Assembly (NCBI GenBank): GCA_016191815.1
Contig: JACPVI010000060.1
Coordinates: 1 to 47,795, forward strand
Reading direction: 5' to 3'
Length of the DNA stretch: 47,795 bases
From: Myxococcales bacterium
Lineage (GTDB): Bacteria > Myxococcota > Myxococcia > Myxococcales > Myxococcaceae
Part shown: piece after piece, positions 1-47,795 of the stretch
How positions within the stretch are numbered: position 1 is the first letter of the stretch
How the letters are laid out: each line of letters opens with the position of its first letter
Position numbers and translations under genes: made by a program
The notes under the pieces: model-generated
What the model was told of the DNA's origin: nothing
Database searches by the model: none
The model's input: only the letters and a program-made list of their open reading frames with translations

Positions 1-2
1 CC

Positions 3-566
3 CTCGTCGTGCCCCCGCCCAGGCCGCCCACCCTCGAGCCACTCAACGCAGAGCGGTATGCGCTGCGGATGAGCGTCGGCCCCGAATTCAAGCAGAGGCT
101 GGAGGAGGTGAAGTCCGCGTTGAGCCACCTCGTGCCGGACGTCAACTTCGAGGAGGTGATGATGGAGTGCATGCGCATCGCCCTCGACGTCTGCTCGCGG
201 CGCCGCCGCGGTGCGAAAGTGGCGCCGCCGGCTTTAGGCAGTTCCGGCCCGGAACTGAAAAAGTTACAGCCTCCGGTGAGGGACGGTGGGGCGGAGAGGG
301 AGGGACGTGAGCCGAGCCGGTACGTGCCGGTGGAGGTGCGGCGGCAGGTGTGGCAGCGGGACGGTGGCCGATGCGCCTTTGTCGGTGCCGGCGGGAGGCG
401 CTGCAACTCGCGGCACCAGCTGGAAATCCACCATCTGAAGCCGTTTGCGCATGGTGGGGAGGCGACGCCGGACAACCTCATACTGGCTTGCAAGCGCCAC
501 AACTCTCACTGCGCGCGCCTGGACTTCGGGGAGGAGTACATGGCGCGGTTTCAGAAGACTGGATGA
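3..566 (+). CDS. HNH endonuclease domain protein, 5' end cut by window edge
   Basis: The reading frame is open to the left edge, so the true start is probably outside the window; the first in-window start codon is a GTG at position 9. The C-terminal third carries an HNH nuclease signature: an arginine-rich lead-in (VRRQVWQRDGGRC), a Cys pair region, an LEIHH segment with the catalytic His, then NLILACKRHN. The upstream part (PLNAERYALRMSVGPEFKQRLEEVK) resembles the helical region that precedes HNH domains in a large myxobacterial family whose members are usually about 250-400 residues, which supports truncation by the window edge. HNH domains bind and nick DNA through a metal-bound His. Whether this copy is an active enzyme, a mobile-element remnant or a phage-type nuclease cannot be told here. 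The gene stands alone and converges on the next gene. Confidence 0.8.
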   Translation, partial: LVVPPPRPPTLEPLNAERYALRMSVGPEFKQRLEEVKSALSHLVPDVNFEEVMMECMRIALDVCSRRRRGAKVAPPALGSSGPELKKLQPPVRDGGAEREGREPSRYVPVEVRRQVWQRDGGRCAFVGAGGRRCNSRHQLEIHHLKPFAHGGEATPDNLILACKRHNSHCARLDFGEEYMARFQKTG

Positions 567-960
567 AGCCAGCAGGGGAAAGCCCCGGCAACGTCGCGAC
601 GCGGACGGCGGGCGGTCGAAGGGCGCCGCCTCGGGGCGCTGTGCGGCGGGGCGCTGCCGCCGGCCGGGGCGCTCGAGCGCGCAGATGGGTGGTGGAGCTC
701 CCAGCCGCTCCTTGGGCGCCGCGTGAAGCGCCGCATCGCCGGGGGCGCCACGGGTGCGCGGGGGAGCCCCGGTCCGCACCCCACTGGCGCATTCGCCCGA
801 CGAGCGAGGGCGATCAGCATGAGGGCCACACCCCCTGGGTTCGCGTGTCTTCTGGGCAGGCGCCCCCTGCCGCAGCGAGAGCATCGGCCGCCGCAATAGG
901 CCCGGCAACCCGTTCGGTCATCTGGCTGGACGGCGGAGACCCCTCCGATGAGGCGGCCGC
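567..960. other. Intergenic stretch with no convincing gene
   Basis: This 394-base gap lies between two convergent gene ends. Long open frames cross it on both strands, but they are arginine/proline-rich translations typical of high-GC antisense shadows and match no family I recognise. Short GC-rich inverted repeats occur (for example near 857-874, GGCAGG paired with CCTGCC), but no T-run follows, so I cannot call a terminator. Confidence 0.5.
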
Positions 961-1902
961 TCAGCCGGGCGCGCGGAGTTTGATGCGCCCCCGCGGCGAC
1001 ACGTCGAGCTCCTTGAAGCGGCGCAGCCGCGTCACGAGACGCGGCGATCCCGGAGGTCTCTCGAAACCGAGCGCTTTGAGGCGGTTGGCCACCGCGTCCA
1101 GCGAAACGCCGTGTGGCGAGCTCGCCAAGAGCTCGTGCACCACCGTCAGGAGCTCGTCGCCGGGCGCACTGTGCGGCTCGGGTCGGGGCTCGGCGGCGGC
1201 CGGCGAGGCACCCCGAGGCTCGTCGGCAGCCGCCGCGGCCGCGGGCTCTCCGCCCGCCTCCGCAGGAGCGGCCCGCTCGCCGCCGCGCCCCCTGCGGCCG
1301 CCACCCCTCCTCGCCGGCTGCCCCGCTTCTTGCTTCGGCTCCCGGAGCGCGCGGTACGACAGCTTCCGGAATCGAACACCCAGCGACGCAGCCACGTCGC
1401 CGACCACGTCGAACGCCTTGTCGTCGGAGACGATGTCCAGCTCGTCGCCGGGCCGGGCCGACGCCAGCCACACGCCGGCCGACACGGCGATGCGCAGGTC
1501 GCTCCAGTCGCGCACGCCGGTCGCGGGCGCCGAGTGCACCAGGTGGGCGCCATGCCGCGCGAGGATGCGCGCCACCTCGTTCCCGATCACCCGCCAATTG
1601 CCGGACGCGATGAGCTCCGTGGCGGCGCCCGCCTGGTCGATGGCGAGCTGTTCGAGCAGCCGAATCACCTCGGCGGCGCGGCTGGTGTTCTCCACGTCGA
1701 AGAAGATGGCGCGGCGCACCGTGGGCCTGGGCCGCTCGGGCGCTGTCTCGAACCGCGCCGCGAAGGCGAGCTCGGGAGCGGCGGGTTCCACCGCGGCCGG
1801 GGCGGCGGCTGCGCCTTGGGTTTCCACCTCTGCCTGGGCGGGCGCCTTGGGCTTGCGGCGGCTTCTGGTGCGGCGGGCGGGCTTGGGGTCTTGGGTCAAC
1901 AT
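961..1902 (-). CDS. NYN-domain (PIN-like) ribonuclease with C-terminal OST-HTH/LOTUS-like domain
   Basis: A 313-residue protein. The first 65 residues are basic then Ala/Pro-rich and probably disordered. The central part is a NYN domain, a PIN-like metal-dependent ribonuclease fold, with its acidic residues visible in order: FFDVEN, then RDWSDLRIAVSAG, then IVSDDKAFD. A second low-complexity Ala/Arg/Glu linker follows. The last 70 residues (from DELLTVVHELL) look like a winged-helix OST-HTH/LOTUS domain, a module that binds RNA in NYN proteins. The ATG at 1902 was chosen because it lies 11 bases after the hemB stop and begins a basic, plausible N-terminus; the frame itself stays open further into hemB. 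It is probably co-transcribed with hemB. RNA target unknown. Confidence 0.85.
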   Translation of the reverse strand: MLTQDPKPARRTRSRRKPKAPAQAEVETQGAAAAPAAVEPAAPELAFAARFETAPERPRPTVRRAIFFDVENTSRAAEVIRLLEQLAIDQAGAATELIASGNWRVIGNEVARILARHGAHLVHSAPATGVRDWSDLRIAVSAGVWLASARPGDELDIVSDDKAFDVVGDVAASLGVRFRKLSYRALREPKQEAGQPARRGGGRRGRGGERAAPAEAGGEPAAAAAADEPRGASPAAAEPRPEPHSAPGDELLTVVHELLASSPHGVSLDAVANRLKALGFERPPGSPRLVTRLRRFKELDVSPRGRIKLRAPG

Positions 1903-1913
1903 GGCCGCGCCGG

Positions 1914-2882
1914 CTAGAGGAGCTTCGCCGCGTCGAGCGCGTGGTAGGTGAGAATCAAGTCCGCCCCCGCGCGCTTGATCGAGGTGAGGATCTCCATCAT
2001 CACCCGCGTGTAGTCGATCCACCCGGCAGCGGCGGCGGCTTTCACCATCGCGAACTCCCCCGAGACGTTGTAGGCGGCGATCGGGACGTCCCAGCGCTCC
2101 TTGGCCTTGGAGATGACGTCCAGGTAGGCGAGCGCGGGCTTGACCATCACCAGGTCGGCGCCCTCCTCGAGATCGAGCGCAATCTCCTTCAAGGCCTCGC
2201 GGGCGTTGGCGGGATCCATCTGGTAGCCGCGGCGGTCGCCGAACTGCGGGGCGCTCTGGGCGGCCTCGCGGAAGGGGCCGTAGAACCCGGAGGCGTACTT
2301 GGCGGCGTAGCTCAGGATCGGCACCTGCTCGAGCTTGGCCTCGTCGAGCGCCTTGCGGACGGCGGCCACCCGGCCGTCCATCATGTCCGAGGGGGCCACC
2401 ATGTCCGCGCCGGCCTCGGCGCAGGTGACCGCCATGCGCGCGAGCAAGGGCAGGGTCTCGTCGTTGGAGACCTCCTGGCCGCGGATCACCCCGCAGTGGC
2501 CGTGGTCGGTGTACTCGCACAGGCAGACGTCGGCGATCACCGCCAGCTCCGGGACGGCGGACTTGATCTCCCGGATGGCCTTCTGCACCACGCCGTCCCG
2601 GTCGTAGGCGCCGCTGCCCCGCTCGTCCTTCTTTTGGGGGATGCCGAACAGGATCACCGCCGGCACGCCGAGGCTCTTCGCCTGGCGGGCTTCCTCGGCG
2701 GCCAGCTCGATGGAGAGGTTGAACACTCCGGGCATGGAGGCGATCGGCTTTCGGACTCCTCGCCCCTCGACCACGAAGAGGGGGTAGATGAAGTCGTCGG
2801 GCGAGAGCAACGTCTCGCGGACCATCCGCCGGATGGTGTCGTTGCGGCGCAGTCGGCGGGGCCTCTGGATTGGGAAAGCCAT
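1914..2882 (-). CDS. hemB: Delta-aminolevulinic acid dehydratase (porphobilinogen synthase)
   Basis: A 322-residue protein of normal length for HemB. It condenses two 5-aminolevulinate molecules to porphobilinogen, the second common step of tetrapyrrole (haem, cobalamin) synthesis, in the cytoplasm. Visible marks are the Cys-rich metal site [12 protein letters not shown], the catalytic lysine K195 in [15 protein letters not shown], and the Schiff-base lysine K248 in [10 protein letters not shown]. The N-terminal [17 protein letters not shown] and FIYPLFV segments are standard. Start is the ATG at 2882. Only six bases separate it from a TATAGC hexamer (2889-2894 on this strand) and there is no clear Shine-Dalgarno sequence, so the mRNA may be nearly leaderless. 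The NYN gene follows 11 bases after its stop. Confidence 0.97.
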
Positions 2883-2943
2883 GGCCCAGCTATAGTCGAC
2901 GGCGGGCGCCCGGTGCTAGAACGTTCGGAAAGGAGGGGAGTCC

Positions 2944-3960
2944 GTGAGCAACCAGCGCATCTTCGCGGCGATCGCCGCGGCCCTGTTGGCGTCCCAAGCG
3001 GCGGCGCAATCGGAGGTGCCGTCGCCGCCACCGCCGGAGCCGTCGGTGTACCTGGACCGCAGTGGGCTCGGCGAGTGGATCATCTCGGACGCGGCGTTCG
3101 GGATGCAGGTCGGCCTGTACACCACCTCGGCGATCTTCGCCAGCTCTACAGGCCCGGAGACAGCTCCGCGGATTCTCGCCGGGGCGCTGTTGGGCACAGG
3201 CGCGGGAGTGGCGCTGCCGCTGGTGCTCACCCTGGGCAAGCCGGTGCCCTCGGGCCACATGGTGTTCGCCAATTTCGCCGGTCGTTGGGGCCTGGCCACG
3301 GGTTCATCGCTGGCAATGCTCTACGCCTCCGCGGCGGGCCCCTCCAGTAGCGCCACTGCGACCCAGGTGACGTTCGGGATTCTGGCCGCTTCCGGGTTGG
3401 CGGGAGTGGTGGGGGGCTGGGTGCTCGCGCCAACGCTCAACCTGACCCCCGGACAGGCTTCCGCTCTCGGGAGCGGGCACCAGTGGGGATTCATCCTTTC
3501 CTCGATGTTCCTGGCATCCATCCAATCGCTGCAGCCCAGCCTCACCGTCACGGCGCTCGTCACCTTCCTCGCCGCCAACGCCGGGCTCGCGGCGACGGCC
3601 TATTTCCTCCCCCAGCTCGACGTGGACAGAAGCCGCGTGATCTGGATCGACGTGGGCGGCTATCTCGGGACGCTGGTGGGGCTTGGGTTCGGGCTCCTCA
3701 TCGCCCCCCTGAACGCCACGGTCACGTGGGGCGCGGCGCTGCTCGGCGCGGGGGGCGGCCTGGCCACCGCCTACCTGATCAGCTCCGGCATCGACGAGTA
3801 CAAGAACCGCGCTCCGCTGGGCACCAGCGTCGCCACCGTGGACCGGCGCGGCGTGCGGTGGGCGGTCCCGGTGCCGGCGGTGGTCCCCGAGCCGCCGTCG
3901 GCGCGCGCTCCTGCCGGCGGCCTGTCCGCGCACCTGGGGCTGATCAATGCGCAGCTCTAG
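2944..3960 (+). CDS. Secreted/membrane protein with signal peptide, Pro-rich linker and about seven hydrophobic segments
   Basis: A 338-residue protein of unknown function. It starts at GTG 2944, with a strong AGGAGGGG Shine-Dalgarno seven bases upstream. Residues 1-21 form a signal peptide ending AAAQ; a short Pro-rich stretch follows; then several hydrophobic Gly/Ala-rich helices fill the rest, ending in a polar tail. I recognise no named family. A second protein in this window, encoded at 16585-17703 on the other strand, has the same plan (signal peptide, Pro-rich linker, helices) and aligns around a G-W, then hydrophobic helices, then a polar R-V segment followed by a GG-containing helix, so the two look like diverged paralogues. 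The PEGA lipoprotein gene starts 13 bases after its stop, suggesting a two-gene operon at the cell envelope. Confidence 0.8.
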   Translation: MSNQRIFAAIAAALLASQAAAQSEVPSPPPPEPSVYLDRSGLGEWIISDAAFGMQVGLYTTSAIFASSTGPETAPRILAGALLGTGAGVALPLVLTLGKPVPSGHMVFANFAGRWGLATGSSLAMLYASAAGPSSSATATQVTFGILAASGLAGVVGGWVLAPTLNLTPGQASALGSGHQWGFILSSMFLASIQSLQPSLTVTALVTFLAANAGLAATAYFLPQLDVDRSRVIWIDVGGYLGTLVGLGFGLLIAPLNATVTWGAALLGAGGGLATAYLISSGIDEYKNRAPLGTSVATVDRRGVRWAVPVPAVVPEPPSARAPAGGLSAHLGLINAQL

Positions 3961-3973
3961 TCGCGAGGCCACG

Positions 3974-4399
3974 ATGAAGCCGCTCCGTGCCACCATCGCC
4001 GCGATCACCGCACTCGCCGTTTCCTCGGCGGGCTGCACCACCATCACCACCATCCGCACCAACCCGGACAAGGCCAGCGTCTACCTGAACGGCCAAAAGC
4101 TCGGGGAGACCCCGGTGCAGTACAACTCCAAGAGCGGCCTGCCCACGCGATATCGCGTCCAGCTCCAGAAGGAGGGGTACCGCACCGAGGAGTTCTACGT
4201 CGACACGCCGATCAACGTGGCGTGGGCGGTCCTGCTCGGGTGGATGGTGGTCCCGCTTTTGTGGGCCTGGGAGATGGACAGCCAGTACAACTTCAACCTT
4301 CGGCCTGACGAGAGGCCCGCGCCGGCGTTGCCGCCGCCCCCGCCCCCGCCCGCGATGGAGCCGTGGTCCCCGCCTCCCTCGCCCCCTGCGACTCCATGA
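3974..4399 (+). CDS. PEGA-domain lipoprotein
   Basis: A 141-residue lipoprotein. Residues 1-20 form a lipoprotein signal (LAVSSAGC), with the acylated Cys followed by TTITTIRTNPDKASVYLNG. The segment to about residue 70 is a PEGA domain: the key words VYLNGQKLGETPV and the Y-V-L-KEGY pattern are visible. PEGA domains are small beta-sandwich surface modules common in myxobacterial envelope proteins. A hydrophobic segment (INVAWAVLLGWMVVPLLWAW) and a Pro-rich tail follow. I prefer the ATG at 3974 over the one at 3947 because it gives a clean lipoprotein signal and follows the upstream stop by 13 bases. Its 3' end overlaps the oppositely directed methyltransferase gene by 107 bases, which is exceptional and falls in the low-complexity tails of both proteins. 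Confidence 0.85.
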   Translation: MKPLRATIAAITALAVSSAGCTTITTIRTNPDKASVYLNGQKLGETPVQYNSKSGLPTRYRVQLQKEGYRTEEFYVDTPINVAWAVLLGWMVVPLLWAWEMDSQYNFNLRPDERPAPALPPPPPPPAMEPWSPPPSPPATP

Positions 4400-5195
4400 G
4401 CCTGGCCGGTCCGCCCAAGGCGGCACGACGGGCGTCCCCTTGATGCGGGGGGCTGAGCAGCATCTGCCGCACCTCCTCGCTGACGGCGGCCCCCGGGCCC
4501 GGGTGCACGATGAGCGGCGGGAGCACCGAGAGCGGCGCCGAGCCGCCCTTCACCGCCTCCAGCAGGATCCGGCTGGCGGGGCGATCTGCGCGTGAGAAGA
4601 CCACCCTGAGCCGGCGGGGCTCGAGCCTGCGCGAGCGCAGCGCCTCGATCGCCTCGCCGAGGCGTGAGGCCGGATAGACGAGTGAGAACGAGCCCCTCGG
4701 CGCGAGGAGGTAGGCGGCTGCCTCGGCGACGTCGCCCAGAGTGCAGGCCAGCTCATGTCGCGCCAAGGCCCGCTCGGAGCTGGGGCTCCGGCTGCCAGAG
4801 GTGGGAGCGCGGTAGGGCGGGTTGGAGATCACCATGCTGAAGGCGGTCCTGCCGAAACGCCCCGCCACTTCGCGGATGTCGCCCAGCACGAGCGAGATCC
4901 TCCGCTCGAGCCGGTTGAGCTGGACGCTGCGCCGCGCCAGCTCGAACAGCCGCGGCTGGACCTCGAGTCCCATCACCTCGGGGTAGCCGAGCTTCCCGGC
5001 GAGGATGAGCGGAATCACCCCGGAGCCGGTGCCGAGATCCATCGTCGGGCCAACCCTTCCGCTCCGCCCGGCGAAATGGGCGAGCAGCACCGAGTCGAGG
5101 TTGAACCGGTAGCCGCGCGCAGGCTGGAGCACCTCCACCCCGCAAATGCTGTCTTTGGTTTCGCCGGAGCCGCCGCCGCCGAAGGGTAGCTCCAC
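4293..5195 (-). CDS. TrmN6-like tRNA1(Val) A37 N6-methyltransferase family protein
   Basis: A 300-residue class I SAM-dependent methyltransferase. The SAM-binding glycine loop reads DLGTGSGVIPLILA; the acidic end of strand 2 is in MGLEVQ; the catalytic NPPY appears in MVISNPPYRAP, typical of N6-adenine methyltransferases. The N-terminal QPARGYRFNLDSVLLAHFA matches the YfiC/TrmN6 family, which methylates A37 of tRNA-Val. Family members are about 245 residues; this one has an extra Ala/Arg-rich tail of about 55 residues, exactly the part that overlaps the PEGA gene. The GTG at 5195 is preferred to the TTG at 5198 because GGAGG lies five bases before it. It follows the DUF1015 gene by 12 bases. 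Substrate assignment is by family only. Confidence 0.82.
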   Translation of the reverse strand: MELPFGGGGSGETKDSICGVEVLQPARGYRFNLDSVLLAHFAGRSGRVGPTMDLGTGSGVIPLILAGKLGYPEVMGLEVQPRLFELARRSVQLNRLERRISLVLGDIREVAGRFGRTAFSMVISNPPYRAPTSGSRSPSSERALARHELACTLGDVAEAAAYLLAPRGSFSLVYPASRLGEAIEALRSRRLEPRRLRVVFSRADRPASRILLEAVKGGSAPLSVLPPLIVHPGPGAAVSEEVRQMLLSPPHQGDARRAALGGPARLMESQGAREAGTTAPSRAGAGAAATPARASRQAEG

Positions 5196-5207
5196 CAAGG
5201 CCTCCGG

Positions 5208-6374
5208 CTAGCCCTCGGCCAAAGGCGCCATGAAGAGGAGGCCCGCCGGCGGCAAGGGCTCGAGGCGGAGCGAGCGGGGCGGAAGCCTGGCTCCCGCCTC
5301 CATCACCGCCCGAAGCTCCCACCGGGGAGGCGGGTTGAGGCCGAAGCCCGCCTGCAGCTCGCCGCTCCTCACCTTCTCCACCAGCTCTTCGAGAGAGTCC
5401 ACCGGGACGACCTGAGGATGCCCAGGGGCCTCGGGCGCGTCGAGGCCGAGCACCGTCCTGAGGACGGTGGTGTTGAGCAGCGCGAGGTCGAAGCTGCGGA
5501 GCGTGGGATCCTTCGGCGCGGCGCGGATCTGCGCTTCGCTCAGGCGTTGCCGGAAGCGGAGGATCCGTCCTTCCCCGCCCGGCAAGACGAGGAGCACCGC
5601 GTGGTGCTCTGCGCCGGCGGACGCGAGCCTGCTTCGCGCCAGCTCGATGCCCGAGGCGGTCGAAAGCGGCGCGGGCAGCTCCGAGATCCTCGCGTAGCCT
5701 CCCACCAAAGTGAGGAACCGGTCGGCGCGGAAGGTCTGCACTCCTGTGATGCCTCGGTGCACCGGGCGAATGGCGATGCCGGGGTCGGACAGAGAGACGA
5801 TCGCCGCCAGGCAGCGGCCGCCCTCCGGGAGCGGGCCGAGGGGCCGGACCCGTGCGCCCTTGAGGGTCCGAGCGATCCTTCGGGCCAGCCGCCCGGGAGG
5901 AAGGCTCCACAGCCTCAGGGCGAGCGAGCCGGCCTGGGTCTCCAACTCGGGCGCGTGGTCGGCGGTGGCCTCGACCAAAAGGCCTGACAGCGCCTCGCCG
6001 TCGTCGGGCGCGAGCGCGGGGATGGGCTCGAGCGGAGCCCGAACGGGGCGGGGGCCGGTTTCCTCCAGCTCGACCGCGCCACTGTCGGGCCCGAGAGCGC
6101 AGATGAGGAAGCGGGCGGGCGGGCTGCCCGGGCTGGGGTGGCTCTCGAGCACGTAGAAGGCGGGCGCTTCCTTCTCGATCAGGGCCCCCTTGTCGCGCCA
6201 GCGGCTGAGGGCCCAGTCGGGATCGTTGGCGCCGAGAAGAAAGAGAGCGTGGAGCGGCTCGCGGCGCGCCAGCTCGCGCCGGTCCACGTCAGCAGGAGCG
6301 CGGAGGAGCAGGCGCCGGCCCAGCTCTGGGCCCCTGGCGGCAAAGAAGAGCGCTCGGAACGGCTCGATGGTCAC
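5208..6374 (-). CDS. DUF1015 family protein
   Basis: About 388 residues. The end of the protein carries the DUF1015 hallmark order: DLALLNTTVLRTVLG, a VDSLEELVEKV helix, GFGLNPP and LPPRSLRLEPLPPAGL (the family usually reads MPPKSTYFYPK in the last motif, so this copy is diverged). The N-terminal IEPFRALFF matches the family's KPFRAL start. DUF1015 proteins are about 400-430 residues and their biochemical role is not established. The GTG at 6374 is chosen because it places IEPFRAL at the very N-terminus, as in relatives; a TTG at 6416 would add 14 residues and neither has a clear ribosome binding site. It probably forms an operon with the methyltransferase. Confidence 0.8.
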   Translation of the reverse strand: MTIEPFRALFFAARGPELGRRLLLRAPADVDRRELARREPLHALFLLGANDPDWALSRWRDKGALIEKEAPAFYVLESHPSPGSPPARFLICALGPDSGAVELEETGPRPVRAPLEPIPALAPDDGEALSGLLVEATADHAPELETQAGSLALRLWSLPPGRLARRIARTLKGARVRPLGPLPEGGRCLAAIVSLSDPGIAIRPVHRGITGVQTFRADRFLTLVGGYARISELPAPLSTASGIELARSRLASAGAEHHAVLLVLPGGEGRILRFRQRLSEAQIRAAPKDPTLRSFDLALLNTTVLRTVLGLDAPEAPGHPQVVPVDSLEELVEKVRSGELQAGFGLNPPPRWELRAVMEAGARLPPRSLRLEPLPPAGLLFMAPLAEG

Positions 6375-6557
6375 GGTGGGGAAGGTGGTGCAGGCGGATG
6401 CCCGAGTCGAGCGCAAAGGATGCAGGCAGCTCGCCCGCCCGCACTGATGACGAGAGGAGGAGCGCCCGCAGGAGCGCGAGGCTCTCGGTCAAACGCAGCG
6501 GTCGTTGTGCATGCGTCCGGTGGACCCCTCGCTCTGCCGGCACCTTGGGCCTTTCCA

Positions 6558-6583
6558 TGAAAGGAACCCAGGCGTTCTTTTCA
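6558..6583. terminator. Imperfect hairpin downstream of the giant kelch gene
   Basis: Arms TGAAAGGAAC (6558-6567) and GTTCTTTTCA (6574-6583) pair over ten positions with one G-T wobble as read on the + strand and a six-base loop. It lies about 60 bases beyond the stop of the minus-strand giant gene. No T-run follows on either strand, so intrinsic termination is only a guess. The rest of the 269-base gap (6375-6643) shows nothing else I can name. Confidence 0.3.
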
Positions 6584-6643
6584 GTCGAGCTGCGAGAAGA
6601 GCTCTGACACGCGAGGGAGCGCCCACCCTCTTTGGAGCCCGAG

Positions 6644-9600
6644 TCACAGTCGGACGGCGACGGTGGGCCCGGCGAAGACGTAGCCGCGGCGGGCCCAGGT
6701 CGGCGCGGCGAGGAGGTACAGCGCCGGCACCTCGAGCCCCACCGAGAGCCAGCGCACCGGCGCGTACTCCAGCCCCACGCTCAGCCCCGGTCCGAGGCTG
6801 GCGATGGGGTCGGTGAGGAGCGCCGCCAGCTCCACCGCCAACACCGGGCGAAGCTTCCCCTCGGCGTTGAACGGAACCCAGGACAGGCGGGCCAGGGCCC
6901 CCGGGTAGCTGGTGCCGAGCGCGCCGAGGCTCGCGGTGAGCGAGGGGACGATCTCGTAGCCAGCCAACGCCACCACGGCACCCGCGGGCGTCCGATCCGG
7001 AGTGGCCTGGATCCGCGCGAAGAAGGAGAACCGCGCCCGCACCACCTTCCGCCGCGCCACCGGCGAGGGGCCGAACAGCTCCAGCGCCGCGGAGGCGGCT
7101 GCGTCCAGGAAGGCCTCTTCGCTGGCGGACTGGATCTCGGTGGTGAAGCGCTTCTCCGCCACTCCCTTCTTCGCGTCGAAGAGCTGGACGGTGAAGACCA
7201 TGGTCGTCCCCAGCTTGCCGAGGGTGCCGGAGACGAGCTTGTCCGCGCCGATGGCTCCTCCGATCTCCGCGAGGCACCCGCTGTCGCTGCAGCCGAGGAG
7301 CTGCCGCTGCCGCTCGAAGCTCAGCACCGCCTGGATGTCGCTCGAGCTGATGGCCTGGACCCGCGGCCGATCGTGGATCGAGGCCACGAAGGCCTCGCTC
7401 ACCAGCTCGGCGGTCTTCGAGTCGACCCCGGGCCCGGCTTGGAGGGCGAGGATGGCGACCTTGACAGTTTCTGGAGGGGTCGGCGTACCCGGCGGCGGCT
7501 GGCTACCCGTCGGCTGCGCCGTGGAGGTGAGCGAGCTGTCGGGCGTCTTGGGCGACACGGTCGCCGCGGGCGGCGCAGAGGATCCCTCCGCCTTGGGCGG
7601 CGCGGTCGCCGATGCGGGAGTGGGCTTGCCGGCCAGAGGGGGCGCCGGCGAATCCGAGGACGCGCTTGGGACTAGTGGTGTCACCTCGACCTCGGCGGGC
7701 GCCGCCGTCGCGCTCGCCGGGGTCGCCGGCTTCTTCCTCTTCGAGGGAGCGGCGTTGGACTCGCCGGAGGCGGCGACCGCGAGGAGGAGAAGCAGCGAAG
7801 GCAGTGCCCTCCGCGCCCGCCGCAACAGAAGCAGCAGGGCGAACAGGCCGGCCGCCACGGTGGGGCCGCCGGAGTGGCATCCGCACGAGAGGGCGAAGAC
7901 GTTGGGGTTTCGCTCGGCGAGGGCCTCCTCCGCGCAGACGCCGCGGAGGCAACTGCCGCTGACGCACTCCTCGCCGGCCGCGCAGCCTTGCCCGAGTCCC
8001 TTCCTGCAACTGCCGGCTCCGTCGCAAAGCCACGGAGCATTGCAAACGGTGGGATCAGTCTGCCCGCGCGGTACCGGGCTGCACTGGCCGACCGCGCCGG
8101 CGACGGTGCAGGCGAAGCAAGCCCCATCGCAAGCCGCGTTGCAGCAGACTCCGTCCGCGCACACTCCCGAGGCGCAGAGGTATCCGGCGAGGCACGGCTG
8201 GCCGTCTTTCAGCCGGCACTTCCCTGCTCCGTCGCAGGCGTCGCCCGAGCCAGCGCAAGTGCCAACGTCGGTCGAGTCGCGCGGCACGTCGGCGCAGCTT
8301 CCCTCGAGGCCGGCGAGGTTGCAGGCCTTGCACTCCGCGGTGCAGGCGCTCTCGCAGCAGTAGCCGTCGATGCAGTGGCCGGTGGTGCACTGGCTGGCAG
8401 CGGTGCAGGCCTGTCCCGGCATCAGGAGGCTGCAGGCCCCGGCAGCGTCGCAGGCCTTGGGCGGCTCGCAGGTGCCGATGTCGCTCTTCCCCACCGGCGC
8501 GCGGCTGCAGGTGCCCAGCCGCTCGGCCACGTTGCACGCCTCGCAGGTGCCGTCGCAGGAGGAGTCGCAGCAGACGCCGTCCACGCAGAAGCCGCTCATG
8601 CAAACCGCCGCGGACTGGCAGGCGGCGCCGATGGGCTTCATGCTGCACTGCCCCGCACCGTCGCAGGCGTTGGGCACCTCGCAGGTGCCAACGTCCGTCT
8701 GCCCCTTGGGCACGCTGCTGCATTTCCCCGCGCGGCCCGCCAAGTCGCACGCCGCACATGTGCCGCTGCAAGCGGTGTCGCAGCAGACGCCGTCGGCGCA
8801 ATTGCCGGAGGCGCACTCGGACGGCAGGGTGCAGGCCTCCGCGTTGCAGCGGACTCCCTCCACGCAGCCGCCGGGCTGGCAGCCGGCGTTGCAGCAGGTG
8901 CCCGCCACGCAGTTGCCGCTCAGGCACTCCGAGGCCGCGGCGCAGGCCCTCCCCAGCGCGCTCTTGCAGGTGCCCTTCCCGTCGCAGGCGCGAAGCCCGG
9001 TGCAGGCGCCGTCCACGTAGCCTGCCGACACGTCGCTGCACACGCCGAGGGAGCCAGGCACGTTGCAGGCCTTGCAGTCCGCTCCGCAGGCGGCGTCGCA
9101 GCACACTCCGTCCGCGCAGAATCCGCTCAGGCAGTCGGAGGAGATGGCGCAGCCCTGGCCGAGCACCTTCTGGCAATTCCCGGCTCCGTCACAGGCGGAG
9201 GTGCCCACGCAGGAGGGCGCGTCGGAAAGGCCCTTCGCCACCGGCGCGCACTGGCCCAACAGGTTGCAGGCCTGGCAGGTGCCGGTGCAAGCGCTGGCGC
9301 AGCACACTCCGTCCGCGCAGAAGCCGGAGGCGCAGTCACCGGCCGCGCTGCAGGCGCTGCCCTGGGCCAGCTTGCAGGTGCCCACTGCGTCGCAGGCCGC
9401 CGGCGCCGCGCAGGTGTCGTCCGTCTGTCCGGAGGAGACGTCGCTGCACACCCCTTGCTTGCCGGCGAGGTTGCACGCCTTGCAGGTGCCGGCGCAGGAG
9501 GAGTCGCAGCAAACCCCGTCCACGCAACTCGCGCTCAAGCAGTCGGTCACCGCTGCGCAGGCGAGGCCGTTGAGTCCCTTGCAGCCTCCCGCCCCGTCGC

Positions 9601-12600
9601 AGGCGCTGGGGGAGGTGCAGGTGCCCACGTCACCCTTTCCGTTGGCCACCGGGCCGCAAATGCCCACGCCGCCCGGGTTGTCGCAGGCCTGGCAAGTTCC
9701 TTGGCATGCGGAGTCGCAGCAGAAGCCATCGACGCAGAAGCTCGAGGCGCACTCCGTGGCCGCTGCGCAGGCGGCGCCTTGCGGCTTCTTGCACGCCCCC
9801 GCACCGTCGCAAGCGTCCGGCGCAACGCAGGTGCTTGGGTCCGTCTGCCCCGCTGGCACCGGACTGCACGCCCCGAAACTTCCCACCACGTTGCACGCCT
9901 GGCAGACGCTGGCGCAGGAGTTGGCGCAGCACACTCCGTCCACGCAATTGCCGCTCAAGCAGTCCGCCACGGCGGCGCAGGCCTGCCCCAATACCAGCTT
10001 GCACCTTCCCAACCCATCGCAGGCGCTCGCGGGGCCCATGCAGGTGCCCATGTCCGTCTGACCCTGCGCCACCGGGCCGCAATTCCCGAGCTGCCCGGAG
10101 AGGTTGCACGCCTGGCAGGTGCCGGTGCAGGAGGTGGAGCAGCAGTAGCCATCCACGCAGAACCCCGAGGCGCAGTCGGAGGGGCTTGCGCAGGGCTGCC
10201 CGGGAAGCTTCTTGCAGGTGCCCAACCCGTCGCAGGCGTTGGGGGCGGAGCAAGTGCCAGGGTCCGTCCCTCCGTTGGGGACGTAGCTGCAGGCGCCGAT
10301 GCTGCCGGCGAGGTTACAGGCCCGGCAGTCCGCGGTGCAGGAGCTGTCGCAGCAGACGCCATCCGCGCAGTGGGCGTAGGCGCAGTCGCCGTCCAGGGCG
10401 CAGGCCTGGCCATTCTTCAGTCTGCAACTCCCGAGTCCGTCGCAGGCGCGGATAGGGTCGCACGCGCCTTGAGTCCCTTGGAGCGCGACGCCACAGCGGC
10501 CGGCGTCACCGGGCAGGTTGCAGGCCTCGCAGGCGCTTGTGCAGGCAACATCGCAGCAGAACCTGTCCACGCAGTACCCGCTGACGCACTCGGTGACGGC
10601 GGTGCATTGCTCTCCCGGAATCTTCTTGCAGGCACCCAGCCCGTCGCAGGCCACGCCGCCCCCGGCGTCACAGGTGTCCGGGTCGTTCCCCCACTTCGCC
10701 ACCGAGGTGCAGAAGCCCTCCTTCCCGGCGACGTCGCAGGCCTGGCAACCGCCGTCGCAAGGGCCGGTGCAGCAGTAGCCGTCCACGCACAGCCCATAGA
10801 GACAGTCTGAGGAGGCCCCGCAGGGCCGCGTGTTCCTCAGCTTGCAGCCGCCGTCCCCGTCGCAGGCGCTGGTGCCTTCGCAAGCGGCGGCCGGGACGCT
10901 GTCCTCGGCGCCGAAGGAGAGCTTGGCGCAAAAGCCCGAAGTCCAGCCTGGCGCCTTGCAGGACTCGCAGGTGGCGCAGGAGGGCGTCGCGCAGCAGGCG
11001 CCGTCCACGCAGTTCTGCGACTCGCAATCCGCCCCGGCGGTGCAGGGAGCGCCCACCGTGCCGTAGCCGATGCGGATTATCCGCGAGTGGCTGGGGACAC
11101 CGGCGACCATCACCGAAAGCCTGTGGAAGCCGTTGGACTGATCGGCGGGAACGGTGAAAGTGAGTGAGGCATCAGAGAAGGTGGAGGGAGGAAGCCAGCG
11201 AAGGCTGCCGCTGGACAGCGGGGACAGCGCTACCACCGGGAGGTCTGCCGCAGCGCCGGGCGCAGTGCCTCCAGCCGCCGAGTAGCCCCCGCGGAAGCCG
11301 CTGCCACTCAGGGTCACCGCATCGCCCTGCGCAGCCCACGACGGAGCCGAGGTGAGTGACGGGCGGGTGGCGCCAGTGAGGTCCACGAAAGGATCGGAGA
11401 GCTCCGCCGGTTCCTGCACATACGGGGTCGGACCGATGACCAGCACGCGACCGGTTGGCAGCAGGACCATCGAAGTGGATGAGCGCGCAGAGATTAGCGG
11501 CCCGACCGAAACCCACCGGTTGGCTGACGAGTCATAGAGCTCTGCACCATTCGTGCTCGACGGACCCCGGACCCCGTGTGCAACCAGGACCTTCCCGCTT
11601 GCCAGGAGCAGGCCGCTGTGGAAGCGGCGCGGCTCTCTCATGGCTGCAGCAGTGGCCCAGGAATTGGCTTCAGGATCATACAGATCGGCCGTGGCGAGGT
11701 AGTCGGGAGAGGCGTACCCCCCCACGACGAGCGCTTTCCCGGTCGGGAGCAGGACGGCGGCCGTGTTCTCCCGCGGTTGCGGCACGAAGCCGGTGGCGGT
11801 CCAGGTGGCGCTCGATGGGTCGTAGACATCGGAATTGACGGCAAGGCCACCAGACACCCTGCCGTGGGTCGCGAGTACCTTCCCCGATGGCAGCAGCACC
11901 ATCGGGAAATCTCGCCTTCCTTCGGTCAACGAGCCCGTAGATGCCCACCGGTCGGTGGAGGGGTCATACAGCTCCGCCGCCGCAAGGTACGAGTTGGTCG
12001 CGGAGCCACCGGCCACGAGCAGCATCCCGTTCGAAAGGAGTACAGCCGAGTGCCCCGAGCGGCCATCCACGAGCATCCCGGCCGCGGGGGACCAATCTCC
12101 GCTCCAGGGGTCGTACAGCAGGCTCGGACAACCCCAGCACCCACCCGCCACCAGCAGCTTTCCGGAGGCGAGCAGGGTCGCGGTGAAGCGGTCGCGCCAC
12201 TGCGGCATCAGCGGTGCCGGGCTCCAAAGCCCGCTCGCCGGATCGTAGAGCTCAGCCAGTTGGGAGGAGATGGCCAGCACCTTCCCGGTCGGCAGCAAGC
12301 TGACGACGAGCGGATCGATCGCCTGAGTCGGCGACCCGGTGCGGGTCCAGCCGCCGGCCGACTCGTAGTACCGCTCGGCGGTGGCGCCCGCCCCTCCGAC
12401 CATCAGCACGTCGCCGGTTGGCAGTAGCGCGGCATCGTGCTCACCGCGCGCCTGAGTCATTGTCCAGGCCGGTTGCCAGGTATCGTTCTGAGGGTCGTAG
12501 ATCTCGGCACTCGCCAACGGCGTCCCGGCGCCGTCCGTCCCAACGTAGCCGCCGACGACCAGCACGCGACCGCTTGGGAGCGGCAATGCCCGGTGTCCGT

Positions 12601-14920
12601 GGCGCTGTGCCACCATGGACGCCACGTCGGCCCACGTCCCGCTGCTCGGATCGTAGACCTCGACCGAGTTGGTCGACCACCCGCCGGAGAGCCCGCCCGC
12701 GACGACCACCTTGCCGTTCAGCGTGGGGGTGGCGGTGTGGCGGGTGTGCTCGCGCGCCATCGGGCTTGCCAAACTGTAGGCGCCGGAGGCCGGGTCCCAG
12801 ATCTCAACCGCCTGGGTCTGGCCGCCGGCGAAGAGCACCCTCCCGTTGGGCAGCAGCGCGGCCGCGCATTTGGGGCGGTACACCAACGTCTGGAGCGTCG
12901 TCTGCCAGGTGCACGGGCCTCCGCAGCTGTAGACGAAGCTCTGAGTCGGCCAAGCGCACGCCGCCAGAACACGCCCGTCGGGCAGGCGGATCATCTGATA
13001 GTCGTACAACGGGTTCGAGGCGAACCCCGGGCCAGCGCTCCACGAGTTGGTGGCCGGGTCGTACTCTTCGGACGGCGAACCGTATCCAGCGACCAGGACC
13101 CTCCCGGAAGGCAGCAGCATGGCCGCTTGCCATCTCCCTCTCCACCAGTTCATCATCGCCGCGGGGCTCCAAAGGCCAGTGGCGGGATCGAACAACTCGG
13201 CGGTTTGTGATTCCCCCCCCGCCACTAGCGCCTTGCCGTTGCCAAGAACGGTCACCGTAGGCCACCTCCGGGGGACCGACATCGGGTTGGTGGGCGACCA
13301 CACCGGCGCGAGCGTGTAGCGCTCGGAGTCCGCCAGCGCGGTCCCGGCGAGCCCTCCGGCCACCAGCACGTCGCCAGAGGGCAACACCGCCGCACCAGCG
13401 CCCTCGCGGGCGACACGCAAGGGGGCCATCGCGGCGAACTTGCCGCTTGAAGGCTCGAACACCTCAGCGCTTGGAAGCGCCGCGGTGCCGTCGTTGCCAC
13501 CCAGAAGCAGGGCGCGGCCAGAGGGAAGGAGCACTGCCGCGTGGCGGCGCCTCGCCTTCACCATGCTCACCTGGGCGCTCCAGGTGCCCGCCGCCTCGTC
13601 GTAGAGCACCGCGGTGTCCAGCGTGGCAGAGCCGTCCGTCCCTCCCGCCACCAGCACCTTCCCGTTGCGAAGCCGCACCGCCACCTGCTCGGCGCGGGCG
13701 GCCGGCAATGGGTTCCCTGCACTCCAGGAGTTGCCCGCCGAGTCGTACACATCGACCGTCGCGACTGGCGCGCCCGCACTCACTCCTCCCGTCACCAGCA
13801 CCTTCCCGCCCCCGAGCTTCGCCGCCGCCATTCCGCTCCGGGCGGTGATCGAGCCGGCCGAGGACCAGGTGCCAGCGCTGGCATCGAACAGCTCCGCAGT
13901 GCCTCCGGCGTCGCCTCCCACCATCAGCACCTTGCCGTTGTCCAGCAGCACCGCGCTCGCCGAGGCCCGCACGGCCGCCATCGCCGGGGCCGTCGCCCAA
14001 CTCCCCGAGACAGCATCGTAGAGCTGGCAGCTCGCCGCCCCGCCACCGCAGACCAATACCTTTCCGGTCGGCAGTAGGGTGGCGGTAGCGTTCCTCCGCG
14101 CCTCGGCCATCGGGGCGGTGGCGCTCCACTTGCCCGAAAACGCGTCGTACAGCTCGCAGCTGAGCAGCGCGTTGGTACCATCTTCCGTCCCGCCACACGC
14201 CAGCACTCGCCCGTCGCCGAGCAGCGCGAGGGCGTAGTCGTAGCGGGCAGTGCCCAGCGCCCCCACCGTCTTCTCCCAGACGGGGTCCAAGAGCACCGGG
14301 TACTCGAGCCCGCTCGCATCGAGCGCGACCGAAACCCTGCCCCGATCGATCGAGAGGGAGGCGTCGAGCCGCCGGCCTTTGGCGTCGATTGCCCACGGCC
14401 GGGCCAGCCGGAGCTGCTCCACGCCCTTCGAGTCCACTACCGCGCCGCTGGCGCGGAGGCTTCCTCCCTCCACCGCGACCTCGTACTCGAACCGGCTCGG
14501 CGCGCGAGGGCTGCGCAACAGCAGCAACTCCTCCGCCCGGTCCCGAGTGGCAACCTGCAGCGCGTCGGTGTCCGGATGAACGCCGCGGTACACCGCCACT
14601 CCCGAGGCCTCCGCCCTGGCCGAAGCAGCAGCCCCGGTGGCCCGAATGCGGAGGTGCACTCCCCCCCAGCCGACCACCAATGGCTGGTCCGCCTGGCGCG
14701 GAGTCCGGACCTCGAGCCAGTCGCCGGCACCCTCAGCCTTACCCTCTCCCGCTCGCGGGAGAGGGGATTCGCGCAACCGCTCGGCCGCGGCGGGAAAGCG
14801 CGAGCGAACCTCCTCGAGGAAGCGTTCCGCTGACTGCTGCTCGCCGCCGCGGCAGCCCGAGCAACCGGCGAGGGCCTGGCAGAAGGACAGCGCCAGCACA
14901 GCCTGGCCGAGTCTCCGCAT
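6644..14920 (-). CDS. Giant 2758-residue surface protein: kelch repeats, Cys-rich repeats, MYXO-CTERM-like helix, then TolB-like/outer-membrane segment
   Basis: Start is the ATG at 14920, with AAGGGGG upstream. Residues 1-20 are a lipoprotein signal ending LAGC. Residues to about 220 are a divergent N-terminal region. Residues about 220-1180 hold 21 kelch repeats (each with a GKVLVAGG-type strand and a YDP...W turn), as in galactose-oxidase-like propellers. An early-set Ig-like domain follows to about 1285. Residues about 1287-2335 hold about 15 Cys-rich units built on CVDGVCCDSSC, CxACN, G-x-C and CDGxGxC. At 2346-2375 comes CGC-HSGG, a hydrophobic helix and RRARR, which is the layout of a MYXO-CTERM sorting tail. 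It is directly followed by a second hydrophobic segment (ALPSLLLLLAVAAS...SNAAP), a Pro/Ala-rich linker, a TolB-like domain (LLGCSDSGCLAEIGGAIGADKLVSG) and about 200 residues ending in alternating strands like an outer-membrane barrel. No stop separates the two halves. It may be a true fusion, two genes joined by a lost stop, or one frame with an internal start (TTG at 7825). Confidence 0.85.
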   Translation of the reverse strand: MRRLGQAVLALSFCQALAGCSGCRGGEQQSAERFLEEVRSRFPAAAERLRESPLPRAGEGKAEGAGDWLEVRTPRQADQPLVVGWGGVHLRIRATGAAASARAEASGVAVYRGVHPDTDALQVATRDRAEELLLLRSPRAPSRFEYEVAVEGGSLRASGAVVDSKGVEQLRLARPWAIDAKGRRLDASLSIDRGRVSVALDASGLEYPVLLDPVWEKTVGALGTARYDYALALLGDGRVLACGGTEDGTNALLSCELYDAFSGKWSATAPMAEARRNATATLLPTGKVLVCGGGAASCQLYDAVSGSWATAPAMAAVRASASAVLLDNGKVLMVGGDAGGTAELFDASAGTWSSAGSITARSGMAAAKLGGGKVLVTGGVSAGAPVATVDVYDSAGNSWSAGNPLPAARAEQVAVRLRNGKVLVAGGTDGSATLDTAVLYDEAAGTWSAQVSMVKARRRHAAVLLPSGRALLLGGNDGTAALPSAEVFEPSSGKFAAMAPLRVAREGAGAAVLPSGDVLVAGGLAGTALADSERYTLAPVWSPTNPMSVPRRWPTVTVLGNGKALVAGGESQTAELFDPATGLWSPAAMMNWWRGRWQAAMLLPSGRVLVAGYGSPSEEYDPATNSWSAGPGFASNPLYDYQMIRLPDGRVLAACAWPTQSFVYSCGGPCTWQTTLQTLVYRPKCAAALLPNGRVLFAGGQTQAVEIWDPASGAYSLASPMAREHTRHTATPTLNGKVVVAGGLSGGWSTNSVEVYDPSSGTWADVASMVAQRHGHRALPLPSGRVLVVGGYVGTDGAGTPLASAEIYDPQNDTWQPAWTMTQARGEHDAALLPTGDVLMVGGAGATAERYYESAGGWTRTGSPTQAIDPLVVSLLPTGKVLAISSQLAELYDPASGLWSPAPLMPQWRDRFTATLLASGKLLVAGGCWGCPSLLYDPWSGDWSPAAGMLVDGRSGHSAVLLSNGMLLVAGGSATNSYLAAAELYDPSTDRWASTGSLTEGRRDFPMVLLPSGKVLATHGRVSGGLAVNSDVYDPSSATWTATGFVPQPRENTAAVLLPTGKALVVGGYASPDYLATADLYDPEANSWATAAAMREPRRFHSGLLLASGKVLVAHGVRGPSSTNGAELYDSSANRWVSVGPLISARSSTSMVLLPTGRVLVIGPTPYVQEPAELSDPFVDLTGATRPSLTSAPSWAAQGDAVTLSGSGFRGGYSAAGGTAPGAAADLPVVALSPLSSGSLRWLPPSTFSDASLTFTVPADQSNGFHRLSVMVAGVPSHSRIIRIGYGTVGAPCTAGADCESQNCVDGACCATPSCATCESCKAPGWTSGFCAKLSFGAEDSVPAAACEGTSACDGDGGCKLRNTRPCGASSDCLYGLCVDGYCCTGPCDGGCQACDVAGKEGFCTSVAKWGNDPDTCDAGGGVACDGLGACKKIPGEQCTAVTECVSGYCVDRFCCDVACTSACEACNLPGDAGRCGVALQGTQGACDPIRACDGLGSCRLKNGQACALDGDCAYAHCADGVCCDSSCTADCRACNLAGSIGACSYVPNGGTDPGTCSAPNACDGLGTCKKLPGQPCASPSDCASGFCVDGYCCSTSCTGTCQACNLSGQLGNCGPVAQGQTDMGTCMGPASACDGLGRCKLVLGQACAAVADCLSGNCVDGVCCANSCASVCQACNVVGSFGACSPVPAGQTDPSTCVAPDACDGAGACKKPQGAACAAATECASSFCVDGFCCDSACQGTCQACDNPGGVGICGPVANGKGDVGTCTSPSACDGAGGCKGLNGLACAAVTDCLSASCVDGVCCDSSCAGTCKACNLAGKQGVCSDVSSGQTDDTCAAPAACDAVGTCKLAQGSACSAAGDCASGFCADGVCCASACTGTCQACNLLGQCAPVAKGLSDAPSCVGTSACDGAGNCQKVLGQGCAISSDCLSGFCADGVCCDAACGADCKACNVPGSLGVCSDVSAGYVDGACTGLRACDGKGTCKSALGRACAAASECLSGNCVAGTCCNAGCQPGGCVEGVRCNAEACTLPSECASGNCADGVCCDTACSGTCAACDLAGRAGKCSSVPKGQTDVGTCEVPNACDGAGQCSMKPIGAACQSAAVCMSGFCVDGVCCDSSCDGTCEACNVAERLGTCSRAPVGKSDIGTCEPPKACDAAGACSLLMPGQACTAASQCTTGHCIDGYCCESACTAECKACNLAGLEGSCADVPRDSTDVGTCAGSGDACDGAGKCRLKDGQPCLAGYLCASGVCADGVCCNAACDGACFACTVAGAVGQCSPVPRGQTDPTVCNAPWLCDGAGSCRKGLGQGCAAGEECVSGSCLRGVCAEEALAERNPNVFALSCGCHSGGPTVAAGLFALLLLLRRARRALPSLLLLLAVAASGESNAAPSKRKKPATPASATAAPAEVEVTPLVPSASSDSPAPPLAGKPTPASATAPPKAEGSSAPPAATVSPKTPDSSLTSTAQPTGSQPPPGTPTPPETVKVAILALQAGPGVDSKTAELVSEAFVASIHDRPRVQAISSSDIQAVLSFERQRQLLGCSDSGCLAEIGGAIGADKLVSGTLGKLGTTMVFTVQLFDAKKGVAEKRFTTEIQSASEEAFLDAAASAALELFGPSPVARRKVVRARFSFFARIQATPDRTPAGAVVALAGYEIVPSLTASLGALGTSYPGALARLSWVPFNAEGKLRPVLAVELAALLTDPIASLGPGLSVGLEYAPVRWLSVGLEVPALYLLAAPTWARRGYVFAGPTVAVRL
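7925..11061 (-). repeat. Tandem Cys-rich protein repeats, about 15 units
   Basis: Within the giant gene, units of roughly 65-70 codons repeat. Each has a DGVCC or DGYCC core, a CxACN turn, a short Gly-Cys segment, a D-x-x-T/C segment and a CDGxGxC end. Unit 11 (around 8840-8960) departs from the pattern (CVAGTCC, then QPGGC). DNA copies have diverged, so the array is ancient rather than a recent slippage product. Similar DGVCC repeats occur in many secreted Myxococcota proteins; the Cys spacing suggests disulfide-bonded modules. Confidence 0.8.
11385..14260 (-). repeat. 21 kelch repeats in the giant gene
   Basis: I counted 21 occurrences of the strand motif xxGKVLVxGG (variants include PSGRALLLGG, LNGKVVVAGG and ASGKVLVAHG), each followed about 10-20 residues later by Y/F-D/E-P-x-x-x-x-W. 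Each unit is about 45 codons. Twenty-one units could make three seven-bladed propellers, although unit boundaries and the number of blades per propeller are inference. Units 9, 10, 15, 18, 20 and 21 lack the final GG, so some blades are degenerate. Confidence 0.8.
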
Positions 14921-15157
14921 CGGGGCGCCCCCTTGCGTCGCGAGCGCCAAGTCTACGCCAATAGCCCGAGGCCCTGCCCTGCCTCAGTCTCGCCCAGGTG
15001 GGAAAGCGCAGGTCTCGAGGCCGGGGCGTGTCCTGACATTTTTGGCGGGCGAGGCGAGTCTGACCGCGATTTACCCACGCCCAGCCGATGGCCTGCTCGA
15101 AAAGCTGCCAGTCCTTCTCACCCGCGGCAGCAGGCTGCATCTGCTGGGAGCCCGGCG

Positions 15158-15163
15158 TAGATT
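15158..15163 (+). promoter_or_regulatory. Possible -10 hexamer (TAGATT) just upstream of the Uma2 gene
   Basis: TAGATT lies six bases before the ATG at 15170, and no Shine-Dalgarno sequence is visible. If it is used, transcription would start at or next to the start codon. No good -35 is seen at the right distance, so this is weak. The rest of the 249-base gap (14921-15169) shows no gene. Confidence 0.25.
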
Positions 15164-15169
15164 TGCGCC

Positions 15170-15739
15170 ATGCGAGACTTCGCACATCACCGCTACACCT
15201 GGGCCGAGTACCTCGCCTTCGAGCGAGCGTCGAACGCCAAGAACGAGTTCTTCAACGGCGAAATCTATGCCATGGCGGGTGGCTCTCCCGAGCATGCAAA
15301 GCTGTCGGCCCGGGTCATCCGGGAGCTGGGCAACCACCTTCGCGGAAAGAACTGCGAGCCTTTCACCTCCGACCTGCGCGTGCGCGTCGCGGCGACGGGA
15401 TTGGCGACCTACCCGGACGTCTCTGTCATCTGCGGCAAGACGGAGACAGATCCTCAGGATCCCAGCACCGCCTTGAACCCCACGGTGTTGGTGGAAGTGC
15501 TGAGCGCTTCCACCGAGGAGTACGATCGCGGAGAGAAGTTCGAGCAATTCAAGCAGATCGCTTCGTTGCGAGAGTATGTCCTGGTGTCGCACCGGGAACC
15601 GCTAGTCGAGGTGTTCGGGCGCACCGGCGATGGGGCCTGGGCGCGCGTCGAGGCACGCGCACGCTCGTCCGCAAGGCTCGCGTCAATCGACTGCGAGTTG
15701 CCGGTCGACGTGCTGTACGAGGGCATCGCGCTGCCATAG
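15170..15739 (+). CDS. Uma2 family (DUF820) putative restriction-endonuclease-like protein
   Basis: A 189-residue protein with the Uma2 layout: YTWAEYLAFERAS near the N-terminus, NEFFNGEIYAMAGGSPEHAKL, then DLRVRV, YPDVSVICG, NPTVLVEVLSASTEEYDRGEKFEQFKQIASLREYVLV. The acidic D in YPDVSV, E in LVEVLS and K in EKFEQFK fit the PD-(D/E)XK-like catalytic core proposed for this family. Cellular role is unknown; family members are common in cyanobacteria and other large-genome bacteria and are often solitary. No partner gene is evident here: the neighbour downstream is convergent. Confidence 0.88.
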   Translation: MRDFAHHRYTWAEYLAFERASNAKNEFFNGEIYAMAGGSPEHAKLSARVIRELGNHLRGKNCEPFTSDLRVRVAATGLATYPDVSVICGKTETDPQDPSTALNPTVLVEVLSASTEEYDRGEKFEQFKQIASLREYVLVSHREPLVEVFGRTGDGAWARVEARARSSARLASIDCELPVDVLYEGIALP

Positions 15740-15786
15740 GCGGTCTCTCGCGCGCTTGGCCCTCGGCGGGAGAGCCCCGGTCCAAG

Positions 15787-16362
15787 TCACCGGTTCGGCG
15801 GCCCGAACCTGCGAACGTAGAGATCCCGGATCCAGTCGTTGGGAGTGGTCAACAACCGCTCGCCGGGCTTGGGCTTCAAGTTGCCCACAAGCGCCTGCGG
15901 GTCGAGGTCCAGCGTCCTCGCCATCTCCACGGTCTCCGGAGCGAGCCCGCACGCCTTCGCAGCCTCGGCCCAAAGCCGCTCAACGGCTTCGGGCTTCCTC
16001 GGACGCGCTGGACGAATGGGCCGCGGCGGAGGCTTCTTGCGTTCCTTCATGAATTCGGAGAGCCCTGCGCGCTCGAGGGCGGCAAGCACCTGCGCGTCGG
16101 ACGCGTCGGCAGCGATGTCCACCCGATGGTCCGTGAGCGCCAGGTGCCGCAAACTGGCGGGCCTCCGCTCATTTCCGTTCAGCTCCGGCGGCCCGGTGAC
16201 CAGCCACCCCCACGAGCCGTACACAGCGACTACCACGCCCCTCTTCCCGGCTCTACCCCCCCGCTCGCAGATCACCACCCGGCCGACGGGATCTTCCAAC
16301 ATGCCCTTCTCGTCGACCATGCCGCCGCAAGTATACTCGGACGCCAGAGATCCCTGCGCCAT
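15787..16362 (-). CDS. KOW-like domain protein of unknown function
   Basis: A protein of up to 191 residues. The segment GRVVICERGGRAGKRGVVVAVYG followed by a W-LVTGPPELNG strand and LRHLALTDHRVDI resembles the KOW/L14e-type RNA-binding fold (basic GR-x-GKRG loop between strands). A basic Pro/Arg linker and a helical C-terminal domain follow (EAVERLWAEAAKACGLAPETVEMARTL). I do not recognise the whole protein. The ATG at 16362 lies 10 bases after the RelE-like stop. An internal ATG at 16320 is an alternative, because TATACT (16330-16335, this strand) sits nine bases before it. The RNA-binding role is inference. Confidence 0.65.
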   Translation of the reverse strand: MAQGSLASEYTCGGMVDEKGMLEDPVGRVVICERGGRAGKRGVVVAVYGSWGWLVTGPPELNGNERRPASLRHLALTDHRVDIAADASDAQVLAALERAGLSEFMKERKKPPPRPIRPARPRKPEAVERLWAEAAKACGLAPETVEMARTLDLDPQALVGNLKPKPGERLLTTPNDWIRDLYVRRFGPPNR

Positions 16363-16372
16363 CGGGTCGATC

Positions 16373-16588
16373 TCAGTCGCGGTACACGTCCTTGCGATGG
16401 CCCAGCTTCAAGACGAGGACCGCGACTCGCCGATCATCGATCGAGTAGAGGACCCGGTACCGGCGCACGCGGATGCGATACACGTCATTCGTGCCGGTGA
16501 GCTTGCGGCAGCCTCTCGGCCGCGGCTCCCCCGCCAGCGATTGAATCGCCGAGACGGTACGGGCCCGGTCCGCGGCGGCAAGCCTCAC
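16373..16588 (-). CDS. RelE/ParE-like toxin, apparently N-terminally truncated
   Basis: A 71-residue frame starting at a GTG (16588) that overlaps the stop of the upstream membrane-protein gene as GTGA. It reads like the last 70 residues of a RelE/ParE toxin: the AAIQ-type helix, GEPRPRGCRKLTG, DVYRIRVRRYRVLYSI and VLVLKLGHRKDVYR. Family toxins are about 85-95 residues and begin with a beta strand (such as MYRVEFTPAA) that is absent here; extending upstream only reads the neighbouring gene in another frame. No antitoxin gene flanks it. RelE toxins cleave mRNA in the ribosome; this copy may be inactive, or it may be a domesticated fragment. Confidence 0.6.
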   Translation of the reverse strand: MRLAAADRARTVSAIQSLAGEPRPRGCRKLTGTNDVYRIRVRRYRVLYSIDDRRVAVLVLKLGHRKDVYRD

Positions 16589-17703
16589 CACCAGGCGTTG
16601 CGGTAGGGGCGGTCCTTCGACGGATCCCGGTAGAGCGCCGGGCGCTCGGCGGCCTCTTCCCACAACAGGCTCACCGTGGCGATGGCCCCCGCCGAGGACA
16701 ACAGCGCGAGGATGTACGGCGTGGAGATGTCGAACCTGCCGAGGACGAGCGCCGAGAGCACCAGCACCGCGCCCCCCACTCCCGCGCCGAAGAGGTCGGC
16801 CCGGAGCACCTGCGCGGTGGTCGGGTCGTACCTGAGCCCGGCCAGGGCCATCGCGCCCGCCCCGATTCCCGGAGCGATGAGCAGCGTGTCGATCACGCCG
16901 GCGGCGTTGGCGCTCCCCGGAGAGCTCGCGCCCATGATCGCCAGCAGCAGCGCTGCGTACAAAAGGCCCCAGGCCCCGCCGGAGGCGATGAACAGCCCCT
17001 TGTTGAGCGGCATCTCGCCCCCGCCCAAGGTCGCGGTGAGCCACCCTCCCAAAGTCGAGCCCACGATCGCGGTCCAGGTGAGGGTGAGCGAGTCGTTGGT
17101 CATCAAGTCCACCAGCCCGGTGAAGAACATCCCCCCGATCGCCGAGTTGACGATCCCGAAGCTGGCCATCGGGTGGTCGACCCAGTGGTTGAACTGCCAC
17201 CACGCCGAGACGCCGAACCCCAGCCCCGCCCCCACCAGCGTGCCCGCCAGCATTGCCTCGCGGGAGGCCAGGTCGACCCGGAAGCCGTTGGAGGCGATCT
17301 GACTCGCCAGCCCGCCCGCGGCGAGCATGATGGTGTGGTGCAGGATGAAGGTGAGGCTGCCCGGCCCGGAGAGGAACGCGCCCTCCCGGACGTGCCCGTC
17401 GATCGTCGCTCCCGAAGGAGGCGGCTCGGCCGGCGCCGCCGGCGGCGTCTCCTCGACCAGCGCCGGAGGTGGGCCGGCGGGCGGCTCCGGCGAGGGCGGC
17501 TCCGCGGGAGCAGGGACGACGAGCGGCTTGGCCTCCTCGGGCTGGGCCTGTGGCTGTGGGGCCGGCTGCTCGGGCTGCGGGGGCGGAGGCAGCGGCACCA
17601 CCACCGTCTTCTTCCTGGGCGGGGGCTCCTCGGGCGACTCGGGAGCGGTCTGCGCCACGGCGGCGGCAGAAGCAAGCAGGGCGGCGATGAGCAAGCTTTT
17701 CAC
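16585..17703 (-). CDS. Secreted/membrane protein with signal peptide, long Pro-rich linker and several hydrophobic helices
   Basis: A 372-residue protein, GTG start at 17703 with GGAGGAGAG seven bases upstream. Residues 1-19 are a signal peptide (ALLASAAAVAQ). Residues about 20-115 are Pro/Glu/Ala-rich. The rest alternates hydrophobic helices with short polar loops and ends RDPSKDRPYRNAWW. The architecture and scattered Gly/Trp positions match the protein encoded at 2944-3960, suggesting paralogues. It lies 23 bases after serA on the same strand, so it could be co-transcribed, but no functional link is evident. Function unknown. Confidence 0.75.
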   Translation of the reverse strand: MKSLLIAALLASAAAVAQTAPESPEEPPPRKKTVVVPLPPPPQPEQPAPQPQAQPEEAKPLVVPAPAEPPSPEPPAGPPPALVEETPPAAPAEPPPSGATIDGHVREGAFLSGPGSLTFILHHTIMLAAGGLASQIASNGFRVDLASREAMLAGTLVGAGLGFGVSAWWQFNHWVDHPMASFGIVNSAIGGMFFTGLVDLMTNDSLTLTWTAIVGSTLGGWLTATLGGGEMPLNKGLFIASGGAWGLLYAALLLAIMGASSPGSANAAGVIDTLLIAPGIGAGAMALAGLRYDPTTAQVLRADLFGAGVGGAVLVLSALVLGRFDISTPYILALLSSAGAIATVSLLWEEAAERPALYRDPSKDRPYRNAWW

Positions 17704-17726
17704 GGGTCGGCTCTCCTCCGGGCGGA

Positions 17727-18932
17727 TCAGCCGCCGATCTCGAACAGGTCGACGAAGATCACCTCGTTCGCCCGCGACCGGACGCGCGAGAGGACCTCCT
17801 CCGCGGGCCGGGAATCGAGCTGGATCTTGCAGCAGGCGGCGGCGGCACCCTCGAAGACGGTGTTCTCGATCTCCTGCGCGTTGATGCTGGCCTCCCGAAG
17901 CTCCGCCAGCACGTTGGCCAAGACCCCGACCCGGTCATAGTGCCGGACGATGAGCTGGTAGCGGGCCGGCGTCTTCCGCGCCACGTTCACGCAATTGGGC
18001 ACCACGCCCTCTTTGAGGAAGCTCGCCACGATCCGCACCGCCTCGTCGGCGATCGCCTCCTGGGCCTGCTCGGTGGAGGCGCCGACGTGGTGGGTGCCGT
18101 AGACGTTGGGCAGCGAGGCCAGCTCGCTCACGAAGTCCGCCTCGCCGGCCTTCGGCTCGCCCTCGAAGACGTCGGCGCACACCGCGATCCGCCCGCTCTT
18201 CGCCTCGTCGAGCAGCGCCTGCTGGTCCACCACGTCCGCCCGCGAGGTGTTGACGAAGATCGCTCCGTTGGGAAGGGCCGCCAGCACCTCCCGGGAGACG
18301 AGCTTCTTGGTGTCCGGGCCGGCGGGCACGTGGACGGTGAAGACGTCGGCCTGGCGAGCCAGCGCGAGGGCGCTCTCGGCGCGCTCGATCCCCATCGCCG
18401 AGGCCCTCGCCGCGTTCAAGGTCCGGGAGTACCCCGCCACCCGCATCCCGAACGCCCTCCCCCGCTGGACCACGGCGGTGCCGATCGCCCCCAGGCCCAA
18501 CACTCCCAAGGTACGCCCGAAGAGCCCGCGGGCCTGGGAGAACCGCTTCTTGTTCCACTTCCCCTGCCTGAGCGAATAGACCGCCTCGGGGATGTGCCGG
18601 TCGGCGGAGAGGATGAGCCCGAAGCTGAGCTCCGCCACCGCGATGGCGTTCTGACCGGGGCAGTTGGCCACGTACACCCCTCGCTCCGAGGCCGCCCGCA
18701 CGTCGATGGTGTTCACCCCGGCCCCGGCGCGGATCACCAAGCTGAGCCCAGTCGCCGACTCGAACACCTTCCGCTTCACCTCGGTGCTCCGCACCACCAA
18801 GATGGAGGCGTCCTTGGTCGCCTCGGGCAGATCGTCGGCCTTCAACTCCGGACGGTAGTCGACCGAGAGCCCCAGGCCCCTCAAGCCGTCCAGGTGTCCC
18901 TTGGAGAACTCATCGGCCACGAGCACGCGCAT
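17727..18932 (-). CDS. serA: D-3-phosphoglycerate dehydrogenase
   Basis: A 401-residue NAD-dependent 2-hydroxyacid dehydrogenase with a C-terminal ACT domain. It oxidises 3-phosphoglycerate to 3-phosphohydroxypyruvate, the first step of serine synthesis. Visible marks: the nucleotide-binding GLGAIGTAV, the catalytic Arg in NTSRADVVD, the Glu in ADVFEGEPK and the His in YGTHHVGAST. The ACT segment (LIVRHYDRVGVLANVLAELREASINAQEIEN) is the usual serine-sensing module, so feedback inhibition by serine is expected. ATG at 18932 with GGGAGGA ideally spaced. The early DEFSKGHLDGL and GAGVNTIDV segments favour SerA over other family members. Confidence 0.93.
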   Translation of the reverse strand: MRVLVADEFSKGHLDGLRGLGLSVDYRPELKADDLPEATKDASILVVRSTEVKRKVFESATGLSLVIRAGAGVNTIDVRAASERGVYVANCPGQNAIAVAELSFGLILSADRHIPEAVYSLRQGKWNKKRFSQARGLFGRTLGVLGLGAIGTAVVQRGRAFGMRVAGYSRTLNAARASAMGIERAESALALARQADVFTVHVPAGPDTKKLVSREVLAALPNGAIFVNTSRADVVDQQALLDEAKSGRIAVCADVFEGEPKAGEADFVSELASLPNVYGTHHVGASTEQAQEAIADEAVRIVASFLKEGVVPNCVNVARKTPARYQLIVRHYDRVGVLANVLAELREASINAQEIENTVFEGAAAACCKIQLDSRPAEEVLSRVRSRANEVIFVDLFEIGG

Positions 18933-19017
18933 GGAATCCTCCCGGTGGTCGTTTCGCTGGGTTCCTCTTGCCCGAGCCTATATCGTCGCCGTCACCGCTG
19001 ATCGAAACTTCGCCGCC

Positions 19018-19335
19018 ATGGGGATGCTCCACTTCGAAGTGACGCACTCCCTCTCGAGGGAGGAGGCCAAGAAGCGCGTCGAGGCCCTGCTCTCCTACTG
19101 GTCCCGAAAGTACGGGATGAAGGCGGAGTGGACCGGAGAGTCGGCCCAGCTCTCCGGCAAGGCGATGGGCATCTCCATCAACGCCCATCTCACGGTCCAG
19201 GACGGCAAGGTGGGAGGCGACGCGAGCGATCCCGGCATCCTCTTGAGGGCCCAGGCTCAGAAGTACCTCACCCGGAAGTTCGGCCATTACCTCGATCCCT
19301 CGCGCAGCCTGGAGGAGTTGAAGGGCTTGGGCTGA
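19018..19335 (+). CDS. Polyhydroxyalkanoic acid system family protein (PHA_gran_rgn-like)
   Basis: A 105-residue protein. The pattern FEVTHSLSREEAKKRVEALLSYWSRKYG, then EWTGESAQLSGKAMGISINAHLTVQDGKV and a C-terminal amphipathic helix ending the chain match the small family annotated as putative polyhydroxyalkanoic acid granule region proteins. The fold is probably START-like/hydrophobic-binding, but the biochemical role is not settled. No PHA synthase or phasin is nearby. Start is the ATG at 19018 (or 19024); an upstream extension to 18901 would run into the serA start region and looks unlike protein. Confidence 0.75.
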   Translation: MGMLHFEVTHSLSREEAKKRVEALLSYWSRKYGMKAEWTGESAQLSGKAMGISINAHLTVQDGKVGGDASDPGILLRAQAQKYLTRKFGHYLDPSRSLEELKGLG

Positions 19336-19347
19336 GGGGGCCATTCG

Positions 19348-20877
19348 TCAGCGCTCCTCGACCGCGGCGAGCGCGTACTTGGCCACGCGGCGGATGGCTT
19401 CGGTGGAGTCGGGCATGTCCGGGTAGTGGCCGGCGAGCGCGCGCTGCGGGAAGCGCAGCTGGGCCACCGCGTTCCGGTAGCTCCTCCTCGCCGCCTCGAC
19501 ATCGCCCAGCCGCTCCTGGACCTGCGCGAGCAAGTAGTGGCCGAGCGCCAGCGAGGGCTCCAAGAACAACGCCTTGCCCAACTCGGCGCGGGCGTCTTCG
19601 AGCTGGCCGGCCTGCAGCGCCGCCACGCCGCCGAACACCCGCGCCTCGACGCACAGCGGCTCTTTCCCCAGCACCGAGGCGAAGACCTTGCGGGCCTCGT
19701 CGTTCTTGCCCATCAGCGAATGGAGGTTCCCCAGCGTGAGCAGCGCCCCCAGGTCGTCCGGTTCGTCGCGCGAGAGCCCGAGCGCGCCCTCCACCGCCCC
19801 GTCGAAGTCGCCCACGTTCATCTTCTCCACCACCGCCTTGAGGCGATCGGCGGGAGAAACCTTGGGCGCCACCTCCGGCTTGGGGGGCGGGGGCAGCGGC
19901 GCGTGCTCCGCCAGCACCTTGAAGGGGTGCAAAGGAGGAGCCGGGCGAGGACGCGCCGGCTCGGGCCTCGGGGTCCATCGGAAGATTCCGGTGTCCGCCT
20001 TCGAGCCGACCGCGCGGTCCCCCGCGACCGAGGAGCGGCCGGGGCGCCGGTAGGCGAACACCCCCTCCACCTCGAACATCTCGAACTTGTCGTAGACCTT
20101 GAACAGGCTCTCCGAGTATCCGAGGAAGAGCACCCCGCCCGGTCGGAGCGCGTCGAGGAAGCGGTCCATCAGCGCCCGGATGGTGGGCAAGCCGAAGTAG
20201 ATGATCACGTTGCGGCAGAGGATGAGGTCCGTCGACGACGGCCTCACTCCCGGGAAGATCGGCGAGGCGAGGTTCAGGCCGTCGAAGTGGACGAGCTGGC
20301 GCGCCTCGTTGGCGATCTCGAAGCAGTCCTCGACCGGACGGAAGAAGCGCCTCTGCCGCGACTCCGACACGTTCGACAGGCGCTTGGCCGAGAAACGCCC
20401 CGCTCGCGCGCTCTCCACCGCCGCCAGGTTCAGGTCGGTTCCCCAGACCTCCAGATCCTCGGGGCGCGCGCCCAGCTCGAGCGCCACCATCGCGAGGCTG
20501 TAGGGCTCCTCGCCGGTGGCGCAGCCGGCCGACCACAGGAGCGCCTTCTGCCCCTCGCGCCGCGCCCGCTTGAGGATCTCGGTGAGCACCGACTTCTCGA
20601 GCGCCCGGAACTGCTTGGCGTCGCGGAAGAACTCGGTCTTCCCGACGGTGACCAGCGGCAGGAGCGAGCGCAGCTCGTGCTCCCCGGCGAGCCCGTTGAG
20701 GCGCCGCACGTACTCGGCCGCCTCGGCGATGCCCAGGGCCGGCATCCGCGCGGCGAGCGCCAGCTTGAGGCCGTGGTAGCCGTCGGGAGTGATCTTCAAC
20801 CCGGCGCGGTCGTGGAGGAGCGCCGCGAGCTGGTCCAGCGCAGCCGGATCGATGATGAGGACCGGGTCCGTCAGCAT
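19348..20877 (-). CDS. frzF: FrzF-like CheR methyltransferase with C-terminal TPRs
   Basis: A 509-residue protein. Residues 1-80 are a CheR N-terminal helical domain. Residues 80-285 are the SAM-dependent methyltransferase: VGKTEFFRD, the glycine loop [24 protein letters not shown] and the [11 protein letters not shown] end motif. A Pro-rich linker leads to tetratricopeptide repeats (about 320-480), with [26 protein letters not shown] and [25 protein letters not shown] as clear units. It methylates glutamates of the chemoreceptor FrzCD using SAM. In Myxococcus xanthus, FrzF has this CheR-TPR structure, with the TPRs steering site choice. Its ATG overlaps the frzG stop by seven bases. It is the last gene of the operon. 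Confidence 0.93.
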
Positions 20878-21911
20878 TCGCTCACCAGCTGGGAGAGGGC
20901 CGAGGCGATGTCCTCCAGCGCGAGCACCCGCTCGGCGGCTCCCAGCTCGATCGCCTCGCGGGGCATCCCGAACACCACGCTGCTCGACTCGTCCTGCGCG
21001 ATGGTGCGACCTCCCCGCTCGCGGATCTCCCGGAGCCCCCTGGCGCCGTCGCGGCCCATCCCGGTCAGCACCACTCCGATCGCCCGGCGGTGGAAGGACC
21101 TCGCCACCGACGAGAGCAGCGCGTCGCAAGATGGCTTGAACCCCAAAAGCGGCGGGCCGTCGTCCAGCCTGGCCTTCGCGTCTGGGAGCACCAGCAAGTG
21201 GGCGTCGGTGGGCGCGAGGTAGACCGTGCCGGGAGAGAGGAGCTGGCCGTCGCGCGCCTCCACCACCTGCCGGGAGGTCTGCTGTGCGAGCCACTGGGCG
21301 AGGCCCGAGGTGAAACCGCTGCTGATGTGCTGGCACACCGCCAAAGGCGCGGGGAAGCGCCTGGGGAGCATCCCGAGGAGGGAGGCCAGCGCCTTCGGCC
21401 CTCCGAGCGACGCGGCGATCGCCACCATCGGGAAGGGCGGCCTTTGGAGGCGGTCCTCGGCGCGCGGGGGCCCCGCTGACGCCGCGCGCTTCCGGCTGCC
21501 CAAAACGTGCCTCACCACGCGCACCGTCGAGATGAGCAAGAGGGCGTGGGCGATCTCCCGCCAGAAGGCGGCCGTCGGGCGGTGCGGCCGCTCCTTGACA
21601 TCCACGGCTCCGGCCTCGAGCGCGCGGAACAGCACCTCCGCGCGCACCCCCGGCGGACGGAGCGCCAGCACCGGGGTTGGCCGCTCGGCCATCAGCGTCT
21701 CGATCGCCGCGAGGACGGCCGGCCCCGGCGTCAGCTCGAGGAGCACCGCGTCGGGCGAGCACCTTCGAACCGCCTCCAACAGCTCGCCCAGCGCGCAGGG
21801 AGCGCCCGCGGCGACGAGATCGCCCTCGGAGAACAGCGGGGTGGCGAGGCCCGGCAAGTCGCCCGGAGAGTCGACCAGGAGCACGCGGCAGGGGCGATCC
21901 GGGGAGATCAA
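20871..21911 (-). CDS. frzG: FrzG-like CheB methylesterase with degenerate receiver domain
   Basis: A 346-residue protein. The C-terminal methylesterase domain has the expected Ser ([11 protein letters not shown]), His (CQHISSGF) and Asp ([11 protein letters not shown]) triad regions and the D[12 protein letters not shown] end. It removes methyl groups from, or deamidates, receptor glutamates of FrzCD. The N-terminal 120 residues have the CheY-like layout, but the phosphoacceptor position reads PDAVLLE59LTPGP, with Glu in place of Asp, and the acidic cluster is reduced to VDSPGD. It is therefore unlikely to be switched by phosphorylation from FrzE. Start is a TTG at 21911 preceded by GAGAGGG. 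Its spacing from frzE is 79 bases. Confidence 0.92.
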
Positions 21912-21990
21912 ATTTCCCTCTCACCTTGGCAATCTTTCCGCCGGGGAGAGGCTGTTGCGGCGGTCTTGCCCATGTCGGAGCTGCAGAGCA

Positions 21991-24237
21991 CTAGGTCAGC
22001 CGGTCAATCGCCTGCGCGAGCACCTCCACACCCAACTCGCCCTTCACCAGGTAGGCGTCGGCGCCTGCGTCCAGCCCGCGCCGCTTGTCCTCGGGAGAGG
22101 CGAGCGAGGAGAGGATGATCACCGGGAGCCGTGCCAGTCCGGGGTTGGACTTCACCCGCCTGGTGAGGGCGAAGCCGTCGAGCCTCGGCATCTGCACGTC
22201 CGTGAGGATTATGTCGTACGTCTGCGACTGGAGCTTGGAGTAGGCCTCTTCTCCGTCCTGGGCCTCGTCGACCAGGTGGCCGAGGGCCTTGACCAAAGCC
22301 CCGGCGGTGGCGCGGGCGATGGGGGAGTCGTCCACCAAGAGCACCCGGAACCGCTTGGCCGCCTCGGCCTCGCCGACCGGCCGCGCGGCCCTCCGGACCT
22401 CGGACATCACGTCGGGGACGTGGAGGAGCACGGCGATCCTCCCGTCCTCCAGCGCGGCGGTGCCGGCGATGAACGGCGCCCCCTTGAGGAAGTCCCCGCC
22501 GCACGGCTTCACCGCCACCTCGCGCTCGTCCACCAGGCCGTCGACCACCAGCGCCGCGCGATCCTCGCCGTGGCGCACCACCACCGCAGGCGGCCGGTCG
22601 TGCCGGGGCCCGCCGTTGAGCCCGAGCAGCGGCCCGAGCGGGACCAGCGCGGTCGGCCGGCCCCGGTGCTTCACCGCCACGGTGCCGAACACCTCGATCC
22701 GGTCCTCCGGGCGGATGCGGATCACCGCCTCCACGTCGGCCGCGGGCATGCCGTAGACGTCCTCGCCCAGCCGAACCAGGAGCACCCGCATGAGCGAGAG
22801 CGACTGGGGGAGCCGCAGCTGCACGGTGGTGCCGAGCCCCACCCTGCTCGTCACCTGCACCGAGCCGCCCAGGCCCTCCACCTTCCTGCGCACCACGTCC
22901 ATTCCCACGCCGCGGCCGGAGAGGTCGCTCACCTGCTCCCTGGTGGTGAAGCCCGGGAGGAAGATCAGCTCCAGCGCCTGCCGCTCGGTGTAGGAGGCCG
23001 CCTGCGCCTGGGAGATCAGCCGCTTCGCCACCGCCAGCGCCTTCAGCCGCTCGGTGTCGATGCCGCGGCCGTCGTCCTCCACCTCGAGGTGGAGCATGTC
23101 GCCGTCCGCCCGGACCCGGACGGAGAGGCGGCCGACCTGAGGCTTGCCGAGGGAAAGACGGGCGTCGGTCGGCTCGATGCCGTGGTCCACCGCGTTGCGG
23201 ACGAGGTGGACGAGCGCGTCCCTCACGTCGCCGACCATCGAGCGGTCCACGCCCATACCGGTGTTCTCGACGCGGAGCTCGACCTCCTTGTCGAGCTGGC
23301 GGGAGATGTCCCGCACCGCGCGGGGGAAGGCCTCGAACACGGTGGAGAGGAGCACCAGCCGCGCCTCGGCGACGCTGTCGGCCATCAGCGCCAGGTTGCC
23401 GTGCAGGGTGTTCAGCCCGTCCAGGTGGCGGCGGACGAAGCGGAAGGAGTCGTCGCGAAGGAGGTGGAGGTCCCCCTCGAGCTGGTCCAGCGCCTGCCGC
23501 TCCTCGCGGGAATGGCGAAAGCGCTCGCCGAACCGGAGGAAGGCATCGCTCATCCGCGAGAAGCGCTGGAGCAGCCCGTCGAGCTCACCGCTGCGCAGCC
23601 TCGCCCGGGCGCTCTCCACCAGGAGATCCCCGGAGACGAGCCCGAGGGTGTCGAGCAGCTCGACGTTGACCCGGATGCTCCGGTCGACGGCGCGCCGCTC
23701 GATCGGGTGCTCCTCCTCCGCCGGCGCGGGGGGGCGCTCGGAAACCTTCGGAGCCGGCTCGGTGGCGGCAGCGGCCGGAGCCCCTCCCGGCGCAGCCGCG
23801 GGCGTGGCCTGCTTGCGCCCGTGGCCTCCCCCCGGGGTCAGCGAGGGCATCGGCTGCCCAGATGCGTCGGAGAGAGCGCGCACCAGCGCGTCCGCCGCGG
23901 AGGTGCCGCGCTGGGAACCTTCTTGATCCTCCAAGAGGTCGGAGATCCCGTCGCACGCCCTGAGCAACAGGTCGGTCGCCACCTTGGCGTCCGCTTTGCC
24001 GTCACGCTTGCTCTTGAGCAGGTCCTCCGCGGCGTGCGCGAGCTGGCCGATGGCGGCGAGCCCGAGCATGCGGGCCTCGCCCTTCATGGTGTGGAGCTCC
24101 CGCGCCACGTCGTCGGCCGCTTTCTCGGACGACGGCTTCTCCAGCTCGATCGCCCCGAGCTGGATCTTCTGCAGCCGGTCCGTGGTCACCTCGACGAACT
24201 TCTTGAGGAGAGACTTTTTGAGGGACTCGGTGTCCAC
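21991..24237 (-). CDS. frzE: FrzE-like hybrid histidine kinase (CheA fused to CheY)
   Basis: A 748-residue protein. Residues 1-110 are an HPt domain with the phosphorylated His at H49 in ARELHTMKGEARMLGL. A Pro/Ala-rich linker (about 120-185) follows. Next are a dimerisation segment and HATPase_c with HLVRNAVDHGIE (N box), DDGRGID (G1), FTTREQVSDLSGRGVGMDVV (F and G2) and GLGTTVQLRLP. A CheW-like domain (LVRLGEDVYGMPAADVEAV) follows, then a CheY receiver with the phosphoacceptor D680 in ILTDVQMPRLDGF. This order is that of M. xanthus FrzE, which relays signals from FrzCD to FrzZ. Start is a GTG at 24237 without an obvious ribosome binding site. Confidence 0.96.
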   Translation of the reverse strand: MDTESLKKSLLKKFVEVTTDRLQKIQLGAIELEKPSSEKAADDVARELHTMKGEARMLGLAAIGQLAHAAEDLLKSKRDGKADAKVATDLLLRACDGISDLLEDQEGSQRGTSAADALVRALSDASGQPMPSLTPGGGHGRKQATPAAAPGGAPAAAATEPAPKVSERPPAPAEEEHPIERRAVDRSIRVNVELLDTLGLVSGDLLVESARARLRSGELDGLLQRFSRMSDAFLRFGERFRHSREERQALDQLEGDLHLLRDDSFRFVRRHLDGLNTLHGNLALMADSVAEARLVLLSTVFEAFPRAVRDISRQLDKEVELRVENTGMGVDRSMVGDVRDALVHLVRNAVDHGIEPTDARLSLGKPQVGRLSVRVRADGDMLHLEVEDDGRGIDTERLKALAVAKRLISQAQAASYTERQALELIFLPGFTTREQVSDLSGRGVGMDVVRRKVEGLGGSVQVTSRVGLGTTVQLRLPQSLSLMRVLLVRLGEDVYGMPAADVEAVIRIRPEDRIEVFGTVAVKHRGRPTALVPLGPLLGLNGGPRHDRPPAVVVRHGEDRAALVVDGLVDEREVAVKPCGGDFLKGAPFIAGTAALEDGRIAVLLHVPDVMSEVRRAARPVGEAEAAKRFRVLLVDDSPIARATAGALVKALGHLVDEAQDGEEAYSKLQSQTYDIILTDVQMPRLDGFALTRRVKSNPGLARLPVIILSSLASPEDKRRGLDAGADAYLVKGELGVEVLAQAIDRLT

Positions 24238-24293
24238 GGTCGAGAGTCGAGGGTCCAGCGTCGAGCGATTCGTCTAGCGGCGTCCAGCGCGTT

Positions 24294-24331
24294 GGGTTGG
24301 TCGTCGGGGTTGGTCGTCGGGGTTGGTCGTC
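24294..24331. repeat. Three tandem 13-base repeats between frzCD and frzE
   Basis: The unit GGGGTTGGTCGTC occurs at 24306-24318 and 24319-24331, with a 12-base first copy at 24294-24305. The last copy runs into the frzCD stop codon. The 92-base gap is unusually long for an operon whose other junctions mostly overlap. Function unknown; slippage product or mRNA structure are both possible. Confidence 0.7.
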
Positions 24332-25562
24332 AGTCCGCCTTGAAGCGCTTGATCAGCTCCGCGAGGCGACCGGCGAGCTGCGTCAGCTCCGCCGCGGCTC
24401 CCGTGGCCTGCTTCGAGGCCTGAGTCGTTTGGCGCGTCACGTCCTCGATCTCCGCCATCGACGCCACCACTTGCTCAGTCGCCGTCCGCTGCTGCTGCGT
24501 CGCGAGGTTGATCACCCGCGCGGCGTCCGAAGTCTCTTGGACCCCGGCGAGGATCCCTTCCACCGCTTGCGCCGCCACCGCCCCCAGCTTCTCGCCCCCC
24601 TCCGTCGCCCGCTTCGATGCGTCCGCCGCCCCCGCCGCCGCCGCCGTCGCCTCCCGGATCTCCGTGATCAGGTTCTTGATCTCCTTCGTCGAGTCGAGCA
24701 CGTTCTCCGCCAGCCGACGCATCTCCGCCGCCACGATCGAGAAGCCCTTGCCCGCCTCCCCCGCCCGCGAGCCTTCCAGCGCCGCGTTCAGCGCCAAAAG
24801 GTCGCTGCGGTCCGCGATCTCGTCGATCACCTCTACCACCGTCCCGATGCGCTCCACCCGCTTCGAGAGCTTCGCGATGGAGTCGGCCACCGCTACCCCG
24901 TCGCTCCGGATCTGCTGCATCGCCTGGATGAACTCGCCGATCGCTCCCCTCCCCGCCCGCGCCGCCCCCAAGGTCTCCTCAGCGACCCTGGCGACCGCTC
25001 CCGCGTTCTCCGCGATCTGAGCCGAGGCGTGCTTTAGCTCCTCCATCGTCGCCGTCGTCTCGTGGATCGCCGCCGCCTGCTCCGTCGACGACGTCTCGTG
25101 CTGCGTCGACGCCGCCAACACCTCGTTCGCCGAGGAGGACAGCCGCAAGGCCGCCTCGTTGATCTCCCTCACGAAGGTCCGCAAGGTCTCGACCACCTTG
25201 CCGAAGCCCTCGAGCAACGGACCCAGCAGCGGATCCTCCGTCGTCGAGTTCCAGCGGCTCAGATCGCCCTGCCTCACCAGCGCGATGAGACCGTCCAGCG
25301 CGTGATCGATCTCCTGCGCGATCGATTGCTTGCGATGCTCCGAATCCTCGAGCCGCCGGGACAGCTTCTCCAACACTTGGTTCGTCAGCGCCGCCACCTC
25401 CCCCGCCTCGCCCGGCAATCCGTCGGCGCGGATCCGCACCGAGAGGTCCCCCTGCAGCGCAGCGCTCAACGCGTCGATTACCACCTTCATCTGGAAGTCC
25501 TTGCCGTTCTTCGGCGGCGGACGGCGCTTGGGTGCGTTCGGTGACTCGATGGGCATGGTCAT
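24330..25562 (-). CDS. frzCD: FrzCD-like cytoplasmic methyl-accepting chemotaxis protein
   Basis: A 410-residue receptor with no transmembrane helix. Residues 1-25 are basic and Pro-rich. Residues 25-130 form a helical region with two QGDLSVRI/QGDLSRW turns. Residues 140-410 form the methyl-accepting coiled coil with the hairpin tip VIDEIADRSDLLALNAALEGSRAGEAGKGFSIVAAEMRRLAE, which binds CheW/CheA. Glu/Gln pairs suited to methylation (such as SSTEQAAAIHET and ATEQVVAS) are visible. It matches M. xanthus FrzCD, a soluble receptor controlling reversal frequency. The ATG at 25562 forms an ATGA overlap with the frzB stop, which fixes the start; upstream extension reads frzB in another frame. Confidence 0.96.
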   Translation of the reverse strand: MTMPIESPNAPKRRPPPKNGKDFQMKVVIDALSAALQGDLSVRIRADGLPGEAGEVAALTNQVLEKLSRRLEDSEHRKQSIAQEIDHALDGLIALVRQGDLSRWNSTTEDPLLGPLLEGFGKVVETLRTFVREINEAALRLSSSANEVLAASTQHETSSTEQAAAIHETTATMEELKHASAQIAENAGAVARVAEETLGAARAGRGAIGEFIQAMQQIRSDGVAVADSIAKLSKRVERIGTVVEVIDEIADRSDLLALNAALEGSRAGEAGKGFSIVAAEMRRLAENVLDSTKEIKNLITEIREATAAAAGAADASKRATEGGEKLGAVAAQAVEGILAGVQETSDAARVINLATQQQRTATEQVVASMAEIEDVTRQTTQASKQATGAAAELTQLAGRLAELIKRFKAD

Positions 25563-25939
25563 TCGGGCTTTCTCGTCGCATCGCCCGAGATGGGCGAGGG
25601 GTTGGTTATCACTTCCGGAAGGTCGATGAGCACCACCGGGCGTTCCCGGTCGAGCCATAGGCCGATCGCATACGGCCGAGGCCTCGCCGCCAGGGGCACC
25701 CTTCGCAGCGCACCCGCCGACACCGTCACGATGCCCAGCACCAGGTCCACGTCGACCCGGTCCCCTCCCTCAGAGGCCCCGACCGCCAGCGACCTCGCCC
25801 CGTCCGCCGCCCGTCCCAGGGAGTTCGGCCGCGGACTCCCGCGCACCCGCTCGATCCTTTGGACCTGTGACGCTTCGGCTCCGTAGAGCTCACCCCCGAC
25901 CTCGAAGAGCAACAGATCGATCTCCTCGTCCGCCCTCAT
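25559..25939 (-). CDS. frzB: FrzB-like short CheW coupling protein
   Basis: A 126-residue protein. It starts like a CheW domain (LLLFEVGGELYGAEASQVQRIERV) and ends with the last strands (YAIGLWLDRERPVVLIDLPEV), but its middle is short and lacks the usual GV-x-x-LRG docking segment. M. xanthus FrzB is likewise a reduced CheW-like protein encoded between frzA and frzCD; there it is reported to act on FrzCD input without being a general coupler. The ATG at 25939 overlaps the frzA stop (ATGA), and its own stop overlaps frzCD the same way, so translation of the three is probably coupled. Confidence 0.88.
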   Translation of the reverse strand: MRADEEIDLLLFEVGGELYGAEASQVQRIERVRGSPRPNSLGRAADGARSLAVGASEGGDRVDVDLVLGIVTVSAGALRRVPLAARPRPYAIGLWLDRERPVVLIDLPEVITNPSPISGDATRKPE

Positions 25940-26448
25940 CGCACCACCGCCCGCTGCCTGGCCGAGCCCAACAGCTTCGCGAGGTTCAACAGCGTGAGCG
26001 AAGGCTCGCCCTTTCGGTGCACCACCCCGAGCACGTGCTCCGCCCCGGCGTCTCCGCCCATCGGCGCTGGGAGAATGTCCTGCCGCGCCACCTTCCGCAG
26101 CCCCGCCACCGCGTCCGTCACCAGCGCGGCGCTGAAGTTCTCCGCCAACCCGACGAACAGCCGCGAGCGAGGCCCCACCCGGCTCTCGCCCTTCCCCAGA
26201 AAGCGCAACAGGTCGATCACCGGGAGCACCTCTCCGCGATGCCCGGTCACTCCGATCAGGAACGGGGCCGCCCTCGGCAACGCCGTCAGCGGGCCCGGAC
26301 GAATCACCTCGCGCACGTTCTCCGAGGGCACGCCCATGCTCAGCTCGCCGATCCGGAAGCAGAAGTACTCCCGCTCGGGCCGAGCCCCCGCCGCAACCGG
26401 CGCGTCCGGCGCGGCCGAGAGGGCCTCCTTTAGGGGCGAAGGGCTCAA
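25936..26448 (-). CDS. frzA: FrzA-like CheW coupling protein
   Basis: A 170-residue CheW domain protein: YFCFRIGELSMGVPSENVREVIR, LTALPRAAPFLIGVTGHRGEVLPVIDL, SRLFVGLAENFSAALVTDAVAGLRKV and the final VLGVVHRKGEPSLTLLNLAKLL. It bridges receptor FrzCD and kinase FrzE. The first 25 residues are a low-complexity lead. The start is TTG at 26448: no ATG, GTG or other TTG occurs in frame before the domain, and no Shine-Dalgarno sequence is visible. A promoter (TTGACC, 17 bases, GATACT) places the expected transcript start only about three bases before this codon, so the leader is very short. First gene of the six-gene frz operon. Confidence 0.92.
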   Translation of the reverse strand: MSPSPLKEALSAAPDAPVAAGARPEREYFCFRIGELSMGVPSENVREVIRPGPLTALPRAAPFLIGVTGHRGEVLPVIDLLRFLGKGESRVGPRSRLFVGLAENFSAALVTDAVAGLRKVARQDILPAPMGGDAGAEHVLGVVHRKGEPSLTLLNLAKLLGSARQRAVVR

Positions 26449-26457
26449 GAGTCCGGG

Positions 26458-26486
26458 AGTATCGAAACGCCGGCAGGGCGGGTCAA
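26458..26486 (-). promoter_or_regulatory. Candidate sigma70-type promoter of the frz operon
   Basis: On the minus strand, TTGACC (26481-26486) and GATACT (26458-26463) are separated by 17 bases. The expected transcript start is near 26451, with the frzA TTG at 26448. Its -35 element lies 13 bases from that of the divergent frzZ promoter, so RNA polymerases or a regulator at one could affect the other. Confidence 0.6.
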
Positions 26487-26499
26487 GCAGCAGTCGCCA

Positions 26500-26527
26500 T
26501 TGGCATTCTGCCCACGCTTGGTAAATA
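26500..26527 (+). promoter_or_regulatory. Candidate sigma70-type promoter of frzZ
   Basis: TTGGCA (26500-26505) and TAAATA (26522-26527) are separated by 16 bases. The frzZ ATG is at 26537, nine bases beyond the -10, and no Shine-Dalgarno sequence precedes it, so the transcript may be leaderless. Confidence 0.55.
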
Positions 26528-26536
26528 TGGCGTCCA

Positions 26537-27328
26537 ATGGGCCCCCGGGTGCTGGTGATCGACGATAGCGCAATCGCGCTCGAGCTCGCCGTTCAGGCGC
26601 TGCGCCTGGCAGGCTTCGACGCCGCAGCGGCTCCTGACCTCTCCAGTCTCGACGAGCGGCTGGCCGAAGGCACCTACGACGTCGTGCTGGTGGACGTCAA
26701 CATGCCGGAGATGTACGGCGACGACGTAGTGGAGTTCCTCAGAGTCCAGCGCCAGCTCAGCTCCAAGCTCATCCTCTACTCCGGCCTGCCCGAGGAGGAG
26801 CTGGAAAGAAAGTGCCAGGCCGCCGGCGCCGACGGCTACATCGCCAAGTCCCGCGGCGTCGAGGCCACCATCCTCGAGGTCGCCCGCCTCACCGGCTTTA
26901 GGCCCCAGCTCACCCAGCCGCTGCCCCGCGGAGAGCTCACCCCGGGCCCGGAGAAGAGCCGCAAGAAGCGAGTGCTCATCGTCGACGACAGCGATGTCAC
27001 CAGCAAGCTGCTCGAGGCCGAGCTTTCCTCCAAGGGCTTCGAGGTCGCCACCGCCGACAGCGCCGACAAGGCCACCAAGATCATCCTCAAGAAGCAGACC
27101 CGCCCGGACCTCGTCCTGCTCGATGTGCGCATGCCCAACGTCAACGGCGAGCAGTTCTGCCGGTTCATCAAGGGCAACAGCCTCTTCGCCGGCATCAAGG
27201 TGCTGCTGTGCTCGGGAGAGGACATCGAGGAGCTGCGGCGAATCTGCCGCGAGGCCGGCGCGGACGGATTCGTCACCAAGGACGCAGTCCTGGCCAAGGT
27301 CCTGGTCCGGGAGCTGGGCGGCCACTGA
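26537..27328 (+). CDS. frzZ: FrzZ-like dual receiver response regulator
   Basis: A 263-residue protein made of two CheY-like receiver domains and no output domain. Receiver 1 (residues 4-120): VLVIDDSA with D9/D10, phosphoacceptor D53 in VVLVDVNMPEMYGDD, and the Lys in DGYIAKS. A linker with Pro and basic residues (about 125-145) follows. Receiver 2 (about 145-263): VLIVDDSDVTSKLL, phosphoacceptor D196 in LVLLDVRMPNVNGEQF, and Lys in DGFVTKD. Both domains keep all key acidic residues. In M. xanthus FrzZ is phosphorylated by FrzE and is the output of the Frz system, acting with the polarity GTPase MglA. The gene is divergent from frzA, as in Myxococcus. Confidence 0.95.
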   Translation: MGPRVLVIDDSAIALELAVQALRLAGFDAAAAPDLSSLDERLAEGTYDVVLVDVNMPEMYGDDVVEFLRVQRQLSSKLILYSGLPEEELERKCQAAGADGYIAKSRGVEATILEVARLTGFRPQLTQPLPRGELTPGPEKSRKKRVLIVDDSDVTSKLLEAELSSKGFEVATADSADKATKIILKKQTRPDLVLLDVRMPNVNGEQFCRFIKGNSLFAGIKVLLCSGEDIEELRRICREAGADGFVTKDAVLAKVLVRELGGH

Positions 27329-27722
27329 CCGCCCCCGCGGCGCACCCGCCGCTCCACGCCCGTCCGATTCCCGGACACCGCCCCCCCTGGGCACCAAAAG
27401 CCAGCAGTGGTGCACCATTACCTGCTGGTGGGAGCCCAGGCCTCATAGGTAGGACTGCGGCCTGCGCGCGCATCTGTAATCAGACCTAACAGCGTTCGGC
27501 GGGCTCTTGAGCTGGCAAAATCAGGTACTTGGCTGTGGTCGTTTCGGGAGGTGGGGTTGGCGCGCTCCTTGGATATGGACAGGTCAAGCGCGACGGAGGC
27601 GGCGGGACGGAAGGCGGCGCAAGGAATCGGGCCGGGAATGCCGGCCAAAAAATGTGGGCAGAGGCCGGAATGGGTCTGGCCTCAGACGGGACTTCGGCTT
27701 TCCCCCTTTGGTCGAAGTCCCG
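27329..27722. other. Unassigned 394-base stretch after frzZ
   Basis: No protein-coding frame here looks real: the open frames are Arg/Gly-rich and match nothing. I see no tRNA or recognisable riboswitch. The stretch ends in two successive inverted repeats and a T-run, annotated separately. Base composition is slightly less extreme than in the flanking genes. A small RNA or a long 3' leader for frzZ would fit, but nothing proves either. Confidence 0.5.
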
Positions 27723-27732
27723 TTAATTTTTT
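27661..27732 (+). terminator. Strong + strand hairpin with T-run, preceded by a smaller hairpin
   Basis: ACGGGACTTCG (27686-27696) and CGAAGTCCCGT (27713-27723) form a perfect 11-base-pair stem with a 16-base loop, followed by TAATTTTTT to 27732. This is a typical intrinsic terminator read on the + strand. A smaller stem GAGGCC/GGCCTC (27661-27666 with 27678-27683) lies just before it. The only upstream + strand gene is frzZ, 360 bases away. On the minus strand the same stem sits right at the end of the 62-residue ORF, but no T-run follows in that direction. Confidence 0.6.
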
Positions 27733-27911
27733 GCGGGCTGGCCTTCTGCGGCGCTTCGCGCGGAGAGGCGGTCCTCGATCTGGCGAGCGTAGTCGAGGCT
27801 GACCATGTGGCCGGCGGGGCAGTTTCGGGCGCCGGTTCGCTGATCCCGCTCGAGAGCCTCGAGGATAAGCCGGCAGCAGTCGGGGAAGGCCTCGAATCGC
27901 GCCTTGGGCAT
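27723..27911 (-). CDS. Small 62-residue protein downstream of a radical SAM gene
   Basis: ATG at 27911, four bases after the radical SAM stop, so translation is probably coupled. The sequence reads like a real, mixed-composition protein: MPKARFEAFPDCCRLILEA, then a charged helix, RNCPAGHMVSLDYARQIEDRL and a polar tail. There are three Cys (a CC pair and an NCPAGH). I recognise no family. It could be an accessory subunit or a substrate peptide of the radical SAM enzyme; neither is shown. The TAA stop lies inside the right arm/T-run of the + strand terminator hairpin. Confidence 0.5.
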   Translation of the reverse strand: MPKARFEAFPDCCRLILEALERDQRTGARNCPAGHMVSLDYARQIEDRLSARSAAEGQPAKN

Positions 27912-27915
27912 CGGA

Positions 27916-29244
27916 TCAACGTTTTGCCTTCGGGTGAGCCGAAGTCAAGCGCGGCGTTCGCTCCCGGATGCCGCGGGCGAAGTTGCCGACGCGGAGCCAG
28001 GGGGCAGCCTGGCGGAGCTCCGCGAGCATCCGGCGGATCCCCAACGGCGGTCCTTGGGCACCCAGGCCCCGAGTTGCCTCGAGGAACTGCATCGGGTCGA
28101 TGCACAGCGAGCGCGCCTGGAGCTGCTCGACCCGGTGGCGGCGGATCAGCTCCCCGAGGGCTTCCACTTCGCCCCGCCGATCGCTCACTCCCGGGAAGAG
28201 GAGCAGGTTGAGCGCCACGTAGATGCCGCGGCGGCGGGCCCGCTCGAGCGTCTCCTCCACCTGGGCGAGTTGGTACTGGTGCGGCCGGAAGTAGGCCTCG
28301 TAGAGATCCGGCGAGGCGGAGTTGAGCGACACCCGGACCGAGTCGAGCCCTGCGTCGATCAGCGCTTCCAGGGCGCGGGGGAGGCTGCCGTTGGTGTTGA
28401 TGTTGATCGAGCCGCGGCGGGTCCGCTGCCGCATGAGGCGGATGGCGGCGGCGATCTCGCGAAAGCGGGTGAGCGGTTCTCCCTCGCAGCCCTGGCCGAA
28501 GCTCACCATCACGCGCCCGTTCGCGCGCGAGAGGTGGAAGGCCCCGACCTCGGCCATCTCCTCCGCGGCAGGGCCGGCGGCGATGCGCTGATGTGAAGAA
28601 GGCGGGCCTTCCAGGGGCTGCTTGGAGATGCATCCCACGCAGCTCGCGTTGCAGCTCGCCGAGGCGGGCAGCGCCCCCTCGTCGCGCTCGTAGAAGACGT
28701 TCTGGCTGGTGAAGCACCGGTACTCGAGCGCGCAGGTGCGAAGCTGGAGCAGCACCCGGTTCTTGGGAAAGCGGGCGAGGTGGGCCTCCACCCTGCGGGG
28801 GAGATCTGCGGTGGAGAATCGATCAGGGCTCCAGTGCGAGCGGCGATCCGTTCGCAGCCCCCAGGCGACCGGGCCATCGAGCCATCCGGCCGCGGCGTAC
28901 GCCCACTGAGGCAGGGGGGAGCCGCCGTCCTTCACCTCGCCCGGCAGGAAGGTCCGCGTGTAGCCGGGCGGCAAAAGCGCCGCGACGGCCGACGCCTCGA
29001 AGCTGCGGCCGCGCCAGCTCATCCGCCTGACGAGCACGAGCCGGCCGGTGCCCGGGTCGACTCCCACCGGCAGCCTCCCGGGAAGATGGGCGAGCTGGCC
29101 GTGCCGGGGCAACGGGACGGGCGCCTCCCGAGGAGCACACGGCCCCTCGCCGCTTCGCACCGTGGCGAGCAGGTAGGGGTGCTCCAGGACCCGCCCTCGA
29201 GGGTCGGCGACGAGGAGCTTCGGCCTGTTGCTTCCGGGGGCCAT
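27916..29244 (-). CDS. Radical SAM protein with long N-terminal extension
   Basis: A 442-residue protein. Residues 1-190 are an extension of unknown function (LLVADPRGRVLEHPYLLATVRSG, later RSHWSPDRFSTADLPRR). The iron-sulfur motif CNASCVGC gives C198, C202 and C205 (CX3CX2C) that bind the 4Fe-4S cluster cleaving SAM. The barrel follows with VMVSFGQGCEGEPL (the GGEP-type motif in altered form), SININTNGSLP, LDSVRVSLNSASPDLYEAYFRP and VALNLLLFPGVSD. Only one further Cys occurs after the barrel start apart from the GCEGE Cys, so there is no SPASM auxiliary-cluster domain. Substrate unknown. ATG at 29244; a divergent gene begins 82 bases away. Confidence 0.87.
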   Translation of the reverse strand: MAPGSNRPKLLVADPRGRVLEHPYLLATVRSGEGPCAPREAPVPLPRHGQLAHLPGRLPVGVDPGTGRLVLVRRMSWRGRSFEASAVAALLPPGYTRTFLPGEVKDGGSPLPQWAYAAAGWLDGPVAWGLRTDRRSHWSPDRFSTADLPRRVEAHLARFPKNRVLLQLRTCALEYRCFTSQNVFYERDEGALPASASCNASCVGCISKQPLEGPPSSHQRIAAGPAAEEMAEVGAFHLSRANGRVMVSFGQGCEGEPLTRFREIAAAIRLMRQRTRRGSININTNGSLPRALEALIDAGLDSVRVSLNSASPDLYEAYFRPHQYQLAQVEETLERARRRGIYVALNLLLFPGVSDRRGEVEALGELIRRHRVEQLQARSLCIDPMQFLEATRGLGAQGPPLGIRRMLAELRQAAPWLRVGNFARGIRERTPRLTSAHPKAKR

Positions 29245-29325
29245 CGCGGTGCGCGGGGGGCGGTCTCTTTGGCCGCCGCTTCATAACACGCGCCGGTTCT
29301 CCCTATTGTTGAGCGTGGGAGCGAC

Positions 29326-29856
29326 GTGTTGAGCCCAGAGGATTGGAAGTCCACTCTTGCCCGAGCGCGCGCCTACGCCTCATGGGCCCACGCCGGCCAA
29401 CGCTACGGAGCCGGAGCGCCCTACTCGGTGCACCTGCAGGCGGTCGAGGCCGTGCTCCGCCGCTTCGGCGCGAGCGAGGAGACAGATGGCGCGCTGCTCG
29501 TGGCAGCGTGGCTCCACGACGTGGTGGAGGACACCGGCAAGAACGTGGAGCAGATGCGCTCGCGCTTCGGAGACCGGGTAGCCGCGCTGGTATGGGCGGT
29601 GACGGACGAGCCGGGCCCCAGCCGCCGCGAGCGCCACGAGAGAACCTTCCCGAAGACCCGCAGCGTCCGCGGGGCGGTGCGACTCAAGCTCGCGGATCGG
29701 ATCGCCAACGTCGAAGCCGCGCGCGAGGAGCGGCCGGATCTCCTCCGGATGTACACCTCCGAGCACGCCGAGTTCGAGGCTGCCCTCCGGCGTCCGGGAG
29801 AGCACGAGGACATGTGGGGCCACCTGGCCTCGCTGATCGGCGAGTCGAGGCGCTGA
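29326..29856 (+). CDS. Stand-alone HD-domain hydrolase, small alarmone hydrolase (MESH1-like)
   Basis: A 176-residue single-domain protein. It carries the residues of the SpoT/Rel hydrolase domain: R26 in GQRYGAGAPYSVH, H36, the HD pair H64-D65 and E68-D69 in WLHDVVEDT, FGDRVAALVWAVTDE, and K121, D124, R125 and N128 in KLADRIANV. No synthetase, TGS or ACT domain is present, so the predicted activity is Mn-dependent removal of the 3' pyrophosphate from (p)ppGpp, or possibly a related nucleotide. GTG start at 29326 with GGGAG five bases upstream. It is divergent from the radical SAM gene and convergent with the YjbQ gene. Confidence 0.8.
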   Translation: MLSPEDWKSTLARARAYASWAHAGQRYGAGAPYSVHLQAVEAVLRRFGASEETDGALLVAAWLHDVVEDTGKNVEQMRSRFGDRVAALVWAVTDEPGPSRRERHERTFPKTRSVRGAVRLKLADRIANVEAAREERPDLLRMYTSEHAEFEAALRRPGEHEDMWGHLASLIGESRR

Positions 29857-29874
29857 GATTCCGGCAGCCGTAGC

Positions 29875-30288
29875 TCAGAACAGCGTCGACACCACCACCC
29901 GCCTCCCGTCCCGTGGGCCGTCGAATTCGCAAAGGAAGATGTTCTGCCAGGAGCCGAGCATCAGCTTTCCTCCCGCGATCGGCACAGACTGCGACGGTCC
30001 GAGCACGGTGGCCTTGATGTGGGCCGCCGCGTTGTCGTCGACCCGGTCGTGCAGCCATCCGGCGTGGTCGGGCACCATCTTCCGGAGCGCCTCGAGGACG
30101 TCGGTACACACGTTGGGATCGGCGTTCTCGTTGATCGCGATCGCCGCCGTCGCGTGCGGAGTGTAGATGGAGCAAAGTCCGTCGCGCGCGCCGGAGCGCT
30201 CCACGACTCGTCGGACGCGCTCGGTCACGTCCACCAGCTCGTCGTGCGAGCGGGTGGTGATCGAGAACTCCTCGCGGTAGCAGGCCAT
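29875..30288 (-). CDS. YjbQ/UPF0047 family protein
   Basis: A 137-residue protein with the family's full set of motifs: GLCSIYTPHATAAIAINENADPNV with the metal-binding His, DDNAAAHIKATVLGPSQSVPI and GSWQNIFLCEFDGPR. Length is typical. Members are reported to have weak (secondary) thiamine-phosphate synthase activity, and the true substrate is uncertain. Start at ATG 30288. No thiamine gene is adjacent, so the activity cannot be inferred from context. Confidence 0.9.
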   Translation of the reverse strand: MACYREEFSITTRSHDELVDVTERVRRVVERSGARDGLCSIYTPHATAAIAINENADPNVCTDVLEALRKMVPDHAGWLHDRVDDNAAAHIKATVLGPSQSVPIAGGKLMLGSWQNIFLCEFDGPRDGRRVVVSTLF

Positions 30289-30421
30289 GGCCGGCGCAGA
30301 CTAGGCCCCCGCGGTGGGGAGATCATCTATGAAAACTGCTCGCCGCCGAGAGGGAACGCGAGCAGGAGGCCAGGCGTCGAGGTGCAGACACCGGCCCAGG
30401 ACTTGCGATGCCGTGAGGACA

Positions 30422-31402
30422 ATGAGCCTTCTCCGCGCCTTCACCGTGGCAATCCTGCCGCTCCTGGCCGCGGCCTCGCCTCTCGCTGCGGCGGCGAAGC
30501 CGCGCCTTCGCCTGCTCTCGAGCGTCGACGGAGGCCCGAACAGCGCTGACTGGAAATACGCCCGCGTGGGCCAGCAGGTCCTGCTTCACGCGGAGCTGAC
30601 CGGAGCGAACGGCGCCAGCCTCCGCTGGTTCAAGCTCGAGCCGACGGTCTCCGCGGTCGACAACACCACTCCCCGGTTTCATTTCGCGTCCATCCCCTAC
30701 GCCCGGACCGAGATCCCCGCCTGCCGCGGGCAGGCAACCTGCCCGGCCGATGTGGCGCCCTCACGCCTGCCCGAGGTGGCTGCCGTTCCGGGAGCGGGCA
30801 CCATGGCGTTCCAAGTCACCGCGAGCTTGCCCGGCGGCGTCGAACTGGCCACTGCGGGGCTCGAGTCGGTCGAATCCGGTGGCCTGGGGCGAGCGGTCCA
30901 CCGCGTGACTTTCCGGCGGGACGATTCCTACCTCGGCTATCTCACCGAGCTGTTCAACACCCCGTACATCTTCGGAAGCTCGGGTCCGCCGGGCCGCAAT
31001 CAGACCGATCTACTCATCGGTTCGGACTGCGCCGATCTCGCCATCTACGGGCGGCGCCGCATGGGCCGGGTCGCCGAGTATACCTCGTCCTTCGGCATCG
31101 ACCGCCAGGCGCCCGAGGTGGCGCGAGCCCTCGGCCTGGACGCCCGCGGCGTGGCCCTCGATGCGACCGGTTCGCCCTTGCGCTGGAATGGCGGGAAGGC
31201 CAAGGTGACTGCTGGAGACCTCCTGCACTTCCCGTCCAGCCGGCACGTGGCCGTGCTCTACGAAGACCGCGAGCCTTTCGACGTGCTCGATTCGGGGGAC
31301 TTGATGCTCCACACCTGCTGGGCGCCTCCCACCGTTCAGCCGATCGGCGACTCCAGTTGCGCCTCCACGCCCATCCGCGTCCTCCGCTTCCCCGAGCGGT
31401 GA
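30422..31402 (+). CDS. Secreted NlpC/P60-like cysteine hydrolase candidate
   Basis: A 326-residue protein. Residues 1-24 are a signal peptide ([23 protein letters not shown]). The first half is a beta-rich domain. The second half looks like an NlpC/P60-type fold: TPYIFGSSG, the candidate nucleophile C203 in [11 protein letters not shown], then [19 protein letters not shown] with H275 as candidate base. The spacing between Cys and His (72 residues) is within the usual range for C40 peptidases, which cut peptidoglycan stem peptides. The ATG at 30422 is chosen over the more distant 30314 because it begins the signal peptide and has GAGGA upstream. The catalytic role is inference, since similarity is limited to short motifs. 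Confidence 0.68.
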
Positions 31403-31573
31403 GCTAACCCCCGGTAGACCTTCCAGCCCCATCGTTCGTTTCCGGACGGCTCGCCTGTTGCACCTACCTCCCAGGCGAGCGGGCGTGCAGCCGCGCAAGG
31501 AGGCGGATAGAGGAATAAGAGTTCCTTCCAGTTGTCGAACGGCCGCGACGCGCGTGTCGGGGTGGAAGGGAGC

Positions 31574-31599
31574 GGAACCGGTTTGCCAGCGATGTGTCC
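31574..31599 (+). promoter_or_regulatory. Possible ECF-type promoter upstream of the sigma factor
   Basis: GGAACC (31574-31579), 16 bases, then GTCC (31596-31599) resembles the GGAAC / GTC pattern used by many ECF sigma factors, which would allow the sigma gene to regulate itself. The coding start is 62 bases downstream. This 259-base gap (31403-31661) shows no other gene. Confidence 0.3.
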
Positions 31600-31661
31600 A
31601 TTCATACATTGACTGGCGTTGGACATTTTCAATCCCGTGTAAACACGGAGAGTTAGAACCT

Positions 31662-32312
31662 GTGCTGGACTTACGACAGAACAGCCGCACCAAGCAGGAG
31701 TTCGAGCAGCTGGCGCTGGCGCACCTCGACCCGCTCTACTCGGCGGCCCTCCGGCTGACCAAGAACGAGCGGGACGCGGAGGATCTGGTGCAGGACACCT
31801 GCATGCGGGCCTTCCGCTTCTTCGACAAGTTCGAGAGGGGCACCAACATCAAGGCCTGGCTGTTCAAGATTCTCACCAACACCTTCATCAACCGCTACCG
31901 GCGCACGGTGAAGGAGCGCTCGCTGGTGGAGGGCAGCGAGCGGGAGGCGGTCCACGAGCGCTTCATCAGCCGCGACGCCACCGACTTCGCCGCCAACCCG
32001 GAGCAGTACTTCTTCGACCGGTTGCTCTCGGACGACGTCCTCCGGGCCATCGATTCCTTGCCGATCGACTTCCGGCTGGTGGTCATCCTCGCGGATCTAC
32101 AGGAGTTTTCCTACAAGGAGATCGCCGAGATCCTCGATTGCCCGGTGGGGACGGTGATGAGCCGGCTGTTCCGGGGCCGCAAGCTGCTGCAGAAGACGCT
32201 GCGGGAGTACGCCCTCGGCCAGGGCCTGGGCCGGCCGGAGAAGGCCGCGGCCAGCCCTTCATCTGTGCCGACCGACATCAACCAGTACCGCTCCAGGAAG
32301 AAGGTGGGGTAG
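31662..32312 (+). CDS. ECF-family RNA polymerase sigma factor
   Basis: A 216-residue sigma-70 family protein with regions 2 and 4 only. Region 2: [64 protein letters not shown]. Region 4: [49 protein letters not shown], the helix-turn-helix that reads the -35. A polar tail follows. A zinc-finger anti-sigma gene starts 43 bases downstream, the normal ECF arrangement. M. xanthus has an ECF factor, RpoE1, reported to affect motility behaviour, and this gene's place between frz and frzS makes it a candidate orthologue; this rests on memory and position. GTG start at 31662, GGAG ten bases upstream. Confidence 0.92.
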
Positions 32313-32355
32313 ATCCGCGTTGGAGGGGCCGGCGCTAGAAGCCTCCAACCCACCG

Positions 32356-33195
32356 ATGGACTGCCCGGAGCTCGATCACTTTCTGTACCCGTACCTGGAC
32401 GGTGAGTTCGACGCTGGGGAACGGGTGGAGCTGGAAAGGCATCTGGCGGCCTGCGCGGAGTGCGCCAAGCGGGTCCACTCCGAGCGGCTTTTCCGCGAAG
32501 CCTTCAAGGAGCGGGCTGGCGAGCTGGCGGTGAGTCCCCCGGCTCCGGCGCACTTGAGAGCGGCGGTGCAGCACGGCCTGCGGTTGGAGCACCGGAGGGC
32601 GAATCTGGCCCGCTGGTCGAAGATGGGGTTTGCGACCGCGGCCTCGATCGCCGTCGCCGCCTCCGCCGTGTACTTCGTGCAGCGGCCCGCGGAGCGCCAG
32701 CGCTACGTCGACGCCGCCGTGGCGGGGTACGCTAGGAAGCTCCCGATGGAGATCCAGAAGCCCTCGGCGGCCGAGCTACAGGACTGGTTCCGGGGCAAGG
32801 TCGCCCATCGCGTCTCGGTGCCTTCTCTCCGCAACGCGGTGCCGGCCGGGGGGCGGTTGCTCAACGTGCGAGACAAGTCGGCCGCAGTCATCGAGTACGA
32901 CGTGGTGACCCCCGAGGGCAAGAAACCGGGATCGGTCGTCGTCTTCGTCGTCGAGGACCCCTCCCATGACGCTCCCTTCGAGCCACTTCCCAACGCGGAC
33001 GTCGCCCGGAGCCGGGGCTACAACACGGTGACCTGGCGCGACGAAGACATCCTCTACACGCTGGTGAGCGATCTGGAGGACGCCGACATCCGCACCATGA
33101 TCGAGCCGTCCGCGCCCTCCCGCGCCTCCCACCTCATGCACGGCCCTCAGGGCCCGCCGGCGCTGCAGATCCAGCCGGCGTCGTTGCAGAGGTAA
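32356..33195 (+). CDS. Membrane anti-sigma factor with zinc-finger (zf-HC2) domain
   Basis: A 279-residue protein. Residues 1-40 hold the zf-HC2 anti-sigma domain: C3, then H29-x3-C33-x2-C36 in ERHLAACAECAKR. A single transmembrane helix lies near 97-115 (MGFATAASIAVAASAVYFV). The remainder is a domain on the far side of the membrane (AVPAGGRLLNVRDKSAAVIEYDVVTPEGKKPGSVVVFVVED) resembling sensor regions of other anti-sigma factors. It should hold the upstream ECF factor inactive until signalled. The ATG at 32356 is preferred; a TTG at 32320 would add 12 residues and is followed, not preceded, by GGAGGGG. Confidence 0.88.
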   Translation: MDCPELDHFLYPYLDGEFDAGERVELERHLAACAECAKRVHSERLFREAFKERAGELAVSPPAPAHLRAAVQHGLRLEHRRANLARWSKMGFATAASIAVAASAVYFVQRPAERQRYVDAAVAGYARKLPMEIQKPSAAELQDWFRGKVAHRVSVPSLRNAVPAGGRLLNVRDKSAAVIEYDVVTPEGKKPGSVVVFVVEDPSHDAPFEPLPNADVARSRGYNTVTWRDEDILYTLVSDLEDADIRTMIEPSAPSRASHLMHGPQGPPALQIQPASLQR

Positions 33196-33317
33196 CGCGC
33201 CTCGACACTACGCCGAGGCGGTTGCGGCCGATCGTTGACGCACCGGGGCGCCGCCGCTAGCCTCGACTCCTGTTCGCGCTCCGATTTCACCGAGCGAACC
33301 CACCTTCGGCCCTTCCC

Positions 33318-35057
33318 ATGTCCAACAGAATCCTGATCGTTGAGAGTGACGCCTCGCTTTCGCGCAACGCGCGCGGCCAGCTCGAGGGAGCCGGCTTCAC
33401 CGTCGAGGAGACCTCCGACGGGAAGGGGAGCCTGGAGCTCGTCCGCAAGCAGCGGCCGGACCTGGTGGTGCTGGCGGTCGACCTCCCCGCCGGGCAGAAC
33501 GGCTACATCATCTGCGGCAAGCTGAAGAAGGACGACGAGCTCAAGGCCACTTTGGTGATCATCGTCGGAGACCCCAAGGGCTTCGACCAGCACAGGAAGC
33601 TCAAGACGAGGGCCGACGACTACCTGCCGAAGCCGTTGGATCTCCAGCGCCTAGTGGAAGCGGCCGGAGGTCTCATCGGCTTCCCCGATCCACCCGAGGG
33701 GGAGGTGGTCGACGAGAGCCTGAGCCTGTCGGACCTGGTCGAGGACGAAGAGCCGAGCACCGGCGAGTTCCAGCCCGAGGAGATAGCCGTCGTCCCCGAG
33801 ACGGTGCATGGCGACCCGGAGCTGGACATGCTGGACGCCGCCTTCGACGACATCTCCGGCGGCCGCCCGGCCCCCGCCGAGCAGGAGGCGGAGGAGATCC
33901 CGGTGAAGCTCGAGGAGGAGGAGGTTTCCGCCTTGAACAACATCGCCGAGGAGTCCGCCCCCGGCGAGGCCTTCGACGACGATCAGAAGACGCAGATCTT
34001 CCTGCCCGACGAGGGGAGCGAGGCTCCTGCCCGGCCCCCGGCGTCGCCTCCTCCGCCCCCGCCGGCCCCTGCCCGCGCCCAAGTCGCGCCGATGCCCTTT
34101 TCCAGGTCGGCGGGACCGGCCGACGGCGAGTTGCGGGAGCTAAGGGCCAAGGTGACGCAGCTCACCGGCTCGCTGGAGGACGCCAACACCAGGCTCTCCG
34201 AGCAGGAGGCGCGCATCCGGGGCCTGGAGGACGAGCTTTCCTCCAAGACCGCCGAGCTGGAGGCCACCAGGTCGGGCGGCGGCAAGCACGACAAGGAGTT
34301 CTTCGCCCTCAAGGACCAGGGGACCAAGAAGGACAAAGAGATCCTCCGCCTCAAGAGCGAGCTGAACGAGAAGGAAAAGGAGCTGGTGGAGCGCCAGGAG
34401 CGGGAGAACCAGCTCGAGCAGCAGCTCTCCGAGGCGCAGGGCGAGCAGGCGCGCAAGGATGCTCAGCTCAGGGCACAGTCCTCCAAGGTGGACCAGCTCT
34501 CGGCCGAGAGGAAGCGGATGGATTCCCAGCTCTCCTCGGCGAAGGAGGAGGCCCGCAGCGCCGGGGCGCAGCTTTCGGAGCTGGAGGGCGATCTCCAGTC
34601 CGCCCAGGATCGGCTGAGGTCGGTCGAGTCCGAGCTGGATCAGCTGCGCGAGGCGCGCGATTCGGCGGAGTCGCAGATCCGCCAGGCGCGCGAGGAGGCC
34701 GAGGAGCTGCAGCGCAAGCTGAATTCTTCGGCGGGCGAGACGGACTCCGCCCAGCGCGAGGCGGAGGAGCTGAGGAGCCAGCTCGAGTCGGTGCAGTCGG
34801 ACCTGGACGCGACCAAGGGCCAGCTCACCTCGCAGGCGACCGCCTTCGCCGAGGAGATGGCCGGGCTGCGCAAGCGCATCGGCGAGATGGAGGAGGCGAG
34901 CGCCAAGTACGAGGAGCGGGTGGGCAAGCTCTACGGCCGCGTGAAGGACGGCGAGAAGCTGCGGGAGAAGACCAAGAAGGCGCTCTCCATCGCGCTCCAG
35001 CTGCTCGACGAGCAGACCGGAGGCAACCTCGACCTGGACGAAGAGGCGGCGGCGTAA
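33318..35057 (+). CDS. frzS: FrzS-like motility protein: pseudo-receiver plus long coiled coil
   Basis: A 579-residue protein. Residues 1-125 are a CheY-like domain very close to M. xanthus FrzS: ILIVESDASLSRNARGQLEG, TSDGKGSLELVRKQRPDLVVLAVDLPAGQNGYIICGKLKKDDELK. The Asp D55 remains, but the switch Thr/Ser is absent (VIIVGDPKGF), as in FrzS, where the domain is not regulated by phosphorylation. Residues about 125-270 are acidic and Pro-rich. Residues 275-550 are a continuous coiled coil rich in Glu, Gln, Lys and Ala. FrzS moves between cell poles and supports type IV pilus (S) motility. ATG at 33318; it lies 122 bases after the anti-sigma gene, so probably has its own promoter. Confidence 0.93.
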   Translation: MSNRILIVESDASLSRNARGQLEGAGFTVEETSDGKGSLELVRKQRPDLVVLAVDLPAGQNGYIICGKLKKDDELKATLVIIVGDPKGFDQHRKLKTRADDYLPKPLDLQRLVEAAGGLIGFPDPPEGEVVDESLSLSDLVEDEEPSTGEFQPEEIAVVPETVHGDPELDMLDAAFDDISGGRPAPAEQEAEEIPVKLEEEEVSALNNIAEESAPGEAFDDDQKTQIFLPDEGSEAPARPPASPPPPPPAPARAQVAPMPFSRSAGPADGELRELRAKVTQLTGSLEDANTRLSEQEARIRGLEDELSSKTAELEATRSGGGKHDKEFFALKDQGTKKDKEILRLKSELNEKEKELVERQERENQLEQQLSEAQGEQARKDAQLRAQSSKVDQLSAERKRMDSQLSSAKEEARSAGAQLSELEGDLQSAQDRLRSVESELDQLREARDSAESQIRQAREEAEELQRKLNSSAGETDSAQREAEELRSQLESVQSDLDATKGQLTSQATAFAEEMAGLRKRIGEMEEASAKYEERVGKLYGRVKDGEKLREKTKKALSIALQLLDEQTGGNLDLDEEAAA

Positions 35058-35126
35058 GGGTCCGGTTCGGGCTGCGGTCGCGTTCAGGCCCGGCGGAGCC
35101 GAAGCCCTGCCGCGGGAAGGGCCCGG

Positions 35127-36269
35127 TCAGTGCTTCGGGCCGGACGGGGCGTTCTTCTTGTCCACCATCTTCTTGGCGTGCGTCTGCACCGCGTTGGGCA
35201 CGTTCTTGTCCCGCGCCAGGGACTTCACGTCGCTCTCCCGGAGCGTGGCGAGGAAGCGGATGGCGATCGCCTGAGGGACCTTCGGGTTCTTCACCAGCGC
35301 GAGCTTGATCGGATACATCTTGGTCCACTCGCGGTCGCTGTAGACGACCCGCAGCACTTCGTCGTGCATGGCGCGGTTGTTGGCCGCCGCCATCACCTCG
35401 CCGTCGGTGACGCGCGGGCTGCGGATCACCGCCACCGCCACCAGCTTGTTGGCGTCGCGCAAGAGCAGGCCCCTCGCTTCCTTGTTGCCCCGCGAGGCCA
35501 GCTTGATCTTCTCGGCGATGCTCATCTTGCTGACCCGCTGGGTTGCGTTGAGGCGCTTCCCCTCCTCCATCGGCGAGGCGGACTCGTCGGCCAGCTCGGA
35601 GTACTCACCGAGGATCTCGTCCGCGGTGGGCCCGGGGTCCGGTGGGTTCTCCGCCGCTTCGGGGCCGAAGAGGCGGACCCTTGCCTCCTTCATCTGCGGC
35701 ACGTCCGCGAGCACCAGCCCGCTGCGCACCGAGAAGTCGCAGGTCCGGTCGATCAGCGCCGGCGTGGCGTTCGGGTTCAAGCACAGCTGGCGGACGATGT
35801 CTTCGTGCCGGAGCAGGCGGAGCTGGTTCTCGCCGATGATCTCCGCAGCCTTGACGCCGCACTTGCTCGCCACCGCCGCCACCGCCTCATCGGGGGTGCT
35901 GGCGTTGAGGATCAGCATCTCCGCGTAGGCGTCGTTGCCTCCCAGCCGCCCGAGGAAAAAGCCCAGCACCGGAGGCTTCACCCCCTCGTCCCTTAGCGCC
36001 GGGGCGAGGATCCGGTCCGGCAGTGTCACGGACGACTTCTCGGCCGTCTGCCGCACGCCCTCGTCCGGATCGAAGGTCAAGATGAACAAGGCCGCCAACA
36101 TGTCCGCCGGAGACAGCGGCGCCAGCGCCTTGGCGGCCATCATCCGCAGTGGCACCGGACCCTTTGAGTCGACGTACTTGCGCATGTTCGGCGGCAGCGC
36201 CTCGGCGGAGATGGGGCAGGCGGCGGGCGCCGGCGCCTCGGCGGCGGCGACTTCGGGCGTCTCGCTCAT
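35127..36269 (-). CDS. Conserved helical-repeat protein of unknown function
   Basis: A 380-residue cytoplasmic protein. It reads as alternating short helices: [109 protein letters not shown], and later [35 protein letters not shown]. This suggests a HEAT/DUF2336-like superhelix. I do not recognise a function. The ATG at 36269 overlaps the coaX stop (ATGA) and follows GGGAGGAACG, so the two are translationally coupled. It converges with frzS. Confidence 0.8.
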
Positions 36270-37030
36270 GCGTTCCTCCCGTAGATGATGCGCAGGCCCT
36301 CCAGGGTCAGAAACTCGTCCACCTCGGAGATGGCCTTCGACTCGCCGGCGATGAGCGGCGCCAGTCCGCCGGTGGCCACCACCTTCACCTGGAAACCGAG
36401 CTCCTTCTGCATCCGCTCGCAGATCCCGTCCACCAGCCCGACATAGCCGAACACCAGGCCGGACTGCATCGAGTGCACCGTGTTGCGGCCGACTACGTGA
36501 GGGGGACGCTCCAGCTCCACCCGAGGCAGCTTGGAGGCGCTCTTGAACAGCGCCTCCATCGAGATGGCCACCCCCGGGCAGATCGAGCCTCCCAGGTACT
36601 CGCCCTTGGGGTTCACCGCGTCGAAGGTGGTGGCGGTGCCGAAGTCCACCACGATCAGCCCGGTCCGGTGCTTCTCGAACGCCGCCACCGCGTTCACGAT
36701 GCGATCCGCGCCCACCTCGCGCGGGTTGTCGTAGAGGATCGGCATCCCGGTCTTCACTCCCGGGCCCACGAAGAGCGGCCTGGCGCGGAAGTACCGCTCG
36801 GCCATCGTCTCCAGATGGAGCTGCAGCGGCGGCACCACGCTGGAGACGGCGATGGCGTCGATCGAATTGGGCGCCACCTTGGAGAAGGAGAACAGCTCGA
36901 ACAGCTGGATGCCCCACTCGTCCGAGGTGCGGCGCACGTGCGTCTCCACGCGCCAGTGGTCGACCAGCCTCTTGCCGTCGTACACCCCGAGCACGGTGTT
37001 GGTGTTTCCGACGTCGATGACCAGGAGCAT
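36266..37030 (-). CDS. coaX: Type III pantothenate kinase
   Basis: A 254-residue protein of normal CoaX length. It phosphorylates pantothenate, the first step of coenzyme A synthesis. Visible marks are the N-terminal phosphate loop [18 protein letters not shown], the [13 protein letters not shown] motif, [13 protein letters not shown] and [16 protein letters not shown], all shared with the ASKHA-fold type III enzymes. ATG at 37030, 23 bases after the birA stop. The order birA-coaX is common in bacteria, which supports both calls. Confidence 0.96.
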
Positions 37031-37053
37031 GTCGGGCGGAGAATACCCGGTCT

Positions 37054-38058
37054 CTACCGCCGTGACCTCACCTGCTCCACGTCGCCGGCCAGGACGCGCT
37101 CCACCGTGCCGTCCCCCAACCGGACCACCAGCGCGCCCGCTTCGTCCACGTCCTCCGCCACTCCCCGCAGCTCGCGCCGCTCGGCCTTCACCAAGACCTC
37201 GCGCCCGAGCGTGGAGGACAGCTTCCGCCAGGCGTCCCGCACGAGCCCGAAGCCCTGCTCAGAGTACAGGTCCAGCCACTGTTCCAGGCGGGTCCACAGC
37301 GCGGCGGTGAACAGCGCCCTGGGCACCCGCTGCCCGCGCGCGAGGAAGACCGAAGTCGCGCTTTGGCGAAGCTCGTCCGGGAAGTCGCGCTCCTGGGCGT
37401 TCAGGTTCACGCCGATCCCCAGGATCACGTGCTGGACCCGATCCGGATCCGCGGTCAGCTCGGTGAGGATCCCGCCGATCTTCTTCCCCTCCACGTGGAG
37501 ATCGTTGGGCCACTTGATCTCCGCCTTCACCCCGGAGTCCCGCAAGCTCTCCGCCACCGCCACCGCGGCGAGCAAGGTCAGCTCCGGGGCGCGCTGCGGA
37601 GGAAGCTCGGGGCGCAGCACCACCGAGAAGTAGAGGTTGAGCCCCGCGGGCGACTCCCACCTCCGGCCCCGCCGGCCCCTCCCCTCGGTCTGCTGGTCGG
37701 CGATCACCACCTCGCCGTGGAAGGCGCCCTCCACGGCCAGCCGCTTGGCGGTCTCGCTGGTGGAGCGCAGGCTGTCGAAGTAGTGGATGGTGCGGCCGAT
37801 GTCGTGGGTGGAGAGCAGCGGCGTCAGCTCGAGCGCGGTCAACCGGTCGGGGATCTCCACCAGCCGGTATCCCCTCGCGGGCGCCGCGTCGATGCGGTAG
37901 CCCATCCGCCGCAAGGACTCCACCACCTTCCACACCGCCGCGCGCGAGAGGCCCAGCTTGTCGGAGAGCGCCTCCCCCGAGGTGAACTCCTCTCCCCCCT
38001 CTACCAGGAAGGAGAGGATGAGCTCCTCGTTCGACAGCCCGACCGCCTCGGTGGACAC
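37054..38058 (-). CDS. birA: Biotin-[acetyl-CoA-carboxylase] ligase, with N-terminal HTH
   Basis: A 334-residue protein. Residues 1-65 are a winged helix-turn-helix ([42 protein letters not shown]), so this may also be a repressor of biotin genes. The catalytic domain shows [56 protein letters not shown] and LGIGVNLN. It makes biotinyl-AMP and transfers biotin to carboxyl carrier proteins. The GTG at 38058 is preferred because GAGG lies five bases before it; a GTG at 38097 would add 13 residues. Confidence 0.95.
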
Positions 38059-38145
38059 GCGCGCCTCACGCTGAGCCTCACAAGCTAACGACCCCACCTC
38101 GACCGGTCAACGCTCAGCGCGCGCACAGAGGCGCACATCGCGCTT

Positions 38146-39450
38146 TCACGGCTCTTCGATCGGCACCACGCAAGTGGCGGCCTTGGTGCTGTGGAGCTGG
38201 TTGATCCACTCCACCGCCGCGCGCAGGTCGGCCTCCCGGGCGGCGTGGGTGAAGACCACGATGGTGGCGCTCTCGCCAGGCCTGGGCTTGGGTTGCACCA
38301 CCGAGGCGATGCTCACGCCCTTCTCGCCGAGGACTCCGGCGATCCGCCCCAGCACCCCGGGCTCGTCGGCCACGGTGAAGCGCAGGTAGAAGGCGGCTTC
38401 GCGCGCGCCCGCCGGCTTGACCGGGATGTCCGAGAGGTTCGGCGGGCACGGCAGCGGCAACCGCCCCGACACCCCGGCGAGGAGGTTCCTGCAGATGTCG
38501 ATGATGTCCGAGACCACTGCGCTCCCGGTGGGCAGCGCCCCCGCGCCCTGGCCATAGAAGAGCGAGCTTCCGAGCGCGGCCGACTTGAGCAGGACCGCGT
38601 TGAAGGCCCCGCGGACCTCGGCGAGCGGGCTCTTCTGTGGCAACAGGGCCGGGTGGACTCGAGCGTCGATCGAACCGTCCGCTCCCTTCCGGGCCACCGC
38701 GAGCAGCTTGAGCACGTAGCCCGCGCCTTCGGACATCTGGAAGTCGACCGGGAGCAGACCCTCGATGCCTTCGGTGGGCACCTGCTCGGGCCGCACCCGG
38801 GCCATGAAGGCGAGCGAGGTGAGGAGCGAAAGCTTCTGCGCCGCGTCCTGCCCGGAGACATCCAGGGTGGGATCGGCCTCGGCGTAGCCCAGCTTCCGGG
38901 CTCGCTCCATCGCGGCGGCGTAGCCTTCGCCCTCCTCCGCCATCGCGGTGAGGATGAAGTTGGTGGTGCCGTTGACGATGCCCACCAGGCTCTCGATCCG
39001 GTCCGAGGCCAAGGCCTCGCGCAAGGTGCGGATGATCGGGATGCCGCCGCACACCGCTCCCTCGAAGTGGAGGTCCACTTCGCGCTCCAGGGCCCGCGCG
39101 AAGAGGGCCTCGCCGTGCAGCGAGAGCAGCGCCTTGTTGGCGGTGACCAGGTGGCGGCCGGAGTCGATCGCCCGGCGGCACACCTCGGCGGCGAAATCCA
39201 CCCCGCCGATCAGCTCCACCACCACCGACACTCCGGGATCGGCAAAGGCCCTCTCCGGGTCGGCGGTGACGATTCCCGGCGGAAGCTCCTCCGGGCGCTC
39301 CTTGTGCGGATCGCGCACCACCACGTGCCGGACCCGGACCCTGGCCCCGAGGCGCCGCTCGATGTCCCGGGCGTGATCTCGAAGGATCCGGTACGAGCCC
39401 AGGCCCACGTTGCCCAGGCCGAACAGCGCGACACCGATCTCCCTGGTCAC
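38146..39450 (-). CDS. hom: Homoserine dehydrogenase
   Basis: A 434-residue protein. It reduces aspartate semialdehyde to homoserine, for threonine and methionine. The N-terminal Rossmann motif reads VALFGLGNVGLGSYRIL; the catalytic core shows GRHLVTANKALLSLHG, FEGAVCGGIPIIRTLRE, IVGIVNGTTNFILTAM and LGYAEADPTLDVSGQDAAQKLSLL. A C-terminal ACT domain (LRFTVADEPGVLGRIAGVLGEKGVSIASVVQ) implies amino-acid feedback. The GTG at 39450 overlaps the preceding lipoprotein stop as GTGA. It is the last gene of a tightly overlapping five-gene run, an unusual place for a core amino-acid gene. Confidence 0.96.
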   Translation of the reverse strand: MTREIGVALFGLGNVGLGSYRILRDHARDIERRLGARVRVRHVVVRDPHKERPEELPPGIVTADPERAFADPGVSVVVELIGGVDFAAEVCRRAIDSGRHLVTANKALLSLHGEALFARALEREVDLHFEGAVCGGIPIIRTLREALASDRIESLVGIVNGTTNFILTAMAEEGEGYAAAMERARKLGYAEADPTLDVSGQDAAQKLSLLTSLAFMARVRPEQVPTEGIEGLLPVDFQMSEGAGYVLKLLAVARKGADGSIDARVHPALLPQKSPLAEVRGAFNAVLLKSAALGSSLFYGQGAGALPTGSAVVSDIIDICRNLLAGVSGRLPLPCPPNLSDIPVKPAGAREAAFYLRFTVADEPGVLGRIAGVLGEKGVSIASVVQPKPRPGESATIVVFTHAAREADLRAAVEWINQLHSTKAATCVVPIEEP

Positions 39451-40028
39451 GGCGCGCCGCTCTTCGCCGGCCTGGCGAGCTGGTACTCGCGCAGGGCGAG
39501 GTTCGTCTGGGGAATGCGCTTGCCGTCCGACTCGGCGAACACCGACATCCGCACCAGGCCGACCCCGGGCGCGAAGGTCATCTCGTTCACCAGCGTCACC
39601 TTCTCGTCGATGCGGTTGCGCCCCTCGACCCTTACGCAGCGCTCGAAGTGGCCGGCCGGGGTCTCGCAGGAGAGCCCCGCCTCCAGCACCCGGTAGTGCT
39701 CCACCGAGGAGACCGACACCACGTTGGTCCAGGTCCCCCCTGCCTCCAGCGGTTCCCTGAGGAGATAGCGCTTGTCGTCGCGCACGCCGAAGGCGTCGGC
39801 GGTGAGCCGCGCCCCTTCGCTGTCCACGAAGAAGCCGCCGTCCAGCTTGACCACCTCGATGCGGCGCTCGAGCTTCCCTCCGAGGAAGGTGCCCTCGTAG
39901 ATCCACCGGTTCCCCACCGCGAGCGGGTAGTACTGCGCCGGGTCCAGCCGGTCCTTCTCGGGTAGGTCCTGCTTGCGCGCGCAGGCGAGCGCAAAGGCGA
40001 GGAGGCACAGCGCGATGGGCGACTTCAT
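39447..40028 (-). CDS. Lipoprotein of unknown function
   Basis: A 193-residue protein with a lipoprotein signal (IALCLLAFALAC, Cys at residue 16). The mature part starts YYPLAVGNRWIYEGTFLGGKLERRIEVV, a pattern often seen in secreted beta-sheet proteins of Myxococcota, and continues with strands such as YRVLEAGLSCETPAGHFERCVRVEGRNR and the final EMTFAPGVGLVRMSVF. I know no function for it. The ATG at 40028 overlaps the upstream stop (ATGA) and its own stop overlaps hom (GTGA). Confidence 0.8.
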   Translation of the reverse strand: MKSPIALCLLAFALACARKQDLPEKDRLDPAQYYPLAVGNRWIYEGTFLGGKLERRIEVVKLDGGFFVDSEGARLTADAFGVRDDKRYLLREPLEAGGTWTNVVSVSSVEHYRVLEAGLSCETPAGHFERCVRVEGRNRIDEKVTLVNEMTFAPGVGLVRMSVFAESDGKRIPQTNLALREYQLARPAKSGAP

Positions 40029-40981
40029 GGTGTCTTTTGTCCCTTGGGCGCCTCGGTGCGCGCCCCCTTGGAGCGGTTCTTCCGCGCGGTGAGCTCGGCG
40101 AGGGCCTGCTCCGCGGCAGCGCGGATGTCGGGGTGATCGTGCCCCTGCGCCACCGTGTAGAGGTAGGCCTCGGCCTCGGCTCCGCCCAGCTCGCTCACCG
40201 CGAAGAGCACCTCGCGCTGGAATATTAGGTTTCTCGCCCGGCCGAGGTCGATCATCGCCGGCACGGCCCGCTGCTCCTTGAGCTCGATGAGCGCCCCCAT
40301 GGCGCGGCGCACCTCGTCGAGGTCCGAGCTGCCGAGCTTCTCGATCAAGGCCTCTGCCACTTTGGGGTTCCTCCGGTCGGTGAGCACGCGGATCGCCGCC
40401 TCTTTCTCGCCGCCCTTGCCCGCGAGGTCCTTCAACAGCTCGCCCTCGGGCTTCGCCGCCGCGACGAGCAACAGGTGCGAGGAGCTCACCAGCTCCCCGA
40501 GCACCTGGGCGAGGGCCTGGCGGGCGGCCTCCTGGCGCTCGTCCAGTCCGTCGCCGGCGAGCTTGGCCTCGCCGGTGGCTTCGACGTCCCAGCGGGCCGA
40601 GGTCGGTCCGCCGGAGGAGACCGAGAGCTGCGCGGCGACGACCGCGTGCGCGCCCTGGCCCTGACCCCTCTCCTCCTCGCGGGCGGGAGCCACCTCGAGG
40701 GAGAGGCGCAGCGGAGTCGAGGCCGCTTTGCGCCTCCGTTCCAGGGAGAGGTCGAACTTGCCGTGCGCTGCGAGCCGGTCGAGCAGGAGCTGACGGACCT
40801 GAGCGGCGGAGAGCCCGAGCAGCGGATCGCCCTCCACCACCTTCACCTCGACGCGGTCCACCAGGTACCTGTCCTCGGCGCGCTTGCAGCCGGGAACCGT
40901 TGCAAGGAAGAGCGCGAGCGCCACCCCGCACGGCCGGCGGCCGGAGCGAAACGCGGGGGAGATGGGCTTCGCGTGCCCCAT
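40025..40981 (-). CDS. Lipoprotein with C-terminal HEAT-like repeats
   Basis: A 318-residue protein. Residues to about 32 form a lipoprotein signal (VALALFLATVPGC). The middle (residues 40-190) is a mixed alpha/beta domain with SAAQVRQLLLDRLAAHGKFDLSL and a charged loop. From about 205, helical pairs of HEAT type follow: KEAAIRVLTDRRNPKVAEALIEKLGSSDLDEVRRAMGALIELKEQRAVPAMIDL and IFQREVLFAVSELGGAEAEAYLYTVAQGHDHPDIRAAAEQALAEL. A basic tail ends the protein. It probably faces the periplasm, anchored to a membrane. ATG at 40981 directly abuts the stop of the 76-residue ORF. Confidence 0.82.
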   Translation of the reverse strand: MGHAKPISPAFRSGRRPCGVALALFLATVPGCKRAEDRYLVDRVEVKVVEGDPLLGLSAAQVRQLLLDRLAAHGKFDLSLERRRKAASTPLRLSLEVAPAREEERGQGQGAHAVVAAQLSVSSGGPTSARWDVEATGEAKLAGDGLDERQEAARQALAQVLGELVSSSHLLLVAAAKPEGELLKDLAGKGGEKEAAIRVLTDRRNPKVAEALIEKLGSSDLDEVRRAMGALIELKEQRAVPAMIDLGRARNLIFQREVLFAVSELGGAEAEAYLYTVAQGHDHPDIRAAAEQALAELTARKNRSKGARTEAPKGQKTP

Positions 40982-41212
40982 CTAGGCCGCGTGAGACGAG
41001 TCCAGACCCGAACTGCACGTGGACTTCGACCAGGTCATGGACGTCGACCAGGTCGTTGACGTGAACGTGGTCGGCGACGGCGACGTGAACGGCGGCGGCG
41101 ACGTGATCGGCGGCGGCCAGGTGAACGGCGGCGGCGTCTCGTCCACGACCACGTCGCCGTCGCCGTCAAGGTCCACCTCAACGTCCACGTTCACGAATGA
41201 CTCGCGACTCAT
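40982..41212 (-). CDS. 76-residue ORF with an EF-hand-like loop and Pro/Thr/Ser-rich tail
   Basis: This frame fills the gap between two minus-strand genes: its ATG (41212) is 11 bases after the HARE-HTH gene and its TAG abuts the next ATG. Residues about 8-27 read VNVDVEVDLDGDGDVVVDET; the piece DLDGDGDVVVDE fits the 12-residue calcium loop DxDxDGxxxxxE. A repetitive Pro/Thr/Ser/Trp-rich tail follows (TWPPPITSPPP, then TSTTWSTSMTWSKST). There is no signal peptide. The opposite strand also reads as a repetitive frame (VDVNVVGDGDVNGGG), so the repeat DNA could simply be non-coding. Reality of the protein is uncertain; placement and high G+C at third codon positions favour it. Confidence 0.45.
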   Translation of the reverse strand: MSRESFVNVDVEVDLDGDGDVVVDETPPPFTWPPPITSPPPFTSPSPTTFTSTTWSTSMTWSKSTCSSGLDSSHAA

Positions 41213-41223
41213 GTGGCTCCGCT

Positions 41224-42975
41224 TCAGTCCGCGGTGCCGCCGCCGGTGTTTTCCGGGGCCGGCGGAGGAGCGGCATCCGTTTGAGGCGGCGGCGCGAGGG
41301 GAGCGGCATCCGTTTGAGGCGGCGGCGCGAGGGGAGCGGCCTCAGGGGCCTCCGCACTTGGAGGCGGAGCCGCTGCCTCGGGGGCTCCTGGTGCTCGAGC
41401 CAGCTCTGGCGCCCTCGGCCCGCGGCCACGCCGGCCTCTCCTGCGGCGGCGCCTCCGCCGGTGCTCTCCCAGCTCCGGCCCGGCCACGCCGGCCTCGCCC
41501 GGGGCAGAGGCCACCAGCTCCTCGCCCTCCTCCTCTCCCTCCTCGCCTTCTTCCTCTCCCTCCAGCTCCTCGGCGGACTCGGGCGTCCCACCGGGCGGCT
41601 CGCCCGGGGCCACCTCGCCGGCTCGGGCCGGCTCGGCGGGTTCCTCCTCTTCATGCCTCTCGCGCAGACGCTCCTCTCGGCGGCGGCGCGCCTCCTCGGC
41701 GTCGAGTCGGGCCTGCTCGAAGAAAGCCTCGTCCAGCTCGTACAGCTCCACCTTGTGCGCCAGCACTCCCACCTTGGCCTCGAGGAATTTCTCGGCCAAG
41801 GCCTCTCCGCACCAGAGAAACACCAGCGGGCCTCCCGACTGGGCCTCGCCCCGCCCATCGCCCCTCAGATCGCCCGGGCACAAAAGGAGCCCAAGCTGCG
41901 CCGAGTAGTGGCCCAGGTCGCGGCGAAGCTCCTGCACCGCCCGCCGGTCGACCGGGCCGCTGCCTCGGATGAACCTCACCGCACAGCGCACCTCGAGGCT
42001 GCCCTCCCGGCGGCGGGCAGTCAGCAAAGGCCCCTCCTTGGACCGCTTGGCGACCTTCAATTCCCTGAAGTGCAGCGCGTGCAGCATCCGCGCGGCGGCC
42101 TTCTCCAGGGTGCCCGCATCCAGCTCGGCAAGCGTCCGCCGCAGGACCCTCGCCATCGCCTTCCGCGCGTCCTTGGCGGCTGCCTTGGCCGCCTGCACCT
42201 GGCCCAGCTCCGCGGAGATGTCCACGCCCCGCTCGGCGGACCTGGGGAGCACGGGCCGGCCACCCTCCAGCGGGATGCCCAGCGCCGCGGCGAACGCCGC
42301 CTGCAGCTCCAAGGGAGGCGCCTCCGACGGCTGGCCGGCGCGCTCGAGCGAGACGCGGCCGGACTCCCGGTCGAAGAGGAACTGCGGCCTGCGGCTGGCG
42401 TCGATCCGACGCTGGTTGTCCTCTAGCAGCGCGGTGAGGATCTGCTCCGGAGTCAAGTCCTCCCCGGCCAGCTCGCGGGCCCTGGCCCGCTCGGCGATCT
42501 CCGAGGCTGGCAACCCTTCGCCGGCATCGGAGAGCACCTCGAAAACCACCTCGGGCAACGGAGGGAAGCGCCTCCGCCGGCCGCGCTCCTCTTCCTCGTC
42601 GCGCCGACGCTTCCGCTCGCCGCGCCCCACCGCCCTCACATTGTCCCCTCGCGGCTCGGGGTGCCGCTCGGGAGGCCGAAGCGGTGGGAGGGCCTCCTCC
42701 GGATGCGGCTCAGCCACGCCGGTCTGCTCCAGCGCCTGGGCGTCCTCGGGAAGCTGCCAGTCGGCGAGCGCGAAGGTGTCCTTGGCGGTGACGATCACCT
42801 TGCGGTCCCCGCGGCGGCGGGCCATCGCCGCCAGCCGGGAGAGCATCGTCTGCTCCGGCGTCTTGCCGACGTGGCTGAGCAGGTTCTGCTGGATCGACTT
42901 CTCGGTTATCTCGAATACGTGCAGCGGGCGCCCGGCACCTTCCAGCACCCGGAGCGCGGCCTCGTAGAACGTCAT
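41224..42975 (-). CDS. HARE-HTH protein with Mrr-like (apparently catalytically dead) domain and charged tail
   Basis: A 583-residue protein. Residues 1-75 are a HARE-HTH domain (TFYEAALRVLEGAGRPLHVFEITEKSI, GKTPEQTMLSRLAAMARR, DTFALADW). An Arg/Glu-rich linker and a second, diverged HARE-HTH-like unit follow (about 135-215, LPEVVFEVLSDAGEGLPASEIAERA). Residues about 280-395 have an Mrr-like endonuclease layout (LDAGTLEKAAARMLHALHF, then CAVRFIRGSGPVDRRAVQELRRDLG). The usual acidic residue and Q-x-K of the active site are replaced. The C-terminal 170 residues hold an acidic Glu run, an Arg run (RRRRRRRRGRRGRG) and Pro/Ala repeats. Probably a DNA- or RNA-binding protein linked to transcription, by analogy with HARE domains. 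ATG 42975. Confidence 0.78.
   Translation of the reverse strand: MTFYEAALRVLEGAGRPLHVFEITEKSIQQNLLSHVGKTPEQTMLSRLAAMARRRGDRKVIVTAKDTFALADWQLPEDAQALEQTGVAEPHPEEALPPLRPPERHPEPRGDNVRAVGRGERKRRRDEEEERGRRRRFPPLPEVVFEVLSDAGEGLPASEIAERARARELAGEDLTPEQILTALLEDNQRRIDASRRPQFLFDRESGRVSLERAGQPSEAPPLELQAAFAAALGIPLEGGRPVLPRSAERGVDISAELGQVQAAKAAAKDARKAMARVLRRTLAELDAGTLEKAAARMLHALHFRELKVAKRSKEGPLLTARRREGSLEVRCAVRFIRGSGPVDRRAVQELRRDLGHYSAQLGLLLCPGDLRGDGRGEAQSGGPLVFLWCGEALAEKFLEAKVGVLAHKVELYELDEAFFEQARLDAEEARRRREERLRERHEEEEPAEPARAGEVAPGEPPGGTPESAEELEGEEEGEEGEEEGEELVASAPGEAGVAGPELGEHRRRRRRRRGRRGRGPRAPELARAPGAPEAAAPPPSAEAPEAAPLAPPPQTDAAPLAPPPQTDAAPPPAPENTGGGTAD
41268..41333. repeat. 33-base tandem duplication in the tail of the HARE-HTH gene
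   Basis: Two exact head-to-tail 33-base copies (41268-41300 and 41301-41333) encode two copies of an 11-residue APLAPPPQTDA unit near the C-terminus. Perfect identity at DNA level indicates a recent, in-frame slippage event. Confidence 0.9.
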
Positions 42976-42989
42976 TGAATTATCCAGGA

Positions 42990-43009
42990 GTTACACACAC
43001 TTGTGTTAC
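42990..43009. promoter_or_regulatory. Operator-like imperfect palindrome between divergent genes
   Basis: AGTTACACAC followed by TTGTGTTACT: eight of ten positions are complementary about the centre. It sits in the 101-base gap between the HARE-HTH gene (start 15 bases away) and the divergent beta-propeller gene. Its position suggests a binding site for a dimeric regulator of one or both genes. The gap is clearly richer in A+T than its surroundings. Confidence 0.45.
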
Positions 43010-43076
43010 TAGCGTGCAAAGGGACGCGAATGCTAGTCAGCGGTAAACTTGGCTGTCAATCGAGGCGCCGCGCCGG

Positions 43077-45245
43077 ATGATTCGTTTCCGCATCGGCCAG
43101 AGCTGGAAGCGGGAGCGTTCGGCGGTGCCGGTGGACGCCTTCGGGCTCTACTTGCACGGGATCGACTTGCTCGCAGGGGCGAGCGAAGAGCCGCTCTCCC
43201 GCGTGGTTCCCGACCTGGTGGACGCGGTGCATGCGCTCGCTTGCGAGGGGCGTGCCTGGTCGCAGGTTTCGCTCGAGGCGCACTTGGAGCTGTGCCTGTG
43301 GCGGCGCGGCGCGGAGGCGAGCCTGTCGGTGGTGAGCCTCGGGCGCCCACCGAAGCTGTTGCGCCCTCCGCTCTCCGTGGAGCTCGGGGAGCTTTCGGAG
43401 GCGGCGGCGCGGTGCGGGCGGGCGCTGGTGGCGGACCTGGCCGAGGCGTCTCCGGCGACGCTTCGCACCCAGAGGCACCGGGCGATGGTGCGGCGGCTCT
43501 CGGCGCTTGAGCGCGGGGGACTCGCCGAGCCCAGGCCGCGCCGTCTGGGTGGCGGCTTCGGGCACCGGCAGTTCCCGACCGAGCCGGGGAGCTTCGGGCT
43601 GGAGATCGAGGATCCCGAGGATTGGATCCTCGCCTTCGATCCGCGCTCGCCGGGCGGGTTGCCCTCTCTCTTGTTCGGCGGGGCCTTGACGCTGCGCGCC
43701 TCGCCGGGTGGCGACTGGCGGAGCGAGGGCCTGCCATTCCTGTCGGCTCTGGAGCTATCGCGTCAGGCGGCCGAGCTGCTCCACGCGATCGAATCGGAGG
43801 AGGAGCGGTTCTCCTTCCGGCCGGGTGGCGAAGGCGCGGAGGTGGAGGTGCGGATCCGGGAGGGCTCGGTACGGGTGGGCGCGGTGGAGGCGCCGCTCGA
43901 GCCCGAGCGGTTGGCGAGGGGGATGCTGGAGCTCGGCGAGGCAGTGGCGTTCGCGCTGGCGGCGCGGAACAAGTCGCAGCGGAGAAACCCGTACGTGGCG
44001 GAGTTGATCGAGCGCTGCCACGAGGGGCTCGCCTTGGTCCGCAAGGTGAGGCCGCCGGAGCAGGCCGGCGCGGCCACTGGCCCCAAGCGGCGCAAGGGGG
44101 CCACCCGTCCTCTTCGGGTGGGGGCGAGGCTGCGCAAGCTCCGCTTCGAACCGCTATGGGAGAAATCCGAGTTGGGAGGGGACACCACCGGGCGGCTCTT
44201 GTTGTCGCGCCAGGGGCCGATCTTCTCTTCCGGCGAGGTGGCCTGCGGCTTCGCTTTGAACGGAGAGCTTCGGTTCCGCAGGGTGGCGGCGCATGGAGTC
44301 GCCGCCTCGGAGGACGGGCGGGTGCTGGCGGCCACGCTCACGCGGATCCTCGCCTTCACCGCGGAAGATGCCGGGGCGCGGTGGCTCAAGGATCACGACG
44401 GGCTGCCCATAGGCCCCGAGCTTCACCGCAGGGACGGCCTGCTCATCGCGACGAGCAAGGACCGGGGGCTTTTGGCCTTCTGCGAGGTGACTGGCCGGGA
44501 GATCTGGCGCATCGATCCTCCGCGCGCCCAGCGGGCATACCTGTCGTTCCAGGGGCACCGGGCGCTGTTGGCGACGGACTCGGGGTCGCTTTACGGCTTG
44601 GAGGTGCGGGACGGCAGCGTGCGCTTCAGGATGCGGGCGGCGATGCCGTTTGCGGCGCCCACGGTGTCGTGGGGCAAGCGACTTCTGGCGCTGCTCTCGC
44701 GGGGGGAAAAGAGCGCGGTGTTTGCGGCTGACGCGCACTCTGGCGCCCTGGCGTGGACCAAGGAGTTGGCGCTGACGGCGCCCACGGCGCCGATCGCGGC
44801 GGGGAGCCGGGTTCTCTTGGCTGGACAGCAAGACGGCCAGTCGGTGCTGGTGTGCCTCTCCTCGAAGGGGCACCCGTTGTGGGAGCGGAGGCTGCACTTG
44901 GGGCCGGGACTCTCGCTGCTCGCGGTGGGGCGCTCGGCGCTGGCGCACGACCGGTCCGGGGCGGCGGCGCTGGTGACGAGCGATGGGCGGATCGACTGGC
45001 GAGTGGGGGCCGCGGGCGAGGAGATTCCGCGGTCCATTCCGGCGGTGTTGGCGCGGGGGGTCTTGGTGCTGCCCGGCGAGTCGGTGAGGGCGGTGGACCC
45101 CTCGGGCGGGAGGGTGCTGGCCGAGGTGCGGGCGGGGCCGGAGCTGTGCGACCTCAAGGTGGACGGACGGCTGAACCTCTTCCTCTTGGACGAGGACGGT
45201 GGGCTTGGGGCCTACCGGCTGTGCTCGCACCTGGCGGTGGTCTAG
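43077..45245 (+). CDS. PQQ-type beta-propeller repeat protein (cytoplasmic)
   Basis: A 722-residue protein without signal peptide. The first 340 residues form a region I do not recognise, mixed alpha/beta with many Arg and Glu (SLEAHLELCLWRRGAEASLSVVSLG, later SEEERFSFRPGGEGAEVEVRI). A basic linker follows (GPKRRKGATRP). Residues about 370-722 are PQQ-like propeller blades, each with strands and a turn: LLAFCEVTGREIWRI, LYGLEVRDGSVRFRM, VFAADAHSGALAWTKEL, LVCLSSKGHPLWERRL, ALVTSDGRIDWRV. Such propellers usually act as protein-interaction platforms; no quinone-enzyme residues are seen. ATG at 43077 with GAGG eleven bases upstream. Confidence 0.82.
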   Translation: MIRFRIGQSWKRERSAVPVDAFGLYLHGIDLLAGASEEPLSRVVPDLVDAVHALACEGRAWSQVSLEAHLELCLWRRGAEASLSVVSLGRPPKLLRPPLSVELGELSEAAARCGRALVADLAEASPATLRTQRHRAMVRRLSALERGGLAEPRPRRLGGGFGHRQFPTEPGSFGLEIEDPEDWILAFDPRSPGGLPSLLFGGALTLRASPGGDWRSEGLPFLSALELSRQAAELLHAIESEEERFSFRPGGEGAEVEVRIREGSVRVGAVEAPLEPERLARGMLELGEAVAFALAARNKSQRRNPYVAELIERCHEGLALVRKVRPPEQAGAATGPKRRKGATRPLRVGARLRKLRFEPLWEKSELGGDTTGRLLLSRQGPIFSSGEVACGFALNGELRFRRVAAHGVAASEDGRVLAATLTRILAFTAEDAGARWLKDHDGLPIGPELHRRDGLLIATSKDRGLLAFCEVTGREIWRIDPPRAQRAYLSFQGHRALLATDSGSLYGLEVRDGSVRFRMRAAMPFAAPTVSWGKRLLALLSRGEKSAVFAADAHSGALAWTKELALTAPTAPIAAGSRVLLAGQQDGQSVLVCLSSKGHPLWERRLHLGPGLSLLAVGRSALAHDRSGAAALVTSDGRIDWRVGAAGEEIPRSIPAVLARGVLVLPGESVRAVDPSGGRVLAEVRAGPELCDLKVDGRLNLFLLDEDGGLGAYRLCSHLAVV

Positions 45246-45276
45246 TCTGGGCCTGACTGCGCTCCAGCGAGGCCTG

Positions 45277-46092
45277 ATGCCACAGGGACAGGACGGAGGA
45301 AGCGGCGGCAAAAAGCCGCCAGCTCCGCTCCGCTACGAGCTGCCGAAGTGGACCGGCGGAAGCGCCGACGAGCTGTCCACCGGCCTCGGCAGCGCGCTTC
45401 GGGAGGGTGCGGGAAAGCTGCTCGGCTCCGCTGGACTCTCCTCTTCCAAGCTGTCCGCGCGCGCGGACGTGGAAGCGGCGGTCTGGGCCCTAAGCCCCGC
45501 CTTCGAGAAGCTGAGCCACCGCGACGCGCTCCGGTACGCCGTCCGGGCCTACCTCAACTTCCGGCAGGCCAACCCTGGCGCGCTGCTCAATCCCTACCTC
45601 TTCTTCGTGGACTTCGGGCTGAACAACCTGACCCGGCGCGGCTGTGCCTTCGACATGGGCGCGCTCAAGGTGGCGGACGGGCCGTTCACGGTGTCCCACG
45701 GCTGGGGCTCCGCTTCCGAGCGCGACGGAGTCCCCGCGCACTTCTCGAACGAGGAGGGCAGCGACGCCACTTCACTGGGCCTGTTCGCGACAGGCGCTCA
45801 GACCTTCCCCTTCCAGGGCAGCGCCGCCACGGGGAGCTACGAATCCATCGCGCTCGAGCTCCACGGGCTTTCGGGCGCGTTCAACGACAAGGCCCACGAG
45901 CGTCGCCTGGTGCTGCACGGCGCGCCCTACGTCACCGAGAGCGACGCCGGGCGGAGCGAGGGCAGCCCGGCGCTGGAGATGAAGCGGGCGAAGCGCCTCT
46001 TGCCGATGCTGGCCAACGGCGGAGTGGCCTTCTTCTTCTCGCCACACGACGCGGTGTGGATGTCGAAGGACCCCTGGGTCCACGCCAGCTAG
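45277..46092 (+). CDS. YkuD_2-type L,D-transpeptidase homologue with Ser in place of catalytic Cys
   Basis: A 271-residue protein. The family marks of murein L,D-transpeptidase catalytic (YkuD_2) proteins are present in order: NPYLFFVDFGLNNLTRRGCAFDM, TVSHGWGSA, HFSNEEGSDATSLGLF, ALELHGLSGAFNDKAHERRLVLHGAPYV with H214, and GRSEGSPALEMK. In active members the last motif is GRSxGCPA; here the Cys position is S230, while the His, Arg226 and surrounding residues remain. No signal peptide is evident; the first 60 residues are Gly/Lys/Ser-rich. The start is ATG 45277 with GCGAGG four bases upstream. Its stop overlaps the convergent Cys-rich gene by three bases. Confidence 0.8.
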   Translation: MPQGQDGGSGGKKPPAPLRYELPKWTGGSADELSTGLGSALREGAGKLLGSAGLSSSKLSARADVEAAVWALSPAFEKLSHRDALRYAVRAYLNFRQANPGALLNPYLFFVDFGLNNLTRRGCAFDMGALKVADGPFTVSHGWGSASERDGVPAHFSNEEGSDATSLGLFATGAQTFPFQGSAATGSYESIALELHGLSGAFNDKAHERRLVLHGAPYVTESDAGRSEGSPALEMKRAKRLLPMLANGGVAFFFSPHDAVWMSKDPWVHAS

Positions 46093-47795
46093 TTCACGAT
46101 CACCGCGCAGGTGCAGGCAGTGGCGCCGGAGCAGGCGAAGCCGGCGCCGTCCAGGCATTGGAGCCCCGAGCAGCACGGTGTGAAGGGCGAGCAGCTCTGC
46201 CCAGTGCCTGGGCAGGTGCCAGGTTGGCAGGTGCCGGTGGTGCTCCCGGAGGGGATGTTGCAGTACTGCCCGGTGCAGCAATCGGAGGTCGCGGTGCATA
46301 CCCCGCCCTGCGGCTGACACACCACCGGCGTCTGGCAGGTGGCGGGGCCCCCGTCGGTTGAGCCGCAGATCAGCGAGCAGCACTCCGGCGCAGATGAGCA
46401 CGGCTCGCCATTCACCTTGCACCCGGCGTCCACCGGGCCGCCGGCGTCGGCCGTCCCGCCCGCATCGGTGGACCCCGCATCCGGCGGACCGCCGAGCTGG
46501 CACGCGTCAGCGCCGCCGAGCGCCGGCAGGCAGCTCGTGCCTGGACAGCAGGCCTGGCCGCCGTCGGCCCCCATCACGCAACTGCCTCCGAGGGGAAGGC
46601 ACTTGGGCGGCGGGATGCAAATGAAGCCCGCGCCGCCGTCGGGATCCGGCAGGCACGGGCTCCTCCCGCAGCACTGGTCGCGGAACTGGCAGCTCCCACC
46701 CACCGCAATGCAGCACGGCTCGATTCCGGTGTACCCGGTGGGGCACTGTGGATCGCAAGTGTCGTTGGGGCACCCCCCGAAGCAGCGCGGGATGCCCGAG
46801 GAGTCCAGCTTGCAGACCGCCTTCTTCCCGTCGCAGCAGTTCTGCGAGGCGTTGATGTTCACCGAGCCGCCGTCCGGCAGCGAGAGGGTGGCGCCGCAGA
46901 TGTTCCCCACCCCGTTGCAGGAGGTCCCGTTGTCGCAGCGGCTGGTGACCGGATCACAGGTCACCGACTGGTTGGGGTTTGGCGCCCCGCCGCAGCACTG
47001 CGAAGTGGCCAGGCAGAAATTGCCGGTCAGCCGGCACCCGCTGGCGGGCAGACACACCGGAGCCCCGGCGCCCAAGTCGGTGCACGTCCTCGAGCAGCAG
47101 TTGGTCCCCCCCGACCCGCAGGGATTGCCGTCCTGCAGGCAGCCGCCCCCGCCGCCTCCCGTCACCACCAAGCAGTAGCCCGCCCCACCGTCGTTGACCG
47201 AGCAGGCGTTCCCGCAGCAGTCGGAGCTCTTGGTGCAGAGGTCGCCGTTGGCGCGGCAGGCGTAGGCGGGCGTGCAGTAGCCGCCCTTGCAATTTGTGGA
47301 GCAGCACTCCGAGCCTGCCAAGCACGCCTGGCCGAGTACCTTGCACCCGCCTTGTCCCGGGATCGAGGTGCACGTTCCGGTGCAGGTGAGGGTGCAACAC
47401 TCCCCATCGCTCGAGCAGATCGCGCCGACGTCCTGGCACCTTTGCGCGGAGCAGGAGCCGCTGGCGCAAAGCCCGGTGCAGCAGTCGGAGCTCGAGGCGC
47501 ACAGCTCGCCCGGAAGCTTGCAATACCAGGGCTGCACGCAGCGCCCCTGATCGCAGGTCGCCGAACAGCAGTCTCCGTTCGTGGAGCAAAGCGTGCCAGC
47601 CGCCCTGCAGCCGGCGTCGGCCCCGCTGCCGCCGCCTGCGCCACCCCCTGCGCCTCCACCACCGGCGCCGCCGCCCGCCCCTCCGCCGCCGCCTGCGCCA
47701 CCCCCGGCTCCGCCGCCCGCACCTCCCGCCCCGCCTCCCGCCCCGCCTCCCGCCCCGCCGTCGTCGCCGGCATTCCCGCCACCCGCCCCGCCACC
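46089..47795 (-). CDS. Cys-rich surface protein with Gly/Ala-rich N-terminal stretch, 5' end cut by window edge
   Basis: The frame stays open to the right edge (569 codons), so the start and any signal peptide lie outside the window. The first visible 70 residues are a Gly/Ala/Asp-rich low-complexity run (GGAGGGAGGGAGGAGGG type), a common spacer after lipoprotein signals in Myxococcota. It is followed by about 12 Cys-rich units such as LCTKSSDCCGNACS, GEPCSSAPECCSLICG and GGVCTATSDCCTGQYC, built on C-x5-C-x3-5-CC-x3-4-C. A DAG-rich linker (DAGSTDAGGTADAGGPVDAG) splits the array. The Cys pattern is unlike that of the giant gene's DGVCC repeats. Extracellular, disulfide-rich; function unknown. 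Confidence 0.82.
   Translation of the reverse strand, partial: GGGAGGGNAGDDGGAGGGAGGGAGGAGGGAGGGAGGGGGAGGGAGGGGAGGGAGGGSGADAGCRAAGTLCSTNGDCCSATCDQGRCVQPWYCKLPGELCASSSDCCTGLCASGSCSAQRCQDVGAICSSDGECCTLTCTGTCTSIPGQGGCKVLGQACLAGSECCSTNCKGGYCTPAYACRANGDLCTKSSDCCGNACSVNDGGAGYCLVVTGGGGGGCLQDGNPCGSGGTNCCSRTCTDLGAGAPVCLPASGCRLTGNFCLATSQCCGGAPNPNQSVTCDPVTSRCDNGTSCNGVGNICGATLSLPDGGSVNINASQNCCDGKKAVCKLDSSGIPRCFGGCPNDTCDPQCPTGYTGIEPCCIAVGGSCQFRDQCCGRSPCLPDPDGGAGFICIPPPKCLPLGGSCVMGADGGQACCPGTSCLPALGGADACQLGGPPDAGSTDAGGTADAGGPVDAGCKVNGEPCSSAPECCSLICGSTDGGPATCQTPVVCQPQGGVCTATSDCCTGQYCNIPSGSTTGTCQPGTCPGTGQSCSPFTPCCSGLQCLDGAGFACSGATACTCAVIVN

Follow-up and report, generated by a model that had tools for sequence, protein, structure and literature searches.

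A stop-free joint between a MYXO-CTERM-like segment and an internal signal-peptide-like helix suggests a natural polyprotein in a myxobacterial envelope gene

A single gene of a Myxococcales bacterium encodes a large surface protein which runs, through a MYXO-CTERM-like sorting segment and without a stop, into a second signal-peptide-like helix and an outer-membrane type of partner. This gene probably encodes a natural polyprotein, from which the surface protein and its outer-membrane partner would be released by two cuts. It is one frame with two separately foldable products, and this organization has been kept over evolution. The same stop-free joint was found in at least 24 myxobacterial genera, and it therefore looks like a general way to make two cell-surface proteins from one precursor.

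Architecture of the joined protein

The gene lies in a stretch of 47,795 nucleotides (contig JACPVI010000060.1 of assembly GCA_016191815.1), referred to in whole as the window. An earlier reading, made from the letters of the window and here called the sequence-only reading, had placed one joined frame of 2758 residues at 6644-14920, and this proved to be a single open frame of the minus strand, complete from ATG to stop. Its features are collected in Table 1. The lipoprotein-type signal at the N-terminus, which by eye reads LALSFCQALAGC, was absent from the sequence-only reading; because of the lipobox LAGC, the N-terminus of the protein may be lipidated besides the internal Cys. The relative L032, from an Archangium metagenome-assembled genome (MAG) and with a kelch N-terminal part, likewise starts with a lipobox, LVSC. 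In the stalk, whose repeats cover residues 1293-2324, a regular expression for the Cys-rich repeat gave 16 matches, and 180 Cys are found within residues 1250-2340. An NCBIfam match to the radical copper oxidase GlxA was rejected, with kelch similarity only and a score far under the family cut-off. Long open reading frames antisense to the gene (e.g., 7874-10810 on the plus strand, 978 aa) were taken as by-products of GC-rich coding. Around the gene, between 1914 and 25658, lie neighbours of unrelated housekeeping or sensory function (ALAD, methyltransferase, DUF1015, Uma2, 2-hydroxyacid dehydrogenase, CheA, and a chemoreceptor).

Table 1. Features of the joined gene (positions in the window; residues of the joined protein)
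Feature	Position	Strand	Evidence
Whole joined ORF, 2758 aa	6644..14920	-	Single open frame, ATG 14920, TGA stop at 6644
N-terminal lipoprotein-type signal peptide, MRRLGQAVLALSFCQALAGC..	14849..14920	-	Lipobox LAGC, read by eye
Kelch-repeat beta-propeller region, about residues 220-1190	11350..14260	-	Pfam Kelch_1 5e-64, others
Cys-rich repeat stalk, at least 16 copies, about residues 1293-2335	7918..11044	-	Regular-expression matches
Internal MYXO-CTERM-like segment (CGC, first helix, RRARR), residues 2346-2371	7808..7885	-	TIGR03901/TIGR03382, AlphaFold2 (AF2) helix
RRARR cluster common to both signals, residues 2367-2371	7808..7822	-	Sequence, joint anatomy
Second, internal signal-peptide-like helix and candidate signal peptidase site, ALPSLLLLLAVAASGESNA	7751..7807	-	Sequence, AF2
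Pro/Ala/Ser-rich disordered linker	7466..7750	-	AF2 pLDDT mostly <50
TolB/LpoB-like alpha/beta domain, about residues 2486-2616	7073..7465	-	AF2 and Foldseek: TolB 7mx5, LpoB 4q6l; Pfam DUF3280 weak
Eight-stranded outer-membrane beta-barrel, about residues 2630-2758	6647..7035	-	AF2 and Foldseek: OprF N-domain 4rlc (TMt 0.70), NspA, OmpX, OmpA

The second half was modelled with AlphaFold2 from residue 2335 on, together with 15 relatives. The model starts with two helices and the disordered linker, after which an alpha/beta domain and eight strands are both predicted with confidence; the structured part beyond the Pro-rich linker amounts to about 270 residues. The strands (296-423 of the modelled fragment, pLDDT mostly >90) are antiparallel and close a C-terminal barrel, for which Foldseek returned the N-terminal barrel of OprF (4rlc, E 2.8e-6), NspA, OmpW, OmpA, and OmpX. 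Because of the AlphaFold2 model and these structural matches, the second half is predicted to be a TolB/LpoB-like periplasmic domain followed by a small outer-membrane barrel. The folds of the N-domain of TolB, of LpoB and PelC, and of the OprF/OmpA/NspA barrels resemble the two C-terminal domains; however, unlike in the joined protein, both domains together were found in no single solved structure among the Foldseek matches. A sequence search of the PDB with the C-terminal profile gave no match at E<=0.1, and a plasmid search with the TolB-like partner gave none.

Anatomy of the joint and selection acting on it

The sequence-only reading had assigned residues 2346-2375 the layout of a MYXO-CTERM tail. 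Its numbering was right: the CGC motif is formed by residues 2346-2348, the first hydrophobic helix by about 2355-2365 as read from the sequence (2355-2368 in AlphaFold2), and this transmembrane helix is followed by the Arg cluster RRARR. Scored as a fragment, the segment only just reaches the cut-off of TIGR03901 (20.0 bits with a cut-off of 20) and exceeds that of TIGR03382 (18.0 with a cut-off of 15.85); in the six-frame scan of the genome, its TIGR03901 score is 18.2, under the cut-off of 20. When it is aligned with 52 other joints, the Cys column is invariant. What the segment does not keep is the C-terminal position, as 387 residues follow it without a stop. After RRARR the frame continues through ALPSLLLLLAVAASGESNAAP, including a second helix (residues 2373-2384 in AlphaFold2), and then into the Pro-rich linker; sequence, AlphaFold2 and Foldseek thus bear out the proposed stop-free passage into a signal-peptide-like segment, linker, TolB-like domain, and barrel. 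The best signal peptidase site of this joint is an awkward one, SNA before the cut and AP after it, with Pro right behind the cut.

A first profile, built from 16 joints, led to many further ones, and 56 were dissected besides that of the window (n = 57). The order of elements in the joints is a Cys motif, a helix, a single Arg cluster, a second helix, and an AxA or lipobox site; in each of the 57, this layout agrees with the earlier suggestion of one Arg cluster shared by the two signals. The Arg-rich loop between the two hydrophobic segments is 3-10 residues long, with a median of 5 (57/57 joints). An AxA-type site or lipobox stands behind the second helix in 57/57 joints, compared to 42.6 (sd 3.0) in shuffled sequences, AxA followed by Q, E, or D in 28/57 compared to 5.0 (sd 2.0), and a lipobox in 9/57 compared to 2.7 (sd 1.3). 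The internal signal of the 57 joints has a positive n-region, a hydrophobic core, and an AxA-type or lipobox site. Since these sites exceed the shuffles, the second helix has the look of a genuine signal peptide, which in some joints would be of the lipoprotein type.

In the close pair G016/G032, the joint differs by 12 synonymous and 1 non-synonymous changes (dN/dS 0.03), and the ratio is higher outside it (0.17 upstream and 0.08 downstream); purifying selection acts on the joint here. For pairs further apart, its dN/dS is 0.3-0.7 and the sequence drifts while frame and anatomy are kept, so that it is the anatomy, not the sequence, which is conserved there.

Recurrence of the joint in Myxococcota

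When 60 related genomes were searched with the second half of the protein, the same partner type was found after a MYXO-CTERM-like segment, without a stop, in L032, L035, L036, L037, L038, L040, L041, L042, L044, and L046, and also on the truncated contigs of L033 and L039. The N-terminal domains differ among these joined relatives (L032-L046). The sequence-only reading had asked whether homologues exist as two genes separated by a stop; this state was found in no close relative of the protein, and the nearest full-length relative of the partner (L002, 46% identical) is fused too. Two full-length relatives of the TolB-barrel part, L031 and L022, stand alone; the sequence upstream of them is unrelated to a MYXO-CTERM gene, and they therefore offer no evidence for a two-gene ancestor. 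Since other genomes carry the same stop-free joint, the joint of the window is more than a chance event.

A profile of 53 joints, used at E<=1e-8, gave 54 matches, all of them stop-free (54/54), in 32 of 195 Myxococcota genomes and 24 of 90 genera. So strict a threshold, which excludes even the joint of the window, makes the breadth a lower bound; on the other hand, the profile derives from joined examples and its counts are biased towards tight joints. The MYXO-CTERM model alone gives a less biased count. In the source genome it yielded 43 matches, of which about 36 look real; most stop 0-8 residues past the Arg cluster, and 5 of the approximately 36 run into a second signal (the gene of the window on contig C49, one on C37, two on C69, and one on C65). 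In G103, a genome of one contig (12.5 Mb), 2 of the 30 best matches do so. The close relatives of one OmpA-type partner are joined in 9/9 cases, from four or five genera of the family. The source genome also holds an ordinary two-gene state, at L072 (G000:C48:90794-90880), where a MYXO-CTERM segment with a normal stop is followed about 20 codons on by a new ATG and signal peptide in the same frame. At L060 (G000:C33:449-538), a good MYXO-CTERM segment is followed by 127 residues without a recognisable signal peptide, and a stop may really have been lost here, or the frame may have shifted close to a contig end.

Possible fates of the joined chain

In the polyprotein reading that we favour, the surface part would comprise the lipoprotein-type signal, the kelch propeller, and the Cys-rich stalk, and the partner the TolB/LpoB-like domain with the eight-stranded barrel. 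The joint between them would be a tight helical hairpin in the inner membrane carrying two sorting signals. The first, MYXO-CTERM helix would enter the inner membrane and act as a stop-transfer, the Arg cluster, left on the cytoplasmic side, would double as the first signal's tail and the n-region of the one that follows, and the second helix would serve as a signal peptide at which export restarts. Signal peptidase I would then cut past the second helix near SNA, freeing the TolB-barrel protein for the outer membrane, and cleavage by the myxosortase MrtX, behind the (lipidated) Cys of the MYXO-CTERM segment, would lead to lipid-anchored surface display of the kelch/Cys protein via the type II pathway. 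In this way a receptor-like protein would be produced in the same copy number as its outer-membrane partner. The source genome encodes MrtX (G000:C48:57045-57734; NF040593, 345.9 bits with a cut-off of 180, E=3.8e-103) and a signal peptidase I (PF10502). We infer both cleavages, the lipidation, the surface display, and the partnership from sequence; a hairpin in the inner membrane, cut by signal peptidase on one side and by myxosortase on the other, is the simplest reading.

The chain might instead stay whole, its two helices remaining as an inner-membrane hairpin with the kelch/Cys and TolB-barrel parts both outside and the long linker tying the inner to the outer membrane. A hairpin with a short Arg loop suits a two-helix anchor, and a disordered linker as long as this one (about 95 residues) could bridge part of the periplasm; however, cleavage sites follow the second helix in every dissected joint, well over the shuffles and with nine lipoboxes among them, the myxosortase gene is present, and such segments are reported to be cut by myxosortase in M. 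xanthus (PMC11980579), so we regard an uncut chain as unlikely. Translation of the second gene from an internal codon, with the run-through of the first as a by-product, seems to us quite unlikely. The codon in question would be TTG at 7825, which lies before RRARR and would yield a normal-looking signal peptide, and some possible start was found in 31/57 joints (ATG in 13). Nevertheless, there is no evident ribosome-binding site upstream of this TTG, and in 26/57 joints the surroundings of the Arg cluster hold no ATG, GTG, or TTG, which argues against a separate start in those; moreover, with no stop in the way, ribosomes coming from upstream would read on anyway.

The sequence-only reading had itself left open a processed fusion, a lost stop codon, and an assembly error. 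The assembly of the source genome is in 89 contigs, and a base-call or assembly error, or a recent loss of a stop, might have joined two ordinary genes in it. Both the lost stop and the error can nevertheless be rejected as very improbable, given the same stop-free joint in 24 genera, single-contig genomes included, the four further joined genes of the source genome, and the purifying selection on the joint in the close pair. It is the processed fusion that these data favour, with relatives stop-free at the joint even in the single-contig G103 and a dN/dS of 0.03 in the close pair, the cleavage being predicted from the signals.

Relation to known systems

Polyproteins are, to our knowledge, rare in bacteria. 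The cytochrome b/c1 precursor FbcH of Bradyrhizobium is one example, with cleavage at a signal sequence inside the chain; unlike the protein described here, it gives rise to respiratory proteins and has neither a C-terminal sorting tag nor a myxosortase. Viruses use internal signal peptides in their polyproteins and so tie production, stoichiometry, and targeting together. A literature search on prokaryotic polyproteins, incomplete in coverage, returned nothing useful.

MrtX was reported to cut MYXO-CTERM in M. xanthus and in E. coli, and lipidation of the MYXO-CTERM Cys before cutting was proposed (Guo, Haft and Wall 2025, PMC11980579). As far as the passages of that paper considered here go, the principle already has one published instance, MXAN_5598 of Myxococcus xanthus, called atypical: a single ORF with an internal MYXO-CTERM, whose N-terminal part is, as the authors propose, probably processed and surface-anchored (PMC11980579). 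Like the protein of the window, it combines a large surface part, an internal MYXO-CTERM, and an outer-membrane beta-barrel in one ORF; its partner is, however, a barrel with OmpA, not a TolB/LpoB-like domain with an eight-stranded barrel. It is also given as one case, its description in those passages holding no second signal peptide that shares the Arg cluster, whereas many genera and several partner types were found here. The TraA/TraB pair of outer membrane exchange is alike in that a Cys-rich MYXO-CTERM surface receptor is directly followed by an outer-membrane partner, the two ORFs overlapping by four bases (PMC3325183). TraA and TraB are, however, two ORFs with the stop kept, of which the joined gene is a stop-free version; TraA has PA14 in place of kelch, and TraB an OmpA domain in place of the TolB-like one. 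Relative to the literature searched, which was covered in part, novelty appears to lie in the TolB-barrel class, in the internal signal peptide sharing its Arg cluster, in the tandem and the lipoprotein classes, and in the breadth.

Should cutting take place where the signals indicate, each precursor would supply a myxobacterium with a matched set of envelope proteins, whose production, stoichiometry, and targeting would be tied together in a virus-like manner. Partners would then be predicted for many surface proteins of unknown function, and counts of MYXO-CTERM proteins would change, as the tag must be looked for within ORFs. The joint would also offer a direct test of whether myxosortase requires a free C-terminus.

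Partner classes behind the joint

Partners of several types stand behind the joint: TolB-like domain with barrel, barrel with OmpA, a second MYXO-CTERM protein, and lipoprotein. Domain matches in 53 downstream parts included OmpA (PF00691) in 13, CARDB in 8, He_PIG in 7, and MopE-type repeats in 3, with trypsin and RHS among the others; the parts with CARDB or He_PIG are mostly tandem surface proteins with a terminal MYXO-CTERM of their own, and about 15 downstream parts are of the TolB-barrel type. We lean towards the view that the stop-free MYXO-CTERM/signal-peptide hairpin is a general device of Myxococcota, modular and reused, which would turn operons into one-chain precursors, with a different membrane protease cutting on each side of the hairpin. 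The operons concerned would encode a surface protein with an outer-membrane partner, two surface proteins, or a surface protein with a lipoprotein.

Individual loci illustrate these classes. L089 (G000:C37:1-10000) is a frame of 2057 aa with tandem paralogous CARDB/putative-Ig surface proteins, a MYXO-CTERM on each, and the joined tandem frames L136, L145, L147, L152, L253, and L256 resemble it. The internal second signal is of the lipoprotein type in L090 (G000:C69:36698-36826), L164, L166, L141, L153, and L160 (e.g., RRGRGAAAALLASFLAAC). It is also worth mentioning L095 of the source genome (G000:C65:40260-40418), in which MYXO-CTERM and second helix lie within an RHS-repeat protein, directly before the conserved RHS core motif YFFHNDRLGTPVRLTD; a hairpin in this position would divide a single RHS shell instead of linking two genes.

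Follow-up and report, generated by a model that had tools for sequence, protein, structure and literature searches.

A leaderless YkuD_2 protein of a Myxococcales bacterium with serine at the catalytic cysteine position

Introduction

The hallmark of YkuD enzymes is a catalytic cysteine, the thiolate of which attacks the donor stem. Replacement of this residue by serine has been described for the mycobacterial enzyme LdtMt2. The C354S mutant yielded no product from any of four natural substrates (1-4), and the authors state that serine cannot replace cysteine (accessible text of PMC11410929). PDB entry 8pxy contains, according to its title, LdtMt2 C354S with a natural substrate, and the crystallised mutant appears to bind without turnover. 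Cytoplasmic YkuD carboxypeptidases also exist: ElsL (LdtK) of Acinetobacter is a leaderless, cytoplasmic L,D-carboxypeptidase of recycling that is inactive as a C138S variant (PMC8649774, from excerpts). Furthermore, the YafK-type YkuD protein Lpg1514 weakly hydrolyses beta-lactams through Ser132, and Cys is not needed for this activity (PMC13400389, from excerpts). In the open-licence literature, we found no report of a natural YkuD protein that lacks the cysteine, and the available portions of PMC10864386, PMC10727944, PMC11527210 and PMC12729407 do not describe a natural Cys-to-Ser form.

Here, we analyse P0001, a 271-aa protein with serine at the catalytic position, encoded in a window that comprises one entire contig of 47,795 nucleotides. 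P0001 resembles LdtMt2 C354S in the Cys-to-Ser exchange and in the YkuD fold (VIA-align Z 10.6 to the P0001 model); however, the latter is a made mutant of a mycobacterial enzyme with 14 percent identity to P0001 in the structural alignment. With ElsL it shares a YkuD-type domain without a signal peptide, but ElsL needs Cys138 where P0001 has Ser230, and the ElsL orthologue set was restricted to proteins of 105-200 aa without signal peptides (PMC8649774, excerpts), whereas P0001 has 271 aa, a comparison made by description only. Lpg1514 is similar in its YkuD-superfamily fold and in having a serine with a functional role. In contrast to P0001, where serine replaces the cysteine itself, Ser132 lies elsewhere, the Cys is still present, the protein is of the YafK and not the YkuD_2 type, and its activity is beta-lactam hydrolysis and not transpeptidation. 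The short-lid YkuD_2 proteins of Gemmatimonadota, named 'murein L,D-transpeptidase catalytic domain family protein', share the Pfam match, a six-residue lid and the position in the tree with P0001, which differs from them by the exchanges of Cys230 to Ser and Tyr177 to Phe, the missing leader and the host phylum.

Results

The contig belongs to a genome of 6.77 Mb in 89 contigs, with a completeness of 98.76 and a contamination of 2.42 percent. The following features of the window are relevant here:

41224-42975, divergent from the 722-aa gene: 583-aa protein with HARE-HTH and Mrr-type nuclease domains (Pfam)
43077-45245, plus strand: upstream core gene, 722 aa, BamB-like/PQQ repeats (Pfam, PF13360), ending 31 nt before the YkuD_2 gene
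45277-46092, plus strand: YkuD_2 gene, leaderless, Cys-to-Ser at the catalytic position (ORF, Pfam)
45277-45462, plus strand: N-terminal 62 residues, hydrophilic, of low model confidence, replacing the signal or anchor segment of the relatives (hydropathy, pLDDT)
45520-46038, plus strand: YkuD_2 domain, residues 82-254 (Pfam; YkuD fold in the model)
45643-45645, plus strand: Cys123 codon, sole Cys of P0001, aromatic in relatives (alignment; model strand 122-126)
45697-45699, plus strand: His141 codon, family VAHG motif, here VSHG (alignment of relatives)
45805-45807, plus strand: Phe177 codon, in place of a near-invariant Tyr (alignment of relatives)
45916-45918, plus strand: His214 codon, conserved HGAxY motif (alignment of relatives)
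45964-45966, plus strand: AGC codon of Ser230, in the place of the catalytic Cys (alignment of relatives)
46089-47795, minus strand: Cys-rich protein in convergent orientation, cut off by the end of the contig; its stop codon and the YkuD_2 stop overlap; no Pfam match

P0001 was assigned to PF13645 (YkuD_2) with E 1.7e-22 and 80.1 bits (cut-off 27). NCBIfam and PADLOC searches returned no match, and a PDB sequence search gave chance matches only. The gene starts with ATG a few bases 3' of a GAGG, its frame is unbroken across all 271 codons, and its GC3 of 0.89 is similar to that of the neighbours. A promoter and terminator scan detected neither, including no sigma-70-type promoter. P0001 is the single PF13645 copy of its genome, in which the other L,D-transpeptidase candidates are two PF03734 matches, one of them above the cut-off. 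The convergent protein contains many CC-containing repeats and a Gly/Ala-rich N-terminus, and the stop codons of its gene and of the YkuD_2 gene overlap in a CTAG.

The first-pass annotation had reported the motif GRSxGCPA as GRSEGSPA, with serine at position 230, and had proposed a search for homologues sharing this serine. The motif was read correctly, and the AGC codon is one base from TGC. In a single alignment of 147 distinct relatives (56 subfamily members and 91 others), the Ser230 column holds Cys in every sequence. Cys was likewise present in 7/7 further copies, so that 154/154 other copies have the cysteine and none shares the serine. The 147 relatives in which the site is visible came from the phylum search (10), genome contigs (80), viral contigs (2) and Gemmatimonadota genomes (55). 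The searches were not biased towards Cys: the protein query carried Ser, and the two DNA patterns skipped the site. Before counting, we dropped L002 and L129 (P0001's own gene again), L003, L096, L097 and L098 (the same places as other loci), L184 (a fragment without the site), and L193 and L203-L205 (repeats of counted places). The counts of catalytic residues also exclude 13 weak Gemmatimonadota places outside the subfamily, the second copy of G1025, and the phage and plasmid matches.

It had also been claimed that H214 and the rest of the site remain. This holds for His214, which is His in 147/147 relatives, but not for the whole site: the residue at position 177 is Phe in P0001 and Tyr in 146/147 relatives, and Cys123 stands in a column that is Tyr or Trp in 56/56 subfamily members. 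Of the features expected for an L,D-transpeptidase, P0001 thus has the HG-motif His and lacks the SxGC Cys and the export leader. The column of His141 holds His in 53/56 subfamily members and 91/91 others; since three subfamily members deviate, His141 is not strictly required. The deviating residue is Gln in L014 (2019-2855) and Ala in two other subfamily members, and some members that carry the Cys can therefore do without this His. Between HGAxY and GRS, the lid comprises six residues in P0001 and in each of the 54 readable subfamily members (2/56 were unreadable), whereas it comprises 12 residues in 80/91 other YkuD_2 copies. Because all readable members share the short lid, it is ancestral in the subfamily and not a loss in P0001.

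The changes are not confined to the nucleophile. P0001 departs at 7/61 near-invariant subfamily columns (Y109F, A140S, Y177F, G185T, G192A, C230S and V251A), whereas the other members showed at most three deviations in a leave-one-out analysis of 55 members, from which L183 was excluded. These deviations argue against a lone base-call error and favour a relaxed enzymatic constraint. In comparison with the closest copy, L099, 53/59 conserved columns are identical, versus 73/148 other columns, which points to selection over much of the branch and to an active site that has not been wholly abandoned.

The absence of a signal peptide, also asserted in the first-pass annotation, was confirmed. Within residues 1-75, the maximum 12-residue Kyte-Doolittle mean is 0.76, whereas 54/54 complete subfamily members have a hydrophobic N-terminal segment (maximum 12-residue mean of at least 1.6). 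This hydropathy test is a crude stand-in for signal-peptide prediction; the upstream stretches of the relatives were read from stop to stop, and L162 and L183 (2/56), which are cut at contig ends, were left out. No convincing leader was present in any of the three forward frames from the upstream gene to the YkuD_2 domain, and a signal peptide displaced by a frameshift was rejected for this reason. P0001 would accordingly be located in the cytoplasm, while export by another route is possible.

An AlphaFold2 model of P0001, based on an alignment of 52 sequences, reached a pLDDT of 81.7 and a pTM of 0.78; residues 1-60 are of low confidence (block-mean pLDDT 36-57). Foldseek and VIA-align returned L,D-transpeptidases for this model. 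The best VIA-align match was the L,D-transpeptidase 5bmq (Z 12.0, 130 aligned residues, 3.3 A), and B. subtilis YkuD (1y7m) scored Z 11.2. P0001 is therefore predicted to have the YkuD fold, by a model that drew on the family alignment and is hence not fully independent.

The 722-aa upstream gene is present in 85/92 genomes of the family. Together with the divergent 583-aa gene it forms a pair that adjoins in the window and in 29/29 fetched relatives alike, and a YkuD_2 domain is absent from the locus in all 29. The YkuD_2 gene is therefore an insertion behind a core gene. In the closest relative at this locus, the next gene appears to lie on the minus strand and to encode a protein with an N-terminal hydrophobic segment. 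A nuclease-domain protein such as the 583-aa protein is an odd core gene. A chimeric contig was considered and rejected, as the two upstream genes are conserved neighbours in all fetched relatives and the GC content is even.

P0001 is the only PF13645 protein in 96 genomes of its own family. In the phylum, 10/195 genomes matched, its own included, and the others were distant (best other E 4e-19). In contrast, 58/395 genomes of a Gemmatimonadota sample matched at E 1e-10, with a best match of 61 percent identity and E 5e-79; this sample was centred on genome G195, the source of L014. The closest copy is L099 of Gemmatimonadota at this identity, and the closest relatives found carry leaders. FastTree placed P0001 beside L099 with a local support of 0.949. 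IQ-TREE, run without L183, placed both within Gemmatimonadota with UFBoot values of 97 for a clade of eight members and 100 for a clade of 11, and P0001 has the longest root-to-tip path of the subfamily (1.105; next 0.97). The YkuD_2 gene thus seems to have been acquired horizontally from a Gemmatimonadota-type source, as suggested by the sole copy in the family, its nesting in the trees and its position behind a core gene whose other bearers have no YkuD_2 there.

A scan of genome contigs with the single protein gave no match. A second, alignment-based scan yielded 80 loci, but its patterns were poorly suited to the subfamily, of which it recovered only L014; the Gemmatimonadota copies were recovered through the whole-genome search instead. 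In a sample from the phylum of G199 (Acidobacteriota, source of L058), 0/396 genomes matched at E 1e-25, which is weak evidence of absence because the search had no positive control. Viral contigs contributed two distant copies (L094 and L095, both within the 147), phages one distant match, and plasmids 19 records, all below 60 percent identity.

Discussion

Taken together, we regard it as fairly probable that P0001 is a horizontally acquired, cytoplasmic and catalytically dead YkuD_2 domain that at most binds peptide without turnover. The gene would have started as one for a secreted L,D-transpeptidase of the Gemmatimonadota-type short-lid subfamily and would have been acquired by the myxobacterial host, with the signal peptide and the nucleophile being lost en route to, or within, this host. 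The product would remain cytoplasmic and adopt the YkuD fold. With Ser230 it would form no thioester acyl-enzyme and would not perform L,D-transpeptidation. As the pocket, His214 and the GRSxG loop have been preserved, binding of stem peptides of peptidoglycan or of a comparable ligand would be the most that it could still do. Because LdtMt2 C354S yields no product (PMC11410929, accessible text), transpeptidase activity of P0001 is not expected; the protein would either bind its ligand without turning it over or do nothing. The cytoplasmic location, the loss of catalysis and any remaining binding role are what we infer.

The earlier proposal of a binding-only pseudoenzyme acting in the cytoplasm is therefore upheld in part. 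The pseudoenzyme in the cytoplasm stands, because the nucleophile and the export signal are both lost, further near-invariant residues have changed, and the published Cys-to-Ser mutants are dead, as far as the excerpted articles report. Binding as its only function is possible, but decay after transfer fits equally well. A functionless remnant, in which the leader was lost after the transfer, the gene drifts towards a pseudogene, Ser230 belongs to a set of neutral losses and nothing is bound, is a less probable but serious alternative. It would account for the seven altered near-invariant columns, the longest branch of the subfamily, the occurrence in a single genome of a family with no other PF13645 copy, and the failure of the scan to find a sigma-70-type promoter. 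However, the intact 271-codon frame with a GC3 like that of the neighbours, the start codon with its GAGG 31 nt after the core gene, and the far better conservation of the conserved columns speak against mere drift. At the other end, a selected cytoplasmic pseudo-transpeptidase, a natural counterpart of the LdtMt2 C354S trap, seems rather unlikely. Such a protein would capture imported peptidoglycan stem peptides, or ligands resembling carbapenems, without turnover and serve cell-wall recycling as a sensor or sponge, or would carry out a slow hydrolysis through Ser230. The best reading is that P0001 is either a peptide binder or decaying, two states that are not separable in the one genome from which it is known.

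Readings that retain catalysis were judged to be improbable to different degrees. A sequencing or assembly error, with TGC as the real codon of a conventional Cys enzyme that might, like ElsL, be cytoplasmic, would need a single base change, would agree with the cysteine in all 154 relatives, and has a precedent in the cytoplasmic YkuD carboxypeptidases (PMC8649774, excerpts). Nevertheless, we consider it improbable: Tyr177 and five more near-invariant columns have changed, a departure independent of base 45964 that makes a base-call error at the Ser230 codon less likely. The completeness and contamination values indicate a fair assembly but are silent on one base. The serine version of the reaction raised in the first-pass annotation was not supported, as LdtMt2 C354S gave no product with its four natural substrates (PMC11410929, accessible text) and no other relative has Ser; a serine transpeptidase is unlikely. 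Some serine activity is still conceivable, because Lpg1514 is an example of serine use within the superfamily, although of a different serine. Thus, Ser230 or another serine might act with His214 in slow hydrolysis, as an L,D-carboxypeptidase or in beta-lactam turnover. The intact His214 and GRSxG loop and the Cys-independent activity of Lpg1514 (PMC13400389, excerpts) would be in line with this, but the inactivity of both LdtMt2 C354S and ElsL C138S (PMC11410929 and PMC8649774, excerpts), the other position of the Lpg1514 serine, the absence of a second Ser variant among the relatives examined and the loss of Tyr177 make such an enzyme very improbable. Least credible of all is a relocated nucleophile, in which the gained Cys123 replaces Cys230. 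Cys123 is indeed the only cysteine and replaces an aromatic residue conserved throughout the subfamily, but it sits on model strand 122-126, a long way along the sequence from the strand that bears His214, and we found no precedent.

On the preferred reading of a dead, cytoplasmic YkuD_2 domain, P0001 would be a natural Cys-to-Ser form that also lacks its export tag: an enzyme of the envelope that, having passed from one phylum to another, has become a cytoplasmic protein devoid of catalysis. Binding of muropeptides, if demonstrated, would make it a naturally available binder that does not turn peptidoglycan fragments over, and would make it possible to test whether YkuD folds function as sensors. 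Should decay be all there is, the protein neatly illustrates how a transferred enzyme dies.

For the short-lid YkuD_2 subfamily of Gemmatimonadota itself, no published work was found in the open-licence literature. Its members (L014, L099-L128, L159-L183 and L196-L202) mostly carry the motif GRSEGCPA, and several genomes contain two copies.
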